From positions 496,001-560,000 of the forward strand of contig NZ_LR593887.1 in NCBI RefSeq assembly GCF_901538355.1: a stretch of DNA of 64,000 bases, in the 5' to 3' direction. Shown here piece after piece: positions 1 through 64,000 of this stretch. The DNA is from Tuwongella immobilis (GTDB lineage Bacteria > Planctomycetota > Planctomycetia > Gemmatales > Gemmataceae). A program made the position numbers and the translations under genes. The notes beneath the pieces were generated by a model. That model ran no database searches, was not told the DNA's origin, and worked only from the letters and a program-made list of their open reading frames with translations. Numbering within the stretch: position 1 is the first letter of the stretch; every line of letters begins with the position of its first letter.

Positions 1-207
1 TCCCATTTTGGCGAAGGTCAGCACACCGCAAACCGCCGCAATCACCGGGGCCGCCCAGGGCGATCGTGCCTTCAATGCCAACAGAACCGCGAAGGTGTAG
101 GGCACCGCGCTGGCCACGCCCAACGGGAGCGACAAATCGACCAGGAAGACTACCACCACCAACACGATCGCCCCCGCAAGTGGCGAACGAGACAACAGCG
201 ACCCCAT
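1..207 (-). CDS. Membrane protein N-terminus, probably sensor histidine kinase (partial)
   Basis: Only the first 69 codons lie in the window; the gene continues past the left edge. The start ATG (205-207 on the minus strand) has an excellent Shine-Dalgarno GGGAGG seven bases upstream. The peptide starts MGSLLSRSPLAGAIVLVVV and has at least two hydrophobic helices separated by short polar turns, with a VDLSLPLGV...VPYTFAVLLAL pattern. That pattern is common in the membrane-sensor region that precedes PAS and kinase domains in bacterial histidine kinases. The kinase assignment is inference, since no catalytic part is visible. It is transcribed divergently from the nitrate operon and shares a 281-base upstream region with it, so a regulatory link is possible but not shown. 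Confidence 0.6.
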   Translation of the reverse strand, partial: MGSLLSRSPLAGAIVLVVVVFLVDLSLPLGVASAVPYTFAVLLALKARSPWAAPVIAAVCGVLTFAKMG

Positions 208-352
208 GCGAAAGCCTCCCAATCCAGCGACCGGTTGCCCGCGACTTGTGCAGCAAGGGCAGGCGTCCTGCTTGCATCCTGCGCAGTCGATGTCGGGGGA
301 TGACTCCAAAAATCGACCACGGATCGAAACCGAGAATTCCCGAAAAACCTCT

Positions 353-386
353 CGTGATATGCGTGGAAAACCACGTTTTTATCACG
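353..386. promoter_or_regulatory. 34-bp interrupted palindrome, candidate regulator site
   Basis: Two nested inverted repeats are centred between the divergent genes. The outer arms are CGTGATA (353-359) and TATCACG (380-386). The inner arms are CGTGG (362-366) and CCACG (371-375) around AAAA. It ends 24 bases before the -24 element of the sigma-54 promoter at 410. It could be an enhancer or operator for the nitrate operon or the left-hand gene. The inner hairpin followed by five T could alternatively act as a small rightward terminator. Which of these applies cannot be told from sequence alone. Confidence 0.5.
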
Positions 387-409
387 TGCCAATTGAGAAA
401 ATTTGTGGT

Positions 410-425
410 TGGCACGGGGGTTGCA
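410..425 (+). promoter_or_regulatory. Sigma-54 (RpoN) promoter of the nitrate operon
   Basis: The sequence TGGCACG, four bases, TTGCA matches the classical -24/-12 sigma-54 consensus at every core position, with GG and GC twelve bases apart. The predicted transcription start is near 436, giving a leader of about 50 bases before the ATG at 489. Sigma-54 control of nitrogen assimilation is well established in other bacteria, which fits the downstream genes. Confidence 0.8.
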
Positions 426-488
426 TTCGGTGTGTCTCGTCGTCGAATTCCAATGGCTTCTCCCGATTTGTGCCTTAGGACCCTGTTT

Positions 489-1328
489 ATGACGCAGCAT
501 TCTCCGTCGCCTCCCCTGGTGTCGGCCAGGCGGGTTGCGCCCATCGTCCGTCGTGGCACGGTCTACCTGGTTGGTGCCGGCCCGGGTGCATCGGATCTGA
601 TGACGCTGCGGGGATACCGCATCTTGCGTGCCGCGGACGTGGTTTTTCACGATGCTCTGATCGCCCCGGAAGTATTAGCAGAAGCGAATCCGTTCGCCCA
701 GTTGATTTCGGTGGGCAAACGGGGATATTGTGTCGGTTCCACCCGTCAAGAAACCATCCATGATGCGCTCGTTCGCTGGGCGAAACTGGAGAAATCGGTC
801 TGCCGATTGAAGTGCGGCGATCCGTGTATTTTTGGACGCGGCGGCGAGGAAGCGGTGCATTTGGCCGGGGCGGGGGTGCCGTTCGAACTGGTGCCCGGCG
901 TCACTTCGGCGATTGGCGGCTGTGCCCTGGCAGGAATTCCGCTCACGCACCGCGATGTTGGCCAATCGCTGGCATTGATTACCGCTCATCACGACCCCGA
1001 TTCGGCGGAATGCACCCACGATTGGGCCGCGCTGGCTCGATTGACCACGTTGGTGTGCTACATGGGCTATCGGCATCGGCACCGAATCGCGGCCAAGCTG
1101 CTGGCGGCGGGCAAATCCGGACAGACGCCGGTGGCGATTCTGCAAGCCGCGACCATGCCCCATGAGCAGATCACCATTACCACATTGGAATCACTGGCGG
1201 TTTCGACTTCCGAATTTGTCCCCGATGCTCCCGGTCTGATTGTCATTGGCGAAGTCGTTCGCTTTCGGGAGCAATTGTTCCCATTCGCATCGTCCCTGGC
1301 CGATTGTTCCCAAGGAGTGACCGCATGA
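489..1328 (+). CDS. cobA: Uroporphyrinogen-III C-methyltransferase (SUMT)
   Basis: This enzyme transfers two methyl groups from S-adenosylmethionine to uroporphyrinogen III, giving precorrin-2, the precursor of sirohaem needed by NirB. The 279-residue protein shows the family signatures in order: VYLVGAGPGASDLMTLRG near the N-terminus (SAM loop), RLKCGDPCIFGRGGEE (usual RLKxGDP), and VPGVTSAIG. It is the single-domain form without the CysG dehydrogenase/chelatase part, so those steps must be encoded elsewhere. The frame is open further upstream, but the ATG at 489 begins the conserved domain at the usual distance and lies just downstream of the sigma-54 promoter. It ends in an ATGA overlap with nirB, so the two are translationally coupled. 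Confidence 0.9.
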   Translation: MTQHSPSPPLVSARRVAPIVRRGTVYLVGAGPGASDLMTLRGYRILRAADVVFHDALIAPEVLAEANPFAQLISVGKRGYCVGSTRQETIHDALVRWAKLEKSVCRLKCGDPCIFGRGGEEAVHLAGAGVPFELVPGVTSAIGGCALAGIPLTHRDVGQSLALITAHHDPDSAECTHDWAALARLTTLVCYMGYRHRHRIAAKLLAAGKSGQTPVAILQAATMPHEQITITTLESLAVSTSEFVPDAPGLIVIGEVVRFREQLFPFASSLADCSQGVTA

Positions 1329-3763
1329 TCGCACCGGCAATTCCGCAGAAGCCCAAATTGGTCGTCATCGGCAATGGCATGGCCGGGGCGCGCCTGCTCG
1401 AAGACATCCTGGCGGCAGATCCCGACCGCTTTGACATTACCGTGTTCGGCGATGAACCGTATGGCAATTACAATCGAATTTTGCTGTCGAATGTGCTCAA
1501 TGGCAGTCAGGAACCCACGGAAATCTTCCTGAATCCGTTGGCCTGGTACGCGGAGAATGGCATCACCTTGCATGCGGGCAAGCGGGTGACGGCGGTGGAT
1601 CGGGCGGCCCGGACGGTCACGGCGGACGATCTCACGGTTCCGTATGATGTACTGGTGTTTGCGACGGGGAGCAAGCCGTTTGTGCCGCCGATTCCGGGGA
1701 CAACGCTGCACGGCGTATTCGTGTTCCGCACGCTGGATGATTGCCGAAATATCGCGGAATATGCACTCGATGCCAAGAAAGCGGTGGTCATTGGCGGCGG
1801 GCTGTTGGGATTGGAAGCCGCCAAGGGGTTGATGACGCATCAGGTGGAAGTGACCGTCGTAGAGATGGCACCCTGGCTGATGAGCGTGCAGCTCGATGAA
1901 TCGGGCGGCCAAGTCCTCCAGCAGACCATCGAAAAAATGGGCATTCTCGCCCGCACCAAGACCAGCACCCAGGCCATTTTGGGCCATCGACGGGTCACCG
2001 GCGTGCGCTTCGCCGATGGCAGCGAAATCGATGCGGATATGGTCGTCATCTCGGCGGGGATTCGTCCGAATATCGATTTGGCACGCGAAATTGGCCTGGA
2101 ATGTGACCGTGCCCTGGTGGTGGACGATCATCTGCAAACCAGCGATCCGGCGATTTTCGGTGTGGGCGAATGTGTGCAACATCGCGGGATGGTCTACGGA
2201 TTGGTGGCCCCGATTTGGGAACAGACCAAAGTGTTGGCCCAACGGTTGACCGGCACCCACCCCGATGCCGCTTATGTGGGGTCGAAAATTGCGACCAAGC
2301 TGAAAGTCATGGGCGTCGAATTGGCCAGCATGGGCCGGATGGCGGATCTGCAACCCACCGATGAGGTCGTGCAGTTTAGCGAGCCGGGGCGACAAGTGTA
2401 TTGGAAGGCGATTATTCGAGACGGGAAGGTGAACGCGGCCTGTTTGCTGGGCGATTTGGGGCCGGCGGATCATCTCGTGCGGCTGTTCCAATCGGGCCGA
2501 CCCGCCCCCGAACGACGCTTGGAATTGTTCTTCACCGCGGGATCGAATGAGCGGGAAACCTCGCTGGCGGACCTGCCGGAGAGTCACCCCGTCTGCGATT
2601 GCAATGGCGTCACCAAAGGCACGATTTGCGATGCGATTCGTGCCGGGAAATGCACGATTCCGGCAGTCGGAAAAGCAACACGGGCTGGAACCGGGTGCGG
2701 CTCGTGCAAGAAACTCATCAAGGGACTCATCGAAGCCGTCGCGGGCGGAATCAAGGCCGATCCCAGCGAAAGTTGGTATGTGCCGGCCGTTCCGATGGAT
2801 AAAGCGACGCTGGTGGCTGCGGTGAAGGAACGCGGCTTGCGAAGTGTCTCGGCTGTGCTGCGGGAATGGGGCACCGGCGACGATGAAAAGAGCAAAGCGG
2901 GGCTGGCCTCCATGCTCAAGGGAATCTGGGGGAGCGAGTATATCGATGAACGCGATGCCCGATTTGTCAACGATCGTGTGCATGCGAATATCCAGAAAGA
3001 TGGCACGTTCAGCGTGGTTCCGCGAGCGTATGGCGGCGTGACCACGGCCGATGATCTGATCCGCATTGGCGAAGTGGCCAAAAAGTATAACGTGCCCATG
3101 CTCAAATACACCGGCGGTCAGCGCATCGACCTGTTGGGCATCAAAAAGGAAGATTTGCCCCATGTCTGGCGGGATTTGGGCATGCCCAGCGGACACGCCT
3201 ACACCAAGGCATTGCGCACGGTGAAAACTTGTGTTGGCAGCGAATTTTGTCGCTTCGGCACCAACGATAGCACCAGTCTGGGAATCGCCCTGGAGAAGCG
3301 GTATCAGGGCTTTGAATTTCCCGCCAAGGTGAAGCTGGGTGTAAGCGGCTGTCCGCGAAATTGTGCGGAAAGTACCGTCAAAGATGTCGGGATTATCGCC
3401 ACGGAGGGGGGCGATTGGGAAATTTCGATCGGTGGCGCGGCCGGGGCGCATGTCCGCAAGACGGATGTGCTTTGCCGTGTGAAAACCCAAGCGGAAGCGA
3501 TTCGCATCATCGGCCGCTTCCTGATTTACTACCGCGACAACGCCAAATGGCTGGAGCGCACCTACGATTTCGTCCCACGAATTGGCCTGGAGCGCGTGCG
3601 GGAAATCATCGTCGAGGATGTGCTGGGCATCGGCGAGCAACTCGATGCCGAAGTCGAGAAAACCGCCGCAGCCTATGTTGATCCCTGGTTGGAACGCGAT
3701 GCCCCGGTTTATCCCGGTCAATTCGACCAGCCACGTCTGATTTCGCTTCCGGTACTGAGTTAA
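1325..3763 (+). CDS. nirB: Assimilatory nitrite reductase [NAD(P)H], large subunit
   Basis: It reduces nitrite to ammonium in the cytoplasm with NAD(P)H. The 812-residue protein begins with a FAD-binding motif (VVIGNGMAGARLLED) and an NAD-binding motif (VVIGGGLLGLEAA). A BFD-type [2Fe-2S] domain follows (Cys near 424, 426, 458, 461). The C-terminal nitrite/sulfite reductase part has the [4Fe-4S]-sirohaem cysteines in CVGSEFC (near 637) and SGCPRNC (near 676). Length and order are normal for NirB. The start was set at 1325 because it overlaps the cobA stop (ATGA) and has AAGGAG eight bases upstream. NirD follows after 63 bases. Confidence 0.96.
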   Translation: MIAPAIPQKPKLVVIGNGMAGARLLEDILAADPDRFDITVFGDEPYGNYNRILLSNVLNGSQEPTEIFLNPLAWYAENGITLHAGKRVTAVDRAARTVTADDLTVPYDVLVFATGSKPFVPPIPGTTLHGVFVFRTLDDCRNIAEYALDAKKAVVIGGGLLGLEAAKGLMTHQVEVTVVEMAPWLMSVQLDESGGQVLQQTIEKMGILARTKTSTQAILGHRRVTGVRFADGSEIDADMVVISAGIRPNIDLAREIGLECDRALVVDDHLQTSDPAIFGVGECVQHRGMVYGLVAPIWEQTKVLAQRLTGTHPDAAYVGSKIATKLKVMGVELASMGRMADLQPTDEVVQFSEPGRQVYWKAIIRDGKVNAACLLGDLGPADHLVRLFQSGRPAPERRLELFFTAGSNERETSLADLPESHPVCDCNGVTKGTICDAIRAGKCTIPAVGKATRAGTGCGSCKKLIKGLIEAVAGGIKADPSESWYVPAVPMDKATLVAAVKERGLRSVSAVLREWGTGDDEKSKAGLASMLKGIWGSEYIDERDARFVNDRVHANIQKDGTFSVVPRAYGGVTTADDLIRIGEVAKKYNVPMLKYTGGQRIDLLGIKKEDLPHVWRDLGMPSGHAYTKALRTVKTCVGSEFCRFGTNDSTSLGIALEKRYQGFEFPAKVKLGVSGCPRNCAESTVKDVGIIATEGGDWEISIGGAAGAHVRKTDVLCRVKTQAEAIRIIGRFLIYYRDNAKWLERTYDFVPRIGLERVREIIVEDVLGIGEQLDAEVEKTAAAYVDPWLERDAPVYPGQFDQPRLISLPVLS

Positions 3764-3791
3764 TTTTCCAAGGCATTTGCGAACCATTTCC

Positions 3792-3810
3792 AGGCGAGTT
3801 CGTCTCGCCT
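3792..3810 (+). other. Hairpin between nirB and nirD
   Basis: AGGCGAG (3792-3798) and CTCGCCT (3804-3810) form a perfect seven-base stem with a five-base loop. It lies between the nirB stop and the nirD Shine-Dalgarno sequence (GGGGGAGGG, 3812-3820). There is no T run, so it is unlikely to be a full terminator. It could instead stabilise or process the operon mRNA, or tune nirD translation. Confidence 0.45.
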
Positions 3811-3826
3811 CGGGGGAGGGTACATC

Positions 3827-4168
3827 ATGAACTTAGCGATTTCACCCACGCGGATGGTGTCGGTACGGGTCTGTCGGGTGGACGAATTGCCCATTGGCTT
3901 GGGGCGGGCGTTTGAAATTGGTGGCCAATCGGTGGCCATCTTCCGCACCCGCAGTGAGCGCATCTTTGCCCTGGCGAATCGCTGTCCGCACAAGGGCGGG
4001 CCGCTGGCGGATGGCATGCTTGCGGGCGAATCGGTCGTCTGTCCTATGCATAGCTTTCGATTTGATCCGCAGGATGGCGCGTGCGATCAACCCGGAATCT
4101 GTGCGGTCACCACTTATCCGGTGGATGTGGTTGCGGACGAAGTATTTGTGCAAATGCCCCAGGAATAA
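3827..4168 (+). CDS. nirD: Nitrite reductase small subunit, Rieske-type
   Basis: This is the 113-residue partner of NirB. It carries a Rieske [2Fe-2S] fold: CPHKGGPLADG (C-x-H) and CPMHSFRFD (C-x2-H) are the cluster ligands. NirD proteins form a complex with NirB; some have lost the ligands, but this one keeps them. A strong purine-rich ribosome site ends seven bases before the ATG. The nitrate reductase gene follows after 29 bases in the same operon. Confidence 0.93.
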   Translation: MNLAISPTRMVSVRVCRVDELPIGLGRAFEIGGQSVAIFRTRSERIFALANRCPHKGGPLADGMLAGESVVCPMHSFRFDPQDGACDQPGICAVTTYPVDVVADEVFVQMPQE

Positions 4169-4197
4169 GTCGCTATTCTGCTCCCGAGGAATCGCCG

Positions 4198-6396
4198 ATG
4201 CGTTCTGCGCTGCCGCAAATTGATCCACCGACTCTGCCCGAGTTGGCCAACCTGGGAACTCGCACCCACTGCCCGTATTGTGCGTTCCAATGCGGCACCG
4301 TGCTCACGCTCGATCCGCCCGCCAGGCCATCCAGCGGCGAGACAGATGGGACCATCACACCGACAGTTCGGATTCAGGGCGATCCAGATTTCCCGGTCAA
4401 CGCGGGGAAATTGTGCATCAAAGGGTGGACCGCCGGCGAGTTGCTGCGGCATCCGCAACGCGTGTTGCAGCCGCAGATTCGTGGGCGAGACGGTCGTTGG
4501 CAGCGTGCGACGTGGGAGGCGGCGCTCGATCTCGTCGCGGAGCGATTGCAGCGGATTCAGCAGCAGCACGGGACCGATGCCGTCGGCGTGTTCGGATCGG
4601 GAGTTCTGACCAACGAAAAGGCGTATTTGCTGGGGAAATTCGCACGATTGGCGCTGAACACGCCGCACATCGATTACAACGGCCGCTATTGCATGTCGAG
4701 CGCGGCCGCCGCCGGAAACAAGGCATTTGGAATCGATCGCGGTCTGCCGTTTCCCGTGGGGGATCTCGTCCTGGCCGAGACGCTGTTGATTGTCGGTTCC
4801 AACCCGCTGGAAACGCTGCCGCCGATGGTCCAATGGTTGGATCAGCAGCAGGAATTGGGCGGACGATTGATCGTGGTCGATCCGCGCCGCACCGCCACCG
4901 CCCAGCGAGCGCAGTTGCATCTGGCCGTCACCCCCGGCGCGGATTTGGCCTTGGCCAACGGATTGCTTTACCTCGCCATTGAAGAGAATCTCGTCGATCG
5001 GAATTTCCTGACCAATCGCACAACCGGCTGGGATGCGGTTCGGCGAACGGTGTTGGATTATCCGCCGGTGCAGGTGGAGCGACTGACCGGAATTTCCGAA
5101 TCAGCGATGCGGCAAACCGTCCGCTGGCTGGCCAAGCCGAACCGCGGGCTGATTCTCACCGGACGCGGGACCGAGCAGCATGCCAAGGGTGTCGATTCCG
5201 TGCTGGCGTGGATCAATTTGGCGTTGGCGTTGGGCCACGTCGGGGAACCGGGCAGCGGATTTGGCACGCTCACCGGCCAGGGCAACGGGCAAGGCGGACG
5301 CGAGCACGGCCAAAAAGCCGATCAGTTGCCGGGCTATCGACTCATCGAAATCGATGCGCATCGGGAGCATGTGGCCCGCGTCTGGGGAGTCGATCCCGCG
5401 AGTCTGCCCCGCAAAGGACGCAGTGCCGTGGAATTGCTCGATTCGCTGGGGCAACCGAATGGCATTCATGGCTTGCTGGTGATGGGGTCGAATGTGGCGG
5501 TGGCATCGCCGGATTTGCCGCGAATTCACGAACGGTTGCGTTCGCTCTCGTTCTTGGCCGTGTGCGATCTGTTCGATCACGAAACGGCCCAATTTGCCGA
5601 TGTCCTGCTGCCGGTGACGCAATGGGCAGAAGAAGACGGCACCATGACCAATTTCGAGGGGCGGGTGATTCGTCGGCGAACGGCGATTGCCCCCCCGCCG
5701 GGAGTTCGCACCGATGGCTGGATTCTCTCGGAATTGGCCCAGCGATTTGGGCAGGGCGATCGATTTCGGTACGATTCCACGGAAGCAATTTTTGATGAAT
5801 TGTGTCGGGCGACCGCAGGGGGAGTCGCCGATTATGCGGGGATGTCGTATGCTCGAATCGAGCAATCGGCGGGGCTATTTTGGCCTTGTCCGCATCCCGC
5901 GCATCCGGGCACTCCGCGGCTGTTTGCCGATCGCTTTTTCCATGCCGATGGCAAGGCCAAATTGCACCCCGTTCAGCATCGTCCTGCTGGTGAGGAGCCG
6001 GATTCGGACTACCCGATTTACTTCACCACAGGCCGCGATTTGGAGCATTACAATTCCGGCACGCAGACTCGCCGCTCGCCGACGTTGGCCGGGAAAAAGC
6101 CGATGCCCCGGCTGCAAATCCACCCCGATTTGGCCGCCGAGCATGGCATCGTGGCGGGCTGTCGGGTGACGATCGCCTCTCGACGATCGGCGGTGGAATT
6201 TCTCGCGGAAATCACCCGGAATATCCGTCCCGATACACTGTTTGCCCCGTTCCATTGGGGGGGACGCGATGCGGCCAATCTCCTGACGCAGGCGACACTG
6301 GATCCGACCAGTCGTATGCCAGAATTCAAGCTCGCCGCCGTGCGAATTGTGGCGGTCCAACCCGCAATCGAATCGTTCCAGGAACTCGAATCATGA
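4198..6396 (+). CDS. nasC: Assimilatory nitrate reductase catalytic subunit (molybdopterin)
   Basis: It reduces nitrate to nitrite at a Mo-bisMGD centre in the cytoplasm. The 732-residue protein starts with a [4Fe-4S] motif, C25-x2-C28-x3-C32 and C73 (CPYCAFQCG ... KLCIKGW). The molybdopterin oxidoreductase domain follows (GRYCMSSAAAA, GSNPLETLPP, and the GQGNGQGGREHGQKADQLPG segment typical of Nas/NarB enzymes). A molydopterin-dinucleotide-binding domain ends the protein. There is no signal peptide and no C-terminal [2Fe-2S] domain; that module is present in the next gene instead. The ATG at 4198 was chosen over an earlier in-frame ATG because it does not overlap nirD and has CGAGGA eight bases upstream. 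It ends in an ATGA overlap with the flavoprotein gene. The name follows Bacillus usage (NasC = catalytic). Confidence 0.93.
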   Translation: MRSALPQIDPPTLPELANLGTRTHCPYCAFQCGTVLTLDPPARPSSGETDGTITPTVRIQGDPDFPVNAGKLCIKGWTAGELLRHPQRVLQPQIRGRDGRWQRATWEAALDLVAERLQRIQQQHGTDAVGVFGSGVLTNEKAYLLGKFARLALNTPHIDYNGRYCMSSAAAAGNKAFGIDRGLPFPVGDLVLAETLLIVGSNPLETLPPMVQWLDQQQELGGRLIVVDPRRTATAQRAQLHLAVTPGADLALANGLLYLAIEENLVDRNFLTNRTTGWDAVRRTVLDYPPVQVERLTGISESAMRQTVRWLAKPNRGLILTGRGTEQHAKGVDSVLAWINLALALGHVGEPGSGFGTLTGQGNGQGGREHGQKADQLPGYRLIEIDAHREHVARVWGVDPASLPRKGRSAVELLDSLGQPNGIHGLLVMGSNVAVASPDLPRIHERLRSLSFLAVCDLFDHETAQFADVLLPVTQWAEEDGTMTNFEGRVIRRRTAIAPPPGVRTDGWILSELAQRFGQGDRFRYDSTEAIFDELCRATAGGVADYAGMSYARIEQSAGLFWPCPHPAHPGTPRLFADRFFHADGKAKLHPVQHRPAGEEPDSDYPIYFTTGRDLEHYNSGTQTRRSPTLAGKKPMPRLQIHPDLAAEHGIVAGCRVTIASRRSAVEFLAEITRNIRPDTLFAPFHWGGRDAANLLTQATLDPTSRMPEFKLAAVRIVAVQPAIESFQELES

Positions 6397-7880
6397 TTCG
6401 CGAAACGCTTGCCATCATCGGCAACGGCATGGCCACGGGGCGACTGCTCGATGACCTGCTCCGCCGCGATGCGCTGAAACGCTACGAAATCATCGTTTTC
6501 GGCGAAGAACCGCACGGCTGCTACAACCGAATTCTGCTCAATCGCGTGCTGCTGGGCGGCTCCACCGACGAAATCACCTTGAAACCCGCTAGTTGGTACG
6601 CCGAGAGGGGCATTCGCCTCATCACGGGCGACCCGGTGGTGGCGGTCTCCCCGGCCGCGCAACGCTTGTGGACGCAATCCGGCGGGGAATTCTTCTTCCA
6701 CCGCGTGATTTTCGCTACCGGCAGCGTGGCGCGGTTGCTCCCCGTCGATGGAATCACTGCCCCCAATGGCCGCTGGAAAGACGGGCTGGCGGTCTATCGC
6801 ACCGTGGCCGATTGCCAGCGAATCCGCGAGGTGGCCCTGCGAAGCAAGCACGCGGTGGTAGTGGGCGGCGGCTTGCTGGGGCTGGAGGCCGCCAAAGCGC
6901 TCGCCGATCTCGGGCTGCAAGTCACGCTGCTGCATCTGTTTGATACGCTGATGAATCGGCAGTTGGATCGCGTGGGATCGGCCATGCTACGCCGCGCCAT
7001 CGAGCGCATGGGCATTCGGGTGATGACGTCCGCCAATACCCAGGCGATTCTGGGCACCCAGCGCGTGGAAGGCGTGCTGCTGACTAACGGCGAGCGCATT
7101 GCGGCGGAACTGGTGGTGGTGGCCAGCGGCATCAAGGCCCGAATCGAATTGGCCAAAGACGCCGACATTCCCACCAACGCCGGCATCCTGGTCAACGATC
7201 GCCTGGAAAGTAGCGTTCCACGGGTGTACGCGGTGGGCGAATGTGCCGAACATGCGGGCAAAGTGTACGGCATTGTCCAGCCACTTTACGAGCAGTGTGC
7301 GGTGCTGGCGGCGGTGCTGATGGATGCGGAATCGGCGGCCTATCGTGGCTCGAAAGTGTATACCCGCCTGAAAATTGTCGGGATGGATGTCGCCAGCATG
7401 GGGGATATTGAACCCCAGACCGATCAGGACGAAGTGGTGCAAATTATCGAAGAACGACGCGGAATCTATCGGAAATTGATTATTCGAGAGAATCGCCTCG
7501 TCGGGGCGGTGCTGGTGGGGGATACCTCCCTGGCGGCGGCGCTGGTGCGTCGCTACGAGCGGGCCGATCCGTTGCCCGCGAATCGGCTTGATTTGTTCGC
7601 CTCGGACGATCGCATCGGCGAATCGACCGCCGAACGCATGATTTGCAATTGTCATCAGGTTTCGGAATCCGCGATTGTCGAAGCGGTGCGGGGTGGCTGT
7701 CGCACATTGCCGGAGTTGGTCACGCGCACCGGCGCGGGGACGGGCTGCGGCTCCTGTCAGGGACAACTCGCCGCCGTTTTGCGCCAATGCGGCTCGGCTC
7801 GACTCTCCTCGCCGGCCCCCGTGGTGTCGGCGTTTTCGATCGAATCAACCCCCCATTCCTGTGAGAAAATCCATGACTAA
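6393..7880 (+). CDS. nasB: Nitrate reductase electron-transfer flavoprotein (NasB-like)
   Basis: This 495-residue FAD/NAD(P)H oxidoreductase probably passes electrons from NAD(P)H to the nitrate reductase encoded just upstream. It resembles the N-terminal half of NirB: FAD motif AIIGNGMATGRLLDD, NAD motif VVVGGGLLGLEAA, and a C-terminal BFD-like [2Fe-2S] domain (MICNCHQV near 417, GAGTGCGSCQGQL about 35 residues later). It has no sirohaem domain, so it is not a second nitrite reductase. It starts in a four-base overlap with the nitrate reductase stop and overlaps the transporter start by eight bases, so all three are tightly coupled. The NasB name follows Bacillus usage; Klebsiella calls the equivalent NasC. 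Confidence 0.85.
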   Translation: MIRETLAIIGNGMATGRLLDDLLRRDALKRYEIIVFGEEPHGCYNRILLNRVLLGGSTDEITLKPASWYAERGIRLITGDPVVAVSPAAQRLWTQSGGEFFFHRVIFATGSVARLLPVDGITAPNGRWKDGLAVYRTVADCQRIREVALRSKHAVVVGGGLLGLEAAKALADLGLQVTLLHLFDTLMNRQLDRVGSAMLRRAIERMGIRVMTSANTQAILGTQRVEGVLLTNGERIAAELVVVASGIKARIELAKDADIPTNAGILVNDRLESSVPRVYAVGECAEHAGKVYGIVQPLYEQCAVLAAVLMDAESAAYRGSKVYTRLKIVGMDVASMGDIEPQTDQDEVVQIIEERRGIYRKLIIRENRLVGAVLVGDTSLAAALVRRYERADPLPANRLDLFASDDRIGESTAERMICNCHQVSESAIVEAVRGGCRTLPELVTRTGAGTGCGSCQGQLAAVLRQCGSARLSSPAPVVSAFSIESTPHSCEKIHD

Positions 7881-9162
7881 TGCCCCGGAATCGCTGGAGC
7901 GGACCGTTTCGGATCGCCAGCGGGTGCTTTGGCTATCGACCATCGCATTCACCCTGTTATTTGCCGTGTGGATGATGCTCGGCATTCTGGGCGTGCGAAT
8001 CCGCGACGAATTGCAGCTTTCCGCATCGCAGTTGGATTGGCTGCTGGCCGTGGCGATTCTCGCCGGGTCGCTCCCGCGATTGCATTTCGGCATCTGGACC
8101 GACCGTTCCGGTGGCCGATTGATGATGACGGGGATTCTGCTGGCTACGGCGCTGCCCACATTTTGGGTCAGCCAGATCCACAGTTACGGCGAATTGTTGA
8201 TTGCCGCGGCGCTGTTCGGCCTGGCGGGGAATTCGTTCACGGTCGGAATTGCCTGGAATTCGGCCTGGTTTCCCGATGCTCGCAAGGGGACTGCGCTGGG
8301 CATCTTCGGGGCGGGGAACGTCGGCGCATCGGTGACGAAATTTCTGGCACCCGCGCTCTTGGCGACGATTCCCACGGCGGGGTTGGCGGGCGGGCTGATT
8401 CCGGGCGGCTGGCGGCTGATTCCGATGGTCTATTCCGTGCTGCTGGTGCTGATGGCGGTCGCCGTTTGGTGGTGGGCGCCCACTCCCGAACGCTGTCCCG
8501 GTCGCGGTCGCCGCATGGCCGAGGTGCTGGCCCCGTTGAATCACATGCGAGTTTGGCGATTTAGTTTGTATTATGTGGTCGTCTTTGGTGCATATGTGGC
8601 ATTGGCGGCCTATCTGCCTCGATATTATGTTGATGTCTATCAAATAACGTTGCAGAATGCCGGATTCCTAACGGCATTATTTATCTTCCCGGCAAGTCTG
8701 TTGCGGCCCGTGGGTGGCTGGCTTTCCGATCGATTTGGCCCACGAATCGTCACGTATGCGGTGTTTGGCATCATGACCATCGCGTTGGGAATTCTCGCCA
8801 TTCCAGCCAATGTATGGGATGTGGGCGTCGTTGGATTTACCGTGTTAATTGTGATTGTTGGCTGTGGAATGGGGATTGGCAAAGCGTCGGTCTATAAATA
8901 TATTCCGAATTATTTCCCGCATGATGTCGGAGCCGTGGGCGGCTTGGTGGGCATGTTAGGCGCGTTGGGCGGATTCGTGTTGCCGCCCGCATTCGGGATC
9001 TGCTCGCGCTCCTTGGGCACCCCGCAGGCGGCGTTTCTGGCGCTGTTTCTGGTCACGTTGGCGAGTCTGATTTGGCTGCATCGCGTGGTGATGCGATTGC
9101 AAGCGGAGCGTGGCAGCGTGCGGTTGGCTGATGCCGTGGGCGCATCGGCTCCCACAAACTGA
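7873..9162 (+). CDS. Nitrate/nitrite transporter, MFS NNP family
   Basis: The 429-residue polytopic protein has about 12 hydrophobic helices. It contains the nitrate-nitrite porter signature GLAGNSFTVGIAWNSAWFPD followed by GTALGIFGAGNVGASVTKF, and a second related motif GCGMGIGKASVYKYIPNYF in the C-terminal half. It should import nitrate for the reductases encoded upstream. It is the last gene of the operon; its ATG lies within the end of the flavoprotein gene. NarK/NasA-type is clear; the exact orthologue name is not, so no symbol is given. Confidence 0.9.
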   Translation: MTNAPESLERTVSDRQRVLWLSTIAFTLLFAVWMMLGILGVRIRDELQLSASQLDWLLAVAILAGSLPRLHFGIWTDRSGGRLMMTGILLATALPTFWVSQIHSYGELLIAAALFGLAGNSFTVGIAWNSAWFPDARKGTALGIFGAGNVGASVTKFLAPALLATIPTAGLAGGLIPGGWRLIPMVYSVLLVLMAVAVWWWAPTPERCPGRGRRMAEVLAPLNHMRVWRFSLYYVVVFGAYVALAAYLPRYYVDVYQITLQNAGFLTALFIFPASLLRPVGGWLSDRFGPRIVTYAVFGIMTIALGILAIPANVWDVGVVGFTVLIVIVGCGMGIGKASVYKYIPNYFPHDVGAVGGLVGMLGALGGFVLPPAFGICSRSLGTPQAAFLALFLVTLASLIWLHRVVMRLQAERGSVRLADAVGASAPTN

Positions 9163-9266
9163 TCGCCTGGGAACTCCCGGTCAATCCGTTCACTACGTGT
9201 CGGGTGGACGGCCCCGAAGCGGCTCGTGAGGGATTGGCCGGGGATTGGTTTTGTGCTGAGGATCGA

Positions 9267-12200
9267 TTATTTTCGGGCCGCCAGTTTCAGAATCTCCGAT
9301 TCATCGAGTGGTCGGCTGAAAATCTGCACTTCGTCGAATGCGACAACCGCCTCGCTTGATCCCGGGCCGAATTCCATCCCCAAGCGGTTGCTATCCCGTT
9401 GGCGGACGGTGCATTTCCCCTGGGCAACCTGCTTCCCATCCACGAATAGCGAATGCCCCTTGGGACCGATGACCGCCGCCAGATGGTGCCAATCGCCATC
9501 GTTGACTCTCATCGGCGATGCGAGCGTTTCCGCGTCTGTCAGCTGGAATTGCACGATTCCGCCCTCGATTTGCAGGCGATGATCGCTCCAGCGGTTGTTG
9601 TAACTGCTGAAGCGTTTGACCTCGGAAAGTGCCGTGCGGGCGGCCGTAGTGCGGAACCAAAATGCCACCGTCGTGTTGCGATCCGGGAATTGCAATTCCT
9701 CGTCGATGGAGAACGCCGCCGGGGAAAATTCGCCCTGTGCGGTGAGTTCCAGGGCGTGACCGAAGCGACCCGGAACGATCCGCGATTGGCCGGTTGCGCG
9801 TCCGAACCGATCGCCGCCAGTCTTGCTCCACAGCAGCGTTCCGTCTGGCGATTCCCAGTCAAAATGCGCGAGTGTCTCCGGGCGGGTGACGGTGGCCAAC
9901 GGCACGCGGGTGGCCACGCTCGGGGCGACCGGGTGCAGATGCTCCGGCAGAATCGCGCGACGGTCCAGCGTCGGCGTATCGTGCGACAGAGCAATCGCCG
10001 CTTGCCCCTTGCGGAAGCCACATTCCAGGCGAATTCCGATGGTCTGTCCGGCGTGGAGCATCACCGTCACGGTGCCGGTGGCGCGGCCAGAAGTGGCGGG
10101 ATTGCGCGAATCAAACACGAGTGAATCGCCCAGCCAGAGCCGCGACCAGAGCGGTTCGCCGCGATCCCGCCAGGGGAAACTCCCGCGAATCTCGAATCGC
10201 GTCGGTTCGTTGGTGGTGGCTTCGTAACTGCCCGACCAGCGAACACTGTAGGTTTCCTGGTTGATGGCCGGATCGGGGAAGCGATTGGCCCAATTGAAGT
10301 AGACCAGCGGATCGACTCGCGTGAGGGCGGGCTTTCCCGTGCAATCAGGCGTGTTGAAGTATTCCGCGGTCAATCCGGTTCCGTTGCGTTTGGCGAATCG
10401 GGCGGCGGGTTTGGTCACGCGAATGCGGCCGGATTCCCGCTGCCAGCCGTTCCAACCGGTAATCCGATACAGCGGCGAACCCCCCGCCGAATTCACCGCC
10501 GAATAGATCACCTCGCCGGTTTTCGCATCGGTGGCAATGTGCCCGCAGGCGTATTCGTTGGCGTTGTCCTGACCGTACAGCGATTTCGGCAGATTCCCCA
10601 GCGGAATCCGCAGCAATTCATCCACATACAGACCATCTTCGGTCCAAACGGTGGGGCGGCACGTCTCCTCATCCGAGGCATCCGCCCAGATGATGCACCC
10701 ATGGGTTAGCCCGACCAATCCGCGCGGCATCGCCGTCGAGCCGGTATCATGATCTGCATCCGGACTGTGCCGACCGACACTCCAAAGCGGTTGCCCCTGG
10801 GCATTCCATTTCACGAGACGATCAATGCCGGAACAGGAATTGTAATACCATGCCCCATGATTTTCGTGCGTTTCCACGGGATTTCGCAGCGAATCCGCGA
10901 AACAACCGTACAAACTCCCGTCGCTGCCCCGACGAAAATCGAACGGGTGGAATGCTTGGCCCCTCTCGTTCCAGGGCGGGGAGACGGTTGCGGCGGCGAC
11001 ATCGTAAATCGGCGTTCCGTTGGCGGTGATTCGGGTCGGTTTCAGCAGATGGCCCGCTTGATAATCGGTGGGTGTGGGCGTGGTCTGCAAGCTGAGATCG
11101 TCGGCATGAATCCAGCCGCCCAGCTTGGTTCGCTTCAGCCAGGTGATTTCATCATCGCTGGCCTTGCCATCGTCGTTGAGATCATTCCAAAGATACTGCT
11201 TCGATTTATTCTCGCGGGATTCGCTGGCATTGCAGGGCCGCACCCGTTTGGCGATCGGATCGTAGATGCACAAACTCAATCCCGTGGGTTGCAGCCCACC
11301 GCCTTGAATGTACAGCCGACCGCGATGTTCCAACAATTGCGGCACGGGCGGCACGATGGCATAGGGATTATCCGCGAACACATCCTGATAGATTTCGACG
11401 ACTTTCGCTTGTTTTTGGGCAAAATCGACGTGCCAGCGAATCAACCCGGAGTTGGGCGCATTCGCCAGCGTCCAGACATATTCCGGGCGATTCGGTTCCG
11501 GGGCCGCAATCACGCCATAATGCTGGGCACTGATCCATTCTCGCTTGAATTGACCATCGGCGGTGAATTCTGCCGAGCGTCGCGGGGGCGTGTGCCGACC
11601 TTCCGTGATGAGAAATCCACCGCCGGGAGCCGCATCAATATCCGTGAGATTGCGAAAATCTTCGGGCCGATAGATCCCATCTTGCCGACCGGCGGGATTG
11701 CCCAGCGATTGCAGATGCTTCCCCGTTTTGGAAAATCGTTGCACCCGATGATGTGGCGCGGCCTTGCGATCATTCCCGGCAGGGCGATCCGCAGCGGTAC
11801 GATTCTCGGCAATCAGGAAATCGCCGGATTCCGGGTGGATCGTCAGCCGCCAGGGAAATTGCAATCGATCGGCGGCAATCACCGGCTGCGGTTTCGGGGC
11901 ATCTCGCGTGAGGCGGACGACGGCACCGGCGGAAATCGCGTAAACCGTCCCCGCCGTGTCGCAAGTAATCCCCGCCAATTGCGGCAGACCACCGGCGACT
12001 GCGATTTTCTCGCCTGTTTTCGCGGAATACCAGACAATCGAATCGTGTTGCGGATAGGCCGCCACGAGCAAATCCTGCGAGGCATCTCCAGCCAGGTCAT
12101 GCGGCGCACGGGCGGCAGCATGGGCACGCTTGGCCTCGTCGCTGGCATCGGCGGCGGGGGCATCGGAATTCCAACGCAGCACCCACGGCTTGGGATCGAA

Positions 12201-12875
12201 ATCGCCCCCCGTGAACACCCGCCCGGTGGCACACGAATAGCCATACACATGGCCATTGGGCAACAACTCGAAGAGGCGATCCTTCACCAGCGCGACCGCA
12301 ACCGTACTCTGCACCCAGGGATCGGCCGCCCAGCGATCATTGGTCCAAAGATGTCGGCCATTCCAATCGATTTTGACCGCCCAGTGCGCTCCCTCATTGG
12401 TGGCCCCGACGCGGTAGATACCCGTTGCATCCGTGGCGATCGATGCAGGCGGCTCGTGATTGCCCGTCGCCTTTTCCCAGACGGGATTCACGGTCTGCCC
12501 CACTTGGGTGATGAATTCCGCCCGCAATCCAGCGGATGCGACCAATTTCCAGGTATATTCGCCGGGAGCGACCGGCACGCCGTAGCGATCCAAACCATCC
12601 CAGGCGATGCGATGCTCACCCGCCGCGTGCGGCTTGCCGGTGAGCAGGGTGCGAACTTGCCGACCGGATGCATCATAAACCGCCAGCGATGCCCGCCCTG
12701 CTTGCGCAACCGCATAGCGAATTTCGAGCGAATCGGGGGGCGAAGTCGGCGATTGGGGCGCATTCTCGGCGATTCCTCGATGCGGAATGCCAAATGTGAA
12801 TACCAGCAGAATCGATAGGCCAATTCCACCGATCCCGAGCCAACGGGAGCGAGGGGTGATCCAACGGCGCATCAT
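9267..12875 (-). CDS. Giant secreted protein with FlgD-like, PA14 and LamG domains
   Basis: The 1202-residue protein begins with a signal peptide or membrane anchor (LGIGGIGLSILLVFTFGI). A FlgD-like Ig segment follows at about 50-115 (ASGRQVRTLL...GEHRIAWDGLDRYGVPVAPGEYTWKL). A long middle region reads like a beta-propeller with NHL-type turns. A PA14-like domain comes near 850-990 (GLTAEYFN, YSVRWSGSYEA). A C-terminal LamG/concanavalin-like domain occupies the last 180 residues (FVDGKQVAQG, FDEVQIFSRPLDESEI). Such domains usually bind carbohydrate at the cell surface. No catalytic site was recognised; a polysaccharide-binding or matrix role is inference. The start has GGAG eight bases upstream. 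The gene stands alone and converges with the nitrate operon. Confidence 0.85.
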   Translation of the reverse strand: MMRRWITPRSRWLGIGGIGLSILLVFTFGIPHRGIAENAPQSPTSPPDSLEIRYAVAQAGRASLAVYDASGRQVRTLLTGKPHAAGEHRIAWDGLDRYGVPVAPGEYTWKLVASAGLRAEFITQVGQTVNPVWEKATGNHEPPASIATDATGIYRVGATNEGAHWAVKIDWNGRHLWTNDRWAADPWVQSTVAVALVKDRLFELLPNGHVYGYSCATGRVFTGGDFDPKPWVLRWNSDAPAADASDEAKRAHAAARAPHDLAGDASQDLLVAAYPQHDSIVWYSAKTGEKIAVAGGLPQLAGITCDTAGTVYAISAGAVVRLTRDAPKPQPVIAADRLQFPWRLTIHPESGDFLIAENRTAADRPAGNDRKAAPHHRVQRFSKTGKHLQSLGNPAGRQDGIYRPEDFRNLTDIDAAPGGGFLITEGRHTPPRRSAEFTADGQFKREWISAQHYGVIAAPEPNRPEYVWTLANAPNSGLIRWHVDFAQKQAKVVEIYQDVFADNPYAIVPPVPQLLEHRGRLYIQGGGLQPTGLSLCIYDPIAKRVRPCNASESRENKSKQYLWNDLNDDGKASDDEITWLKRTKLGGWIHADDLSLQTTPTPTDYQAGHLLKPTRITANGTPIYDVAAATVSPPWNERGQAFHPFDFRRGSDGSLYGCFADSLRNPVETHENHGAWYYNSCSGIDRLVKWNAQGQPLWSVGRHSPDADHDTGSTAMPRGLVGLTHGCIIWADASDEETCRPTVWTEDGLYVDELLRIPLGNLPKSLYGQDNANEYACGHIATDAKTGEVIYSAVNSAGGSPLYRITGWNGWQRESGRIRVTKPAARFAKRNGTGLTAEYFNTPDCTGKPALTRVDPLVYFNWANRFPDPAINQETYSVRWSGSYEATTNEPTRFEIRGSFPWRDRGEPLWSRLWLGDSLVFDSRNPATSGRATGTVTVMLHAGQTIGIRLECGFRKGQAAIALSHDTPTLDRRAILPEHLHPVAPSVATRVPLATVTRPETLAHFDWESPDGTLLWSKTGGDRFGRATGQSRIVPGRFGHALELTAQGEFSPAAFSIDEELQFPDRNTTVAFWFRTTAARTALSEVKRFSSYNNRWSDHRLQIEGGIVQFQLTDAETLASPMRVNDGDWHHLAAVIGPKGHSLFVDGKQVAQGKCTVRQRDSNRLGMEFGPGSSEAVVAFDEVQIFSRPLDESEILKLAARK

Positions 12876-13040
12876 GCAAACGACTCCAAGGTGGGGCGGC
12901 AGCGTGGAGTGAATCTCGAATCAATCGGCGAGATTCGTCAGGGGGACAAGATGCCTATCCCCATTTGATCCCCGAATGGACCGCTTGGTTACGCGAAAAA
13001 TCATGCTGATGATGCTTGCGAGCATGGAGCAAACCGTGCG

Positions 13041-13089
13041 GCCCTCGCCGAGGGCGACCGCGGGATGGCGGCACCGCTCGGCGAGGGGC
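13041..13089 (-). terminator. Hairpin after the small lipoprotein gene
   Basis: GCCCTCGCCGAG (13041-13052) pairs with CTCGGCGAGGGGC (13077-13089) apart from one bulged base. It lies directly after the stop of the leftward lipoprotein gene. There is no T run, so it may work as a weak or Rho-assisted terminator or as a 3' stabiliser. Confidence 0.45.
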
Positions 13090-13093
13090 GGAA

Positions 13094-13393
13094 TCAATGC
13101 GAGGTGGCGGGTGGGAGGTCACGCCGTTTGGCCGGGAGCAACACGGTGCGGGTGAATTGATCCCACTGCCGTTGATTTTGGAACTTCGGATCGCTGAGTT
13201 TCAGCCGTTCCAGCGTGTCGATTTCGTATTTTTCCGAGATGGGGAGGGTTTTCCAACTCTCCAGCGTCAGCGGCGGCTCGATGGCGGTCAGCGGCGTTTC
13301 GCGGTGACATCCCAGGCCGATACCGATCCACCCCATCACGAACAGTTGGCCCATTCGGAAGCCGATGCGGATGCGTGGGAAGCGAAGTCTCAT
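13094..13393 (-). CDS. Small lipoprotein-like hypothetical protein
   Basis: The 99-residue protein has no recognised family. An Arg-rich start is followed by a hydrophobic stretch ending in GIGLGCHRE, which resembles a lipobox, so the mature part would begin at Cys and sit on a membrane. The rest is charged and polar. The start is fixed by an ATGA overlap with the stop of the DUF1559 gene, showing the two are co-translated. It may be a partner of that pseudopilin-like protein; this is inferred from context only. Confidence 0.7.
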
Positions 13394-14322
13394 TCGAGTG
13401 TCGCCACCTCGCCGCCCGCTCGGGTGGACAGCCACAAGAATAACTGCGGATCAATGCCATCGCGGACGAATCGGACGGAACCATCGGCCAGGGCAAAGCT
13501 TGCGCCGCCGGTGTGTTCGCTGCGGAATGCCCCGTAAACGGTGGTGGTCCAATCGTGCTTGTTGAACGGATGCACGGTCGAACCAAAAGTATAGCCGATG
13601 TAGCCGTAACTCCAGATGGCTCCGAGTGTGGTGGAGGGGACGCCGCGCGGTTTGAAGTCGGTTTCGCCCAGCAGAAAGGTGTTCGAGGTGCCATCGGTGA
13701 TGCCGGTCATGCGCGTCGGAGTCGTGCAGGGGGCCGCCGGCGTGTAGGTGCGATCCCGCAAAGGGATAATCGCGCCATCGAACGCCGGATCGGGCACACC
13801 GTAATAGGAATAGTAGGCATAGAGCACCGGATCTTGCGTGCCGCTGGAGAAGAGATAGCTCGATGGGGCGCGATTTTCGGTGCCCCCGAGCGGGCCGGTG
13901 GGCGGTGTCATCGCTGGGCAGGTGTACGTGGGAATCTGCATTTGCTGCAGCATGGCGTTGGTATAGCCATCGCCATCGGAGTCATCCGTACTATTGCGGG
14001 GCAGCTTGGAATTCCAGCGGCGGGCGACGTTGTCTTGCTCCAGATAGGGCATGATCTGGATGAATCCCGTGGAATACGTCGCCGCGGTTTCGCCCGGCTG
14101 ACGGTCGAGCGAAGCGTAGGGAAATTGTTCGTTGGCATCGTGGTAATTGTGAACGGCCAGCGCGATTTGCTTCAGGTTGTTCTGGCATTTCATGCGGGCG
14201 GCGGCGGAGCGGACTTTCTGCACCGCAGGCAGCAGCAGCCCAATCAGAATGGCGATAATCGCAATCACCACCAACAATTCGATGAGCGTGAAGGCGCGAT
14301 GCGCCGAGCGACAGGAACGCAC
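13390..14322 (-). CDS. DUF1559 pseudopilin-like protein
   Basis: The 310-residue protein has a type IV pilin/pseudopilin N-terminus ([21 protein letters not shown]) with the prepilin peptidase site before Phe and the conserved Glu five residues later. The DUF1559 region, greatly expanded in planctomycetes, follows ([32 protein letters not shown]). The C-terminus has the usual DGSVRFV...DP pattern. The function is unknown; the protein is presumably inserted in the inner membrane and processed like a pseudopilin. The start codon is GTG (14320-14322) with GGAGG eight bases upstream. Confidence 0.9.
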
Positions 14323-14649
14323 GAGTGAATCCTCCAGGAAGAAACCGGAAGACCCACGAGTCGCGTTGCAAACGGAGCGAGAGACACCGCCGGAAGGCGG
14401 GCATAGCGTCGGTAGCGGAGCGTGCTCGAAGGTTTATTGAGAACGAATCTCAATCTCTTTCGTCATGCTACCGTCTCGGGTGCGGTCGTCAAGCGATGTT
14501 CTGGAAAATTCGTCGATTCTGGAAATGATGCACCGGGCCCAGCATGCGGAGCGGTGACTCCGTGCGTGGCCCGGTGCGGGTGATGGTCAGGATTCGGAAC
14601 GCCGTCGCGATCCGGCTGGCGATGACGATTCGGCGGATGCGACGTGGAC
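14323..14649. other. Intergenic region, no gene seen
   Basis: These 327 bases lie between the DUF1559 start and the end of the deoxyhypusine-synthase-like gene, both leftward. They hold the hairpin listed separately and presumably the DUF1559 promoter, but no convincing -35/-10 pair was found and no short coding frame with a ribosome site. Confidence 0.6.
14530..14577 (-). terminator. Long hairpin after the DHS-like gene
   Basis: GCACCGGGCC (14530-14539) pairs perfectly with GGCCCGGTGC (14568-14577). The inner part (ATGCGGAG with CTCCGTGC) extends the stem. It is the strongest fold between the two leftward genes and lies about 70 bases past the DHS-like stop. It has no clear T run. Confidence 0.5.
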
Positions 14650-15702
14650 TTAGCCCACGGTCACCGGCGAGAGCAGCTTATTCCATTCGCGGCCCGTGCG
14701 TTGTTTCCAGTGGCCTTTGTGGTAGGCATAGCCCATGATGAGCGGCACGGCCATGGTGGCTTCGCTGTAAACCATTTGCTCGTAGGCCAAATCGACCTTG
14801 CCCCAGCTTGAGGCTTCCTTGAGCGTGCTGCCGGAGAGTGCCCCATCGCGGACATCCGCCACGGTGATTTGCACCGCGTACTTGTGCATGGGGGCTTCGT
14901 GGCCGAGAATGTCCGCCGCAACAACAATGTCTTGCGCGAAGTTCTTGGGCACGCCGCCGCCGATCATGAACAGGCCGGTGGTCGGATTGGCAATCTTCAG
15001 TTGGGTCAGTTCGTAGAAATCCTTGGCGCTATCGATGGCCACCTTGGGCTGATCGCCACGGGCATGTTGGTGGGCGACCAGGCCGAATCCCGCCGAGCAA
15101 TCGCTGAAGGCGGGGACGAAAATGGGCACTTCGCGCTTGTAGGCTTCGTAGACAATGCTGTCGGCGGTCTTGCAGCCGTGCTTGTCCAGGTAGGCACCCA
15201 TGGCGCGGATGAATTCGCGGGACGAATGCGGTCGGCCTTCGAGTTCATCGGCGATGATCTTGGTGGTGTCATCGCAGACGCGGAGTTCATCTTCGTCGAT
15301 GAGCGTATCGTAAATGCGGTCGATGGCCAGTTCCCGCAGGTCGGCATCGTGCATGCCGGACTTCAGGGCTTCGGCGGCAATGTAATGCTTGTAGCCGAGC
15401 GCTTCAAAGAAGTCTTGATCGACGATGTTTGCGCCCGTGCTGACAATGGCGTCCACCATGTTGCAGCGGATGGCATCGACGAAGACCTTTTTCAGCCCCG
15501 CGCTGATGAGCGAGCCAGCCAAGCAAAGAATGATGCCGCAGTCTTGATCGCGGACCATCCGATCGGTGATCTCCGCGGCCCGCGCCAGATCGCGTGCCGA
15601 GAATGCCATGCCCGCCATCGCATCCACGAGGGGCACCACATTCGTCTTGGTGATGTCAATATGCTCGATCGGCGTGGCGAGCAGTTCCTGCTTCTTCAAC
15701 AT
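14650..15702 (-). CDS. Deoxyhypusine synthase-family enzyme
   Basis: The 350-residue protein belongs to the deoxyhypusine synthase family, which transfers the aminobutyl group of spermidine with NAD. Seen directly are STGANIVDQDF (NAD region), a central FSDCSAGFGL...FYELTQL region, GGGVPKNF, and the active-site lysine block EASSWGKVDLAYEQMVY followed by PLIMGYAY. The lysine of WGK corresponds to the catalytic Lys of the eukaryotic enzyme. Bacteria lack eIF5A; bacterial relatives are thought to act in polyamine (for example homospermidine) synthesis, so the substrate is open. ATG 15702 was chosen because the longer frame would run through the upstream terminator; GGGAG lies ten bases before it. 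Confidence 0.85.
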   Translation of the reverse strand: MLKKQELLATPIEHIDITKTNVVPLVDAMAGMAFSARDLARAAEITDRMVRDQDCGIILCLAGSLISAGLKKVFVDAIRCNMVDAIVSTGANIVDQDFFEALGYKHYIAAEALKSGMHDADLRELAIDRIYDTLIDEDELRVCDDTTKIIADELEGRPHSSREFIRAMGAYLDKHGCKTADSIVYEAYKREVPIFVPAFSDCSAGFGLVAHQHARGDQPKVAIDSAKDFYELTQLKIANPTTGLFMIGGGVPKNFAQDIVVAADILGHEAPMHKYAVQITVADVRDGALSGSTLKEASSWGKVDLAYEQMVYSEATMAVPLIMGYAYHKGHWKQRTGREWNKLLSPVTVG

Positions 15703-15754
15703 TCTTCCATCTCCCGCACAAAAGCGTCGGTGGATCATCCCCCAAAACCAAACG

Positions 15755-15830
15755 AAAAAAGCCACCGGTCATTCCCTACGGTCGATCGCCCGGGTGGGGA
15801 TCGCCGCCATCGTGGAATGAGTGGTGGCTT
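15755..15830 (-). terminator. Rho-independent terminator of the esterase gene
   Basis: On the minus strand AAGCCACC and TCATTCC pair with GGAATGA and GGTGGCTT (plus 15759-15766 with 15823-15830, and 15769-15775 with 15814-15820). The stem is followed by a run of six T. It sits between the esterase stop and the DHS-like start, separating the two leftward genes. Confidence 0.75.
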
Positions 15831-15905
15831 GACGGAGAACAGTATAGGCCGCCGGAATCGGTCCGACAAGTCCCCCGTCGAAATTTCACAATCCGGAAAG
15901 CGACC

Positions 15906-16865
15906 TTACTTTTGGCTGGCGTTGTCGCTCGCTTTGGATTCCTTGGGTTTCAGGTGTTCATCGAACCATTTGGCGATTTCGACCACTTCCACCACCATGG
16001 TTGGCCACCCGTGGGCAGCGCCCTTTTTGACGATGAGTTTATTCGGGATTTTGGCGGCTTTCAGTTTATCGATCAGCACTTCGGATTGCTGAATGGGCAC
16101 CAATTTATCCGCATCGCCATGCACCAGCAGCACGGGGGGATCATCTTCAGAGACGTGCGTAATCGGCGAGACTTCCGTGGCAATCTTGCTGATTTCACGC
16201 CAATCCAGCACTCGGATATAGCGACGTTGGGCTGAGTCGAATTTGTGGAAATCAAACGGAGCCTGATACCCGGCCAAAGTGGGATTGCCAATCGCCTCGA
16301 TGCCCGGCTTGCCGTAATTGCGGAAATCCGTGGGCGGATAGAAGCAACCAACGGCTTGCACACGGCTGCTTTCACGCATCACAGGATCTTTGGCCGATGG
16401 ATCGCCCGGAGTGCCCCCCAAGCCGATCATCAACGACAAATGCCCGCCCGCGGAACCGCCGGTGATGCCGATTCGCTCGGGGTCAATCTGGAATTTCTTG
16501 GCATTGGCGCGAATGAATCGCACGGAACGGTTCATGTCTTCGATAATTTCGGGAAGCGTAAATTTCGGTTGGCAGCCATGCATGACCGCAAACACGGTGT
16601 AGCCACGATCCATAAACGGCTTCAGGAAGAAGGTTTCCACGCCGTCGATCGCCTCGTAAGACGATACCCACCCGCCGGATACGCAGAAGATGACCGCCGC
16701 CCCGTTGGGCTTCTTCGGCGTGAAGACATCCATCGTCAGGGCGACGCCGAACTTGCGACCGTAGACCACATCGCGCGTGCGGGTGTAGGGCGGTTCCTCT
16801 TGTGCGAACGCCGTGATGCTGCTACCCAACAGAACGCATGCCACCCAAATTGCTCGCCATCCCAT
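15906..16865 (-). CDS. Secreted alpha/beta hydrolase (esterase/lipase type)
   Basis: The 319-residue protein has a signal peptide (AIWVACVLLGSSITAFAQ) and an alpha/beta-hydrolase fold. The nucleophile elbow is GGSAGG, an acid/helper region follows at HGDADKLVP, and the catalytic histidine is likely in KGAAHGWP. The oxyanion region is CVSGGWVSS in place of the usual HGGG. It resembles carbohydrate-ester or lipase-like esterases exported by planctomycetes; the substrate is unknown. ATG 16865 has AAGGAG about nine bases upstream, better than earlier in-frame starts. It is divergent from the aminotransferase gene. Confidence 0.85.
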   Translation of the reverse strand: MGWRAIWVACVLLGSSITAFAQEEPPYTRTRDVVYGRKFGVALTMDVFTPKKPNGAAVIFCVSGGWVSSYEAIDGVETFFLKPFMDRGYTVFAVMHGCQPKFTLPEIIEDMNRSVRFIRANAKKFQIDPERIGITGGSAGGHLSLMIGLGGTPGDPSAKDPVMRESSRVQAVGCFYPPTDFRNYGKPGIEAIGNPTLAGYQAPFDFHKFDSAQRRYIRVLDWREISKIATEVSPITHVSEDDPPVLLVHGDADKLVPIQQSEVLIDKLKAAKIPNKLIVKKGAAHGWPTMVVEVVEIAKWFDEHLKPKESKASDNASQK

Positions 16866-17050
16866 TCCGTTGACTCCTTGCCAGTGTCGAACTTGCTGCC
16901 GGATTCGCAGCATACGAGGATCAACCGAAGCGGTGAACCAAATTCTCCGAGAATTTCTGGCGAGAATCGCGGGTAGATTTCAGGATGCCGCTGATTACAA
17001 TAGGCGCACATCACCCGGCCAGTTTCCCGATGATTCGGAGCATCACCGCG

Positions 17051-18430
17051 ATGGCAACGGCCCTGCCTACTGCCTCGATCCTCGAACGATATCACGAGGC
17101 GTTCCCGAAATCCTACCAGCGCTATCAAGAAGCTCAGACGCTATTTCCCAGCGGCGTGACGCATGATATGCGCTACATCGAGCCGTTTCCGGTTTACATC
17201 GATCGGGCCAAAGGTTCGCGGAAATGGACCATCGAAGGGCACGAGCTGATCGATTTGTGGTCGGGTCACGGTGCCTTGATTTTAGGACATGCGCCCGATG
17301 GCGTGGTTTCCGCCGTGCAACAACAAATGGCGCGCGGCACCCACCTGGGCGGCTGTCATGAACTGGAAATCGCCTGGGGCAAGCAAGTGCTGCGGATGCT
17401 GCCGGGCGCGGAGCGCATTCGCTTCACCGGCACCGGCACCGAAGCGACACTGATGGCGCTGCGATTGTGCCGCCTGTACACCGGCAGACCGAAGTTTCTG
17501 AAGTTTGCTGGACATTTCCACGGTTGGCATGATTTCGTCGCTCCGGCGGCCGATCCACCATACGAACAACCCGTGGTGCCGGGCATTGTCGATGAAGTCG
17601 CCCGCAACACGGTGACGATTCCACCGAATGATATCGAGTTGCTCGAACGCACGTTGGCGAGTGACCCGCAAATTGGCGCGTTGATCCTGGAGCCGACCGG
17701 CGGCCACTGGGGGGCGGTGCCCATTCGCGGGGAGTTTCTGCGGGCCGTCCGCGAACTCACTCGCAAATATGGCCAAGTGCTGATCTTCGACGAAGTGATC
17801 ACCGGCTTCCGTGTCTCTCCCGGCGGTGCCCAAACGTACTATGGCATCCAACCCGACCTGACGACCATGGCCAAGATTTTGGCCGGGGGATTGCCCGGTG
17901 GAGCACTCGCCGGCAGCGCGGAAATCCTCGACCAAATCGCCTTCCGGCCCGGCAAGCCGAAGATGCGTCACCCCGGCACGTTCAATGCCAATCCGTTGTC
18001 AGCCGCGGCTGGCATCGCCACGCTGCGTGAAGTGGAAACCGGCACCCCCACCGCGCATGCCAACCGCATCGCCTCGCTCATTCGTAATCAGTTGAACGAG
18101 CAGTTTAACGATCGCGGGTGGAACTGGACCGCATACGGCGACTTCTCCATGGTGCGGCTGACCACCAACGATGACGGGCCGCGACCCAGCATCACCGCCG
18201 GCGACTGCGATGGCCATATTCCCTTTGGCGGGGATCTGAATCGCCTGGATGGGCCGAAGAATACGAAGCTCATTCACGCATTCCGGCAAGCGATGGTGCT
18301 GCGTGGCGTTGATCTACCCGGACTCGCGGGGATGACCACCGCCGCCCACACCGAATCCGATGTGGCGACCATTGTTGCGGCAGTTGTTGGAGCAATCGAA
18401 GATTTGCAGGCCGATGGCTTGACCGCCTGA
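17051..18430 (+). CDS. Class III aminotransferase, glutamate-1-semialdehyde mutase-like
   Basis: The 459-residue PLP enzyme resembles HemL: FPSGVTHDMRY, LWSGHGALILGHAP, FTGTGTEATLMALRL (phosphate binding), FHGWHDF, LIFDEVITGFR (Asp contacting the PLP ring nitrogen), and the PLP lysine in TMAKILAGGLPGGA. The sequence differs from standard HemL (for instance GGHWGAVP), so it may act on another substrate rather than in tetrapyrrole synthesis. In-frame starts exist at 16985, 17030 and 17051; 17051 is preferred because GGAG lies ten bases before it. It stands alone with its own terminator. Confidence 0.82.
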   Translation: MATALPTASILERYHEAFPKSYQRYQEAQTLFPSGVTHDMRYIEPFPVYIDRAKGSRKWTIEGHELIDLWSGHGALILGHAPDGVVSAVQQQMARGTHLGGCHELEIAWGKQVLRMLPGAERIRFTGTGTEATLMALRLCRLYTGRPKFLKFAGHFHGWHDFVAPAADPPYEQPVVPGIVDEVARNTVTIPPNDIELLERTLASDPQIGALILEPTGGHWGAVPIRGEFLRAVRELTRKYGQVLIFDEVITGFRVSPGGAQTYYGIQPDLTTMAKILAGGLPGGALAGSAEILDQIAFRPGKPKMRHPGTFNANPLSAAAGIATLREVETGTPTAHANRIASLIRNQLNEQFNDRGWNWTAYGDFSMVRLTTNDDGPRPSITAGDCDGHIPFGGDLNRLDGPKNTKLIHAFRQAMVLRGVDLPGLAGMTTAAHTESDVATIVAAVVGAIEDLQADGLTA

Positions 18431-18455
18431 CCAGATTCCCCAGATTGCCCACCTT

Positions 18456-18489
18456 GCAACCGCTCGAATCGGTGAATTCGGGCGGTTGC
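18456..18489 (+). terminator. Terminator of the aminotransferase gene
   Basis: GCAACCGCTCGAAT (18456-18469) pairs with ATTCGGGCGGTTGC (18476-18489) around a six-base loop, with one G-T pair. It is followed by T-rich sequence (GATTTTC, ATTATTTTCTG). It is 26 bases after the stop codon. Confidence 0.75.
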
Positions 18490-18610
18490 TGCGATTTTCG
18501 ACTGATTATTTTCTGTCTTCCCGCGCATCACCTTGAAACCGACCGCATCCTATGGGGTTATACTCCTGTGGACTCGTCGCGCTGGTTGCGCAAGCTCGGA
18601 GGCTCCTTCC

Positions 18611-20146
18611 ATGATCCGTTGGCGATCGGTTTACCTCGGCATCGGTTTGATGCTGATTCCATTATTGCCGCTTCACGGACAATTTCCCATGGGTGGCCCT
18701 CCCGGCGGCGGCTTCCCCGGTGGCGGCGGCTTCCCCGGCGGTGGTGGGTTTCCGGGCGGCGGCTTTGGCGGCGGTGGTTTCCCCGGCGGTGGTTTTCGGG
18801 GCGATCGTGGCAGCGGCGGTGGCTTTCCCGGCGGCGGTGGCTTCCCCGGTGGTGGAATGCCGTCGATGGGTGGTTCACCAATGGGTGGAATGCCGTCGAT
18901 GGGCGGAATGTCGTCCATGGGCGGGATGAGCCGGATGGGTGGCATGGGTGGAATTCCTGGCATGGGCGGCGGCGGCATGCCCGACCCTTCGCTGATTTTC
19001 ACCTTTCTCTCGAAGGGCAAAGACTTTATCGCCCGCGATGATCTCGATCCCAATATGCAACGCATGTTTGATCGTGTTGCGGGGATGATGAATATCACCG
19101 ATGGCAAAATCTCCCGCGATCAGTTCATGGGCATGGCCCAAAAATTCCAAGAAATGCGCGCCCAACGCATGGCCGGGGGCGGCGGCGGTGGCTTCGGTGG
19201 AGCACCCAGCGGCGGACAAGAAAGCGATGCCGACCGCGCTCGACGCACCGAGCAATTCGCAGAATCCCGATTCCGCGACAGCGACCGGAACCAAGACGGC
19301 GTTCTGAGCGTGGAAGAAATGTCCGAAACTCTTCGGGAAGAACGCGATCAGTGGGACAGCAACGGCGACGGATTCATCGATCTGGGTGAATACAAGCAAT
19401 ACATTACCGCGTGGATGGCCAAACGGGAGATGGAGCGAAACGGTGGGATGCCGCCCAGCAACGCACCCAACGGCCAGCCCAATCCGCAAGAAACCGAACA
19501 GCGACCGACCGTCTACCGAGCCGGGAAGCTGCCGAAGGAACTGCCCGATTGGTTTGCTCGGCTCGATTCGGATTCCGATGGCCAAGTTGGGCTGTACGAA
19601 TGGCGTCCGGGTGGCCGGTCCTTTGAAGAATTCGAGTCGCTGGATCGCAATGGCGATGGCTTATTGACCGCCGAAGAAGTGATGTTCTCCCTGCGGGTGG
19701 CCCAGCAGGAAGCCGCGAAGGCCGCAGGACAAACGATCCCATCGTCGAATAATGCGAATACTGCATTGGTAATGGGTGGCGATCGCGGCAGTGATCGTGG
19801 TCGTCGCGGTGGCTTTGGTGGTTTCGGCGGCGGCGGGTTCCCCGGTGGTGGCATGCCGGGCGGCGGGTTCCCTGGCGGTGGCATGCCCGGCGGTGGCTTC
19901 CCCGGTGGTGGCATGCCTGGCGGTTTTGGCGGTGGCATGTCGGGTGGCGATCGCGGCAGTCGTGGGGATCGCGGCAGTGACCGTGGCAGCGACCGCGGGA
20001 GCGATCGCGGCGGCGACCGAGGCAGCGATCGTGGTTCGATGCGAGGCGGACCGCCAAGCGGTGGGTTCCCCGGTGGTGGCATGCCGGGCGGTGGGATGCC
20101 GAGCGGCGGATTCCCCAGCGGCGGACGCGGTCGACGTGGCGGCTGA
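18611..20146 (+). CDS. Secreted EF-hand protein with Gly/Pro- and RGD-rich repeats
   Basis: The 511-residue protein has a signal peptide (YLGIGLMLIPLLPLHGQ), then a low-complexity block of GGGFPGG repeats and a GM-rich block. A middle section carries four EF-hand calcium loops (DSDRNQDGVLSVEE, DSNGDGFIDLGE, DSDSDGQVGLYE, DRNGDGLLTAEE). A second GGGFPGGGMPGG block and a run of DRGS repeats lead to the C-terminus (GRGRRGG). EF-hand secreted proteins are abundant in planctomycetes; the glycine-rich arms suggest an extracellular matrix or wall protein. The start has GGAGG eight bases upstream (18598-18602). A perfect hairpin terminator follows. Confidence 0.85.
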   Translation: MIRWRSVYLGIGLMLIPLLPLHGQFPMGGPPGGGFPGGGGFPGGGGFPGGGFGGGGFPGGGFRGDRGSGGGFPGGGGFPGGGMPSMGGSPMGGMPSMGGMSSMGGMSRMGGMGGIPGMGGGGMPDPSLIFTFLSKGKDFIARDDLDPNMQRMFDRVAGMMNITDGKISRDQFMGMAQKFQEMRAQRMAGGGGGGFGGAPSGGQESDADRARRTEQFAESRFRDSDRNQDGVLSVEEMSETLREERDQWDSNGDGFIDLGEYKQYITAWMAKREMERNGGMPPSNAPNGQPNPQETEQRPTVYRAGKLPKELPDWFARLDSDSDGQVGLYEWRPGGRSFEEFESLDRNGDGLLTAEEVMFSLRVAQQEAAKAAGQTIPSSNNANTALVMGGDRGSDRGRRGGFGGFGGGGFPGGGMPGGGFPGGGMPGGGFPGGGMPGGFGGGMSGGDRGSRGDRGSDRGSDRGSDRGGDRGSDRGSMRGGPPSGGFPGGGMPGGGMPSGGFPSGGRGRRGG

Positions 20147-20187
20147 TCCATCCGAACAATCGCAAATCAACTGAGATATCAAACCGG

Positions 20188-20209
20188 GCCTTGGGATCAT
20201 TCCCAAGGC
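20188..20209 (+). terminator. Terminator of the EF-hand gene
   Basis: GCCTTGGGA and TCCCAAGGC form a perfect nine-base stem with a TCAT loop, 41 bases after the stop. The following bases (TCGTGTCGTTT) are moderately T-rich. Confidence 0.7.
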
Positions 20210-20453
20210 TCGTGTCGTTTCCAGATCATCGACGCAACCTCATGCCATGTCGATTGTTATGGTCGATTGGGGCTGTGAATGCGAGTCTTGGAAGGTGAGT
20301 CTTGGATGATGAGTCGGAGTCGGGCTGATTCGGGAAATCGCAGCGAATGGAATCGCTGCCCGATCAACGAGTGAAGCGGCGGGTGCAATCCGGGCGAAAC
20401 GCGGGGGATGCGGATAGGGGGTAGAGCAATGGTGCGACTGGCAGAAAACGCAA

Positions 20454-20486
20454 CTGCCGAGTCATGCGGTCTGCATCACTCGGCAG
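20454..20486 (-). terminator. Terminator of the TRASH-domain gene
   Basis: CTGCCGAGT (20454-20462) pairs perfectly with ACTCGGCAG (20478-20486), with an inner ATGC/GCAT stem. On the minus strand it is followed by TTGCGTTTTCTG. It lies 30 bases past the stop of the leftward gene at 20517. Confidence 0.75.
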
Positions 20487-20516
20487 CGGGCCAATCGACG
20501 ATGGAAGCAACGGCGA

Positions 20517-21230
20517 TTATTTCTTCTTTTGCTTTTCTTCAAATTCCTTGACGAATTTGGCGGGTTCTTCATTGAAGGCGTCGCGGCAGCCCGAGCAGCA
20601 AACATAGTACGTCTTGCCTTGGAAGCTGACGGCCATGGTGCCCAATCCGCCGGTCACCACGCATTCGTTCTTCTTCCCACCGGCGGCGATCGATTCGCCT
20701 TCCTTGTTGTGGGCCACCGACAGCGTCTTGCGGAAGATCCCGCGGCCCTTGGGTTGGGTGGCCAACGCGTAGACCAAGCGTGCGCCTTCGTTGTTGGTGC
20801 TCATGGTCAAGCGAAGTTTGTCTTTGGTGGTGGCATCGGTGGCGACCACTTCCAGAACGCCCTTCTTGAGTTCGCCGACGAAGACTTGTTGCTTCTTGTC
20901 GGGGGTGGTCATCGTCAGTTCGTATTGCTTCTTGGCGGGCAGATACTTCAGATCGCCCTTGGTGAAGTATTTGTTATCGGTGATATCGACACCGAGCCAG
21001 AAATCGCCTTGCTTGTTGAATCGCCATCCCCAAGCCATCGATTCTTTCCAGACGGAATTCTTGACAGCGGAGCCTTCGAGTTGGCCGCTGCCAGACCATT
21101 CGCCCACAAATTCGCCGAGTTGTTGCAGGGCTTCTTTGGCTTGTTGTTGGGCTTTGGTGGGGGCGGCGGCGTTCGTCAGCGAAACGAATCCGAATAGCAG
21201 TGCCGCGACGAGGAACAGTCGTTGCTTCAT
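20517..21230 (-). CDS. Secreted protein with C-terminal TRASH/YHS-type metal-binding domain
   Basis: The 237-residue protein has a signal peptide (RLFLVAALLFGFVSLTNAA). A soluble N-terminal domain of about 150 residues contains GEFVGEWSGSG and WRFNKQGDFWLGVD, recalling lipocalin-like DUF1579 folds; that assignment is uncertain. The C-terminal 50 residues contain NECVVTGG and YYVCCSGCRDAFNEEPAKF, the pattern of TRASH/YHS domains that bind heavy metals such as copper through cysteines. The start was set at the ATG just before the signal peptide, with AAGGGA about ten bases upstream. It could be a periplasmic metal sensor or scavenger; this is inference. Confidence 0.8.
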   Translation of the reverse strand: MKQRLFLVAALLFGFVSLTNAAAPTKAQQQAKEALQQLGEFVGEWSGSGQLEGSAVKNSVWKESMAWGWRFNKQGDFWLGVDITDNKYFTKGDLKYLPAKKQYELTMTTPDKKQQVFVGELKKGVLEVVATDATTKDKLRLTMSTNNEGARLVYALATQPKGRGIFRKTLSVAHNKEGESIAAGGKKNECVVTGGLGTMAVSFQGKTYYVCCSGCRDAFNEEPAKFVKEFEEKQKKK

Positions 21231-21367
21231 CTTCGATGATCCCTTTGGGTGGAACGAGTCGGAAGGGAAATCAGGTCGCACAATTGCGCCACATTTCCCG
21301 TCCACGAATCAACTCGAGGTTAGACGATCAAGCCGATGGTGAAGTTCCCAGTTTCGCGGGATGCGAA

Positions 21368-24300
21368 TCAGGGGAGCACCAGCCGGGTCAGCGTCGAATC
21401 GTCGTTGGCGGTAATGACCGCTTTGCCATCCGGCGTGAATGTCGCCAGATTCGCCATCACCGGCAGTTTCCAACTGCGGATCGGCTTCATATCGGGCAAG
21501 CTCCAGACTTTGACTTCGCCGTCGCGGCTCAGCGTGACCAGTTTGTCGCTGGCCTTGCTCGGAAACAGCGTCAGAAAGTCTTTCTCATGGACTCGAATCG
21601 AGCGGGCGACTTCCCGCTTGGCCAGATCCCACACCTTGGCTTCCCCGGCGGGATTCACGGTAATCAGCCATTTTTGATCGGGCGTAATCGCCAAATCCAT
21701 GAGCTGTTTGTCAACGGCCAGGTCATCGCCGACTTTCTTGCCGGTCGCCAAGTCGTAGATGCGCACCACCCCTTCGGCGCTACCCAGAATCACCAGTTTC
21801 CCGTCCAGGGTGTGGGACATGCAATGCACTTCGAGTTCGCGCTCGACGAGTTCGGATTGCACTTTGCCCGCATAGTTCATCACACGAATGAGCGTCGCTT
21901 GTCCGTTGCCGTCGCGTTTGTTCATCCACACCAAGAATCGCTGATTGTCCGGAAGCGGGTCCAAGAGTGGGATATTGCCTTCTTGGGGTTCTTTGAGGAT
22001 TTCGGGGGTCGTTTCTCGGCGAGTGGCCAAGTCCCACATGCGAATGCGTTGGTCGCGGGTGGCCGAAACCAACGTCTTGCCATCCGGCGACATGGCCAGT
22101 GCGTTGACCGAATTCAGAATGCTGAAATCGGGGGTCGCCTCCGAATCGCCGCTGGCATTGGGCACCAGCGTGAAGCGTTCGCGCCCGGTGGCGACATCCC
22201 AAATTTTGATCGTGCCATCCATCGAGCCGCTCGCCAGCGTGGTTCCATCGGCACTGAGGGTGAGCATCAGCACCATTTGCACGTGTCCGATGGGAGCAAT
22301 GCTTTCTTCGTTCTGAAGTTCCCATTGGCGAACCGTTTTATCGACGCTGGCAGTCAGCATGCTTCGATCTTGCGCCCCGAAGACAATGCTCGAGACCCAA
22401 TCCGTGTGGCCTCGCAGGGTGCGAATCTCGCGTCGGGTATCCAATGCCCAGAGTTTGCCAGTCTGGTCGCCGCTGGCACTGGCGAGGGTTTTGCCATCAT
22501 GGCTGACGGCGAGTGCGCTGATCGGCCCTTCGTGGCCGGTGAGTTCGCCCTGCGGAGTCAGGTCGCCTTCGGGGGTGATGGTCCAGAGTTTAATGAGTCG
22601 ATCGCCCCCGCCGGTCATCAGCATCGGTTGGCTGGGGTGAAACACGACCGCGCCCACACCCACCGCATGGGCGGTGCGTCGCGCGGTTTCTCGGACTCCG
22701 GCGGCGAGTTCCATCACGCGAACCGTTCCATCGGCGCAACCAATGGCGATTTGTTTTCCGTTGGATCGGACGGCCACGCTGCTAATGGCGGCGGGATTGT
22801 CGGCAATTGTCGCAACCGATTTACCGGTTTCGACATTCCACCAAATCGCTTGCTTATCCGCGCCGCCGCTCAGCAATTGTTTGCCATCATCGGAGAACGC
22901 CAGCGTCAGCACGGCATTGGTGTGCCCGGTGAAGTCGCGGATTGGCTTGCCCGTGGTGGCATCCCACAGTTTCACGAGGCGATCCCCGGCTGCGGTCGCC
23001 AGTTGCGTTCCATCTGGCGAAAAGGCAATGGCGGTGATGGGAGCATTGTGCCCGGTGAGCGTCTGAATGAGTTTGCCATCGCGGGGATTCCAAAGCCGAA
23101 TGCTGCGATCCGCGCCTGCCGAGGCGATCCGCTGTCCATTCGGGCTGATGACGGCCCCCCAAACCGGGGCGGTGTGCCCGGAAAAGGTGCGATGCTGATC
23201 GACCGGCGACAAATCCCACAGCCGAATGTTTTGATCGGTAGACCCCGAGATGAGCGAGCGGCCATCGGGCGAGAACGCCAGGGTTTCAATCGGCGCGAGA
23301 TGTCCGGTGAAGGTGCGAATCAGTCGATTCGATTGAAAATCCCAGACGCGAATGGTGCGATCCTTGCCGCCGGTGGCCAGCGTTTGCCCATCGGGACTCA
23401 GGCAGAGCGTGTTGACTTGTTCGGCCATGCCTTCGATGGAGCGGATGGCTTTGCCAACCATCGGCACACTGGCGCCGGTGGGGGAGGGGCCTTGCACCAC
23501 TTGCACGAGCTTATCTCCGCAAGCGACAATCACGGTGCCAGTTGCGTTATCCGGAGCAAATTGCACGCAGAATGCCGCCCGTTGGAAGACTCGCGTGGTC
23601 GCCACCGTGCGGGTCGCGGCAGGGGCATCCGGTTGAAAGACGAGCAGATTGCCATCCGAATTCGCCGTGACCACCAACTTGCCATTGGGATGGTAGGCAA
23701 TGCTGTTGACCATGCCATTTTGCCCGCCGAGATCGGTGGCAATGCTGCCATCGGCGAGATTCCAGATTCGCGCGTTCATCTCGTCGCCACCGGCGGCGAC
23801 CATCTTGCCATCGGGGCGAATTGCCAGTGCGCGAATGGGGCGTTTGAGTTTACCGAAGTTGCGGATGGTTTTGCCGGTTGTGGCGTCCCAATGGTGGATG
23901 TCGCCGCTTTCCTCCGCGTTGCCATCGGGGTTGAATCGGTTGGCATTGGTGTTGCCGCCGGCGCTCACCAGACTTTTGCCATCGGGCAGCCAGGCGACTG
24001 CGAAGACTTCACCGGCATGGCTGCGATAGGCGAGCTTTTCGCGGCCGTTGGCCAAATCCCAAATTTTCACCGTGCCATCGGCGGATGCGCTGGCCAGGCT
24101 TTTGCCATCGGGCGAGACGGCGACGGCGGCCACTCGGTTGCCATGCTTGAAGCGGGTTTGACCGTAGACCCGATCGACATGTTCGGGGAGTCCGGCGGGC
24201 AACACGGGCAGAATCCATCGGGCGGAACGATATTGTCGGGCGGCTTCGGCCCAATCTTGGGCAGCGGCGGCCGATTTCCCGAGTTCGGCGAGCTGCTTGG

Positions 24301-24598
24301 CTCGGTCGATCAGTTGTGGGTCCAACTGTTTGGCGGTCGCTTCGGCCAATTCGCGGGCAAATTGTGCGGCGAGTTCGGTGATTTGCGCTTCGGTCGCCTT
24401 CGCCGATGCGTTCGCTCCAGGCGCGGGTGCGGCGGGGGCGTTTGCAGCGGGAGCACTGGGCGCGGCGGATGGGGGCGCAGGGGGGGCAGACGCGGCGGGG
24501 GGGGATTGGGCCGAAACGGTTCCCGAAACCCACACGCTTAGCAGCAGCAACGTGCCGCCCAACGACAGGAATGGGTTGGTGGTTGCTCGTGTTGACAT
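21368..24598 (-). CDS. Secreted WD40-repeat protein
   Basis: The 1076-residue protein has a signal peptide (LLLLSVWVSGTVSAQSP), a Pro/Ala-rich linker and a charged helical segment (about 55-125). About 14 or more WD40 repeats then run to the C-terminus, seen as repeated GHTxxVxxxAFSPDGKxLxSxSxDxTIRLWD patterns. These would form two beta-propellers for protein interaction. No catalytic domain is present. Large exported WD40 proteins are a planctomycete speciality; their roles are mostly unknown. GGAG lies just before the ATG. The PPC gene lies 172 bases upstream on the same strand, so the two may be expressed together. Confidence 0.9.
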   Translation of the reverse strand: MSTRATTNPFLSLGGTLLLLSVWVSGTVSAQSPPAASAPPAPPSAAPSAPAANAPAAPAPGANASAKATEAQITELAAQFARELAEATAKQLDPQLIDRAKQLAELGKSAAAAQDWAEAARQYRSARWILPVLPAGLPEHVDRVYGQTRFKHGNRVAAVAVSPDGKSLASASADGTVKIWDLANGREKLAYRSHAGEVFAVAWLPDGKSLVSAGGNTNANRFNPDGNAEESGDIHHWDATTGKTIRNFGKLKRPIRALAIRPDGKMVAAGGDEMNARIWNLADGSIATDLGGQNGMVNSIAYHPNGKLVVTANSDGNLLVFQPDAPAATRTVATTRVFQRAAFCVQFAPDNATGTVIVACGDKLVQVVQGPSPTGASVPMVGKAIRSIEGMAEQVNTLCLSPDGQTLATGGKDRTIRVWDFQSNRLIRTFTGHLAPIETLAFSPDGRSLISGSTDQNIRLWDLSPVDQHRTFSGHTAPVWGAVISPNGQRIASAGADRSIRLWNPRDGKLIQTLTGHNAPITAIAFSPDGTQLATAAGDRLVKLWDATTGKPIRDFTGHTNAVLTLAFSDDGKQLLSGGADKQAIWWNVETGKSVATIADNPAAISSVAVRSNGKQIAIGCADGTVRVMELAAGVRETARRTAHAVGVGAVVFHPSQPMLMTGGGDRLIKLWTITPEGDLTPQGELTGHEGPISALAVSHDGKTLASASGDQTGKLWALDTRREIRTLRGHTDWVSSIVFGAQDRSMLTASVDKTVRQWELQNEESIAPIGHVQMVLMLTLSADGTTLASGSMDGTIKIWDVATGRERFTLVPNASGDSEATPDFSILNSVNALAMSPDGKTLVSATRDQRIRMWDLATRRETTPEILKEPQEGNIPLLDPLPDNQRFLVWMNKRDGNGQATLIRVMNYAGKVQSELVERELEVHCMSHTLDGKLVILGSAEGVVRIYDLATGKKVGDDLAVDKQLMDLAITPDQKWLITVNPAGEAKVWDLAKREVARSIRVHEKDFLTLFPSKASDKLVTLSRDGEVKVWSLPDMKPIRSWKLPVMANLATFTPDGKAVITANDDSTLTRLVLP

Positions 24599-24770
24599 CG
24601 CCTCTCCTTCGAATCGCCCGCGTGCGCATCCTCTGAAATGAGTATATGCGGATCGCTTCCAAAACGAAACACCCCATCTTGCGACGGAGTCGGCTTTCGG
24701 GAGGAAGCAGACACCCCGATTCCGATGGCACGAGGCGCATCGAAACCGGGGAGACGATCAACCTACCCGA

Positions 24771-27398
24771 TTACTTGACTTGCAGTCGGAAATTGGCACT
24801 GGTCGTCAAGGTTTTGCCATTGAACAGGGTGCCCGACACGCGAACTTCCACCTTGGGTACCGATTGCGGACGGGCATCGGGGGTGGTTTTCAGCGGAATC
24901 TCCACCTGATCGGCGCCCGCCGGAATCGTGACACGAACCGCCTCCAGGCCGGTCTTCCCGGCTTCGGGCAAGAGTTCGACCTGATACGCATCTTGGAAAT
25001 TGCCCAAGCGACGCACCTGCACTTGGAGTTTCGATTGTTCCCCGGCTTTGAGCGTGACATTGGTGGTTGACAACCGCACTTCGGCAATCTGCTTCGGTTC
25101 GATGGTGAGCCGGATCGGCTTGGCCGTGATACCAACCGGGGTTCCATTGGGCTGATTATTTTTCCCCTTGGGGGCATCCAACTGCGCTCGCATCAGCAGC
25201 CAATAATCGCCCGGAATCGTCGTGGAACGGATATTCAGATTCAGTTTGACTTCGGTTTTGGCGGTGTTGCCGGTGTATGCCATGGGATTGTTGACATTGC
25301 CCTGGGCAACCACACCCGCCGGCAGATACATGGGATACAGCACAAACGAGGCTTTTGGGTCGGGGGCGGTGCGCTCGACCTGGAACGTCAGCGAGACATT
25401 TTCGTTCAGCGTTGCGGTGATCGGGGCGATGGTGTGCTGCACACGAATCGGCGGCTGTTCTCGAACGGCCAGCGGCAATCCGCGCTCCAATCGGGTGAGC
25501 ATCGCCGCATTCAGTTGCATCTGCTGGCTATTGGCGGGGAAGGCATGGATGATGCCTGCGGGGCGGGCCTGCCGCCGTTGCGGTTTGCCCTGAATGGTAG
25601 CGGTGCCAACCACGCGAATCAGCCCGGTCCAATCGGCGGCGTTCGGCTCGGCGGTCAGCGTTAGAATGCCGATGCCGTTGTTGCCATTCACCGTCACCGG
25701 TTCGCAGCGCACCCCATTGGGCAACCCCTCGGCGGTGAGCGTGATCGGCTGATTCATCCCGTCTTGCCTCGAGATATACACCATCATGGATGTATGCGAG
25801 CCACGCCCCAGATGCAGCGGTTCGGGATAAACCGGCGAACTCGACATCACCACCAGACGATAATCCGGAGTTTCCGGGCGAATGCAGAGGCGGTACAGAT
25901 CGCGGTGACTGGCCAGAATTCCGGCCTCCCGACTGGACACTTCCACGGTGTAGATTCCATCTCGTGGCGGAATCAATCGCACCGCAGCGGGATCATCTGT
26001 GGCGACGTAGAATTGATTGGGCGACACCCGATCTTGCGTATCGTCATATTCCGGGCCGAAGGGCTTGCCGTCCGGCGTGAAAATCCGAAAGAACAGATCC
26101 GCGGAGGAACCGACACGATCGCCGAACAGTTCGATCATGACCGGCTGATTTTGCTTCGCCTCGAACGAATAGCGGTCTTTATCTCGCGTCACTTCGATTC
26201 GCCCGGCGATTTCCACCGGCAGCCTTACGGGAATCGCTTCCGAATCATTCGATTGCGCGGGTTCTCGCAGAATCGGAGCGGATGCGAACACCACCGGCAC
26301 CGCATTCGAGCGACCCGAACGATTCGAGATTGTGACATCCATGCCATCCAAACTACTGGCGGCCGGGTAGACCGGGCCATTGGTGCGATATTCCAAGCGT
26401 TGGTTGGCATCGCTCGGCGGCGTCAGCGTGGTGGTGATCTGCTGCAACTGACGGCCCCCCGTCCGGCTGGGCGACACGGGCTTTCCGTTGGGCAGATTCC
26501 GCCCGTAAATCGTCACTTCGGTGGGTTGCGTCGCGGAAATCATCGGCGGATCAATCGAATCGATCCATGGAGCCGTCGAAATCAGCAATCGATAGAAGTG
26601 ATCGGTTCCGCCGCTGGAATACGTAAACTGAACCACACGAACCAGATACGTTCCATCGCGAGGCAGTTCCAGGTCCAACACGGCGTCCTGATCGCGGTCA
26701 TTGCGATTATTCGCCAGCACGCTGCCGGATTCATCAATCAGGCTGATTTCCGGAGTGGCTCGACTATCCAGACTGCTGGCCTGACATGCGATGACCACAT
26801 GCTGATTGGCTTTCCCCGCGAAGCGAAAATAATCCACATCCGTATTGGTGAGCAGCGTTCCATGCACAGCTTGGTTGATTTCGAGCGGCATGGCTTGTTC
26901 GGGCTGGTCATTCGGATTCACTTCGGCGCGTTCGGGAATCTCGCTGACCACCAGCGGTCGCGCATTGCTGAGTCCCTGCGCACTGACCGCCCAGACGTCA
27001 AGCACTCCGGGGGAGACATTCGCCGGCACCGTCACCGAGAATCGCGGCGGCGGAATCTCCTTCGGCGTCTTGGCCATGGCTTTCGATTTCGATTTCTGCT
27101 TCGGATCGATCGGTTCCATCGGTTCCACGGGGGCCGGCAGTCGTTTCGCCACGATGCGCGAATCGCTAAACAGCAACTCGCGGACTTCGTTGGTGTCCTG
27201 GCCGATCAGGGTGATTTCCGTGCTGGTGCCGATGGTGATTCCAGCCGGTGAAATGGCGGTGAGCGATGGGCGAGCGTAGGTCGGTGGCTCGGCAGGGGAT
27301 TTCGGCGGTGCTTTGCTCTGGGCGGAACTATCATTCCAGGCGCAAATCAACAAGCCAAAGGCCATCGCAAGAGCGATCAATCGACGGTAGGTCCGCAT
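24771..27398 (-). CDS. Secreted PPC/Ig-type protein
   Basis: The 875-residue protein has a signal peptide (LIALAMAFGLLICAW). It shows IPT/TIG-like segments (SLTAISPAGITIGTSTEITLIG; SIDPPMISATQPTEVTIYG), with pre-peptidase C-terminal (PPC) domains near 180-270 and 400-490 (DVDYFRFAGKANQHVVIACQ; DGTYLVRVVQF; DRYSFEAKQNQPVMIELFG). The C-terminal 300 residues are beta-rich and end in a likely Ig-like domain. No enzyme motif was seen. Such PPC-rich proteins are often encoded beside WD40 or cytochrome-type proteins in planctomycetes. GGAGG lies seven bases before the ATG. Confidence 0.85.
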   Translation of the reverse strand: MRTYRRLIALAMAFGLLICAWNDSSAQSKAPPKSPAEPPTYARPSLTAISPAGITIGTSTEITLIGQDTNEVRELLFSDSRIVAKRLPAPVEPMEPIDPKQKSKSKAMAKTPKEIPPPRFSVTVPANVSPGVLDVWAVSAQGLSNARPLVVSEIPERAEVNPNDQPEQAMPLEINQAVHGTLLTNTDVDYFRFAGKANQHVVIACQASSLDSRATPEISLIDESGSVLANNRNDRDQDAVLDLELPRDGTYLVRVVQFTYSSGGTDHFYRLLISTAPWIDSIDPPMISATQPTEVTIYGRNLPNGKPVSPSRTGGRQLQQITTTLTPPSDANQRLEYRTNGPVYPAASSLDGMDVTISNRSGRSNAVPVVFASAPILREPAQSNDSEAIPVRLPVEIAGRIEVTRDKDRYSFEAKQNQPVMIELFGDRVGSSADLFFRIFTPDGKPFGPEYDDTQDRVSPNQFYVATDDPAAVRLIPPRDGIYTVEVSSREAGILASHRDLYRLCIRPETPDYRLVVMSSSPVYPEPLHLGRGSHTSMMVYISRQDGMNQPITLTAEGLPNGVRCEPVTVNGNNGIGILTLTAEPNAADWTGLIRVVGTATIQGKPQRRQARPAGIIHAFPANSQQMQLNAAMLTRLERGLPLAVREQPPIRVQHTIAPITATLNENVSLTFQVERTAPDPKASFVLYPMYLPAGVVAQGNVNNPMAYTGNTAKTEVKLNLNIRSTTIPGDYWLLMRAQLDAPKGKNNQPNGTPVGITAKPIRLTIEPKQIAEVRLSTTNVTLKAGEQSKLQVQVRRLGNFQDAYQVELLPEAGKTGLEAVRVTIPAGADQVEIPLKTTPDARPQSVPKVEVRVSGTLFNGKTLTTSANFRLQVK

Positions 27399-27789
27399 GG
27401 CACGGCCTCCTCGGCGGGATCAACATGGGGAGATTCTCTGCAAGGTAGCCCGATTCGGGGGCCAACCGCAAGAAGATTCGCCAAATCGGAAGAATTTCTC
27501 CGGCCCGGATCAGTCGTAATGTGGGAATTTGGAGAATTCGCTGGACTTTTCCGGGAGATTCCTTGACGGGTGCAAAAAGCTATTCTAAAAGGGAAGATGC
27601 AGGCTGAGAGATGATCCGTCATGATGTCCCGCACCTCTCATCTGGGTTTGTGAATCCGAGCAACCCCCTCTTCGGATTTGTGTTTACCGATTGGATCGCA
27701 GCTACCGCTTGCTCGGTGTGATGCAACAGCGACCCACCGATGTCGGGAGTCACGGATTCAGCCAATTGGTCACCAACGGAGAGGCCGTC
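27399..27789. other. Divergent upstream region of PPC and tad genes
   Basis: This 391-base region lies between the leftward PPC gene and the rightward TadE gene. Apart from the candidate promoter at 27563-27591 and the ribosome site of TadE (GGAGAGG near 27778), no gene, repeat or operator was recognised. Confidence 0.6.
27563..27591 (+). promoter_or_regulatory. Candidate sigma-70 promoter of the tad genes
   Basis: TTGACG (27563-27568), 17 bases, then TAAAAG (27586-27591). The -35 is near-consensus and the -10 is weak. The predicted start lies about 190 bases before the TadE ATG. Confidence 0.35.
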
Positions 27790-28317
27790 ATGCGTAGGTC
27801 CGTCCCCAGCGACTCACAACCTTCAGCAATCATCCCCCCACACAACCCACGTCGGGGGGTGGCCGCAGTCGAATTCGCCGTTTGTTTCCCCGTGCTGATG
27901 TTGATGATGATCGGCATCTGGGAAATTGGCCGGTTGGTCCACGTCAAGCAACTCATCAGCAACGCTGCCCGAGAAGGGGCCCGCGCTGCCTCCACCGGAC
28001 TCCGCGATTTCAACGGCATCACCGGCGTGGTTCGCAATTATTTGCTCAATTCGGGAATCAGCAATACGACCGGGTTGGTTGTCAAAGTCACGAACCTCAC
28101 CAAGTCCGCTGGGCCTTCGTATAACCCGGCCAATGCCGATCAGTTGGATGAGTTGCAAATCGAAATTTCGCTCCCGTTTAACAATGTCAAATGGGTGTTT
28201 CTCCCCCAGTTGTCGACAGTCACCACCATCAACGGGAAAGCCAACTGGTTTTCGACCAAGAACGTGCCGATTTTCGTCGATTTGTCGGGTGCACAAATTC
28301 CTCGGAACCCCATTTAA
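27790..28317 (+). CDS. TadE-like pilus-assembly protein
   Basis: The 175-residue protein has the TadE signature: an Arg/Pro-rich cytoplasmic tip, then RRGVAAVEFAVCFPVLMLMMIGIWEIGRL, a membrane helix with the conserved Glu. NAAREGARAAS follows. TadE-type proteins are minor pilins of the Flp/Tad secretion system. ATG 27790 was chosen over an earlier in-frame ATG because GGAG lies eight bases before it. It begins a three-gene set with a second TadE-like gene and a TadG-like gene; the Tad ATPase and secretin genes are not in this window. Confidence 0.87.
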   Translation: MRRSVPSDSQPSAIIPPHNPRRGVAAVEFAVCFPVLMLMMIGIWEIGRLVHVKQLISNAAREGARAASTGLRDFNGITGVVRNYLLNSGISNTTGLVVKVTNLTKSAGPSYNPANADQLDELQIEISLPFNNVKWVFLPQLSTVTTINGKANWFSTKNVPIFVDLSGAQIPRNPI

Positions 28318-28335
28318 TTCAACGGGATACCGCCC

Positions 28336-28809
28336 ATGCGTCTGATCGCTCCAATCGGTGGCATCCGCTCGACTCGTTCGCCTCGTCAGGGGGCGGCCAT
28401 GGTCGAGTTTGCTGTCATTTCGATTCCGCTGTTTCTGGTGCTGTTCGGCATCTTTGAATACGGTCGCTACGTGTTCATTCTGCAAATGATGGAAAACGCG
28501 GCTCGAGAAGGGGCCCGATTTGCGGTGGTGAACACCTTCTCCCCCACCGTGGCGGCGGATACCCAGACCCGCGTGCGACGATTCCTTTCGGGGGTGGATG
28601 TCAACGCGTTCGGCAGCCAGGCGACCATCAATGTGTTTGCCGCCGATATTGCCGGCAACAACCTGGGATCGGCCCAAAATGCTGCCTTTGGAACCTACAT
28701 TTGTGTCCAAGTGGTGGGCGACTTCCGACCCATCACCCCGAATTTGTTTTTCAGCGGCTCCAGTTTTCGCATGGATATTCGGGCGCTCATGAATAGCGAA
28801 GCGAATTAA
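28336..28809 (+). CDS. Second TadE-like protein
   Basis: The 157-residue protein has the same plan as its upstream neighbour: RQGAAMVEFAVISIPLFLVLFGIFEYGRYVF, then MMENAAREGARFAVV. The two have probably arisen by duplication. It begins 18 bases after the first TadE gene and is followed after 80 bases by the TadG-like gene. It is probably a minor pilin or pseudopilin anchored in the inner membrane. Confidence 0.87.
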   Translation: MRLIAPIGGIRSTRSPRQGAAMVEFAVISIPLFLVLFGIFEYGRYVFILQMMENAAREGARFAVVNTFSPTVAADTQTRVRRFLSGVDVNAFGSQATINVFAADIAGNNLGSAQNAAFGTYICVQVVGDFRPITPNLFFSGSSFRMDIRALMNSEAN

Positions 28810-28889
28810 TGGTGTTTTCCACTCCGGGGATGTCTCCCCTGCGGATCATCGGGCTGGCTGGCTTCCAACAGGAACGGTGAGGATCGGCG

Positions 28890-31800
28890 ATGCGACTCCC
28901 ATATGGACATTCGAGTTCCCCGCGCCGACGCGGGGCGGTCATCCCGCTAATGGCGTTGGTCATCACCGCCATTCTCGGCTTCGTGGCACTTTCCATCGAC
29001 CTTGGGTTGTTGATGGTGGCCCGCAACAACTGTCAAAACGCCGCCGACTCCGCCGCAATCGCCGGGGTGCGGACCATCAACGGCGACAACGTGTTGAATT
29101 ATCGCCGTGAAGAAGTGCCCGTGAACGCGGTGGATGCGGCACTCCAGAATCCCGTGATGACCACCGTCCTGGAAGGCAACAAAGATAACGTGACTCCCGT
29201 TTCCGGGCAGACCGATACCTGGAAGTCAGGCAAGGTTCAGATCGAATTGGGGTCGTATACCTACGCCTTCGGTGCCACGGTGGATAGCGAAGGGTTCCGA
29301 TTGCGCTTCCCACGCAATTCCGGCGAACCGTATGGGGCTGTCCGCAGCCGAGTTAGCTTTGATGCAGGGCGATATGCATTTGCGCAAATCTTTGGCGTGA
29401 GCACCTTTGCGACAGGAGCCACCGCAACCGCCATTCACCGCCCCCGCGACGTGGTGGTGATTATGGATCTTTCCGGTTCGATGCGATTCCAGAGCATGCC
29501 GGCGGTGGCGTGGGATGGGAACCAGTCCTATCCCTCCGCCAATAATCGCGAACGAAACCGATCGATGAATCCCGAATCGGTTTTCCCCAAATTCGGACAT
29601 TATTCGGATGTCGCCGGTGCGGCACTCCAAGGAACCGCTTCGCTGCGAACGGATAACAACGAGTTCGTTGACCCCAGCAATATTTCGACAACGACGGCAT
29701 CGGGACCGCCAATCGCGGAATTTTTCTATACCGATGTGCAATCAACGAATCGTGCGTTTACCCGTGCATCCGATTCGTTTGAAAATACGCCCGGTGGGGA
29801 TGTGCCGTTGAAAACTGGAGCCACGCAAACGGATCCGTTCTCTTCGACGCTGCGAACCGCATTGAATACCCCCGCGAACCAGACGAATTTGGCCTGGGAA
29901 CAAAACGGCTACACCTCCTCGGCATTGACTCCGACCCGTTCCACCTTCCACGGCTACACGCAAGGACCAGGGTATTGGGGCAAAACCTTCTTCATGTGGC
30001 CACCTGATCCGGGGGAAGCTACCACCAATTTGGACCCGGCCAATTACGCCAACAACGGTGCCCGCGATTGGCGGCAACGCTTCTTCATCAAGGTGCCGCT
30101 CACCGCTTCGTTTACCGGACGAGTCGAACAATCCGCCGGGAACGTGTCGCCGAACCAGTACAACGCGGGGCACACTGGGCTTGTGCGAATCATTAGTTTG
30201 ACCGGAACACCGGAAGTCGGGGATACGGTGACGTTTAGCAACCAAGCCAACCGCGCTTACACGGTCATCGAAGTGGGGGCACTCCTGGCCACCGGGGTGC
30301 GAGAAATCCGCCTCAATCGGGCGCTCGTGACTCAGATTCGCGATACCGACAACGTGACCGCATCGTTCCGGGAAGTGGCCTGGTTGCGGGATAATGATCT
30401 GTTGTTTGACAGCAACGGCGATATTCGCGCTCCGGGACCATACAACCAAGCCGGCAGTAGTACGCTCGATAATACGACGACGATCGGCTCAACGCCGTAC
30501 TTCTATCGCGTCAATTACGCGGCAATCCTCAACTGGCTCGTCAATATCGGCCCAAATCCGTTCCCGACCACCCTGCGGGGTGGGCGACTCCACTATTATC
30601 GCGTGATGCCGCCGTTTACCGATCCGCTGCTGAATCAGCGCATTTGGACGGATGATCTTGGATCATACAGTTCAGATCAACAGCAGAGCATCCGATTCTG
30701 GCGGGACTATATCGACTTCGTGTTGGGGTTTGATTATCAGGGGTGGCGGACTCAGGGCAGCAATACCTACGAATGGTATCGCCGGTTTAACACGAGCAAT
30801 ATCATTATGTCGTCGTTGATTGGGAATGGCCGGCCGTACTCCTGGGGAACTACCCGGATTTCGCCCGCCCCGACCATCGACAACACGACGGCATACCTGT
30901 CGGCGCGAACCACACTCTCGACCAAATTGGCCGGGACAAACATCTTGAATGTGGGGTCTTTGTCGCCAAGCGGCACGAACCCGCGTGTTGGCGATGTGCT
31001 GCAGATTTCTGGTCAGTCGACGGTCTACACGGTGACCGCCGTCGTGTTGGGAACCACGCTGACGATCAGCCCGAATCTCACGGCAAATGTCAACACTGGG
31101 GTGAATGTTACATTCAAGCAGATTGGCTACATGCACTATGAAGACAATCCGCGTCGGCCCCGTCACCAATTCTGGTTCGGTCCGATGACGTTTATTGACT
31201 TCGTGGGGAACTACAACACGGGGCAATTGCGTTGGCCGGGCAACGCTCCCGAAGCGCAATCGTGGGCATGTAAGACGGGGATTGAAGTCGCGCTCCGCGA
31301 CATGCGGGTGAACTGTCCGAACGATTACATTAGTACGATTTTTTATAGCTCGCCGACCACGCACCGCCAAGCAAAGACCGCGCTGCGATCGATCGGTGAT
31401 AGTGGGCACTACAACCGGGTGATTAACTCGCTGTGGTTCCCGCCGAGCGTGTACAACTCCGGCAGCATGGCAACCGCCGAAATTGAATGGACCAGCGGTG
31501 ACTTGGTCCCGCGTGCGGACGGCGGCACGGGGCCAGGTATGGGCTTCTTGTTGGCGTACAATCAGCTTTCTAGCTCGCGGGTGGTGGAAGATCTACGGAC
31601 GTATGCGATCAATTCTTCCAGCCTCACCAGCCCAGAAAACGGGATTGTCGGTGGCCGGGGCCGAAAAGGTGCCCAAAAGATGATCATCTACGAAACCGAC
31701 GGTGCCCCCAACTCCAACGCAACCGCGGACTTTGTTTCCAAGACTTCGGTGGCGGCAGACGGCACGCTCAGCAACGATTCGTATTATAAAGTCCGCATGT

Positions 31801-32216
31801 ACGACCGAAACAATACCGGGGATTCTCGAAACGAGTCGCCGATCACTAATACTGGGGATCTGTTCACTAATCTGTATGATATTGTTCAGACCATCTGCAA
31901 CAATGATGCCGCGAACTGGACGGGAGCTACCTCGGGAGCCAAGTACGGACATTCGACCAATCGCCGACCCGTGCTGGTCCACTCCATTGGCTACGGCACG
32001 TTGTACGCGCCGGAATCGTCTGGCACGACTCAGACCAACGCCATGAATTCGCTGCAACGCATTCAGTTCATTGGTCGAACGGCATCGGATACCAATGGTT
32101 TGAACTTCCCAGAATACAAGCGGATTTACGGGACTTCCGAACAGCGGATTACCAAGATGAAGGAAGCGTTCACGCGCATCTTGCAAGATGGTGTGACGGT
32201 GACATTGCTTGAATAG
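28890..32216 (+). CDS. TadG-like protein with a split vWA domain
   Basis: The 1108-residue protein starts with the TadG-type helix (RRRGAVIPLMALVITAILGFVALSIDLGLLM) and NAADSAAIAG. A von Willebrand factor A domain begins near 187 (VVVIMDLSGSM, the metal-site DxSxS motif at 193-197). It resumes only near 796 (TGIEVALRDMRVN) and 933 (IIYETDGAPNS), so about 600 residues are inserted. Within the insert, two related modules near 438 and 699 share the pattern VGDxxxxSxQxxxYTVxxV. The usual TadG is about 400-600 residues. GAGG lies seven bases before the ATG. A strong terminator follows. It is likely an envelope-anchored surface protein. Confidence 0.87.
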   Translation: MRLPYGHSSSPRRRGAVIPLMALVITAILGFVALSIDLGLLMVARNNCQNAADSAAIAGVRTINGDNVLNYRREEVPVNAVDAALQNPVMTTVLEGNKDNVTPVSGQTDTWKSGKVQIELGSYTYAFGATVDSEGFRLRFPRNSGEPYGAVRSRVSFDAGRYAFAQIFGVSTFATGATATAIHRPRDVVVIMDLSGSMRFQSMPAVAWDGNQSYPSANNRERNRSMNPESVFPKFGHYSDVAGAALQGTASLRTDNNEFVDPSNISTTTASGPPIAEFFYTDVQSTNRAFTRASDSFENTPGGDVPLKTGATQTDPFSSTLRTALNTPANQTNLAWEQNGYTSSALTPTRSTFHGYTQGPGYWGKTFFMWPPDPGEATTNLDPANYANNGARDWRQRFFIKVPLTASFTGRVEQSAGNVSPNQYNAGHTGLVRIISLTGTPEVGDTVTFSNQANRAYTVIEVGALLATGVREIRLNRALVTQIRDTDNVTASFREVAWLRDNDLLFDSNGDIRAPGPYNQAGSSTLDNTTTIGSTPYFYRVNYAAILNWLVNIGPNPFPTTLRGGRLHYYRVMPPFTDPLLNQRIWTDDLGSYSSDQQQSIRFWRDYIDFVLGFDYQGWRTQGSNTYEWYRRFNTSNIIMSSLIGNGRPYSWGTTRISPAPTIDNTTAYLSARTTLSTKLAGTNILNVGSLSPSGTNPRVGDVLQISGQSTVYTVTAVVLGTTLTISPNLTANVNTGVNVTFKQIGYMHYEDNPRRPRHQFWFGPMTFIDFVGNYNTGQLRWPGNAPEAQSWACKTGIEVALRDMRVNCPNDYISTIFYSSPTTHRQAKTALRSIGDSGHYNRVINSLWFPPSVYNSGSMATAEIEWTSGDLVPRADGGTGPGMGFLLAYNQLSSSRVVEDLRTYAINSSSLTSPENGIVGGRGRKGAQKMIIYETDGAPNSNATADFVSKTSVAADGTLSNDSYYKVRMYDRNNTGDSRNESPITNTGDLFTNLYDIVQTICNNDAANWTGATSGAKYGHSTNRRPVLVHSIGYGTLYAPESSGTTQTNAMNSLQRIQFIGRTASDTNGLNFPEYKRIYGTSEQRITKMKEAFTRILQDGVTVTLLE

Positions 32217-32244
32217 TCAGAGTGACGCTGGGGATTTTCTTGCC

Positions 32245-32277
32245 AGGAACCCGTTTCGAGTCTCGAAGCGGGTTCCT
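32245..32277 (+). terminator. Rho-independent terminator after tadG-like gene
   Basis: AGGAACCCGTTTCGAG (32245-32260) and CTCGAAGCGGGTTCCT (32262-32277) form a 16-base stem with one G-T pair; the innermost pairs must open to give a loop. It runs into TTCCTTTCTTC. It closes the tad gene set, 28 bases after the stop. Confidence 0.9.
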
Positions 32278-32293
32278 TTCTTCATCGTCGGAG

Positions 32294-33058
32294 ATGGCCG
32301 TGGCGACCGAGCCAGTGTTGGAATTTGACAAAATTAGCAAGACGTATCAGGATCCGTTTCCGCGTCGATCGATTGATGCGGTCCACCAAGTCAGCTTTCG
32401 GGTTCAGCCAGGCGAAATCTTCGGGCTGGTCGGGCCGAATCGCGCGGGCAAAACGACGCTGATTAAAATCCTTCTCACCCTCTGCCAACCCACTTCAGGA
32501 AAAGCCTTCCGGTTCGGCAAGCCGATTACCGATCGGTCGACGCTGATGCGAGTCGGCTACATGCACGAAAATCAGGCGTTTCCACGCTATTGGACTGCCC
32601 ACGGATTGCTGCAATACTACGGTGCATTGGGATTCTTGGATGAGGCGATTGTGCGAGACCGTGTGCCGCAACTGCTGAAACAGGTTGGACTTGCGGATCG
32701 TGCCCATGAGCCGATTCGACGATTCAGCAAAGGTATGGTCCAACGGCTTGCCCTGGCACAGGCGCTGTTGGGCAATCCGGACCTGCTGGTGCTGGATGAG
32801 CCGGCGGAAGGGTTGGATCTGCAAGGGCGGCAACTGGTGCATGATGCCGTGCGACAGCAGAAACAAGCGGGCAAGACCGTGCTGTTGGTCTCGCATCAAC
32901 CCAGTGATATTGAACAATTATGTGATCGTGTGGGCGTGGTTGTCGGTGGCTCGCTGGTGCATCAAGGCACCGTCGCCGACTTGCTCAAGGGGAAATCCGG
33001 AACCCCGCGAAGCATGGAAACCGTCTTACGTGGATTTTACGAGCAGACGCGATCATGA
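32294..33058 (+). CDS. ABC transporter ATP-binding protein
   Basis: The 254-residue ATPase has a Walker A GLVGPNRAGKTTL (an Arg replaces the usual Gly before AGKT), Q-loop region MHENQAF, signature RFSKGMVQRLALAQAL, Walker B LLVLDEPAEGLD and H-loop SHQ. The FSKGM signature is typical of ABC-2 type exporters. It pairs with the permease that follows in an ATGA overlap. The ATG at 32294 directly touches GGAG (32290-32293), whereas the in-frame GTG at 32300 is six bases from it, so GTG 32300 may be the true start. An upstream in-frame ATG is ruled out because the frame would cross the terminator. Confidence 0.88.
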   Translation: MAVATEPVLEFDKISKTYQDPFPRRSIDAVHQVSFRVQPGEIFGLVGPNRAGKTTLIKILLTLCQPTSGKAFRFGKPITDRSTLMRVGYMHENQAFPRYWTAHGLLQYYGALGFLDEAIVRDRVPQLLKQVGLADRAHEPIRRFSKGMVQRLALAQALLGNPDLLVLDEPAEGLDLQGRQLVHDAVRQQKQAGKTVLLVSHQPSDIEQLCDRVGVVVGGSLVHQGTVADLLKGKSGTPRSMETVLRGFYEQTRS

Positions 33059-34134
33059 AATTACCAGCGTTTTTGTATGCCCTGCGATGGCTGATCGCCG
33101 ACACCGTTCGGCTGGCGATTGCCTCGGGGTTATTTGCCGTGATGCTCACCGTAACTCTATTGACCATCTTATTTTGCGCGAGCATTGGCTTTCGCGGAGA
33201 TGTCCCGCTGCGCTCCGGCAACGAGAAGCTGGAATTTCTTCCGAATCTCGACCGCTTCGGCCCAATGCGCGTCACCAGCATGGTGGGCATGCCCCCGATC
33301 GCATCGGCGGCGTTGGTCTACGAGACGGTGATGAACGACCCGCAACGATTGGAAAATCGCTACGGTGTGGTCACGGTGCGTGGCCGCATGACGATTGGCT
33401 TTGGCCTGCTGGAAGTTCCATTGTCTCGGGATCGCGCTCACACCGTTCAGACGATCCAATTGGTGTTGGCGGGAGCCATCGCCGATGGTGCGGGGCTGCT
33501 GCTGGCGCTGGTCTGGACGGCGGGATTTCTGCCGAGCTTTCTGGAAGCCAGTGCGGCGTCGGTGTTGCTCGCCAAACCCATGCCACGATGGGGGTTACTA
33601 CTCGGCAAATACGTTGGCGTGATGGTCTTCGTTGCGGGGCAGGCGACGCTGTTTGTGGCGGGCACCTGGCTGGCGATGGGCATTCGCACCGGCGTCTGGG
33701 ATGCGCATTATCTGTTGACCATTCCGTTGTTGCTGATCCACTTCGGCATTTTCTTCAGCTTTTCGATGGTGGTGGCGGTCTGCACGCGCAGCACGATTGC
33801 CAGCGTGATCGGCTCGATTCTGTTTTGGCTGCTCTGCTGGGGGCTGAATTTCGGGCGACATGCGTTTCTGGTGACACCGGAATTGAGCCAAGCCGGGGGG
33901 CTGACCGGGTGGATTGTCGAAATTTCGTACTGGGTGACGCCCAAGCCTGCGGACCTAGGATTGATTCTGTTCGATGTGTTGCGGGCGGAAGATTACTTTG
34001 GGCGAATTGTGGATATTCAGAAATTGGAAGCGGCGGGTGGGGTGATGCCGACGATGTCGGTCTTGTCGTCACTCGCCGCCACAATGGGGATTCTCATTCT
34101 GGCGGCGGTGCAATTTCGCAAGACGGATTATTGA
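33055..34134 (+). CDS. ABC-2 type permease
   Basis: The 359-residue membrane protein has about six helices: one near 20-40 (LAIASGLFAVMLTVTLLTILFC), a periplasmic loop, then clusters in the C-terminal half (LVLAGAIADGAGLLLALVW; YVGVMVFVAGQATLFVAGTWLAMG; ILFWLLCWGLNF; LAATMGILILAAVQF). It is the membrane partner of the ATPase encoded in the preceding ATGA-overlapping gene. The substrate is unknown. It converges with the sigma-like gene and the two stop ends overlap by seven bases. Confidence 0.85.
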   Translation: MKLPAFLYALRWLIADTVRLAIASGLFAVMLTVTLLTILFCASIGFRGDVPLRSGNEKLEFLPNLDRFGPMRVTSMVGMPPIASAALVYETVMNDPQRLENRYGVVTVRGRMTIGFGLLEVPLSRDRAHTVQTIQLVLAGAIADGAGLLLALVWTAGFLPSFLEASAASVLLAKPMPRWGLLLGKYVGVMVFVAGQATLFVAGTWLAMGIRTGVWDAHYLLTIPLLLIHFGIFFSFSMVVAVCTRSTIASVIGSILFWLLCWGLNFGRHAFLVTPELSQAGGLTGWIVEISYWVTPKPADLGLILFDVLRAEDYFGRIVDIQKLEAAGGVMPTMSVLSSLAATMGILILAAVQFRKTDY

Positions 34135-34724
34135 TGGATGGCGAATTCCGGGCTGTTGGCCAACTCGCGCTGTAACTTGCGGATGGCTTTGTACTTTTCG
34201 TCGCTGATGCGTTCCGGGGTGGTGGCGAATTCCGCCGCCATTTCCGGGACAGACCACCCATCGCGGCTCAATTCCAGAATGCGTCGCTGACGATCGCTCA
34301 ACAGTCGTTTGGCCGCCGAATCGACTTGTTCCCAGGTTTCGCGTTGGTTGACTTCGCGTTGAGGGCTGCTTGCCGGGTCGGCGACAATCGGCGTTTCTTT
34401 CCGGCGTCGTTGCACGCGCTTTTTCACCGCGTCAATCGCTCGGTAGAATTCCTTTTGCTCCGGCCCTTCGATCCGCAGAATGGTATTCCACCGTTCGCGG
34501 TCGATCGTTTCCAGCAATCGCGTGAAAACTTCCTGGGTACAATCCGACCAGCGATCTTCCGGCAATCGGGCATTGCGCCAGCATGCCGTGCAATATCGGG
34601 TCAGCTCGTCAATATCCTGAGCGGCCACGGCCGGGGAGAGGGTGCTCAGTGTGGTGCCCAGCACCATCACCGCCATCCACCCCGATCGGCTGAGTCCGCG
34701 ATGTTCCGATTTCCCGGCCATCAT
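34128..34724 (-). CDS. Sigma-70-like regulator with signal-like N-terminus
   Basis: The 198-residue protein has a region-2-like segment (ELTRYCTACWRNARLPEDRW, then SDCTQEVFTRLLETI) and a region-4-like helix-turn-helix at the C-terminus (LSDRQRRILELSRDGWSVPE, then MAAEFATTPERISDEKYKAI). This is the layout of a small ECF-type sigma factor. It is odd that the first 40 residues include a hydrophobic stretch WMAVMVLGTTLSTLSPAVAAQ that looks like a signal peptide or membrane anchor. The start is uncertain: tandem ATGs at 34724/34721 with AAGGAT upstream were chosen, but a later Met (before VMVL) would not remove the hydrophobic part. A membrane-tethered regulator is one possibility. Confidence 0.75.
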   Translation of the reverse strand: MMAGKSEHRGLSRSGWMAVMVLGTTLSTLSPAVAAQDIDELTRYCTACWRNARLPEDRWSDCTQEVFTRLLETIDRERWNTILRIEGPEQKEFYRAIDAVKKRVQRRRKETPIVADPASSPQREVNQRETWEQVDSAAKRLLSDRQRRILELSRDGWSVPEMAAEFATTPERISDEKYKAIRKLQRELANSPEFAIHQ

Positions 34725-35032
34725 GGGCACAATCCTTGGGATACGAGTGTTGAGGTCATTGCGACGAACTCCTGGGAACTCGCATACGCATTCTAAGGGA
34801 CTCTCTACTAGGGAATTCTCGTCTTCTGGCGAAATCTTTTTTTGGATTTTGCCGATTCTATGCGAAACTGATGCGATTGGGGAAAAATCCCAAATCCGCT
34901 TCCGTCGTCGAATTCTGTCTGGCAAGACTTTTATCGTTTGCGTCGGAAATTACTTGTGAAGCCAGCCAAGATCGGTACATTAGGATTGATCGAGTATTGG
35001 CTGGACATTTCCCCGAAGGACGATCGTTGGCG

Positions 35033-35911
35033 ATGTTCCGTGATCCTGTACCGGAATTGATCCATTCGCTCCAGCACCCGAATATGCAGGTGCGGCTGGA
35101 GGCGATCCGCGCTTTGGCCCGACTCGGCCCACTCGCCCGCGATGCCATGCCCGCGCTGACCCAACTGTACCAGGATGAACGTCCAACCATCCGCGAACAA
35201 GCCACGATTGCCATCGGCCAAATGGGGCCAGCGGCTATTTCGTCGCTGATTGATGCACTCACCCATGCGGATAAGCATGTGCGGCGTCAAGCGGTTTGGG
35301 CGTTGTCGCGCATGGGGGCCGCGGCGCGGAATGCCTTGCCCGACCTGATTCAGGCCTTGGACGATCCCGACCCGCGAACGAGCACCGGTGCCGCTCAGGC
35401 GATTGCCGAAATGAAGGCGACCGCAGAAATGGCCATTCCGGCGCTCATTCGTTGCTTAGAGGGGGCGAATCGGGTACTCTGCCGACTCGCCGCCAAAGCG
35501 TTGAGCGAAATCGGGTTGGCCGCCGTCCCGGAATTGATTCGCGCATTGTCGCATTACGATCCATTTGTGCGAGGGGAGGCCGCTCTCGCATTGGGGTGGA
35601 TCGGCCCGGCGGCATCGTCATCGATTCCATCGCTGATGCAAGTCCTTGCCACGGAAGCAGTTGCGCCAGTCCCATCGCCCCCGCCACCGGTCGCACGGGC
35701 GGATTCCCGACAAGTCACGATGGTGACAACCGTCGTCCCACAGACCGACGATTCCGAATCGCATCGCGTGCTAGCCGCGCAGGCACTCGGTCGCATGGGA
35801 TCCGCCGCACGCCCCGCGCTGCCGTTGCTCCGACGCACGCTCAAAGACGCAAGCGATCCGCTGACGCAAGCCGTTCGGCAAGCCATTCAGCGGATCGAGA
35901 ATCCGTCGTAA
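35033..35911 (+). CDS. HEAT-repeat protein
   Basis: The 292-residue protein is built from about seven HEAT/PBS-lyase-type repeats of about 35 residues (for example VRLEAIRALARLGPLARDA; VRRQAVWALSRMGAAARNA; VRGEAALALGWIGPAASSS). A Pro-rich, Val/Thr-rich linker near 205-240 precedes the last two repeats. Such repeats form a solenoid for protein binding; the partner is unknown. The start at 35033 was chosen where the repeats begin (AAGGA 12 bases upstream); the frame is open from 34871. It is divergent from the sigma-like gene. Confidence 0.8.
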   Translation: MFRDPVPELIHSLQHPNMQVRLEAIRALARLGPLARDAMPALTQLYQDERPTIREQATIAIGQMGPAAISSLIDALTHADKHVRRQAVWALSRMGAAARNALPDLIQALDDPDPRTSTGAAQAIAEMKATAEMAIPALIRCLEGANRVLCRLAAKALSEIGLAAVPELIRALSHYDPFVRGEAALALGWIGPAASSSIPSLMQVLATEAVAPVPSPPPPVARADSRQVTMVTTVVPQTDDSESHRVLAAQALGRMGSAARPALPLLRRTLKDASDPLTQAVRQAIQRIENPS

Positions 35912-35926
35912 CTCCAACTCCCGCCA

Positions 35927-36628
35927 TTACTTGCGTGGTTGTTCATACGATTTGCCGTGAATCATCAGCCGAACGCGATTCTTCTCAATGCGTAATTCGA
36001 TTTGATATTCCCCGTGGAGCCACTCCCACATCGATTCCTTGGGTTCCAACGGGGGAATCGTCGTGTCGCTGGTCGGAATCGTGCCCGATTTCGGTGCCGG
36101 TGTCGGTGCTTTGCGGCGGGATTGCGGCTTGGCCAGCGGTGGCTCCGAGGTTTCTTCGCCCAGCGGAATTTCTTCGCAGGCGTCCAGCGATTCCACCATC
36201 CACCCCCACATCGGATTGCCGAGCATGGCACCGAGCATCGCGGGAATCCGCTTGGCGGAATCCGCTCGCGCTGGTCGTGTGGAGGTCATCAAATCCAGCT
36301 TGCGGGATTCGCTGATGGTGTGCGGAATGAATTGGGGTGCCATGGGGGCAATGGGCAATTTGCCGGGCTGCTGCAACTGCAATTGAGCGAGCCGCAATCG
36401 AGCGGTCTCCGCTTGGGGATGTTCCGGGTGAGAACTGACGAGAATTTGAAAGTGCAACGCGGCCGCCGACAGATTACCTGCCTCGGCATTGCGAACCGCT
36501 TCATTCCAAATGGCATCGCCCGGAATGGCAACCACCACCGGCGGGGATTCCGCCGCATGGATTGTCACCGGGGCCAGACATCCCAAACTCAGTAACCATC
36601 CTCCCACCAGCCCATTTACTCGCCGCAT
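35927..36628 (-). CDS. Exported hypothetical protein with TPR-like segment
   Basis: The 233-residue protein has a signal peptide (VNGLVGGWLLSLGCLAPVTIHAA). A short TPR-like helical pair follows (AIWNEAVRNAEAGNLSAAALHFQILVSSHPEHPQAETARLRLAQLQ), then a Pro/Lys/Thr-rich linker and a beta-type C-terminus (YQIELRIEKNRVRLMIHGKSY). No family was recognised. The ATG at 36628 is preferred over that at 36637 because GAGG is nine bases before it and adjacent to the other. It converges with the HEAT gene. Confidence 0.7.
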   Translation of the reverse strand: MRRVNGLVGGWLLSLGCLAPVTIHAAESPPVVVAIPGDAIWNEAVRNAEAGNLSAAALHFQILVSSHPEHPQAETARLRLAQLQLQQPGKLPIAPMAPQFIPHTISESRKLDLMTSTRPARADSAKRIPAMLGAMLGNPMWGWMVESLDACEEIPLGEETSEPPLAKPQSRRKAPTPAPKSGTIPTSDTTIPPLEPKESMWEWLHGEYQIELRIEKNRVRLMIHGKSYEQPRK

Positions 36629-36874
36629 GCGATCCATCCTCGCGCGTCTACCGTCGGACGATGACCCTCCTTGGCCATCTCAGAGAAGCAGGGATATAGC
36701 ATGCTCGGCGAATCGTGCAACGGCAACCCGGCGAACGGCAACTCCATCGGGTGCGAGTTGCCGCTGCGTCGTGGATCGACGCTCGCCCTGCAGAAACGGG
36801 CGGGGCCACCGGCGGGTCCGATTGACGCAACCAGTGGCCCAGCATCGGGTTCGGAGAATTGCCGATTGAGGGCA

Positions 36875-37366
36875 TCAGAACGAATTCGGCTTGCCCAACT
36901 TCCGACGCAGCACGCTGGCTTGGCCCATGTGCATCATCGCATGATTGGAAATCAGCAGGAAGATGGAACCGATCAGCGGTGCGAACCCGGCGCTTTTGCT
37001 GGTGTTCGGCAGCAACAATTGCTCGTCGGTCTGAGCTTGCAGCGTCTCACGCACGGCATTGCGAACATTCGCCCATAATGCCAAGTATTCGTCTTTGGTC
37101 AGAAAGTCCGTGGGGTTGTCATTCCCGGCTGTCTCTTTGCGATGACGCTCGGCAAAACCTTCGGGCAGCGGGTACGGATTGGCTCCCGGCACGCAGGCAT
37201 GCAGATCCGATTCAGATACAATCAGATGGCCAATTTGCCATGCGAGGTGATTGGCACCTGCCACCGTCCGAATCCGAAAATCGGCATCCGAAAGATCGCT
37301 GAGCGTCAATCGTTGAATCAAATCCGCATTGTCTAGTGCCAGTTTCACTAAGTCCCGCGTGGGCAT
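36875..37366 (-). CDS. DinB-family protein
   Basis: The 163-residue protein has the DinB four-helix fold with likely metal-binding histidines in WQIGHLIVSE and in NHAMMHMGQ near the C-terminus. DinB relatives are metal-dependent enzymes, some of them thiol transferases; the specific reaction here is unknown. Of two in-frame ATGs six bases apart, 37366 has AGGAG eight bases upstream and was chosen. The adjacent 237-base region (36638-36874) has no visible gene. Confidence 0.85.
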   Translation of the reverse strand: MPTRDLVKLALDNADLIQRLTLSDLSDADFRIRTVAGANHLAWQIGHLIVSESDLHACVPGANPYPLPEGFAERHRKETAGNDNPTDFLTKDEYLALWANVRNAVRETLQAQTDEQLLLPNTSKSAGFAPLIGSIFLLISNHAMMHMGQASVLRRKLGKPNSF

Positions 37367-37574
37367 TGGCATGACTCCTAAGCGTCTTTCGTCTGCGTCT
37401 TGGAGAACTGCTGGTGAGTGTAGTCACCTGGCCGACACAATCCAGGTGCCGACCTTGCGAATTCGACGAACTTCATGCTACGATCAGCAACAGCGAACGC
37501 GAAAAACCCCGAATCCCGAACCACCGAGACTCCGTCCCCCTCATTCCGGTTGTCGTCTGGAGGCGCGACAGTCC

Positions 37575-38321
37575 ATGAGTGACCGAGCCGAGTTTTTGCA
37601 TGCCATCCAAATCAATCCCGATGCGGATGCCCCCCGATTGCTGCTGGCCGATTGGCTCGAGGAGCAGGGGGACGCCGATTGGGCGCGCTTCATTCGTCTG
37701 AGTTGTGATGCCGCCAAGTCGCCGAAGGATTCGGGAAATCCGGAGCCGGATTTGCAGGAACGCTGCGAATTATATTTTCGCATTCAAGAGCGAATGCTGG
37801 AAGGATTGGCGGATCTCCCCGGCCTGCAATGGGGCGATGGGTTGGACCCGCGCCAACGCGGATTGCGCGAGGCGGTGGTGGTCAGCAGTCCTCGTACGCT
37901 GGTCGCGGAAATCGATCCGATCATCCGTCGCACCTGTCTGCGATTTGTCACGCTGATGAATCCAACGATCGAATCGCTGGCCGAGGTGCTGCAACTTCCC
38001 CAGATTGCTACGTGGCATTCCCTGGCGCTCGTCGGTTGGCCTGCCGTGACGGATGAGGCGGTCGAACAATTACTCGCCTGCCCGAACCTTCCACGATTGC
38101 GATGGTTACGATTGGACGGCGGCAAACGCAGTCAACTCACCAACGGCGCGATTCGATTATTGGCCGAATCGCCGCTGATGGATCAACTCACGCGATTGGA
38201 TTTGCAAGAGAATCTGCCGTTGGAACTCGGCTCGGCCCCGATGCGCTCGTTGAAAAAACGCTGCGGCGACACCTGCGAATTGCTGCTTCCGCAAGTCCGC
38301 CGCACCCGGCGCCGCCGATGA
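37575..38321 (+). CDS. Repeat-companion (TIGR02996-type) protein with leucine-rich tail
   Basis: The 248-residue protein begins with the Gemmata-type repeat-companion domain (RAEFLHAIQINPDADAPRLL, then LADWLEEQGDADWARFIRLS), a marker of Gemmata relatives. The remainder contains leucine-rich-like segments (LRFVTLMNPTIESLAEVLQL; LVGWPAVTDEAVEQLLACP; LPRLRWLRLDGGKRSQL) and ends with a basic tail (RRTRRRR). Function is unknown; leucine-rich repeats suggest protein binding. The frame is open upstream, but ATG 37575 starts exactly at the domain and GGAGG lies 12 bases before it. Confidence 0.85.
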   Translation: MSDRAEFLHAIQINPDADAPRLLLADWLEEQGDADWARFIRLSCDAAKSPKDSGNPEPDLQERCELYFRIQERMLEGLADLPGLQWGDGLDPRQRGLREAVVVSSPRTLVAEIDPIIRRTCLRFVTLMNPTIESLAEVLQLPQIATWHSLALVGWPAVTDEAVEQLLACPNLPRLRWLRLDGGKRSQLTNGAIRLLAESPLMDQLTRLDLQENLPLELGSAPMRSLKKRCGDTCELLLPQVRRTRRRR

Positions 38322-38351
38322 TGCTGGAATGCGGCACGGGATTGGCGTGAA

Positions 38352-38858
38352 TCATTCCGATCCGCGAGATTCGGGCGCAGCGGTCGGGGCAAGCAGCACT
38401 TTGCGGAACGTGATCTTATCGTCGCCGACTTTCCAATAATCGCGGATGCGTGCTTCTTCGTGGAAGCCGCACCGATGATAAAACGAACGGGCTCCCACGA
38501 ATTCCGGCAGTCCCGACGTATCGGCGATTAAGATTCGCGCGCCCCGATCTTGCAGCCGAGCCTCAATCGCCGCCACGAGTTGCTGACCAATGCCATGCCG
38601 CTGCGTGTGGGGCCGCACGGCAATCATCAGCATATTCCAGACGCCGTCGGCCCATCGTTCCGGCGCAACATAGGCGACCCCCACTGGGTGCGATTCCGCC
38701 ACGAATGTTAGCCACAATTGCTCGGAATCGCTGGTCCCGGACAGACTTTGGTGGAACACATCACTGAGCCCCGCTGAATATTCAGCGGGCACCAATCCCG
38801 CGGCGATGGCAATGTCAATGACCGCGTCGTGATCGTCCGGCAGAGTCGCTCGAATCAT
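38352..38858 (-). CDS. GNAT-family N-acetyltransferase
   Basis: The 168-residue protein has the GNAT fold. The acetyl-CoA-binding part is MLMIAVRPHTQRHGIGQQLVAAIEARL (V-x-P-x2-Q-R-x-G-I-G), followed by FYHRCGFHEEARIRDYW. The acceptor is unknown; amino acid, antibiotic or protein N-termini are all possible. GGAGG lies eight bases before the ATG. It is 113 bases downstream of the rimK-like gene on the same strand, possibly in the same transcript. Confidence 0.88.
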   Translation of the reverse strand: MIRATLPDDHDAVIDIAIAAGLVPAEYSAGLSDVFHQSLSGTSDSEQLWLTFVAESHPVGVAYVAPERWADGVWNMLMIAVRPHTQRHGIGQQLVAAIEARLQDRGARILIADTSGLPEFVGARSFYHRCGFHEEARIRDYWKVGDDKITFRKVLLAPTAAPESRGSE

Positions 38859-38971
38859 TCGAAAATCCTCCTGAGTTGCTGGCGTTAGACTCCAGCGGGG
38901 GAGGATGGTTACAGGATTTTTTCGCCGCATTCGCCATTCATCCAGAGGCGAGATTGGCGGACGGTGGGCGG

Positions 38972-39868
38972 TTACTTTCCGGGCGGTTCGGGCGGGGGGA
39001 CTTCGCTTTCCAGGTAGCGGATGATCGCGTCGGCGACATCGATGCCGCTGGTTTTGGTGATTCCTTCCAGTCCCGGCGAGCTGTTGACTTCCATAATCAT
39101 CGGGCCGTTGCCGGATTCGATGAGATCGACCCCGGCGAGTTGCAGGCCTAGCACTTTGGTAGCAGTGAGCGCACATCGACGATATTCTGCGGAGAGTCGC
39201 ACCTTCTTGGAGCTGCCGCCGCGATGCAGATTCGAGCGGAATTCGCCGGGTTTGGCTTGGCGCTTCATCGCCGCCACGACTTTGCCGCCGACTACCAGCA
39301 CGCGGGTATCCGCGCCTTTGGCCTCGCGGATGAATTGCTGGATGAGAATGTTTTGATCCAACCCGTGGAATGCCTCGACCACCGAACTGGCGGCTCGTTC
39401 GGATTCCGCGAGAACGACGCCCACGCCCTGGGTGCCTTCCAGCAATTTGACGATCACCGGCGGCCCTTCGACGCGCTGAATGCAGGCGGGCACATGCTCG
39501 GCCTGGCGGGTGAACATCGTCGGCGGAATGCCCAAATTGTGCCGGGCGAGCAGTTGCAGACTGCGGAGTTTATCCCGTGAGCGGGCAATGGCTTGCGAAT
39601 CATTCAGGCAGTAAATGCCCATCATTTCAAACTGCCGCACCACTGCCAACCCATAAAAGGTGATCGATGCTCCGATGCGGGGGATAACCGCATCGATGCC
39701 AGAGACAGGCTGGCCGTTGTAGAAGAGTTCCGGCTGGCGGTGGCGGATGCCAATGTCGAAACGCAGGGTATCCATCACCTGCATGTCGTGCCCCCGAGCG
39801 CGGCCCGCTTCGATGAGGGCGTTGGTGCTGTACAACAGCGGCTGTCGGGAAAGAATCGCAATCCGCAT
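38972..39868 (-). CDS. rimK: RimK-like ATP-grasp ligase
   Basis: The 298-residue protein matches RimK, which adds glutamate residues to ribosomal protein S6 or related carboxyl-amine substrates. Seen are the N-terminal fold [43 protein letters not shown], the ATP-grasp loop [50 protein letters not shown] and metal-binding [14 protein letters not shown]. The ATG at 39868 is ten residues into the open frame and has AGGAG nearby. It follows the RimB-type gene after 36 bases, the common pairing. Confidence 0.9.
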
Positions 39869-39904
39869 GCCCCTGGCTCCTGGTCGATCGGATCGCATGG
39901 TGGA

Positions 39905-40342
39905 TTAACTCGGTTGCGCGAGCCGATATTTCTGGCCGACATCGACGACAAAGTCACCGCACAAGGCGCGTCGTCCTAAAATGATCCCTGTTCGCATCTG
40001 CGAACGATCCGTCAGGGTGATGCGAATGCGCTTTTCGATGGTGCCCAGTCGCATGATGGTTTCGATCACGGGGCGATCTTCCACGTGACCATTGGAAGAT
40101 CGCACGCGGACCATCCCCACCAGCGGGGCGATGATGCGGCGGGGAGTGTGAATTCGCCCCGATCGAATCGCGGGAAAAAACGAAACGACGGTTTCGCCGC
40201 GCCGTTGGCGAATCTGCACATTTCGCACGCCCATGGCGGTGGTGTAAGCGCCAGTATCCATCTTGGCACGCACCCGGCGGAAGCCCCATTCGGGAAGGTC
40301 GATGCGTTCTTTCCAGCCGATGGTGATGGGGGATTCGCTCAC
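39905..40342 (-). CDS. RimB-type retropepsin-like protein (COG4067 family)
   Basis: The 145-residue protein belongs to the 'ATP-dependent zinc protease' / RimB family (retropepsin-like aspartic fold). The key motif is MDTGAYTTAM, an Asp-Thr-Gly catalytic-type site. FRRVRAKMDTG precedes it and GRRALCGDFVVDVG closes the domain. In other bacteria such proteins are encoded next to RimK and are proposed to trim the amino-acid tails that RimK adds. The start is GTG (40340-40342), overlapping the stop of the upstream membrane gene in GTGA, so the genes are coupled. Confidence 0.85.
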   Translation of the reverse strand: MSESPITIGWKERIDLPEWGFRRVRAKMDTGAYTTAMGVRNVQIRQRRGETVVSFFPAIRSGRIHTPRRIIAPLVGMVRVRSSNGHVEDRPVIETIMRLGTIEKRIRITLTDRSQMRTGIILGRRALCGDFVVDVGQKYRLAQPS

Positions 40343-41730
40343 GATTGTCTCCGTTTGCGGAGTCGTCGCAGGGTGACACGGATTTGCAGCACCAGCAGCA
40401 CCAGCATGATGCTGCCGCCGATCATGCCCACAATCAACGTCCGCTCGCGACTGGGCAGGAAACTTTCATCGGGCGGAATGCGGGCCTGAATCGCTTCGCG
40501 GATGCGGTGGCGATGGTCGATGAGCGTGGAATTCTGGAATCGCCGCGAATCGACGCATTCATCCAAGATGCGGCTGGCGGCCTGCAATTCGTTGTTGGCG
40601 GCATACAGTTCGGCCAACAGCCAGTACAGCCGCGAATCTTCCGGCGACCAGAGCAATAATTGTTGCACGATGGCAATGGCATCGGCGGGGAGTTTTTCGC
40701 GGTCGCTGGCTGCCAGTTGGCCGGGGGTGTACTGCCCGGCATCGTCGAGAAATGTGACCCCGGCAAACAGATCGTCCCACGTTTCTGCGGGGCCAACGCG
40801 GGGTGGTTCGCTCCGACGCAATCGCAACAATCGCAGCACGTATTCCCGTTCGAGCCGTTTGTACCAGGTGCGTTGTTCGGGGGTGAAGCCGGGGAGTTCG
40901 TCGGGGAATTCGCTTCGGGCGATTTCCTGAGCGGCGACTGCGGCGGGGTATTCTTCCCGCAGTTGATGCAAGGCCGCGAGATTGGCCAACAGGGCGAAGT
41001 TGGCCCGACGATCGCGGCTGAATTGTCGCAACAACGGAAAGGCGACATCGAGCTTTCGCAAGCGCAACAGATTGGCGGACAGCGTCTCCATTTCCGCGAT
41101 GGTGAGATCGGCCGTTGGTTTGCCCAAGAGCGGTTGCGTGCGGTTGAGCAATTCTTGTCGCGCGGGAATGTCCGGCGTCCCCTCGGCGGGGGGGGCTCCC
41201 AGCAGCATGCGATCGGCGAGTTCGCGGCGGAAGGCATCAAACGGCAGCGGAGTCATGGTGCCGGTGCTGCCCGGCTCGAATAGTGGCGTCAGATCCGGGG
41301 CGTAAATGCCCGCGTGGCCGGTCGTGGGGCACAGCAGCAACGCCAGTAGAATCAGCCCCGCCAAGCGGATGCCGCCGAAGAGGTTACACGCCATGGCGCG
41401 AAGCGTCAGCAGCGGCCCCCAGGGAACACCCCACCAGCCGAGCAGACCATTCACGAATTGATACGGCAAGGATCGCCAGAATGCACGTTCGCCCGGTGCC
41501 AAGTGAATGGGTTCCGATTGGCATTGGAGCGTGACGATTCCCAGCGAAATGCAGTATTCGAACTGGACGGTGCGGCCATCCGTTTGGCGATTCGGGGGCG
41601 GCGCTGGGGCGATTGGATTGTCGGAGATTCCGGCGGGCGAATCGTCGCTGGTGGAGGCGCGGGGGGGAATCGCCGATGATTCCGAATTCGCCTCGGCATG
41701 GGTCGGATGGGAAGCGGGATCGGCGGTCAT
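40339..41730 (-). CDS. Membrane-anchored TPR-like protein, RimB/RimK operon head
   Basis: The 463-residue protein has a disordered N-terminus (Pro/Ala/Ser-rich, about 55 residues). A short domain follows (QFEYCISLGIVTLQ, FWRSLPYQFVNGLLGWWGVPWGPLLTLRAM) resembling a membrane-associated module found in many bacterial proteins. After it come a membrane helix (LAGLILLALLLCP), a helical TPR-like region (about 170-420) and a C-terminal membrane helix (IVGMIGGSIMLVLLVLQI) with a basic tail. No catalytic motif was seen. ATG 41730 has GGAG nine bases upstream. It ends in a GTGA overlap with the RimB-type gene, so it probably works in the same process. Confidence 0.75.
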   Translation of the reverse strand: MTADPASHPTHAEANSESSAIPPRASTSDDSPAGISDNPIAPAPPPNRQTDGRTVQFEYCISLGIVTLQCQSEPIHLAPGERAFWRSLPYQFVNGLLGWWGVPWGPLLTLRAMACNLFGGIRLAGLILLALLLCPTTGHAGIYAPDLTPLFEPGSTGTMTPLPFDAFRRELADRMLLGAPPAEGTPDIPARQELLNRTQPLLGKPTADLTIAEMETLSANLLRLRKLDVAFPLLRQFSRDRRANFALLANLAALHQLREEYPAAVAAQEIARSEFPDELPGFTPEQRTWYKRLEREYVLRLLRLRRSEPPRVGPAETWDDLFAGVTFLDDAGQYTPGQLAASDREKLPADAIAIVQQLLLWSPEDSRLYWLLAELYAANNELQAASRILDECVDSRRFQNSTLIDHRHRIREAIQARIPPDESFLPSRERTLIVGMIGGSIMLVLLVLQIRVTLRRLRKRRQS

Positions 41731-41851
41731 GGGCGATTGCTCCACATGGGCGATTGCTCCGCATGAGGGGTGGCCACGGGTGGGGTGTGGCCGGTCCCTG
41801 AACCACGGGATTGGCGCGTGGATTGGCGAAACTGGGAGCCGATTCCGGCCA

Positions 41852-42256
41852 TCACGACGCCGATGCTGCGGGGGCGACATATTCGCAAGTGATGATCGAA
41901 TGGATTCCGCCTCGGGGCGTCCATTTGCTCACCACGGTGCAGCGTCGCGGGGCGGCGGCCTTCACGAAATCATCCAGCAAGCGATTGGTGACCGCTTCGT
42001 AGAAAATGCCCAGATTGCGATAGCGTTGCAGGTACAATTTCAGCGATTTCAGCTCGATGCAGACTTTGTCTGGCACGTAGGTGAAGGTGATGGTGCCGAA
42101 ATCGGGCTGGCCCGTGGCGGGGCACATGCTGGTGAATTCCGGGCAGACGATTTCGATGACATAATCCCGACCCGGATTGGGGTTGGGGAACATTTCAAAT
42201 TGATCCACCGTCGGCACATCCGGCGTCACGGCGGGTGGGTTGGCCAAGCTGCCCAT
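41852..42256 (-). CDS. queF: 7-cyano-7-deazaguanine reductase (preQ0 reductase)
   Basis: The 134-residue protein is the small, unimodular QueF type. It reduces preQ0 to preQ1 with NADPH in queuosine synthesis. Seen are the catalytic Cys in [13 protein letters not shown], the substrate Glu in [22 protein letters not shown] (usual ELKSLK), and [13 protein letters not shown] at the C-terminus. It lies head to head with queC, sharing 176 bases of upstream sequence in which no preQ1 riboswitch was recognised. Confidence 0.93.
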
Positions 42257-42432
42257 CGGGGTGCAAACCTCGCATCGAGATGCAATTACCGCGAACTCGC
42301 TCGTCGGCTGAGCGACTCATCCCTACTAATCTAGTCAGTGACCGGGATTGCTTCCAGAGCAACCCCCCGCGATCCGCTTGAATCAAGGCAAAATCCGCGA
42401 TGGATTCGCGGCTGCCCAGGAGTATGCCGATC

Positions 42433-43125
42433 ATGAAGCCCGCCGTGGTTCTTCTCAGCGGTGGAATGGACAGCACCACCGTCGCCGCCATTGCCAAATC
42501 GCAGGGCTTTGACGTGCATGCGCTCAGTGTCGATTATGGCCAACGGCACCGGGTCGAACTCGATTCTGCCAAACGGGTTGCGGCCATGCTCGGCATCCGC
42601 GATCATCGCATCATCGGCCTCGATTTGCGCTCGATCGGCGGGTCCGCACTCACCGCAGAAATCGATGTGCCCAAAGATCGCAGCGACTCCGAAATGGCGA
42701 CCGGAGTGCCCATTACCTACGTTCCGGCCCGCAATACGATTCTGCTCGCGGTCGCGCTGGGATTCGCGGAGACGCTCGGTGCGTTCGATTTGTTTGTGGG
42801 GGTCAATGCGCTTGATTATTCGGGCTATCCCGATTGTCGGCCCGAATTCATTGCCGCGTTCGCCCAGCTTGCTAACTTGGCCACCCAAGCCGGTGTCGAA
42901 GGCAAGGGGCGGTTCACGATTCACGCTCCGCTGATGCAGATGACCAAGGCCGATATTGTGCGGGCCGGGGTGCAATTGGGCGTCGATTACGGGCAGACAC
43001 TCACCTGTTATGATCCCGATTCCGAGGGGCGAGCCTGTGGGCATTGCGATGCCTGTTTGCTGCGGAAAAAAGGCTTCGCCGAGGCGGGGGTGCCCGATCC
43101 GACCCGCTATCGCTTCACGATTTGA
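42433..43125 (+). CDS. queC: 7-cyano-7-deazaguanine synthase
   Basis: The 230-residue enzyme uses ATP and ammonia to turn 7-carboxy-7-deazaguanine into preQ0. Motifs: PP-loop [43 protein letters not shown], and the zinc cysteines of the C-terminus (TCYDP...[15 protein letters not shown]). ATG 42433 was preferred because AGGAG (42418-42422) is ten bases before it, against one base before the earlier ATG 42424. Divergent from queF; queD and queE are not in the window. Confidence 0.95.
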
Positions 43126-43301
43126 TGGCAGTCGGGGAATGATCCCGATGCGCCGCCGTTGCCGACATCGATGAATCACGGTTGGCGAAATTGGGAAATT
43201 CGGAGCGATTCGGCAACCAAAGCGCGCGCCGATTCCGCACCCGCGCCCGATCATCCGGCATTCCCGGATCATCCGCCTTGGCCGTGCGAAAGGATCTTGC
43301 C

Positions 43302-44009
43302 ATGAGCCACCCGGAATCCGCTCCCGAATCGTCGACGCAAGACGTGTCCGCTGCGCAAGACGTGTCCGCTGCGCAAATCGTGACGGCTCCGCACGCGGAA
43401 GGGGAGGCGTTTCTGGCGGGAGTGGAGCCAGTCTTCGCCCGACTCATCGCGCAATATGGCCCCTGTCAGTTGTTCACAAGCCAGCAGTATTTTAGCGTGC
43501 TGGTGACGATGATTATCGGGCAGCAGATTTCCACCGCTGCCGCCCGCACCATCGCCCGCCGCGTGGTGGAAATGGTGCAGCCGCAAGAGTTGACGCCGGA
43601 ACGGTTTGCGGAATTCTCCGAAGAATCCTGGCGGGCCTGCGGCTTGTCCACCCCCAAACGACGCACGCTCCGCAATGTGTTGGACCATCTTGCCCAGCAG
43701 CCCGATTTTTTCGAGCGATTGGCAGACCCGGCGATGGCCTCGCAACGCGGGGCGATGCTGCGGACGATTCGCGGAATTGGGCCGTGGACTGCGCAAATGA
43801 TGGAGATTTTTGCGTTCGGTAATTCGGATGTTTGGCCGCTGGGCGACCTGGGATTGCAACTGGCATTCCGCGATCAATTCCAACTGCCGGAAGTGCCCGA
43901 TGCCGCAACATTGGAACAACGGTCGATTCCCTGGCGACCCCATCGCACCTTGGCGACGTGGTATTTGTGGCGGTCACGCGGGTTTATTCCGCAATCGAAT
44001 TTGGAATAA
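43302..44009 (+). CDS. DNA-3-methyladenine glycosylase, AlkA/HhH-GPD type
   Basis: The 235-residue base-excision repair enzyme has the helix-hairpin-helix GPD fold. Segments are MIIGQQISTAAARTIARRV, CGLSTPKRRTLRNV, the HhH with Gly-rich turn IRGIGPWTAQMMEIFAFG, and the catalytic Asp region VWPLGDLGLQLA. It removes alkylated bases such as 3-methyladenine. The N-terminus has a perfect tandem repeat of 18 bases (DVSAAQ twice). The start at 43302 has AAGGAT about seven bases upstream. It stands alone. Confidence 0.9.
   Translation: MSHPESAPESSTQDVSAAQDVSAAQIVTAPHAEGEAFLAGVEPVFARLIAQYGPCQLFTSQQYFSVLVTMIIGQQISTAAARTIARRVVEMVQPQELTPERFAEFSEESWRACGLSTPKRRTLRNVLDHLAQQPDFFERLADPAMASQRGAMLRTIRGIGPWTAQMMEIFAFGNSDVWPLGDLGLQLAFRDQFQLPEVPDAATLEQRSIPWRPHRTLATWYLWRSRGFIPQSNLE
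43341..43376 (+). repeat. Two tandem 18-bp repeats inside the glycosylase gene
   Basis: GACGTGTCCGCTGCGCAA occurs at 43341-43358 and again at 43359-43376 without mismatch. It encodes the DVSAAQ duplication in the disordered N-terminal tail of the glycosylase. It looks like a recent in-frame slippage or duplication event. Confidence 0.95.
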
Positions 44010-44147
44010 TTTCCCGGCTGCGAATCCGTCCGCGAGTCCCGATTGGCTACGATCTGCTTGATGAGGCTTGAGAAAAGACGCCGCGATGAGTAGGATTGGT
44101 GCGACATTTACGGATCAATCGATGGATCAGACTGGCGGGGAAGCAGG

Positions 44148-46427
44148 ATGCGTTCACCACAGCGGCAGGTTCGGCAATTGGCGGTGTCTCGGTTGGAAGA
44201 TCGCGTCACTCCCGTCGTTGGGGCATTCGATGTCCCGGCATTGGTGGGGGACGATGTCGCCTATCAGGGAATTATCCAATTTGGCGATACCCCGCAGGCT
44301 TCCTCCGCAACCGGGGCGTTGCTGACCACAGGCCGACACATTCTGACTGCCGCGCATACGGTGGATTCCAACACCGATGGCCGCCCGGATTCCGACACCT
44401 ATTACGTTCGATTCGATCTCAGCGATCGCACGGTGCTCCTGACTGTGGATCGTGCGAATGTCTATGTTCCACCGCAGTGGAAGGGCCGCCAAGACCTGTC
44501 CGGGTACGACTTTGCGATTCTCACGCTGCCGGAAATCGCACCGTTGGGCAACGGCGAGCGGGGCTTGGGCTTCGAGATTTCCCGCGATACTGCCGAAGTG
44601 GGCGACGATTTCACCTTCGTGGGCTACGGCTATCCCGGCACCGGATCGCTGGGCGAGGCGTTTACCCCGTTGACGCAATCCGCCGAAATTCAACGGCTGA
44701 ACATCCGCGGAACCGGCGAATTCGAGCTGGAATTCAACGGCTTTTTCGTGACGCTGACCGCCGAGACGTTGACGCCAGAATTTCTGGAAGCGACGCTCGA
44801 AAATTTCGCAGGGCTGGTGGATGTCACGGTGGTGCAGGCGACCGGGGCGGCGAATCCGCATCGCGGCAGCTTCGAGATTGCCTTCAATCAGGTCGATCTC
44901 GCCGAAACGGGGCTGGCGACCGTCGATGTGCCGGAAATCATTCTCACGCCTGTGACAGGATTTGTCGGCACGCTCAACGTGCAAACGCTGGCACCCGGCG
45001 GTGTGGATTTGAAGCGCATCGGCAAAAATACCTTCACCGCAATCGATGGCGATGATGGCGGCGTGCTGATGGCCGTGCTGCCCGAAGCCGCCGATTTTGC
45101 GATCCTCGGCTCCGGCGATTCCGGCGGGCCGGCCTTCATCAACGGCAAAATCGCGGGCATTGCCTCATTCGGCGACAGCACCAGCACGTTCAACACTGGC
45201 TCCGGGTGGGCCCGCGTCTCGAAATACGCCGACATCATCGACTCGCTCACCGAAGTGGGGCGATTCGATGTCACGCTCAATGTCGGAACGCAAATCGGCG
45301 GACCCGACGGCAAGGCCGACACGATTCGCGTGCAGCAAGTCGGCACCCAAGTGCATGTAACTATCAACGGTGTGCTGATCTACCGCGAAGCGATGCAATT
45401 GGTGCGATCGTTCCGTCTGGTGGGAACCAGCGACGCCGAGACGGTCACGGTATTCGGCGAGTTGCCATTCACGGTGAATTTCAGCAACATCGGACGCAAT
45501 GACACCATCACGCAATCGGCCAGCCCGCGCATTGCCGTGGGGGCGAATGTCGGCTCGCGGGTGCAGTTGCTCGATTACGCCGATCGTTCCGCGCTGCTCG
45601 ATTTCAATGTCTATGCCACGAGTTTCACTGGCGGTGTGCGGGTGGCGACGGGCGACCTGACCGGCGATGGCGTCGCCGATCTGGTGACGGCTGCCGGGCC
45701 GGGAGGCGGGCCGCATATCCGCGTGTTCAACGGAGTCGATGGCAGCGAAGTGGCCAACTTCTTTGCGTATGCCCCGACGTTTCGCGGCGGCATCTACATT
45801 GCCCTGGGCGACATCAACGGCGATGGCCGATTGGATCTGATTACCGGAGCCGATGCCGGGGGCGGGCCGCATGTGCAGGTGTTCGATGGGACCAATTATC
45901 AATCGATCGCCAGCTTCTTTGCGTATGTCCCGACGTTTACTGGCGGCGTTCGTGTGGCGGCGGGGGATTTCAATCTCGATGGCCGCGATGAAATTGTCGT
46001 CGGCGCTGGTCCCGGTGGTGGGCCGCATGTGCAAGTGTTTGATGGCAACGGGGTTAGCACGGGGGTGAGTTTCTTCGCCTATGAATCGACCTTCACCGGC
46101 GGCGTGTTTGTCTCGACGGGCGATCTCGACGGCGATGGCCGACTGGAATTTGTCATTGGCTCCGGCCTGGGCGGTGGGCCGGTGGTGAGCACCTTTACGG
46201 GGCTGGAAGGGGCACCCATTCGCGCATATTTCGCCGGAAATGCGAATTTCCGCGGCGGCGTGCGGGTGACCACCGTGCGAATGGCCCCCGGTGAATCCGA
46301 GCGAATCGTCGCCGCTCAGGGGCTCAACGGGGACAGCCGATTGTACGAAATCGAACCGAAGACCGATGACCCCGCCGAGGCGATCGACCTCACCTTTGTG
46401 ACCGCTGGCGGGTTATACGTCGGCTAA
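44148..46427 (+). CDS. Secreted trypsin-like protease with FG-GAP repeats
   Basis: The 759-residue protein starts with RQLAVSRLEDRVTP, the planctomycete N-terminal LEPR-type sorting motif, with no ordinary signal peptide. A trypsin-like serine-protease domain carries His70 (LTAAHTV), Asp121 (GYDFAIL) and Ser near 324 (GSGDSGGPAFI). Four to five FG-GAP/VCBS-type repeats follow from about 500 (GDLTGDGVADLVTAAGPGGG; GDINGDGRLDLITGADAGGG; GDFNLDGRDEIVVGAGPGGG; GDLDGDGRLEFVIGSGLGGG), which bind calcium and form a propeller. It is likely a surface or exported protease. The gap between the Asp and Ser parts is long for the family. It converges with the next ABC permease. Confidence 0.87.
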   Translation: MRSPQRQVRQLAVSRLEDRVTPVVGAFDVPALVGDDVAYQGIIQFGDTPQASSATGALLTTGRHILTAAHTVDSNTDGRPDSDTYYVRFDLSDRTVLLTVDRANVYVPPQWKGRQDLSGYDFAILTLPEIAPLGNGERGLGFEISRDTAEVGDDFTFVGYGYPGTGSLGEAFTPLTQSAEIQRLNIRGTGEFELEFNGFFVTLTAETLTPEFLEATLENFAGLVDVTVVQATGAANPHRGSFEIAFNQVDLAETGLATVDVPEIILTPVTGFVGTLNVQTLAPGGVDLKRIGKNTFTAIDGDDGGVLMAVLPEAADFAILGSGDSGGPAFINGKIAGIASFGDSTSTFNTGSGWARVSKYADIIDSLTEVGRFDVTLNVGTQIGGPDGKADTIRVQQVGTQVHVTINGVLIYREAMQLVRSFRLVGTSDAETVTVFGELPFTVNFSNIGRNDTITQSASPRIAVGANVGSRVQLLDYADRSALLDFNVYATSFTGGVRVATGDLTGDGVADLVTAAGPGGGPHIRVFNGVDGSEVANFFAYAPTFRGGIYIALGDINGDGRLDLITGADAGGGPHVQVFDGTNYQSIASFFAYVPTFTGGVRVAAGDFNLDGRDEIVVGAGPGGGPHVQVFDGNGVSTGVSFFAYESTFTGGVFVSTGDLDGDGRLEFVIGSGLGGGPVVSTFTGLEGAPIRAYFAGNANFRGGVRVTTVRMAPGESERIVAAQGLNGDSRLYEIEPKTDDPAEAIDLTFVTAGGLYVG

Positions 46428-46453
46428 CCTCCCCGCCGCATGCGGATGCGGAT

Positions 46454-46494
46454 GCGCATTCGCGGGGTGGGAATTCCGCCGCCCGCGAATGCGC
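46454..46494. terminator. Bidirectional terminator hairpin
   Basis: GCGCATTCGCGGG (46454-46466) pairs perfectly with CCCGCGAATGCGC (46482-46494) around a 15-base loop. It lies in the 89 bases between the convergent protease and ABC permease genes, so it can serve both. Confidence 0.7.
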
Positions 46495-46516
46495 GCCGAT
46501 TTGCCAAGCCGTTGCG

Positions 46517-47596
46517 TCACTTCCAGCGGAAAATCCGCAGCGCGATGACGAAGGTGACGATGCCCCAGACCAGCAGTTTGACCACTTCCAGACGAACGTC
46601 CCACAGGGTCAGATCATCCAGCATGATTCCCCGCAGGCCGTTGATGAGTGCGGTGAGCGGCAGCAGTTGAATCACCGGCTGCACCACCTCGGGGAAGCGC
46701 TCCGACGAGAAGAACACGCCGGAGAGCAACCACATGGGTAGCATCACCAGATTCATCAGGCCGGAAATCGTCTCGATGGTTTTGGCGCGGCTGGAGACCA
46801 ACAGACCGATGCCCGAAAAGGCGGCGGCCCCGACCACAATCATCACCGCCAGATTCAGCAGACTGCCCAGCGGCACCCCCAACACCAGCGACGCAAAGCC
46901 CAGCAGAATCCCAACTTCGGGGATGATGAACAGCAGTCGGGCGATCATCAGCGACAGCAGCAAATCGCGGCGCTGCATGGGGGTGGCCAGGAAGCGCTTC
47001 AGCAACTTGCGAATCCGCAGATCGACCAACACAAAGCCCACGCCCCAGAGTCCGCCGCCCATCAGATTCATCCCCAACAGGCCGGGAATGAGAAAATCGA
47101 TGTAGCGGCTGCCGACTTGATCGAAGCTGTGTTCCTCGACGTGGGGCATGCTGGTGGGCGAGATGGCGCGTGCCAGCACCGCATCGGCGGCGTTGCGGGC
47201 GTTGAGCGATTCGGTGCGGCTGGGTTCGAGCCAATATTCGTACACGGGTGGCAGCCCGTTTTGAGCCGGGGCGGTGACGCGGATGACGAGATCCGTTTTC
47301 GCTCGGCGCAGGCGTTTCATGGTCTCATCTTCATCGCCGGTGGTGACGTTGAAGCGGCGATCGGCTTGCAGAATGCTGACAACTGCGGCGGCGTGGGGCG
47401 AGTCGATCAAATCCACGGTGATGGATTCATCAGCCCGGTTCCGGAATGCCAAGCTGAGCAATACCGCCAACAATAGCGGGAAGCCGTACACCCAGAAGAC
47501 GGCGGCGGGTTCCCGGAAAAACTCCCGCAGTCGGGCCAGCACCAATTGCAGGAGCGGCCATTGGCGGGGCGATGCGTTCGCGTTCGATTCGGTCAT
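46517..47596 (-). CDS. ABC-2 type permease
   Basis: The 359-residue protein has one N-terminal helix (VFWVYGFPLLLAVLLSLAF), a large periplasmic loop and about five C-terminal helices (FLIPGLLGMNLMGGGLWGVGF; LMIARLLFIIPEVGILLGF; LAVMIVVGAAAFSGIGLLV; LMNLVMLPMWLLSGVFF; LVWGIVTFVIAL). This layout and LSGVFFSSERFPEVVQPVIQLLPLTALINGLR are typical of the ABC-2/DrrB-NodJ-type exporters. AAGGA lies seven bases before the ATG. The ATPase gene lies 33 bases upstream. Confidence 0.88.
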   Translation of the reverse strand: MTESNANASPRQWPLLQLVLARLREFFREPAAVFWVYGFPLLLAVLLSLAFRNRADESITVDLIDSPHAAAVVSILQADRRFNVTTGDEDETMKRLRRAKTDLVIRVTAPAQNGLPPVYEYWLEPSRTESLNARNAADAVLARAISPTSMPHVEEHSFDQVGSRYIDFLIPGLLGMNLMGGGLWGVGFVLVDLRIRKLLKRFLATPMQRRDLLLSLMIARLLFIIPEVGILLGFASLVLGVPLGSLLNLAVMIVVGAAAFSGIGLLVSSRAKTIETISGLMNLVMLPMWLLSGVFFSSERFPEVVQPVIQLLPLTALINGLRGIMLDDLTLWDVRLEVVKLLVWGIVTFVIALRIFRWK

Positions 47597-47629
47597 GGGA
47601 ATTCCTTGACGGAGACGGAGTGGGGACCA

Positions 47630-48571
47630 TCACGGAGCATCGTCGCGCAGGTGGCGACCAGTCAGGGTAACGAACACATCTTCCAAGCTGGCGGTGCGGC
47701 TGGAGAGTTCCACCAATTCCAGGTTGCGTTGGCGTAATCGCTCCAGCAACGCCGGCAGTGTGGTATGCAATTCGGTCACGGCCAGGCTTATGGTTTCGCC
47801 GGCGGTGCGCACATGCTGCACGGCAGGAAGCTGTTCCAACTCGGCGAGGAATTCCGGAGATGTGCCAGAAGACACCCGGAATTCCAACACTTGGTGCCCG
47901 CCAATTTTGGCGATCAACTCGCGCGGTGTGCCCAGCGCAATCACTTGGCCGGCATCGACGATGGCGATTCGGTCGCACAGTCGCTCGGCTTCATCCATGT
48001 AATGGGTGGTGAGCATGACCGTGCGGCCCGTCTTGCGAAATTCGTGGATGACCTCCCAGAGTTGCCGCCGCGATTGCGGGTCCAAGCCGGTGGTCGGTTC
48101 ATCCAGAAACAGCAATTCCGGATCGCCGACGAGGGCACAGGCAATGGCCAATCGTTGGCGTTGGCCGCCGGAAAGTTTGTCGGTCAATGCCCGCGATTTT
48201 TCGGTGAGCGAAACGCGCTCCATGGCCTCATCTGGGGAGATGCCCCGCGGATAGAAGCTGCGAAACAGTTGCAGGGTTTCGCGGACGGTGAGTTTGTCGC
48301 TGAGTCGGGTTTCTTGCAGCGAAATGCCGATGCGCTGGCGAATGGCGTCGTCGTCTCGTCCCCAGAGTTGGCCGAGAATTTCGACTTCGCCCTCGGTGGC
48401 ATCGAGCAATCCTTCGAGAATCTCCATGGTGGTGGTTTTTCCCGCACCGTTGGGCCCGAGCAAGCCGAAGCATTCACCGACTTGGACGGTCAAGTCAATG
48501 CCGCGGACTGCTTCGACAGGTGGTTTGGCCGGGTAGGTTTTTCGCAAATTCCGGCAGGTAATCGCGTTCAT
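47630..48571 (-). CDS. ABC transporter ATP-binding protein
   Basis: The 313-residue ATPase of DrrA type has Walker A LLGPNGAGKTTTMEIL, signature KLSGGQRQRLAIACAL, Walker B LLFLDEPTTGLDPQ and H-loop TTHYMDE, followed by a C-terminal extension (about 210-313) typical of antibiotic/lipid exporters. It energises the ABC-2 permease encoded immediately downstream. ATG 48571 was chosen over an in-frame start seven codons earlier because the domain begins there. The substrate is unknown. Confidence 0.9.
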   Translation of the reverse strand: MNAITCRNLRKTYPAKPPVEAVRGIDLTVQVGECFGLLGPNGAGKTTTMEILEGLLDATEGEVEILGQLWGRDDDAIRQRIGISLQETRLSDKLTVRETLQLFRSFYPRGISPDEAMERVSLTEKSRALTDKLSGGQRQRLAIACALVGDPELLFLDEPTTGLDPQSRRQLWEVIHEFRKTGRTVMLTTHYMDEAERLCDRIAIVDAGQVIALGTPRELIAKIGGHQVLEFRVSSGTSPEFLAELEQLPAVQHVRTAGETISLAVTELHTTLPALLERLRQRNLELVELSSRTASLEDVFVTLTGRHLRDDAP

Positions 48572-48831
48572 GGGGCCTCGAGAAAGAAACAATCGAGCCG
48601 CTCCGTGAGGATTCGCAGGGAATCCTGTGAAGATTTCAAGGAGAACTCGACACCTGGGGCGAATTCTGAATCAACACCGCTATCATAGCAACCGATTGCA
48701 AGGACGGTTGCGGCGCAAGGATCGTTCGCCATTGTCTGGCGGAGTCTGTAAGATACCGCTCCAGGCGATGCGCTGCCCGGAGTGAGGATCCACGGAGACC
48801 CCCTCCAACGAGCGTCCGGGATTGTGGGGAC

Positions 48832-50886
48832 ATGAGCGAATCACAAACCGCACCTGCGGGTTCGGAAGCCTCGGGAAAACATGGGGGACATCATCAGAGC
48901 TTTTGGCTCTGGGTCATGTGCCTCACCGGGGTGGACTACTTCAGCACCTTGGGGTATCAGCCGTCGATCGCCTTCGAAAATGCGGGATTGTTGGCCCCGT
49001 TTGCGACGATCGTGCTGGTGGCGGTAACCCTGTTTGGCGCGTTGCCCATCTATTCGTATGTCGCCTCGCAATCGTTCAGCGGTCAAGGCTCGATTGGCAT
49101 GTTCGCCCGGCTGATGTCCGGGTGGACGGGCAAAATCGTCGTGTTGACGCTGCTGGGATTTGCCGCCACGGATTTCGTCATCACCAAGACGCTTTCCGCT
49201 GCCGACGCCGCCGAGCACTTGCTGCATAACCCCATGTGGCCCTGGGACTTCGATAAATCCTCCATCACCAGCCAGCTCACCCAGCGATTGACGCTGACCA
49301 TGGGGCTGCTGGTGTTTCTGGGCGGGATGTTTCTGCGGGGCTTCCGCGAAGTCATTGGCTTGGCCGTGGTGATTGTCGCCGTTTACCTGACGTTAAACGC
49401 GATTGTCATTGGTGCGGGACTGCTGTATTTGTTCGAACATCCGGACAAGTTCACGCAGTGGATGGACCATATCCGCCAGGGGGCAAGTGGGTGGTATCTG
49501 CACGAAAATCCGTTGGGATCGGGGGCATCCGGATTCCTGGCGATTCTCGCGCTGAGCTTTTTGCTGTTCCCGAAATTGGCGCTGGGCCTCTCCGGATTCG
49601 AGACCGGCGTGGCGGTGATGCCGCTGATTAAGGGAAGCGATGACGACCCGGCGAACAATCCGCAAACGCGCATCCGCAATACCCGCAAGTTGTTGACGTT
49701 GGCGGCGCTGATTATGTCGGTCTATTTGATGGGCTCCTCGATGGTGGTGAGCACGCTGATTCCACCAGAGGAGCTGACCGAACATGCCGCAGTTTCGGCG
49801 GCACCCGGTGGGCCGGGAGCCTCGCCCGAAGTGGCGGAGCCGGTCAAGCCGAAGGCCAAAGATCGGGCGCTGGCGTATCTGGCGCACGGCGAAGCGCCGG
49901 ACAAAATCTCGTCGCTGTTCGGGCCGACCTTCGGGACGATGTACGACTTGGCGACGGTGGTGATTCTCTGGTTTGCCGGTGCCAGCGCCATGGCGGGGCT
50001 GCTGAATCTGGTGCCGCAATATCTGCCGCGATACGGCATGGCCCCGGAATGGGCGAATGCGACCCGCCCGCTGGTGCTGCTGCTCACGGGCATCAATCTG
50101 CTGGTGACGTGGATCTTCAAAGCCGATGTGTCGTCGCAAGGTGGGGCGTATGCCACCGGCGTGTTGGTGCTGATGACCTCCGCGGGGTTTGCGACCGTGC
50201 TGCAATACGGGCGAACCGAAGGGCGGAATCGCTGGCGCTGGTATGGGTATATCTTCATCACGATCGTGTTTTTGTATACCACCGCCGACATTGTGATTAC
50301 CAAGCCGGAAGGCATCCGCATTGCGGCGTTCTTTATCTTCACGATTTTGGCCACATCGCTGATTTCTCGAATCGCGAGAAGTCGAGAATTGCGGTTTGCC
50401 GGGTTCGAGATTACCGATCCGGAATCAAGTCTGCTGTGGGGCACCATTAAAATGCAGGAAAAGACCTGCTTGGTTCCGCACCGCCCCGGTCGCCGGAGTC
50501 TCAAGCAGAAGGCGGAGAGCATTCGCCGCGAGCATCGAATTCGTCGCTACGACGATATTATTCTCGTGGAAGTGCAATTGCAGGATGCCAGCGAATTCGT
50601 GCAAAAGCCGCAATTGGAAATCACGCAGGAAGACGGCCAATTTCTGATGAAAATTAGCGGGGCCGCCAGCATTGCGCACACCCTTGCCGCCGTTGCTTTG
50701 GAAATTTCCAAAGAAGGCAAACCGCCGGAGATTCACTTCGGTTGGACCGAGGAAACTCCCTGGAGTGGCACATTGGGCTTCTTGCTCTTTGGCGAAGGCA
50801 ATGTGCCGTGGATGGTGCGGGATCTGATTCGCCGAGCGCAGCCCGACCCGTCGAAACGTCCGCTGATTATCATTGGAGGAAGCTGA
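48832..50886 (+). CDS. APC-superfamily permease with cytoplasmic tail
   Basis: The 684-residue protein has about 12 membrane helices, beginning WLWVMCLTGVDYFSTLGYQP, then QGSIGMFARLMSGWTGKI. It resembles the amino-acid/polyamine/cation (APC) superfamily. After the helices, about 150 residues are cytoplasmic (ETTCLV-type HRPGRRSLKQKAESIRREHR, then IRRYDDIILVEVQ). The substrate is not clear from the sequence. The following HD-domain gene begins two bases after its stop with GGAGG inside its end, so it probably transports a compound used by that operon, such as a phosphonate or its product; this is inference. Confidence 0.75.
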   Translation: MSESQTAPAGSEASGKHGGHHQSFWLWVMCLTGVDYFSTLGYQPSIAFENAGLLAPFATIVLVAVTLFGALPIYSYVASQSFSGQGSIGMFARLMSGWTGKIVVLTLLGFAATDFVITKTLSAADAAEHLLHNPMWPWDFDKSSITSQLTQRLTLTMGLLVFLGGMFLRGFREVIGLAVVIVAVYLTLNAIVIGAGLLYLFEHPDKFTQWMDHIRQGASGWYLHENPLGSGASGFLAILALSFLLFPKLALGLSGFETGVAVMPLIKGSDDDPANNPQTRIRNTRKLLTLAALIMSVYLMGSSMVVSTLIPPEELTEHAAVSAAPGGPGASPEVAEPVKPKAKDRALAYLAHGEAPDKISSLFGPTFGTMYDLATVVILWFAGASAMAGLLNLVPQYLPRYGMAPEWANATRPLVLLLTGINLLVTWIFKADVSSQGGAYATGVLVLMTSAGFATVLQYGRTEGRNRWRWYGYIFITIVFLYTTADIVITKPEGIRIAAFFIFTILATSLISRIARSRELRFAGFEITDPESSLLWGTIKMQEKTCLVPHRPGRRSLKQKAESIRREHRIRRYDDIILVEVQLQDASEFVQKPQLEITQEDGQFLMKISGAASIAHTLAAVALEISKEGKPPEIHFGWTEETPWSGTLGFLLFGEGNVPWMVRDLIRRAQPDPSKRPLIIIGGS

Positions 50887-50888
50887 CG

Positions 50889-51464
50889 ATGTTGCCGCCC
50901 AACTTGGATACCATCGAGCAACTGTTCACCCAGCATGGCAGTGGTGCCTACCACGGCGAAGCGGTGTCGCAACTGGAGCATGCGCTCCAAGCGGCCTGGG
51001 CGGCCGAGCGGGAAGGGCAATCGGTGGAAGTGGTGGCGGCGGCGTTGCTGCATGATATCGGGCATATGCTCGCGGATGCCGGCGAATTGGCGCATCTGGA
51101 AGGTCGCAATGACTTTCACGAGGAAGCGGGGGCGAATTGGCTGCGGCTGCTGTTTCCGCCCAGTGTGACCGAGCCGGTTCGGCTGCATGTCGAGGCCAAG
51201 CGGTATCTGGTGGCCACCGACCCGGTTTATGCCGCCAAGTTGTCCCCGGCGAGCATTCAATCGTTGGAATTACAAGGCGGCCCGATGTCGGCGGCGGAAT
51301 GCGAAGCCTTTCGGCAAAATCCGCATTTTCAATCGGCAGTTGCACTTCGGCACGGCGATGAGGCGGCGAAGATTCCCGGCTTGCGGACGCCGGATTTCGC
51401 TCATTTTCGCCGATATTTGACCGGTTTGATTCGTCCGCAACCTCCAGCAGGGACGATCGCATGA
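50889..51464 (+). CDS. HD-domain protein of phosphonate operons, PhnZ-like
   Basis: The 191-residue protein matches the HD-domain family found in phosphonate-degradation operons. Its metal ligands appear in LEHALQ (His), ALLHDIGHML (His-Asp), NDFHEEAGANWL and VRLHVEAKRYL. A Tyr-x-x-Glu (YHGE) near residue 21 matches the Tyr/Glu pair that PhnZ, a mixed-valent di-iron oxygenase, uses for substrate. It could therefore cleave a C-P bond oxidatively; this is inference. GGAGG lies eight bases before the ATG. It overlaps phnX in ATGA. Confidence 0.8.
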   Translation: MLPPNLDTIEQLFTQHGSGAYHGEAVSQLEHALQAAWAAEREGQSVEVVAAALLHDIGHMLADAGELAHLEGRNDFHEEAGANWLRLLFPPSVTEPVRLHVEAKRYLVATDPVYAAKLSPASIQSLELQGGPMSAAECEAFRQNPHFQSAVALRHGDEAAKIPGLRTPDFAHFRRYLTGLIRPQPPAGTIA

Positions 51465-52276
51465 GTGAGCCTGTGACGATTCGCGCGGTGATGTTTGACT
51501 GGGCCGGTACCACGGTCGATCACGGCTGCTTTGCCCCGGTGGCCCCGTTTATCGATGCGGTGGCGGAACTGGGCGTCACCATCTCCAGCGCGGAAGCTCG
51601 CAAGCCCATGGGGCTGCACAAACGCGATCATTTGGTGGCGATTTTGAGCGAACCGGAAATTGCCGCTCGCTTTCGGGCCGTCCATCAGCGAGAGTGGAAT
51701 CAGACCGATATCGACCGCATGTTCGAGCGATTTATCACCGCGCAGTTGACCAGCATCCGCGACCATGCCAAGCTGATTCCCGGTGTGCTGGACACGGTGG
51801 CCGAGTTGCGGCGACGCGGTATCGGCATCGGCGGCACCACGGGGTACTTCCGCGAGGCGGCGAAAATCGTCATCGAATTGGCCGCTCAACAAGGCTACTC
51901 GCCGGATTTGTCGCTGACGCCCGAAGATGTCGCCGGTGGCGGCCGCCCCTGGCCGTGGATGATCTATCGCATTATGGAGCATTTGCGCGTTTGTCCGCCA
52001 GCGGCTGTGCTCAAAATTGGCGATACCATCCCCGACATGGAAGAAGGACGCAACGCGGGGGTATGGACATTTGGCGTGCGTCGCACGGGCAGCGAAATCG
52101 GCCTGACCGCCGAGGAACTCGACGCCTTGCCAGTGGACCAACGCCAAGCCAAACTGCGACATGCCGAGACGGTGCTGATGGGGGCCGGTGCCCATGGTGT
52201 GATCGATTCCGTCGCGGAAGTTCCGGCATTAATCGATGCGTTGAATGCGCGATTGGCCCGCGGCGAACGGCCGTAA
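51461..52276 (+). CDS. phnX: Phosphonoacetaldehyde hydrolase
   Basis: The 271-residue HAD-family enzyme splits phosphonoacetaldehyde into acetaldehyde and phosphate. The nucleophile motif is FDWAGTTVDHGC (Asp, with the usual Thr-Thr-Val-Asp), the Schiff-base lysine lies in MGLHKRDHLVAI, and the Mg2+ acidic end in KIGDTIPDMEEGRNAGVW. The start overlaps the HD gene stop (ATGA). Its usual partner, the 2-aminoethylphosphonate transaminase PhnW, is not in the window, so either the HD protein or an unlinked gene supplies the aldehyde. Confidence 0.93.
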   Translation: MSEPVTIRAVMFDWAGTTVDHGCFAPVAPFIDAVAELGVTISSAEARKPMGLHKRDHLVAILSEPEIAARFRAVHQREWNQTDIDRMFERFITAQLTSIRDHAKLIPGVLDTVAELRRRGIGIGGTTGYFREAAKIVIELAAQQGYSPDLSLTPEDVAGGGRPWPWMIYRIMEHLRVCPPAAVLKIGDTIPDMEEGRNAGVWTFGVRRTGSEIGLTAEELDALPVDQRQAKLRHAETVLMGAGAHGVIDSVAEVPALIDALNARLARGERP

Positions 52277-52300
52277 GCCGATCGGTGAAAGAGGTCGCCC

Positions 52301-54289
52301 ATGTCGTTCGGAAAGCCACAATCGCTTCCGTTTGTCAGTCCATTTGGGAAAACTGCGTCGGATCTGCCACCGCCGGCCGCGCCGCGTCCTCGGTTGGGGT
52401 TGGGGGAGTTGATCCGACAATCGGCATTGGCTCCGTTTCGCCTCGCGGGGTTGGCTGCACTGCTGCTGTTGGCCCTGCCGGGGTTGATGAAATTGGTGTC
52501 GCTGCCGATGCAGGCGTCCAGCCAACAGGTGGATGCCGATTTGGTGGCATATCGCTTGTTGGATCGTTCGCGGGTGGTGCCCCCCTTCGTGACCCCGTTG
52601 TGGCCGCTGGGGGATTTCGCCACGTTGCAATCGCAGGTGGTGATGCTGGCCCCGCCGCGCACCCCCGAACAGCGCTTGGGCGATCAATTTCTGGGCCGAC
52701 CCGCCACCGCAGTCTTGGTCGATCGCCAGCAGGAGTCGGTGCCCATGGGAGGCACGTTGCATCGGTTGCGGGATGCCGATGGCAGCGAACGCACAATCAC
52801 CAGTGTGACATTTCATTACAACCCGCGACCGGGTGAGTTGGATCTGGCAGAGAAAAATCTGGCGAAGTTATTTCCCTCGGCGGCATCACAAGCCGCGCTG
52901 CGGGAGTGGGGTGAATCGCTGCATTGGAGTCTATGGCTTCGGCAGCAACCGCTTTCGGTGGTTCCATTTGCGTTGATTCCCGAGCCGACCGAAGCCACCA
53001 AAGCGGAACAGCTTTGGCTGGCCTGGCGGATGTTTGCCGGGGATAGTCCCGATGATGGGGCCGATCTGTTTCGGCTGGGGGAATTGTTCGAAGAGGCATT
53101 TCCCGAGACGCCGGATTATGTGGCGGCTCTGAATTGGGGCAAAGCCTTGTACGAACGCATGGAGGCCGATTTTCAGGCGTATCAAGCCGATCTCAAGGCG
53201 ACGCTTGGGAATGCGGGTTCCGAGAAAACCGAAGCCGCGATCGTGGCCAATTTCAAGCGGGTGCTGCCACCCAATACCACGCTCACGCATGCCTGGCTGG
53301 TCTATCGCTACTACGGACTCACGCCCGCCTCTCGGCAAGTGGCGTTGAAGCGTTGGGAGCGGTGGTTCGCCTCGGATCGGCATGATGCGGTCATGAGTTT
53401 CGGGGCCAAGGTGGCCGAGGAACGCCATGCCGCCCAAGAGCCGCTGCCGCCCATTCCCGAATCGCAACAGTGGGTTTGTGCCATCGAGCGAATTGTTGGG
53501 ACAGATGGGGCCGGGAAGCGGGCCATGCAGGCCGCGACGGATTTGGTCGGGTTCCAAGGATCGCAATTGGTCAACAATGCGCTTCAATGGTCGAATCTTC
53601 AGGTGGGGTTGCAACAATCGCTTCTGGCCCGCGATCGCATGGAATCCGCCCTGGCCGACCCGCTCGATTTATCCCTGCGATATCGGCCGCTGCGCATTTG
53701 GCTGCCCATCGGGTTGGCCGTGCTGATGGCGCTGGCGGTGCAGGGGGTGATTCACTGGCTGCTGGCGATTTGGGTGCTGGATGCATACGGCCAAAGTCGC
53801 TGGTATGCCTATTTGCAAACCCGCGGGGCCGTGCCGATCTGGTTGCTGCTGATTTCGCTGGGGCTGGGCGTGGTGCTGGTGTCGGTCGTGCCGATGGTTT
53901 CGGTGAGCGAAATCGCTGCACTGCAACGCATCGATCCGGGCGATCAATTCGGCCTGGGCGTGCAGGCGCTGGTGATGGGCGTGATGCTCCTGATGACGCT
54001 GCGATTGGGCATGGGCCTGGTGCTGCTGGCGTTCGGCATCGATCTGGAACGATTGTGGCTGGATTGGTTGCTGGCGGTGGGGGTGACAGCCGCGATTCTG
54101 CTGTTCTTCGGCCATCCGATCGCTGCCATTGGCGTGATTGTGCTGGTGGAGCTGCTGCCGGCCGTGGTGCTGTGGTGCTCGCGACGGCATGAATCGCTGG
54201 GGATTGAATCGCATTGGGTTGAATATGCGAACGATCCGCGCCGCTTGGCGGATTCCCCGGAAGCGGTTGCTGCGACGCCGTTTCGATAA
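52301..54289 (+). CDS. Large membrane protein, unknown
   Basis: The 662-residue protein has one N-terminal helix (FRLAGLAALLLLALPGLM), a soluble region of about 400 residues (predicted helical, Trp-rich), and about five C-terminal helices (IWLPIGLAVLMALAVQGVIH; IWLLLISLGLGVVLVSVV; LVMGVMLLMTLRLGMGLVLL; WLLAVGVTAAILLFF; IAAIGVIVLVELLPAVVLW). No domain was recognised. GAGG lies six bases before the ATG. It follows phnX after 24 bases on the same strand, so it may be part of that operon, but nothing in it points to phosphonates. Confidence 0.75.
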   Translation: MSFGKPQSLPFVSPFGKTASDLPPPAAPRPRLGLGELIRQSALAPFRLAGLAALLLLALPGLMKLVSLPMQASSQQVDADLVAYRLLDRSRVVPPFVTPLWPLGDFATLQSQVVMLAPPRTPEQRLGDQFLGRPATAVLVDRQQESVPMGGTLHRLRDADGSERTITSVTFHYNPRPGELDLAEKNLAKLFPSAASQAALREWGESLHWSLWLRQQPLSVVPFALIPEPTEATKAEQLWLAWRMFAGDSPDDGADLFRLGELFEEAFPETPDYVAALNWGKALYERMEADFQAYQADLKATLGNAGSEKTEAAIVANFKRVLPPNTTLTHAWLVYRYYGLTPASRQVALKRWERWFASDRHDAVMSFGAKVAEERHAAQEPLPPIPESQQWVCAIERIVGTDGAGKRAMQAATDLVGFQGSQLVNNALQWSNLQVGLQQSLLARDRMESALADPLDLSLRYRPLRIWLPIGLAVLMALAVQGVIHWLLAIWVLDAYGQSRWYAYLQTRGAVPIWLLLISLGLGVVLVSVVPMVSVSEIAALQRIDPGDQFGLGVQALVMGVMLLMTLRLGMGLVLLAFGIDLERLWLDWLLAVGVTAAILLFFGHPIAAIGVIVLVELLPAVVLWCSRRHESLGIESHWVEYANDPRRLADSPEAVAATPFR

Positions 54290-54327
54290 TTGCGGATGGC
54301 AGCGCGAATTGCCAACGCACGATCCAT

Positions 54328-54360
54328 CGGGGCAGGTCGATTTCGGGTCGATCTGCCCCG
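54328..54360 (+). terminator. Terminator of the phn-type operon
   Basis: CGGGGCAGGTCGA (54328-54340) and TCGATCTGCCCCG (54348-54360) form a 13-base stem with one G-T pair and a seven-base loop, 38 bases after the stop codon. The following bases include TCGTTTCCC, a weak T run. Confidence 0.7.
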
Positions 54361-54551
54361 ACTCGTTTCCCGGTCCAATACCGCGCTCCCACGCTTGATT
54401 TTGAGGCGAAATCGGCTCTGCGATGGGAGCAATTTCCCGAATGAGAATCGGCCAACCGAGCGAGCCGCGAAGCCCCCCTTGCAAATCGCCAGTTTTCGTC
54501 GGAAAAGATGCCCCTTCCAGCAGATCCGAGATATTCTTTGGCAGGCGAATT

Positions 54552-54560
54552 TGGTACAAT
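54552..54560 (+). promoter_or_regulatory. Extended -10 promoter of gyrB
   Basis: TGGTACAAT is an extended -10 element (TG-N-TACAAT, five of six in the hexamer). No good -35 lies 16-18 bases upstream, which is normal for extended -10 promoters. The predicted start is near 54567, about 55 bases before the gene. Confidence 0.5.
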
Positions 54561-54620
54561 ATCACTGGAATTGGCGACGATTTGGTTGACCCCGATTCAC
54601 CGCACGCAGGATGGATGACG

Positions 54621-57200
54621 ATGACCCCAGCTAGCACCCCGGAACCCGATACCGCGGTCGCCGATGCGGAGGCCCGCAATCGTGGCGGCGAGTATACGCA
54701 AGATAGCGTTCAGGTGCTTCGGGATGCCGCTCACATTCGCAAACGCCCCGGCAACTACATCCCCGACACGGGATCGCGTGGCTTGCACCACTTGGTTTAC
54801 GAACTCGTTTACAACAGCGTCGATGAAGCGCTGGCCGGGTTCTGCAAAACCATCACCGTCACAATTCACCTGGATGGAACGCTCTCCGTTCGGGATGATG
54901 GTCGTGGCATTCCCGTGGAAATGCACCCCGGCGAAGGTCGCCCGACCCTGGAAGTGGTGCTGACCACCGTGGGAGCTGGTGGGAAATTCGATAACAACGC
55001 GTACAAAGTTTCCGCCGGGTTGCACGGCATGGGTGCCAAAGCCGTGACCGCGCTCAGCGCCTGGACCGAAGCGCAAGTCCGCCGCGATGGTCGGACCTAT
55101 GTGCAAGAGTACGAGGCCGGCCGCGCCGTCACCACCGTTCGCGACATTGGTGCCGCCGATCACACCGGCACCAAAATCACCTTCCGCCCCGACCCGGAAA
55201 TCTTCAAAGACGCCACCTTCGTTTACGATACCCTCGAAGATCGCTTGCGCGAATTGGCGTTCTTGAATCGTGCCCTGCGGATCACCCTGATGGATGAACG
55301 CACCGGGCAGACCGAGTCGTTCTTCTACGAAGGCGGCATCGGCGAGTATGTCGCCTGGATGAACCGCGATGATTCGCCCGATCATCCGCCGATTTACATT
55401 CACAAAGTGGCCGACCGCATGCAGGTCGAAGTCGCCCTGCAATACAGCCAGATCGAAGGCGACCGGGTGCGGGCGTATGCCAATAATGCCTACAATCCCA
55501 GCGGGGGAACCCACTTATCCGGTTTCCGGGCCGCGCTCACCCGCACGCTGAATGCCTACGGCGAAAAGGAAAATCTGTTCAAGGGCGACCTGAAGCCCAT
55601 CGGCGATGACTTCAGCAAGGGACTGACCGCGGTGGTCAGTGTGCAGTTGGCCGAGCCGCAGTTCGAATCGCAGACCAAGGTGCGATTGAACAACCCGGAA
55701 GTCGCCGGGGTGGTTTCCAGCGCGGTCAGCGAAGCGCTGAGCAAATATCTGGAAGAAAATCCCAAAGACGCAGGGAAAATCATTCGCCGGGCGATGCTGG
55801 CCGCCGAAGAACGCGAAGCGATCGCCAAAGCCCGCGAAGCCCTGCGAAAACGCAAGAACATCCTCAGCAACGGTGGCTTGCCCGGCAAGCTGATGGACTG
55901 CACCAGCAAAGGCGATGACTGCGAGCTGTTCCTGGTGGAAGGGGATTCCGCCGGTGGCTCCGCCGAAGGTGGACGCGATCGCAAGTTCCAAGCCGTGTTG
56001 CCATTGCGCGGTAAGCCGTTGAATGTCGAAAAGGCCCAGTTGGAGACCATGCTCAAGAACGAAGAAATCGTGAGCATCATCTCCGCCATCGGCATCGACA
56101 TTGGCAACCCCGAAGATGTCTCGAAAATTCGCTACGGCAAAATCATCATCCTGACCGACGCCGACGTCGACGGTCAGCACATTCGCACGCTGCTGCTGAC
56201 GTTCTTCTTCCGCCAGATGCGCAAGCTCGTGGAAGCAGGGCACATCTATGTCGCCCGGCCGCCGTTGTTCAAGGTCGTCCACAAGAAGCAAAAGCAGTTT
56301 GTGCAAACCAACGAAGCCCTCCACCAAGCCCTGATGGAACGGGGCCGAACCGGAGCGGTGCTGGAAGTGGGCATCGAAGGCGAGCCGCGACTGATTACCG
56401 GCGAGACGCTCAATTCGCTGCTGGCGGTGCTCGACGAACTCGAGCATTCGCTTAACGTGTTGGAACGTCGCGGGTTATCGCTGGCAATGTTCCAACCAAT
56501 GCTGAAGGATCACACGCTGCCGGTGTTCCGCGTGCGATTGGGCGCAGAAGAACATTGGTTCTACACCTCCGCCGAAGTCGATGAATTCCGCAAGCAGAAA
56601 TCGGCGCAGTTGGGCCGCGAATTGATTATTGCCGATACGTTGCTGTCGCAATTTACGCAGTCGGGGCAATCGGCCACTGGCGGCGATGCGGGCCAAAAGA
56701 CCGCCACCCCCGCGACACCTGCATCCACCCCGGCACCATCTGCCGATGATGATGTGCAAATGTATCTGCAAGAATTGCAGGAAATCCGCGGCTTGAATCG
56801 GGCATTGGCGAAATTCGCCGCCTTGGGATTCGCCTTCGAGGATCTCATCCCCTTGCAGCGCATCGCCGGCCGCGAACCGCCGATTCGGTACCACTTGGTC
56901 AACGGCGAACAGCGCAAAGCGATGCCACATCTGCGCGTGCTGACGCATGAAATTCGCCGAATGGGCGAAAAAGGCTGGGCGATCACCCGCTTTAAGGGGC
57001 TGGGTGAAATGGACGCCGACGAATTGTGGGATACCACGCTCGACCCCAGCAAGCGGATGCTGCTGCAAGTGTCGTTGGTGGATGCTCAAAAGGCCGACGA
57101 TATGTTCCGCGTGCTGATGGGTGATGAAGTCGAAGGCCGACGGAAGTTTATCTTCCAGCACGGGATCGACCTGAAAGAATTGGATTACGGCGGCGCGTAA
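54621..57200 (+). CDS. gyrB: DNA gyrase subunit B
   Basis: The 859-residue ATPase subunit of gyrase introduces negative supercoils with GyrA. Seen in order: RKRPGNYIPDTGSRGLHHLV, the GHKL ATPase (YNSVDEALAG; DDGRGIPVEMHP; SAGLHGMGAKAVTAL), the transducer, the Toprim domain (ELFLVEGDSAGGSAEGGRDR, PLRGKPLNVEKA, ILTDADVDGQHI), an insert of about 170 residues with a Pro/Thr/Ala-rich acidic linker, and the C-terminal GRFKGLGEM-type motif (RFKGLGEMDADELWDTT). It is longer than the 640-residue short type and similar in length to E. coli GyrB. The start is uncertain between 54615 and 54621; AGGA is nine bases before the latter. No gyrA, dnaN or recF is nearby. Confidence 0.95.
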   Translation: MTPASTPEPDTAVADAEARNRGGEYTQDSVQVLRDAAHIRKRPGNYIPDTGSRGLHHLVYELVYNSVDEALAGFCKTITVTIHLDGTLSVRDDGRGIPVEMHPGEGRPTLEVVLTTVGAGGKFDNNAYKVSAGLHGMGAKAVTALSAWTEAQVRRDGRTYVQEYEAGRAVTTVRDIGAADHTGTKITFRPDPEIFKDATFVYDTLEDRLRELAFLNRALRITLMDERTGQTESFFYEGGIGEYVAWMNRDDSPDHPPIYIHKVADRMQVEVALQYSQIEGDRVRAYANNAYNPSGGTHLSGFRAALTRTLNAYGEKENLFKGDLKPIGDDFSKGLTAVVSVQLAEPQFESQTKVRLNNPEVAGVVSSAVSEALSKYLEENPKDAGKIIRRAMLAAEEREAIAKAREALRKRKNILSNGGLPGKLMDCTSKGDDCELFLVEGDSAGGSAEGGRDRKFQAVLPLRGKPLNVEKAQLETMLKNEEIVSIISAIGIDIGNPEDVSKIRYGKIIILTDADVDGQHIRTLLLTFFFRQMRKLVEAGHIYVARPPLFKVVHKKQKQFVQTNEALHQALMERGRTGAVLEVGIEGEPRLITGETLNSLLAVLDELEHSLNVLERRGLSLAMFQPMLKDHTLPVFRVRLGAEEHWFYTSAEVDEFRKQKSAQLGRELIIADTLLSQFTQSGQSATGGDAGQKTATPATPASTPAPSADDDVQMYLQELQEIRGLNRALAKFAALGFAFEDLIPLQRIAGREPPIRYHLVNGEQRKAMPHLRVLTHEIRRMGEKGWAITRFKGLGEMDADELWDTTLDPSKRMLLQVSLVDAQKADDMFRVLMGDEVEGRRKFIFQHGIDLKELDYGGA

Positions 57201-57306
57201 GTCGAATCCTGGTCGTGGGTTCCGATCAACCGATTGGCTGCAATGGGGGCTCTATTTGCGGTCAATCGGTTCTGTTGTCGAGGCTTGCACATTTCAAGGG
57301 GCAGCA

Positions 57307-58890
57307 ATGAGCGATTCCCAACCCAACTCGGGGGACCAATCGGTTCCGCCGGGTCAAATGAAGCTGCCGCCGAGCCATGCGCCCACGATTGTGCATTCGG
57401 GCGACATGGGCACGTTGCAATCGCCGCCGCCGATCACACCGCCGAATTCGGCCGATGGAACGGGGCCAACCTTGCCGAAGATCCCGGGCTACGAAATCCA
57501 AGGGGAACTCGGTCGCGGGGGGATGGGAATCGTCTACAAAGCGGTGCAACCCTCGCTGCGGCGGACGGTTGCGCTCAAAGTGCTGCTCTCGGGTACGCTC
57601 GCCAGTCCGCAGGATCGCAAGCGATTCCAACTCGAAGCGGAGTCGGCGGGGTCGTTGATTCATCCGAATATCGTGAATGTGTTTGATTTCGGGGAGATTG
57701 ACGGCAAGCCATTTTTCTCCATGCAGTATGTCGAGGGGCACTCGCTGGCCGATCGCGTTCGCCGGGGGGCACTCCAACCGATGGAAGCGGCGCGGCTCGT
57801 CGCTACGATTGCGCGGGCGCTGGAGTTCGCCCACGAACGTGGGGTGCTGCACCGCGATCTGAAGCCGCATAACATTTTGTTAAATGAAGAAGAGCATCCG
57901 TATCTTACGGATTTCGGTTTGGCCCGCCGGGTGGATGAGCCGGGGAAAACGCAAACGGGCACCATTTTGGGCACGCCCGCATATATGCCCCCCGAACAAG
58001 CGCAGGCGGATACCAATCTCACCCCCGCGACGGATATTTATTCGTTAGGCGCGGTGTTATATGAATGCATCACCGGGAAGCCGCCATTTGAGGGCGATCA
58101 CGCCATTGAAATCATCGCGCAGGTGATTGACAACCCCCCGGTTGCGCCGCGAGAAATCAACCCGGAAATCCCCCGCGATCTGGAGACGATTTGCCTGAAG
58201 TGCTTGGAGAAAGACCCCTTACAGCGATACGCCAGCGCGGATGAATTGGCCAACGATCTGCAGCGATTCCTCAACGGCGAATCGATCCAAGCCCGCAGTC
58301 TGAATCTGATGGAACGCATGGTGCGGGCCATTGAACACGATCGGCTGGATGAAGAATTCGCCAAATATGGGTCGTTATTCTGTTGGTATTCGTTAGTGAT
58401 GGCGATTCCTGAAGTGATGATTACCTTCATCATTCTGAATGATTTAGATGGCACATTGTTAGCTTTGGTGCAATTTAGTCGGGCGGCGTTATTTGTGATT
58501 TTGTTAGCCTGGTATCGCAATTGGAAAATTATTCCACAGACGGCGACGGAGCGGCATCTCTGGTCGGTCTGGGGCGGGTATTTGGTCTGCTGCTTCGTGA
58601 TTGGCTTTAGCAATCGCATGCTGATGGGGTGGGAAACCAAGGTGGAACCGCGGTTGTACATCAGTCTGGCACCGATGACGGCGTTGGCATTCATTTCGAT
58701 CGCATCTCGTTTCTGGGGCGGGTTTTACGTCTGTGCGGCTTGCTTCATGCTGCTGCCGGTGGTGATGGTGCAGGATCTCCGCTGGGCCGCATTGGAATTC
58801 GGCGCATTGTGGGCGGTGATTCTCTTCACCATCGGGTTACGGCTGCAGAAATTGGCAGCGGCCTATCACGCCCGCTCGCATTCGCAATAA
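57307..58890 (+). CDS. Ser/Thr protein kinase with polytopic membrane tail
   Basis: The 527-residue protein has a Pro-rich tail (about 60 residues) and a PknB-type kinase domain near 65-335: P-loop GELGRGGMGIVYKAVQ, Lys in VALKVLL, catalytic loop HRDLKPHNILL, DFGLARR, and the activation segment through LGTPAYMPPEQAQ. After a short linker, about five or six membrane helices form the C-terminal 190 residues (FCWYSLVMAIPEVMITFIIL; AALFVILLAWY; GYLVCCFVIGF; LAPMTALAFISI; FYVCAACFMLLPVVMV; ALWAVILFTIGL). Most bacterial kinases of this type have one helix and an external sensor, so this form is unusual. The start at 57307 was chosen because the earlier in-frame ATG at 57256 has no ribosome site. 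Confidence 0.92.
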   Translation: MSDSQPNSGDQSVPPGQMKLPPSHAPTIVHSGDMGTLQSPPPITPPNSADGTGPTLPKIPGYEIQGELGRGGMGIVYKAVQPSLRRTVALKVLLSGTLASPQDRKRFQLEAESAGSLIHPNIVNVFDFGEIDGKPFFSMQYVEGHSLADRVRRGALQPMEAARLVATIARALEFAHERGVLHRDLKPHNILLNEEEHPYLTDFGLARRVDEPGKTQTGTILGTPAYMPPEQAQADTNLTPATDIYSLGAVLYECITGKPPFEGDHAIEIIAQVIDNPPVAPREINPEIPRDLETICLKCLEKDPLQRYASADELANDLQRFLNGESIQARSLNLMERMVRAIEHDRLDEEFAKYGSLFCWYSLVMAIPEVMITFIILNDLDGTLLALVQFSRAALFVILLAWYRNWKIIPQTATERHLWSVWGGYLVCCFVIGFSNRMLMGWETKVEPRLYISLAPMTALAFISIASRFWGGFYVCAACFMLLPVVMVQDLRWAALEFGALWAVILFTIGLRLQKLAAAYHARSHSQ

Positions 58891-58994
58891 CCGCTCCGAG
58901 AGAACTTTTTCACGATGTCGCCAGCAGCCGCTTGCATCGGCGGGGCAATCGGTTACGATCGCCTTTTTGTTTGCGACCCGTGAGGTTCTCTCCC

Positions 58995-60827
58995 ATGCTC
59001 GGGGCTGTCGCCTACGTTCAAGATCTCAACCCGTTGGGGAATCGTCTGTTCTCCACGGTGATCGCCGCCATGCCGGTGATTGTGCTGTTCTATTTGCTGG
59101 TTGTGCGGCGTTGGCTCGCCTCTTGGGCTGGGCTGGCGGGATCGATCACCGCAATCGTGATTGCTTGGACCATCTACGGGATGCCATTGAAAATGGCGTC
59201 TTGGTCGTTTGTGCATGGAGCCGTCTTTGGGTTGTTGCCCATCGGTTGGACCGTGTTCAACGCGATGATGATTTACAACCTCACGGTGGTGACGGGGAAT
59301 TTCGCCATCATCCGCCGTTCGGTGGCCGGATTGTCGGCGGATGCTCGCTGCCAGGCGGTACTCATCGGGTTTGCCTTCGGGGCATTCATGGAAGGGGCGG
59401 CCGGCGCGGGGTCGCCGGTGGCCATCTGCGGGGCCATGCTCGTGGGCTTGGGCTTCCAACCGTTCAAAGCCGCGGTGATTTGTTTAATCGCCAACACTTC
59501 GCCGGTCGCCTTCGGCGGACTCGCGGTACCCATTCTGACGCTGGGAAATGTGACGGATATTCCCGCCGAAACGCTGTCGGTGATGGCCGGGCATCAATTG
59601 CCGTTGATGTCGTGCTTGGTGCCAGCGTACATGATTGTGGTGCTGGCGGGCTTTCGCAAAACGCTGGAAGTCTGGCCGGTGCTGCTGGTGGCGGGCGGAT
59701 CATTCGGCATCTTCCAATATGTCTGTGCGACCATTCACACGTATGTGCCGGGGTTGGTGCTGTTTCAGATGACCGATATTTGCGGCGGGATTTTCTCGCT
59801 GCTCATCACGGCGGCATTCTTGAAATTCTTCTGGCAGCCCCGCCAGATTTGGCACTTTGACCCCGCAGCGATTCCCGCCCCCAGCACGCCGCCAACGTCG
59901 CGGCCGCCAGCCGATTCCGCGCATGCTGCTGAAGCTGCGCTCTTGGATCTGCCGCAAACGCCGGATCTGAAGGCCGACGATCCCCCGCTCACCGCCGGGC
60001 AGGTGATACGTGCCTGGGCACCCTTTGCCATCATGTCGGTCTGTTTGATTGGCAGCGGATTCATCCGGCAAATCGAATCGACCCAGGGCAAAGTGACGCT
60101 GTTTGGTGTGCAAAGCCGCTATGTCGAGCCGGTGCCGACGTTGCACTTGGAAGTCGAGCGGGCCGCGCAGTTGCAAAAGCCGGGATTGGCCGAACCCGAA
60201 CGCGAAAAAGCCGAATTCAACTTCGCCTGGGTGACGGCCCCGGGAACTCCGGTGCTGCTGGCGACACTGATTTCGATTCCAATTCTCGGGGCGAGTTTTG
60301 GCCAAATGCGGGAAGTGATGAGTCGGACGGTTCGGCAAATGAAAGTTCCGATTCCCACCATTGCCTTTATGCTGGGGCTGAGTTACGTCACGAAATATGC
60401 CGGGCTGGATGCTACGCTGGGGATTGCCTTTGCGGAAACGGGGAGTCTGTATCCGTTCTTCGCGGCAATGCTCGGATGGTTGGGTGTGTTTTTGACCGGG
60501 ACTGATGCCGGATCGAACGCCCTGTTCGGTTCGCTGCAAAAGATTACCGCCACGCAAATTCATGCCACGGGAGTGGTGACTCAACTGTCGCTGGAACAGA
60601 CGCAAATCCTGATCTGCACTGCGAATAGCACCGGCGGCGTGATGGGCAAAATGATCGATGCGCAGAGCATTTGCGTCGCCACGGCGGGCACCAATCAGAT
60701 CGGCCGCGAGGCAGACATTTTCAAGGCGGTCATTTGGCATAGCGTGGTGCTGGCTGCGGTAATTGGCTTGCTGACGCTGCTGCAAGCGTATGTCTATCCG
60801 TTTGTGCTGATGGTTCCGCATCTCTGA
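58995..60827 (+). CDS. L-lactate permease family transporter (LctP/LldP)
   Basis: The 610-residue protein has about 13 membrane helices. The family hallmark MEGAAGAGSPVAICGAMLVGLGF is followed by AAVICLIANTSPVAFGGLAVPI. Near the C-terminus come GYLGVFLTGTDAGSNALFGS-type (GWLGVFLTGTDAGSNALFGS) and ANSTGGVMGKMIDAQSICVA. It imports lactate or glycolate with protons. An inserted polar loop (about 285-345) holds Pro/Ala-rich linker. The frame is open upstream within the kinase gene, but ATG 58995 starts the conserved part and GAGG lies ten bases before it. The dehydrogenase gene follows 144 bases later on the same strand. Confidence 0.92.
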   Translation: MLGAVAYVQDLNPLGNRLFSTVIAAMPVIVLFYLLVVRRWLASWAGLAGSITAIVIAWTIYGMPLKMASWSFVHGAVFGLLPIGWTVFNAMMIYNLTVVTGNFAIIRRSVAGLSADARCQAVLIGFAFGAFMEGAAGAGSPVAICGAMLVGLGFQPFKAAVICLIANTSPVAFGGLAVPILTLGNVTDIPAETLSVMAGHQLPLMSCLVPAYMIVVLAGFRKTLEVWPVLLVAGGSFGIFQYVCATIHTYVPGLVLFQMTDICGGIFSLLITAAFLKFFWQPRQIWHFDPAAIPAPSTPPTSRPPADSAHAAEAALLDLPQTPDLKADDPPLTAGQVIRAWAPFAIMSVCLIGSGFIRQIESTQGKVTLFGVQSRYVEPVPTLHLEVERAAQLQKPGLAEPEREKAEFNFAWVTAPGTPVLLATLISIPILGASFGQMREVMSRTVRQMKVPIPTIAFMLGLSYVTKYAGLDATLGIAFAETGSLYPFFAAMLGWLGVFLTGTDAGSNALFGSLQKITATQIHATGVVTQLSLEQTQILICTANSTGGVMGKMIDAQSICVATAGTNQIGREADIFKAVIWHSVVLAAVIGLLTLLQAYVYPFVLMVPHL

Positions 60828-60971
60828 TCTGGCCATTGGCATAGGCGCAATGCCATCCGCATTGGCGGGGCCTCTTCCCGAATCGGGCCATGGGTGAAAC
60901 CGCTGGCCCGAGTGCCTACACTAATGATGGGACGACGGCAGCGAATTTCGATTCTTCAGGATGGACCGACG

Positions 60972-62126
60972 ATGCAGAATTTCAGCTTTCAGAATCCGGT
61001 GAAACTGCTGTTTGGCAAAGGGCAGATTGCCAACATCGCGGGAGAAATTCCGACGACCGCTCGGGTGTTGATGACCTACGGTGGCGGAAGTATCAAGGCC
61101 AACGGGGTTTACGATCAGGTGAAAGCGGCATTGGCGCAGCACACGCTGATGGAATTCGGTGGAATCGAGCCGAATCCCCGCTATGAGACGTTGATGAAAG
61201 CGGTGGAGTTGGCCCGCGCGGAGAAGTTGGATTATCTGCTGGCGGTGGGCGGCGGTTCGGTGCTGGACGGCACGAAATTCATTGCCGCCGCGATTCCGTT
61301 CGTTGGCGAACCCTGGGATATTCTGTCGAAGGCGGCACCGATCACGTCGGCAGTTCCTCTGGCCTCGGTGCTGACACTCCCCGCAACCGGTTCCGAAATG
61401 AACACTTTCGCGGTGATTAGCCGCAACAGCACGCACGAGAAGCTGGCGTTCGGGCATCCGTTGGTCTATCCGAAGTTTTCGGTGCTCGATCCGGAGACGA
61501 CGTTCACGCTGCCGCCGCGACAAATCGCCAACGGGGTGGTGGATGCGTTCACGCATACGATGGAACAGTATCTTACCTATCCCGCCGATGCACCGCTGCA
61601 AGATCGCTTCGCGGAATCGATTCTCAAAACGCTGATTGAAGAAGGGCCGAAGACGCTGGCCAACCCGACCGATTACACGTCGCGGGCGAATTTCATGTGG
61701 TGTGCCACCATGGCGCTCAACGGCATCATTGGCTGCGGCGTGCCCCAAGATTGGGCAACGCACATGATTGGCCACGAGTTGACCGCGCTGCACGAAATCG
61801 ATCACGCTCGCACGTTGGCGATTGTGTTGCCCAGCATCATGCACGTCAAGCGGGACACCAAACAGGGCAAGCTGCTGCAATATGCTGAACGCGTGTGGGA
61901 TATTCGCACGGGCACCGACGCCGAGCGAATTGATGCCGCGATTGCCGCCACGCGCAAGTTCTTTGAATCGATGGGGTTACCGACGCGGTTGAACGCCTAC
62001 AACGTGGGCGAAGAAGTCGCGGGCATTGTGGCCGATCGGCTTAGCAGTCGGGGCGAAGTGGCACTGGGCGAGCATAAGGACATCACCGCGCAAACTGTAC
62101 GGGATATTCTTCGTATGAGCATATGA
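60972..62126 (+). CDS. Iron-type alcohol dehydrogenase, YqhD-like
   Basis: The 384-residue enzyme of the group III (YqhD/BdhA) family reduces aldehydes with NAD(P)H. Seen are FGKGQIANI, the nucleotide loop YGGGSIKANGVYDQV, GGIEPNPRYETLMKA, LAVGGGSVLDGTKF, and the metal-binding region (VVDAFTHTMEQYL; GHELTALHEIDHARTLAIVLP; Asp and three His). The substrate range of this family is broad (butanal, glyoxal, acrolein). AGGA lies ten bases before the ATG, which is 26 codons into the open frame. Its stop abuts that of the next, opposing gene without a base between. Confidence 0.9.
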   Translation: MQNFSFQNPVKLLFGKGQIANIAGEIPTTARVLMTYGGGSIKANGVYDQVKAALAQHTLMEFGGIEPNPRYETLMKAVELARAEKLDYLLAVGGGSVLDGTKFIAAAIPFVGEPWDILSKAAPITSAVPLASVLTLPATGSEMNTFAVISRNSTHEKLAFGHPLVYPKFSVLDPETTFTLPPRQIANGVVDAFTHTMEQYLTYPADAPLQDRFAESILKTLIEEGPKTLANPTDYTSRANFMWCATMALNGIIGCGVPQDWATHMIGHELTALHEIDHARTLAIVLPSIMHVKRDTKQGKLLQYAERVWDIRTGTDAERIDAAIAATRKFFESMGLPTRLNAYNVGEEVAGIVADRLSSRGEVALGEHKDITAQTVRDILRMSI

Positions 62127-62420
62127 TTAAGCGGCATAGCGGGGTAACGCCTCGCGGATGTCCGGCGATTCGAGCAGCCGCGTTTCATGGAAGCGCTGGC
62201 CGGTCGAATCGTAAAACAAAATCCGATTTTCATCCGCTGTCCACAGGGCCGAGGTTTGCAACAACCTCGGTCCTTCGACGTGGTAGACCACGCCCGTGAT
62301 CCGTGTCCCACGATAAATCGGCGCCCCGAAGAACGGCGTTTGGGCCGGATCGAGGTGATCCCGTCCGCACAGCGTTTGGCGAACATATTCGATCAATTCG
62401 GATAACTTGGGCAGCGACAT
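62127..62420 (-). CDS. Small hypothetical protein
   Basis: The 97-residue protein is not recognised. It has a helical N-terminus (PKLSELIEYVRQTL), a Cys/His region (CGRDHLDPAQTPF) and a beta-rich body (YRGTRITGVVYHVEGPRLLQT; NRILFYDSTGQRF). An upstream in-frame TTG at 62453 is a possible alternative start. The stop codon lies directly against the stop of the convergent dehydrogenase gene, so there is no space for a terminator between them. Confidence 0.65.
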   Translation of the reverse strand: MSLPKLSELIEYVRQTLCGRDHLDPAQTPFFGAPIYRGTRITGVVYHVEGPRLLQTSALWTADENRILFYDSTGQRFHETRLLESPDIREALPRYAA

Positions 62421-62558
62421 CACCGGTTCCAACCGACACCCCCAACCTTGCAAGTGGCCATCCGTTGCGTGTGCCGGTCTGGTATCGACCGGGGCAGGGG
62501 GGGAGGCACGGGGGATTTCGGTGGCTGGGGCAATCTCGGCTGGTAACTTGGGTGGGGT

Positions 62559-63014
62559 TTACCAGTTTTGCGTCTGCCGTAGGGCTTCGTACAAAACGAT
62601 GCCCGCGGAGGTCGCCAGATTCAGTGAGCGCACCGCATCGGTCGTCATCGGGATGTCAATCATGCGGTCGGCATAGCGTTCGCGGATGGTCATCGGCAGC
62701 CCCCGAGATTCATTGCCGAACAATAGACAATCCCCATCTCGAAACGTCGCCTGGGTATACCGACGAGGAGCGGGATTCTCCACCAGCCATAATTGCGTTG
62801 GATCGATGATCGCTTCAAAATCGGCAAAGGTGGCGTGCATGACGACATCCACCGCCGGCCAATAGTCACAACCGGCCCGCTTCAGCGCGCGATCGTCGAG
62901 CCGGAAGCCCAAACTGCCAATCAGATGCAGTCGCGTTGCGGTGGCGGCACACATCCGCGCGATGTTCCCCGTATTGGGTGGGATTTCCGGCTCCCACAAA
63001 GCAATGTGTAACAT
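62559..63014 (-). CDS. trmL: tRNA (cytidine(34)-2'-O)-methyltransferase
   Basis: The 151-residue SPOUT-family enzyme methylates the ribose of the wobble base C34 or cmnm5U34 in tRNA-Leu. Motifs: HIALWEPEIPPNTGNIARMCAATATRLHLIG, LKRAGCDYW, LLFGNESRGLP, and the knot motif MTTDAVRSLNLATSAGIVLYEALRQ. The length fits the small TrmL type. ATG 63014 is where the fold begins; AGGAA is about 12 bases upstream. It is divergent from ftsK. Confidence 0.92.
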   Translation of the reverse strand: MLHIALWEPEIPPNTGNIARMCAATATRLHLIGSLGFRLDDRALKRAGCDYWPAVDVVMHATFADFEAIIDPTQLWLVENPAPRRYTQATFRDGDCLLFGNESRGLPMTIRERYADRMIDIPMTTDAVRSLNLATSAGIVLYEALRQTQNW

Positions 63015-63186
63015 CGGTGTGATCGTTCCTGTCTGCAAACTCGTCAGGACTGCTGCGATGCTTCTCACCGTATCACTCTGGTGGTTTTTTTCACCCTCAG
63101 TCGCTCAGGTTCCCGTGCGGAACGGGGGTTTTGCCGGGACAATAGGATATGGCCTGGAAGACCGTTCATGATCGGAGATCACCCGC

Positions 63187-64000
63187 ATGGCCATCGCCGA
63201 GCGACTACCCCTTTCATCTGCGAATCCCTCCGCTGAGCCGCCGGTTAATCTCCGGTTGGATCTGCATGGCAGTACGCTATTCGGCGGTGCCTTGTTGGTA
63301 TCGGCGTGCCTGGTGGGCAGCTTGTTGGCTCCCAGTCTGGGCGGGCACTGGTTTGGGGCACCCGGCGAATGGCTGGCGTCGCGAATCCTCGGCTGTCTGG
63401 GCGTGGCCACTGCGGCGATGATGCTGGCATGGTGGATGCTCGCTGGCTATCGCTTGGCGGGCATGCGACGCCCCGTCTGGATGAAGCAGATGTTCGGCTG
63501 GCTGTTGGTGATTACCGCCAGCAGTATCACTGCCGATTGCATCTGGCCATCCACCAGCACCGGCCAACTCGGTGGCGGCGGGACGATCGGCTCGGCACTG
63601 CGCTGCTGGCTGGTCTCCAAAGTCGCGTTCGGCGGCATGCATGTGGCGCATTTGCTGCTGCTCATTGCGGGGCTGTCGATTGTCGCGCGGTCGCTGATGC
63701 AATGGTTGCTGCGAACGACTGTGATGCTGACGATCTGGACCGCGATGGTGATGAATCGCGTTGTGCGGATCTTGGTGCGAATGCTGGTGCAGGTGGTCAC
63801 CTACCCCGTGCGATTGGGGCGACATTGGCTGCCGCTGAGCAAGCCGGCCACCGCCCCGACTCCCGCGACATCCACGACTGTGACTCCCACCGCTTCGGCG
63901 ACAGCGACGGCTCCATCGGCGACATCATCCACGACGGCACCAGCGATGCCACCACGTCCGCCGCGTCGTCCGATCGAGCCAAAGTTCCAGCCGATGAATC
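63187..64000 (+). CDS. ftsK: FtsK/SpoIIIE-type DNA translocase, N-terminal part (partial)
   Basis: The gene is cut by the right edge; 271 codons are visible and no stop occurs. The start MAIAERLPLSSAN is preceded by GGAG. The N-terminal membrane region shows four hydrophobic helices (GGALLVSACLVGSLLAP; ILGCLGVATAAMMLAWWML; MFGWLLVITASSITADCIWP; MHVAHLLLLIAGLSIVA), with a GTIGSALRCWLVSKVAFGG element typical of the FtsK 4TM domain. A polar Pro/Thr/Ala-rich linker (KPATAPTPATSTTVTPTA onward) precedes the motor domain, which lies outside the window. FtsK pumps DNA at the division septum. Confidence 0.82.
   Translation, partial: MAIAERLPLSSANPSAEPPVNLRLDLHGSTLFGGALLVSACLVGSLLAPSLGGHWFGAPGEWLASRILGCLGVATAAMMLAWWMLAGYRLAGMRRPVWMKQMFGWLLVITASSITADCIWPSTSTGQLGGGGTIGSALRCWLVSKVAFGGMHVAHLLLLIAGLSIVARSLMQWLLRTTVMLTIWTAMVMNRVVRILVRMLVQVVTYPVRLGRHWLPLSKPATAPTPATSTTVTPTASATATAPSATSSTTAPAMPPRPPRRPIEPKFQPMN

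What the first reader, a model, noticed from the sequence alone, without database searches (positions are those of the whole stretch)
48832..54289. Phosphonate operon with PhnX, a PhnZ-like HD protein and an APC permease, but no PhnW
Seen: permease, HD gene and phnX are coupled (2-base gap, then ATGA), and the HD protein keeps HD ligands and a Tyr-x-x-Glu pair like PhnZ. Known: PhnX normally follows the transaminase PhnW; PhnZ normally follows the dioxygenase PhnY. Neither is here. Inference: the HD protein may perform an unknown step feeding PhnX, or two C-P cleavage routes are combined, with a new type of phosphonate transporter.
Basis: partly seen in the sequence, partly recalled or inferred. 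Interest (0 to 1): 0.6.

Follow-up and report, generated by a model that had tools for sequence, protein, structure and literature searches.

The report
Phosphonate-scavenging genes with a distant partner
This bacterium has two different enzymes for pulling phosphorus out of aminophosphonates side by side, and the step that seemed to be missing is most likely done by an oxidase gene two million bases away, a known arrangement that differs here mainly in being split up and in having a potassium-importer-like gene in front.

Summary
In detail: a permease, a TIGR03276 HD oxygenase and phnX are tightly coupled, and no PhnW reaches its threshold in the 6.69 Mb genome. The puzzle largely dissolves outside the window. 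The genome carries a TIGR03364 (HpnW/PbfD-type) FAD oxidase 2.0 Mb away, the kind published as replacing PhnW by oxidising aminoethylphosphonates to phosphonoacetaldehyde. All 6 of 6 sampled phylum genomes with PhnX but no PhnW over cut-off have this oxidase; in the window's own family PhnW is over cut-off in 0 of 102 genomes, while HD, PhnX and oxidase co-occur in 31. HD lies within 3 kb of phnX in 22 of 33 family genomes holding both (19 directly). The HD protein keeps every PhnZ/TmpB active-site residue checked and most likely cleaves an already hydroxylated aminophosphonate such as R-HAEP independently of PhnX. A 2024 Achromobacter paper reports the same HpnW + PhnX + PhnHD set and leaves the PhnHD role open. 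The permease is not a conserved part: none of 80 related loci carries HD, PhnX, oxidase or PhnW in held flanks, and its model is most like potassium importer KimA. Known kind; the open question is the HD substrate. By-catch: DUF5690 relatives in 13 of 59 phosphonate loci.

The parts
48832..50886 (+). APC-superfamily permease, 684 aa, KimA-like fold with a C-terminal cytosolic domain; probably a potassium (or other cation/amino acid) importer, not a conserved part of the phosphonate module
50889..51464 (+). TIGR03276 HD-domain oxygenase (Phn-HD / PhnHD), PhnZ/TmpB relative with intact diiron and YxxE residues
51461..52276 (+). phnX, phosphonoacetaldehyde hydrolase, Asp13 and Lys54 kept; start overlaps the HD stop (ATGA)
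52301..54289 (+). 662-aa membrane protein of unknown family, 24 bases after phnX; not conserved with the module (one relative, 30% identical, on another contig than the phosphonate genes, in the other 101 order genomes)

Best explanation
The HD-phnX pair is part of a planctomycete aminophosphonate-scavenging module whose other enzyme, a TIGR03364 FAD amine oxidase of the PbfD/HpnW type, lies elsewhere in this genome. Route 1 (hydrolytic): the FAD oxidase oxidises 2-aminoethylphosphonate and/or its N-methyl form to phosphonoacetaldehyde, which PhnX cleaves to acetaldehyde and phosphate, so no PhnW is needed. Route 2 (oxidative): the HD enzyme, a mixed-valent diiron oxygenase, cleaves a phosphonate that is already 1-hydroxylated when taken up (most likely R-1-hydroxy-2-aminoethylphosphonate, R-HAEP, giving glycine and phosphate), so no PhnY is needed. 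The permease in front is a KimA-type transporter placed there in this lineage and not a phosphonate-specific part. Shown: gene identities, conserved residues, presence of the FAD gene, absence of PhnW at family threshold, and the co-occurrence and linkage. Inferred: substrates, cofactor state, co-transcription, and permease function.
For: Own genome holds TIGR03364 at C1:2509504-2510598 (-), 428 bits against 285.1. Phylum sample of 246 genomes: 15 have PhnX over cut-off; 9 of these have PhnW over cut-off (5 of the 9 also the FAD oxidase); the 6 without PhnW (G000, G024, G065, G121, G205, G216) all have the FAD oxidase; outside the 15, the oxidase is over cut-off in 2 of 231. Own order, 102 genomes: PhnW 0 at E 1e-55 (that call had no positive control of its own, the same model found 15 of 246), HD+PhnX+FAD in 31; Fisher p 5e-14 (HD/PhnX), 4e-18 (HD/FAD), 7e-16 (PhnX/FAD), not corrected for relatedness; same strand and within 3 kb: HD-phnX in 22 (19 directly), HD-FAD in 20 (all within about 50 bases), FAD-phnX in 16. 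G024 and G216 carry MFS-ADH-HD-FAD-PhnX as one cluster without a PhnW over cut-off in the genome. Published: PbfD enzymes make phosphonoacetaldehyde from N-methyl-AEP and AEP, and some stand in for PhnW; PbfD1 is annotated TIGR03364; PbfD homologues in PVC bacteria are mostly in Planctomycetota (PMC10590968). R-HAEP is not properly processed by PhnW-PhnX, and PhnZ homologues in phnWX/phnWAY clusters never occur with PbfA (PMC8154272). HD-family members also sit in C-P lyase operons with no hydroxylase annotated in the stretch shown (Variovorax SRS16, Nostoc), as expected for an enzyme that works independently of PhnX.
Against: No measured activity of a TIGR03276-class PhnHD appeared in the papers I saw; PMC11203657 calls its role and that of HpnW an open question and asks for caution. 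The YxxE pair does not tell substrates apart: the PhnZ1-type (hydroxymethylphosphonate) rows keep it as well. The tested PbfD1 is poor on plain AEP (130 per M per s), and I did not test whether the own oxidase belongs to the PbfD2 group, which is better on AEP (3400). In 3 of 36 order genomes with PhnX no intact FAD oxidase was found (G257, whose hit has five stops, G271, G300). 4 of 44 order HD genomes have neither PhnX nor FAD at the thresholds used, and 7 have HD and FAD without PhnX. In the own genome the oxidase has no phosphonate gene beside it. PbfA, PbfB, PbfC and TauD-type hydroxylases were not searched for in the own genome.
Confidence: 0.66

Rival explanations
1. The HD enzyme acts in series with the FAD oxidase: the oxidase deaminates HAEP (or a relative) to a 1-hydroxy-phosphonoacetaldehyde and the HD enzyme splits that to an oxidised two-carbon acid and phosphate, while PhnX handles plain phosphonoacetaldehyde.
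For: HD is associated with FAD at least as tightly as with PhnX (38 versus 33 of 44 HD genomes; HD-FAD adjacent in 20). Seven order genomes have HD+FAD without a PhnX at threshold. The TIGR03364 description, as quoted in PMC10590968, suggests HAEP as its substrate; PMC11203657 raises HpnW as a possible substrate source for PhnHD.
Against: In all four of those seven whose FAD locus I viewed (G273, G306, G309, G332) a TIGR03351-type PhnX-like gene lies beside the oxidase (G332 229.8 and G306 225.3 bits, over the 218.9 cut-off; G309 211.2 and a shorter piece in G273 163.5, below it), so a hydrolase is probably still there. Tested PbfD enzymes act on N-methyl-AEP and AEP. HD members also live in C-P lyase operons with no such oxidase annotated in the stretch shown.
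Confidence: 0.1
2. The HD enzyme is a TmpB-like enzyme for N-methylated 1-hydroxy-aminoethylphosphonates (trimethyl or monomethyl), not for R-HAEP itself.
For: TmpB is the closest solved relative (E 1.4e-43), TmpB's best match by bits among the 45 compared HD proteins is this one (154 bits, 47.5%), and the tree pairs them (96/85). The tested partner oxidases prefer N-methyl-AEP.
Against: Score is 191.5 against a TmpB cut-off of 300. TmpB is a very long branch (2.64) in the tree, and the lead over other members is slight (154 versus 150 bits for the next). The six closest family members are 54-57% identical to it.
Confidence: 0.15
3. The permease is the uptake system for the aminophosphonate and belongs functionally to the operon in this lineage.
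For: 2-base gap to the HD gene, same strand; transporters vary between these loci (DUF5690, GlpT-like MFS, TauE/SafE), and APC transporters carry amino compounds (recalled).
Against: 0 of the best 80 homologous permease loci (67 of them with at least 2 kb on both sides) hold HD, PhnX, FAD, PhnW, ADH or the MFS genes; the two sampled planctomycetes with 60-62% relatives (G087, G105) have no HD match and no PhnX over cut-off; best structural match is KimA including its cytosolic domain (Z 41.3, 513 residues).
Confidence: 0.15
4. phnX here is an orphan remnant of a lost PhnW-PhnX operon.
For: No PhnW over cut-off in the genome; the FAD gene is not linked to the pair in this genome.
Against: PhnX and HD keep all residues checked, the tight coupling is kept, no PhnW was found in any of 102 order genomes, and the oxidase is present.
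Confidence: 0.06

Closest known systems
HpnW (TIGR03364) + PhnX + PhnHD (TIGR03276) of Achromobacter insolitus Kg 19 and A. aegrifaciens Kg 16 (PMC11203657, passages and discussion part 2)
   Same: PhnW replaced by an HpnW oxidoreductase, PhnX present, TIGR03276 HD protein in close proximity
   Different: Here the FAD gene is 2.0 Mb away, the HD gene overlaps phnX by four bases, and a KimA-like permease precedes it
PbfD-PhnX pathway (PMC10590968)
   Same: FAD oxidase supplies phosphonoacetaldehyde to PhnX without PhnW; PbfD homologues known in Planctomycetota
   Different: The parts of that paper I saw do not discuss an HD protein in these clusters; here the oxidase is unlinked and its subgroup was not determined
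PhnY*/PhnZ, TmpA/TmpB and Gimesia-type PhnY/PhnZ1 oxidative pathways
   Same: Same HD oxygenase family and the same diiron and YxxE residues
   Different: No hydroxylase partner beside the HD gene; scores below the TmpB and PhnZ1 cut-offs; neighbour is phnX
   Same: HD directly before PhnX; TIGR03364 oxidase present
   Different: Those keep PhnW, a GlpT-like transporter and an alcohol dehydrogenase in the cluster
KimA, KUP-family potassium importer
   Same: Best fold match over transmembrane and cytosolic domains; Asp and Tyr seven residues apart in the first helix, as KimA Asp36/Tyr43
   Different: No sequence-level match; residues not aligned one by one; transport not tested

Membership tests
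TIGR03276 Phn-HD (PhnHD) | score over the curated cut-off of 214.6 bits | tested here: met
   230.4 bits, profile positions 4-177 of 179
HD-domain diiron oxygenases (PhnZ/TmpB type) | H...HD...H...H...D ligands and the YxxE loop | tested here: met
   H31, H55, D56, H77, H100, D157, Y21, E24 in P0001; the ligands in 45 of 45 and Y/E in 44 of 45 aligned rows; motif from PMC8177086 (passages)
HD-domain diiron oxygenases (PhnZ/TmpB type) | oxygen-dependent C-P cleavage of a 1-hydroxyphosphonate | not testable with these tools
   needs an assay
TmpB, (R)-1-hydroxy-2-trimethylaminoethylphosphonate oxygenase (NF049941) | score over the cut-off of 300 bits | tested here: not met
   191.5 bits
PhnZ1 hydroxymethylphosphonate dioxygenase (NF052439) | score over the cut-off of 300 bits | tested here: not met
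   151.6 bits; for the partner methylphosphonate hydroxylase the own PhyH genes score 52.6, 44.1 and no match against a cut-off of 500
PhnX phosphonoacetaldehyde hydrolase (TIGR01422) | score over 220 bits with nucleophile Asp and Schiff-base Lys | tested here: met
   333.4 bits; D13 and K54
PhnW-PhnX pathway | PhnW transaminase in the genome | tested here: not met
   best 120 bits of 400.8; TIGR03301 178.3 of 360.8 for that same gene
PhnY*-PhnZ pathway | hydroxylase gene beside the HD gene | tested here: not met
   neighbours are a permease and phnX; PhyH family matched only at 3 other places of the genome; TauD-type hydroxylases not searched elsewhere
PbfD/HpnW-PhnX pathway | TIGR03364 FAD oxidase in the genome | tested here: met
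   428 bits of 285.1 at C1:2509504-2510598
PbfD/HpnW-PhnX pathway | oxidase activity on AEP or N-methyl-AEP | not testable with these tools
   needs an assay; PbfD subgroup not determined
KimA / KUP potassium transporters | KimA fold including the cytosolic domain | tested here: inconclusive
   KimA is the top match, Z 41.3 over 513 residues, but rmsd 13.8 shows different domain placement; ApcT Z 37.3, rmsd 2.7 on the membrane part; no sequence match

The most novel reading that the evidence does not exclude
TIGR03276 HD enzymes form a substrate class of their own that works in series with the TIGR03364 amine oxidase, the oxidase deaminating a hydroxylated aminophosphonate and the HD enzyme cleaving the resulting hydroxy-aldehyde phosphonate, so that planctomycetes run a third, PhnY- and PhnW-free oxidative route beside PhnX.
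Probability: 0.1. Interest if true: 0.6.

Novelty: new member of a known kind. Interest (0 to 1): 0.3.

Why it matters
It indicates that the absence of PhnW beside phnX in this planctomycete family is a family-wide trait explained by an amine oxidase, and that the partner gene is often unlinked, so single-window or single-operon annotation can call such pathways broken. It also sharpens an acknowledged open question, what PhnHD does beside PhnX, into one assay on one small protein, and points to DUF5690 as a candidate phosphonate transporter family.

Tried and rejected
Rejected: the HD protein as feeder of PhnX (its known chemistry destroys the C-P bond and a likely feeder oxidase is present); the class V aminotransferase at C1:5352039 as PhnW (120 bits of 400.8, better as BhcA or pyridoxamine-pyruvate transaminase); the three own PhyH genes as PhnY; the 662-aa downstream gene as part of the module (besides the own genome one 30% relative in 102 genomes, on contig C75 of G273 whose HD and oxidase are on C316); the TmpB pairing in the tree as evidence of substrate (TmpB branch 2.64).

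Led nowhere or limited: sequence search of the permease in the PDB found nothing, so residue-by-residue comparison with KimA was not possible. The PhnZ structure paper (PMC3986159) is not held. In the counts and Fisher tests the G257 oxidase hit (five stops) was dropped from the FAD set, while incomplete hits (for example G265, G293, G324, G334) were kept; related genomes are not independent, so those p-values are descriptive. Thresholds in the order searches were E 1e-20 (HD), 1e-40 (PhnX, FAD) and 1e-55 (PhnW). In the tree the TmpB and PhnZ rows are the aligned parts only. The match list was cut, but it is sorted and shows all 15 over-cut-off matches. The PhnX-like proteins (L188) and (L187) were given as BLAST-matched parts; one search repeated both with the whole open frame.


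Full report
What is there. The window lies at C1:496001-560000 of a 6.69 Mb single-contig genome, probably of a planctomycete: the nearest named relatives of its permease are Gemmata, Fimbriiglobus and Singulisphaera. At 48832-52276 three genes follow each other on the + strand: a 684-aa permease, two bases, a 191-aa HD protein, and phnX whose ATG overlaps the HD stop as ATGA. A 662-aa membrane protein follows at 52301. The HD protein is TIGR03276 Phn-HD (230.4 bits, cut-off 214.6) and falls short of the TmpB (191.5 of 300) and PhnZ1 (151.6 of 300) models; PhnX is TIGR01422 (333.4 of 220). Nearest solved structures are TmpB (E 1.4e-43) and PhnZ (6e-29) for the HD protein and phosphonoacetaldehyde hydrolase for PhnX. 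The diiron ligands H31, H55, D56, H77, H100 and D157, and also H59, K104, R105, S122 and R154, are the same in all 45 aligned HD rows; the Y21/E24 pair is kept in 44 of 45, the exception being L073. The H...HD...H...H...D and YxxE signature is described in PMC8177086 (passages). PhnX keeps Asp13 and Lys54 (their roles are recalled).

The missing partner. PhnW is absent at family threshold: best hit 120 bits of 400.8, from an aminotransferase that scores better as other enzymes. But the genome has a TIGR03364 FAD oxidase (428 bits of 285.1) at C1:2509504-2510598, minus strand, 2.0 Mb from the window and with no phosphonate gene of the query set beside it. PMC10590968 (abstract and outline, passages, sections 8, 13 and 20) shows that PbfD FAD oxidases, one of which (PbfD1) is annotated TIGR03364, turn N-methyl-AEP and, in the case of PbfD2, also AEP efficiently into phosphonoacetaldehyde, that some replace PhnW in organisms without it, and that within the PVC group they occur mostly in Planctomycetota.

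Phylum sample. In 246 phylum genomes PhnX is over cut-off in 15, HD in 10, PhnW in 15 and the oxidase in 13. Of the 15 PhnX genomes, 9 have PhnW over cut-off (G048, G069, G092, G152, G158, G181, G186, G227, G238), and 5 of these (G048, G069, G181, G227, G238) also the oxidase. The 6 without PhnW (G000, G024, G065, G121, G205, G216) all have the oxidase, unlinked to PhnX in G000 and G205. The other two oxidase genomes are G095 and G172. Of the 10 HD genomes, 9 have PhnX within 1.3 kb on the same strand (7 directly, G024 and G216 with the oxidase between); G172 has the oxidase next to HD and only a PhnX-like gene (TIGR03351 141.7 bits, below cut-off) 3 kb on.

Own order. In 102 genomes of the window's order (the listed rows are all labelled same family) HD is found in 44 (22 over cut-off), PhnX in 36, the oxidase in 42 (41 without the five-stop G257 hit) and PhnW in none; that last search rang nowhere, so its only positive control is the same model's 15 of 246. 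Classes: HD+PhnX+FAD 31, HD+FAD 7, HD only 4, HD+PhnX 2, PhnX+FAD 2, PhnX only 1, FAD only 1, none 54. HD precedes PhnX within 3 kb on the same strand in 22 genomes (19 directly, 3 with the oxidase between); HD is adjacent to FAD in 20; FAD is within 3 kb of PhnX in 16. Fisher p-values are 5e-14, 4e-18 and 7e-16; relatedness is not corrected for. The window's arrangement, HD-phnX together and the oxidase elsewhere, recurs, for example in G251, G254-G256, G270 and G290.

Gene orders. Viewed loci show DUF5690 MFS-ADH-HD-FAD-PhnX (L059, L060; the L059 ADH is TIGR03366, 373.0 of 328.1), the same with a TIGR03351 PhnX-like hydrolase in place of PhnX (L187, L188), FAD-HD-PhnX behind a regulator (for example L184), and FAD-MFS-HD-PhnX-PhnW-ADH in genus g3 (L061, L062, L064-L066). 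Of the 7 HD+FAD genomes without PhnX at threshold, I viewed the oxidase locus of 4; each has a PhnX-like gene next to the oxidase (TIGR03351: G332 229.8 and G306 225.3 over the 218.9 cut-off, G309 211.2 and a shorter piece in G273 163.5 below it). G247, G317 and G334 were not viewed at the oxidase.

What the HD enzyme does. PMC8154272 (passages) reports that R-HAEP is a natural compound that PhnW-PhnX does not process properly, and that PhnZ homologues occur in 15 of 1186 phnWX and 24 of 75 phnWAY clusters but never together with PbfA. That fits an HD enzyme that takes pre-made R-HAEP straight to glycine and phosphate. Twelve of 28 plasmid records with an HD homologue were viewed: two have HD divergent from TIGR03364-phnX (Comamonas; Asticcacaulis, which also has a class V aminotransferase 2.6 kb on), two lie inside C-P lyase operons and one near a phnM-type gene, four are next to a 2-oxoglutarate-type hydroxylase, and three had other or no annotated neighbours (Hymenobacter, Novosphingobium, Rhizobium). 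So the HD family serves several phosphonate systems, which suits an independent side-entry but is also where TmpA/TmpB-type pairs appear. PMC11203657 (passages and discussion part 2) describes the same HpnW + PhnX + PhnHD set in two Achromobacter strains, notes pseudomonads with TIGR03276, PhnW and PhnX but no PhnY*, singles out HAEP among modelled substrates, and states that the roles of HpnW and PhnHD are unresolved. TIGR03276 is named in 1 paper of the library, this one.

The permease. It has no Pfam or NCBIfam family, and two sampled relatives have no Pfam family. In the phylum sample close relatives occur only in G087 and G105 (60-62%; a third match, G081, is weak), which have no HD match and no PhnX over cut-off. 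The AlphaFold2 model (pLDDT 86.2) matches KimA best (Foldseek E 1.4e-14; VIA Z 41.3 over 513 residues with rmsd 13.8), then ApcT (Z 37.3, rmsd 2.7, membrane part only). PMC10284832 (passages) gives KimA's potassium ligands as Tyr43, Asp36, Thr230 and Tyr377; the permease has Asp35 and Tyr42, equally spaced and invariant in the 35-row alignment, but I could not align the two residue by residue. A potassium importer is the likeliest reading; an amino-acid transporter is not excluded.

Verdict. It is a new member of a known kind. What stays open, here as in the 2024 paper, is the substrate of the HD enzyme.

Noticed in passing
L049, L050, L054, L057, L059, L060, L170, L171, L187, L188, L189, L191, L192: An MFS-like transporter of DUF5690 (PF18943, unknown function) sits in or next to phosphonate gene clusters in 13 of 59 phosphonate loci compared by tblastn; Pfam confirms DUF5690 in the 10 tested of the 13 (425-474 bits), L054, L057 and L192 by tblastn only. 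L054 holds an HD-PhyH pair of the methylphosphonate type. A candidate phosphonate transporter; no paper in the library names DUF5690.
   Followed up: partly
L187:8351-9097, L188:7603-8373, L170:4978-5706, L067:10249-10938: TIGR03351-type 'phosphonatase-like' hydrolases (L187 and L188 over the cut-off, L170 and L067 below it) replace PhnX beside or near the FAD oxidase; they keep the Asp and Lys of PhnX but have Ala where PhnX has His57.
   Followed up: partly
L049:6160-7365: In G205 an iron alcohol dehydrogenase directly precedes phnX (TIGR03405 219 bits, below its cut-off 423.7), with no PhnW over cut-off in the genome; it could oxidise hydroxyethylphosphonate to phosphonoacetaldehyde.
   Followed up: no
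L053:8075-9456 and L054:7681-9062: A second HD copy in G181 and G238 lies next to a PhyH-type gene; in G181 the pair is over the cut-offs of hydroxymethylphosphonate dioxygenase PhnZ1 (412.5 of 300) and methylphosphonate hydroxylase (559.8 of 500), so that genome holds two HD oxygenases of different kinds.
   Followed up: partly
L196 and L197: TIGR03276-annotated HD genes inside C-P lyase operons on plasmids of Variovorax sp. SRS16 (after phnCDE) and Nostoc sp. ATCC 53789 (between a phnM-type gene and phnJ).
   Followed up: no
L178:4642-5433, L179:4965-5756, L193:4582-5451: A TauE/SafE transporter gene (PF01925, 150 and 149 bits in L178 and L179; L193 looks alike by its residues only) follows phnX in several family genomes; another candidate transporter for the module.
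   Followed up: no
G257:C1:5471305-5472309: Oxidase match with five in-frame stops in a family genome that still has HD-phnX; a possible decayed copy.
   Followed up: no
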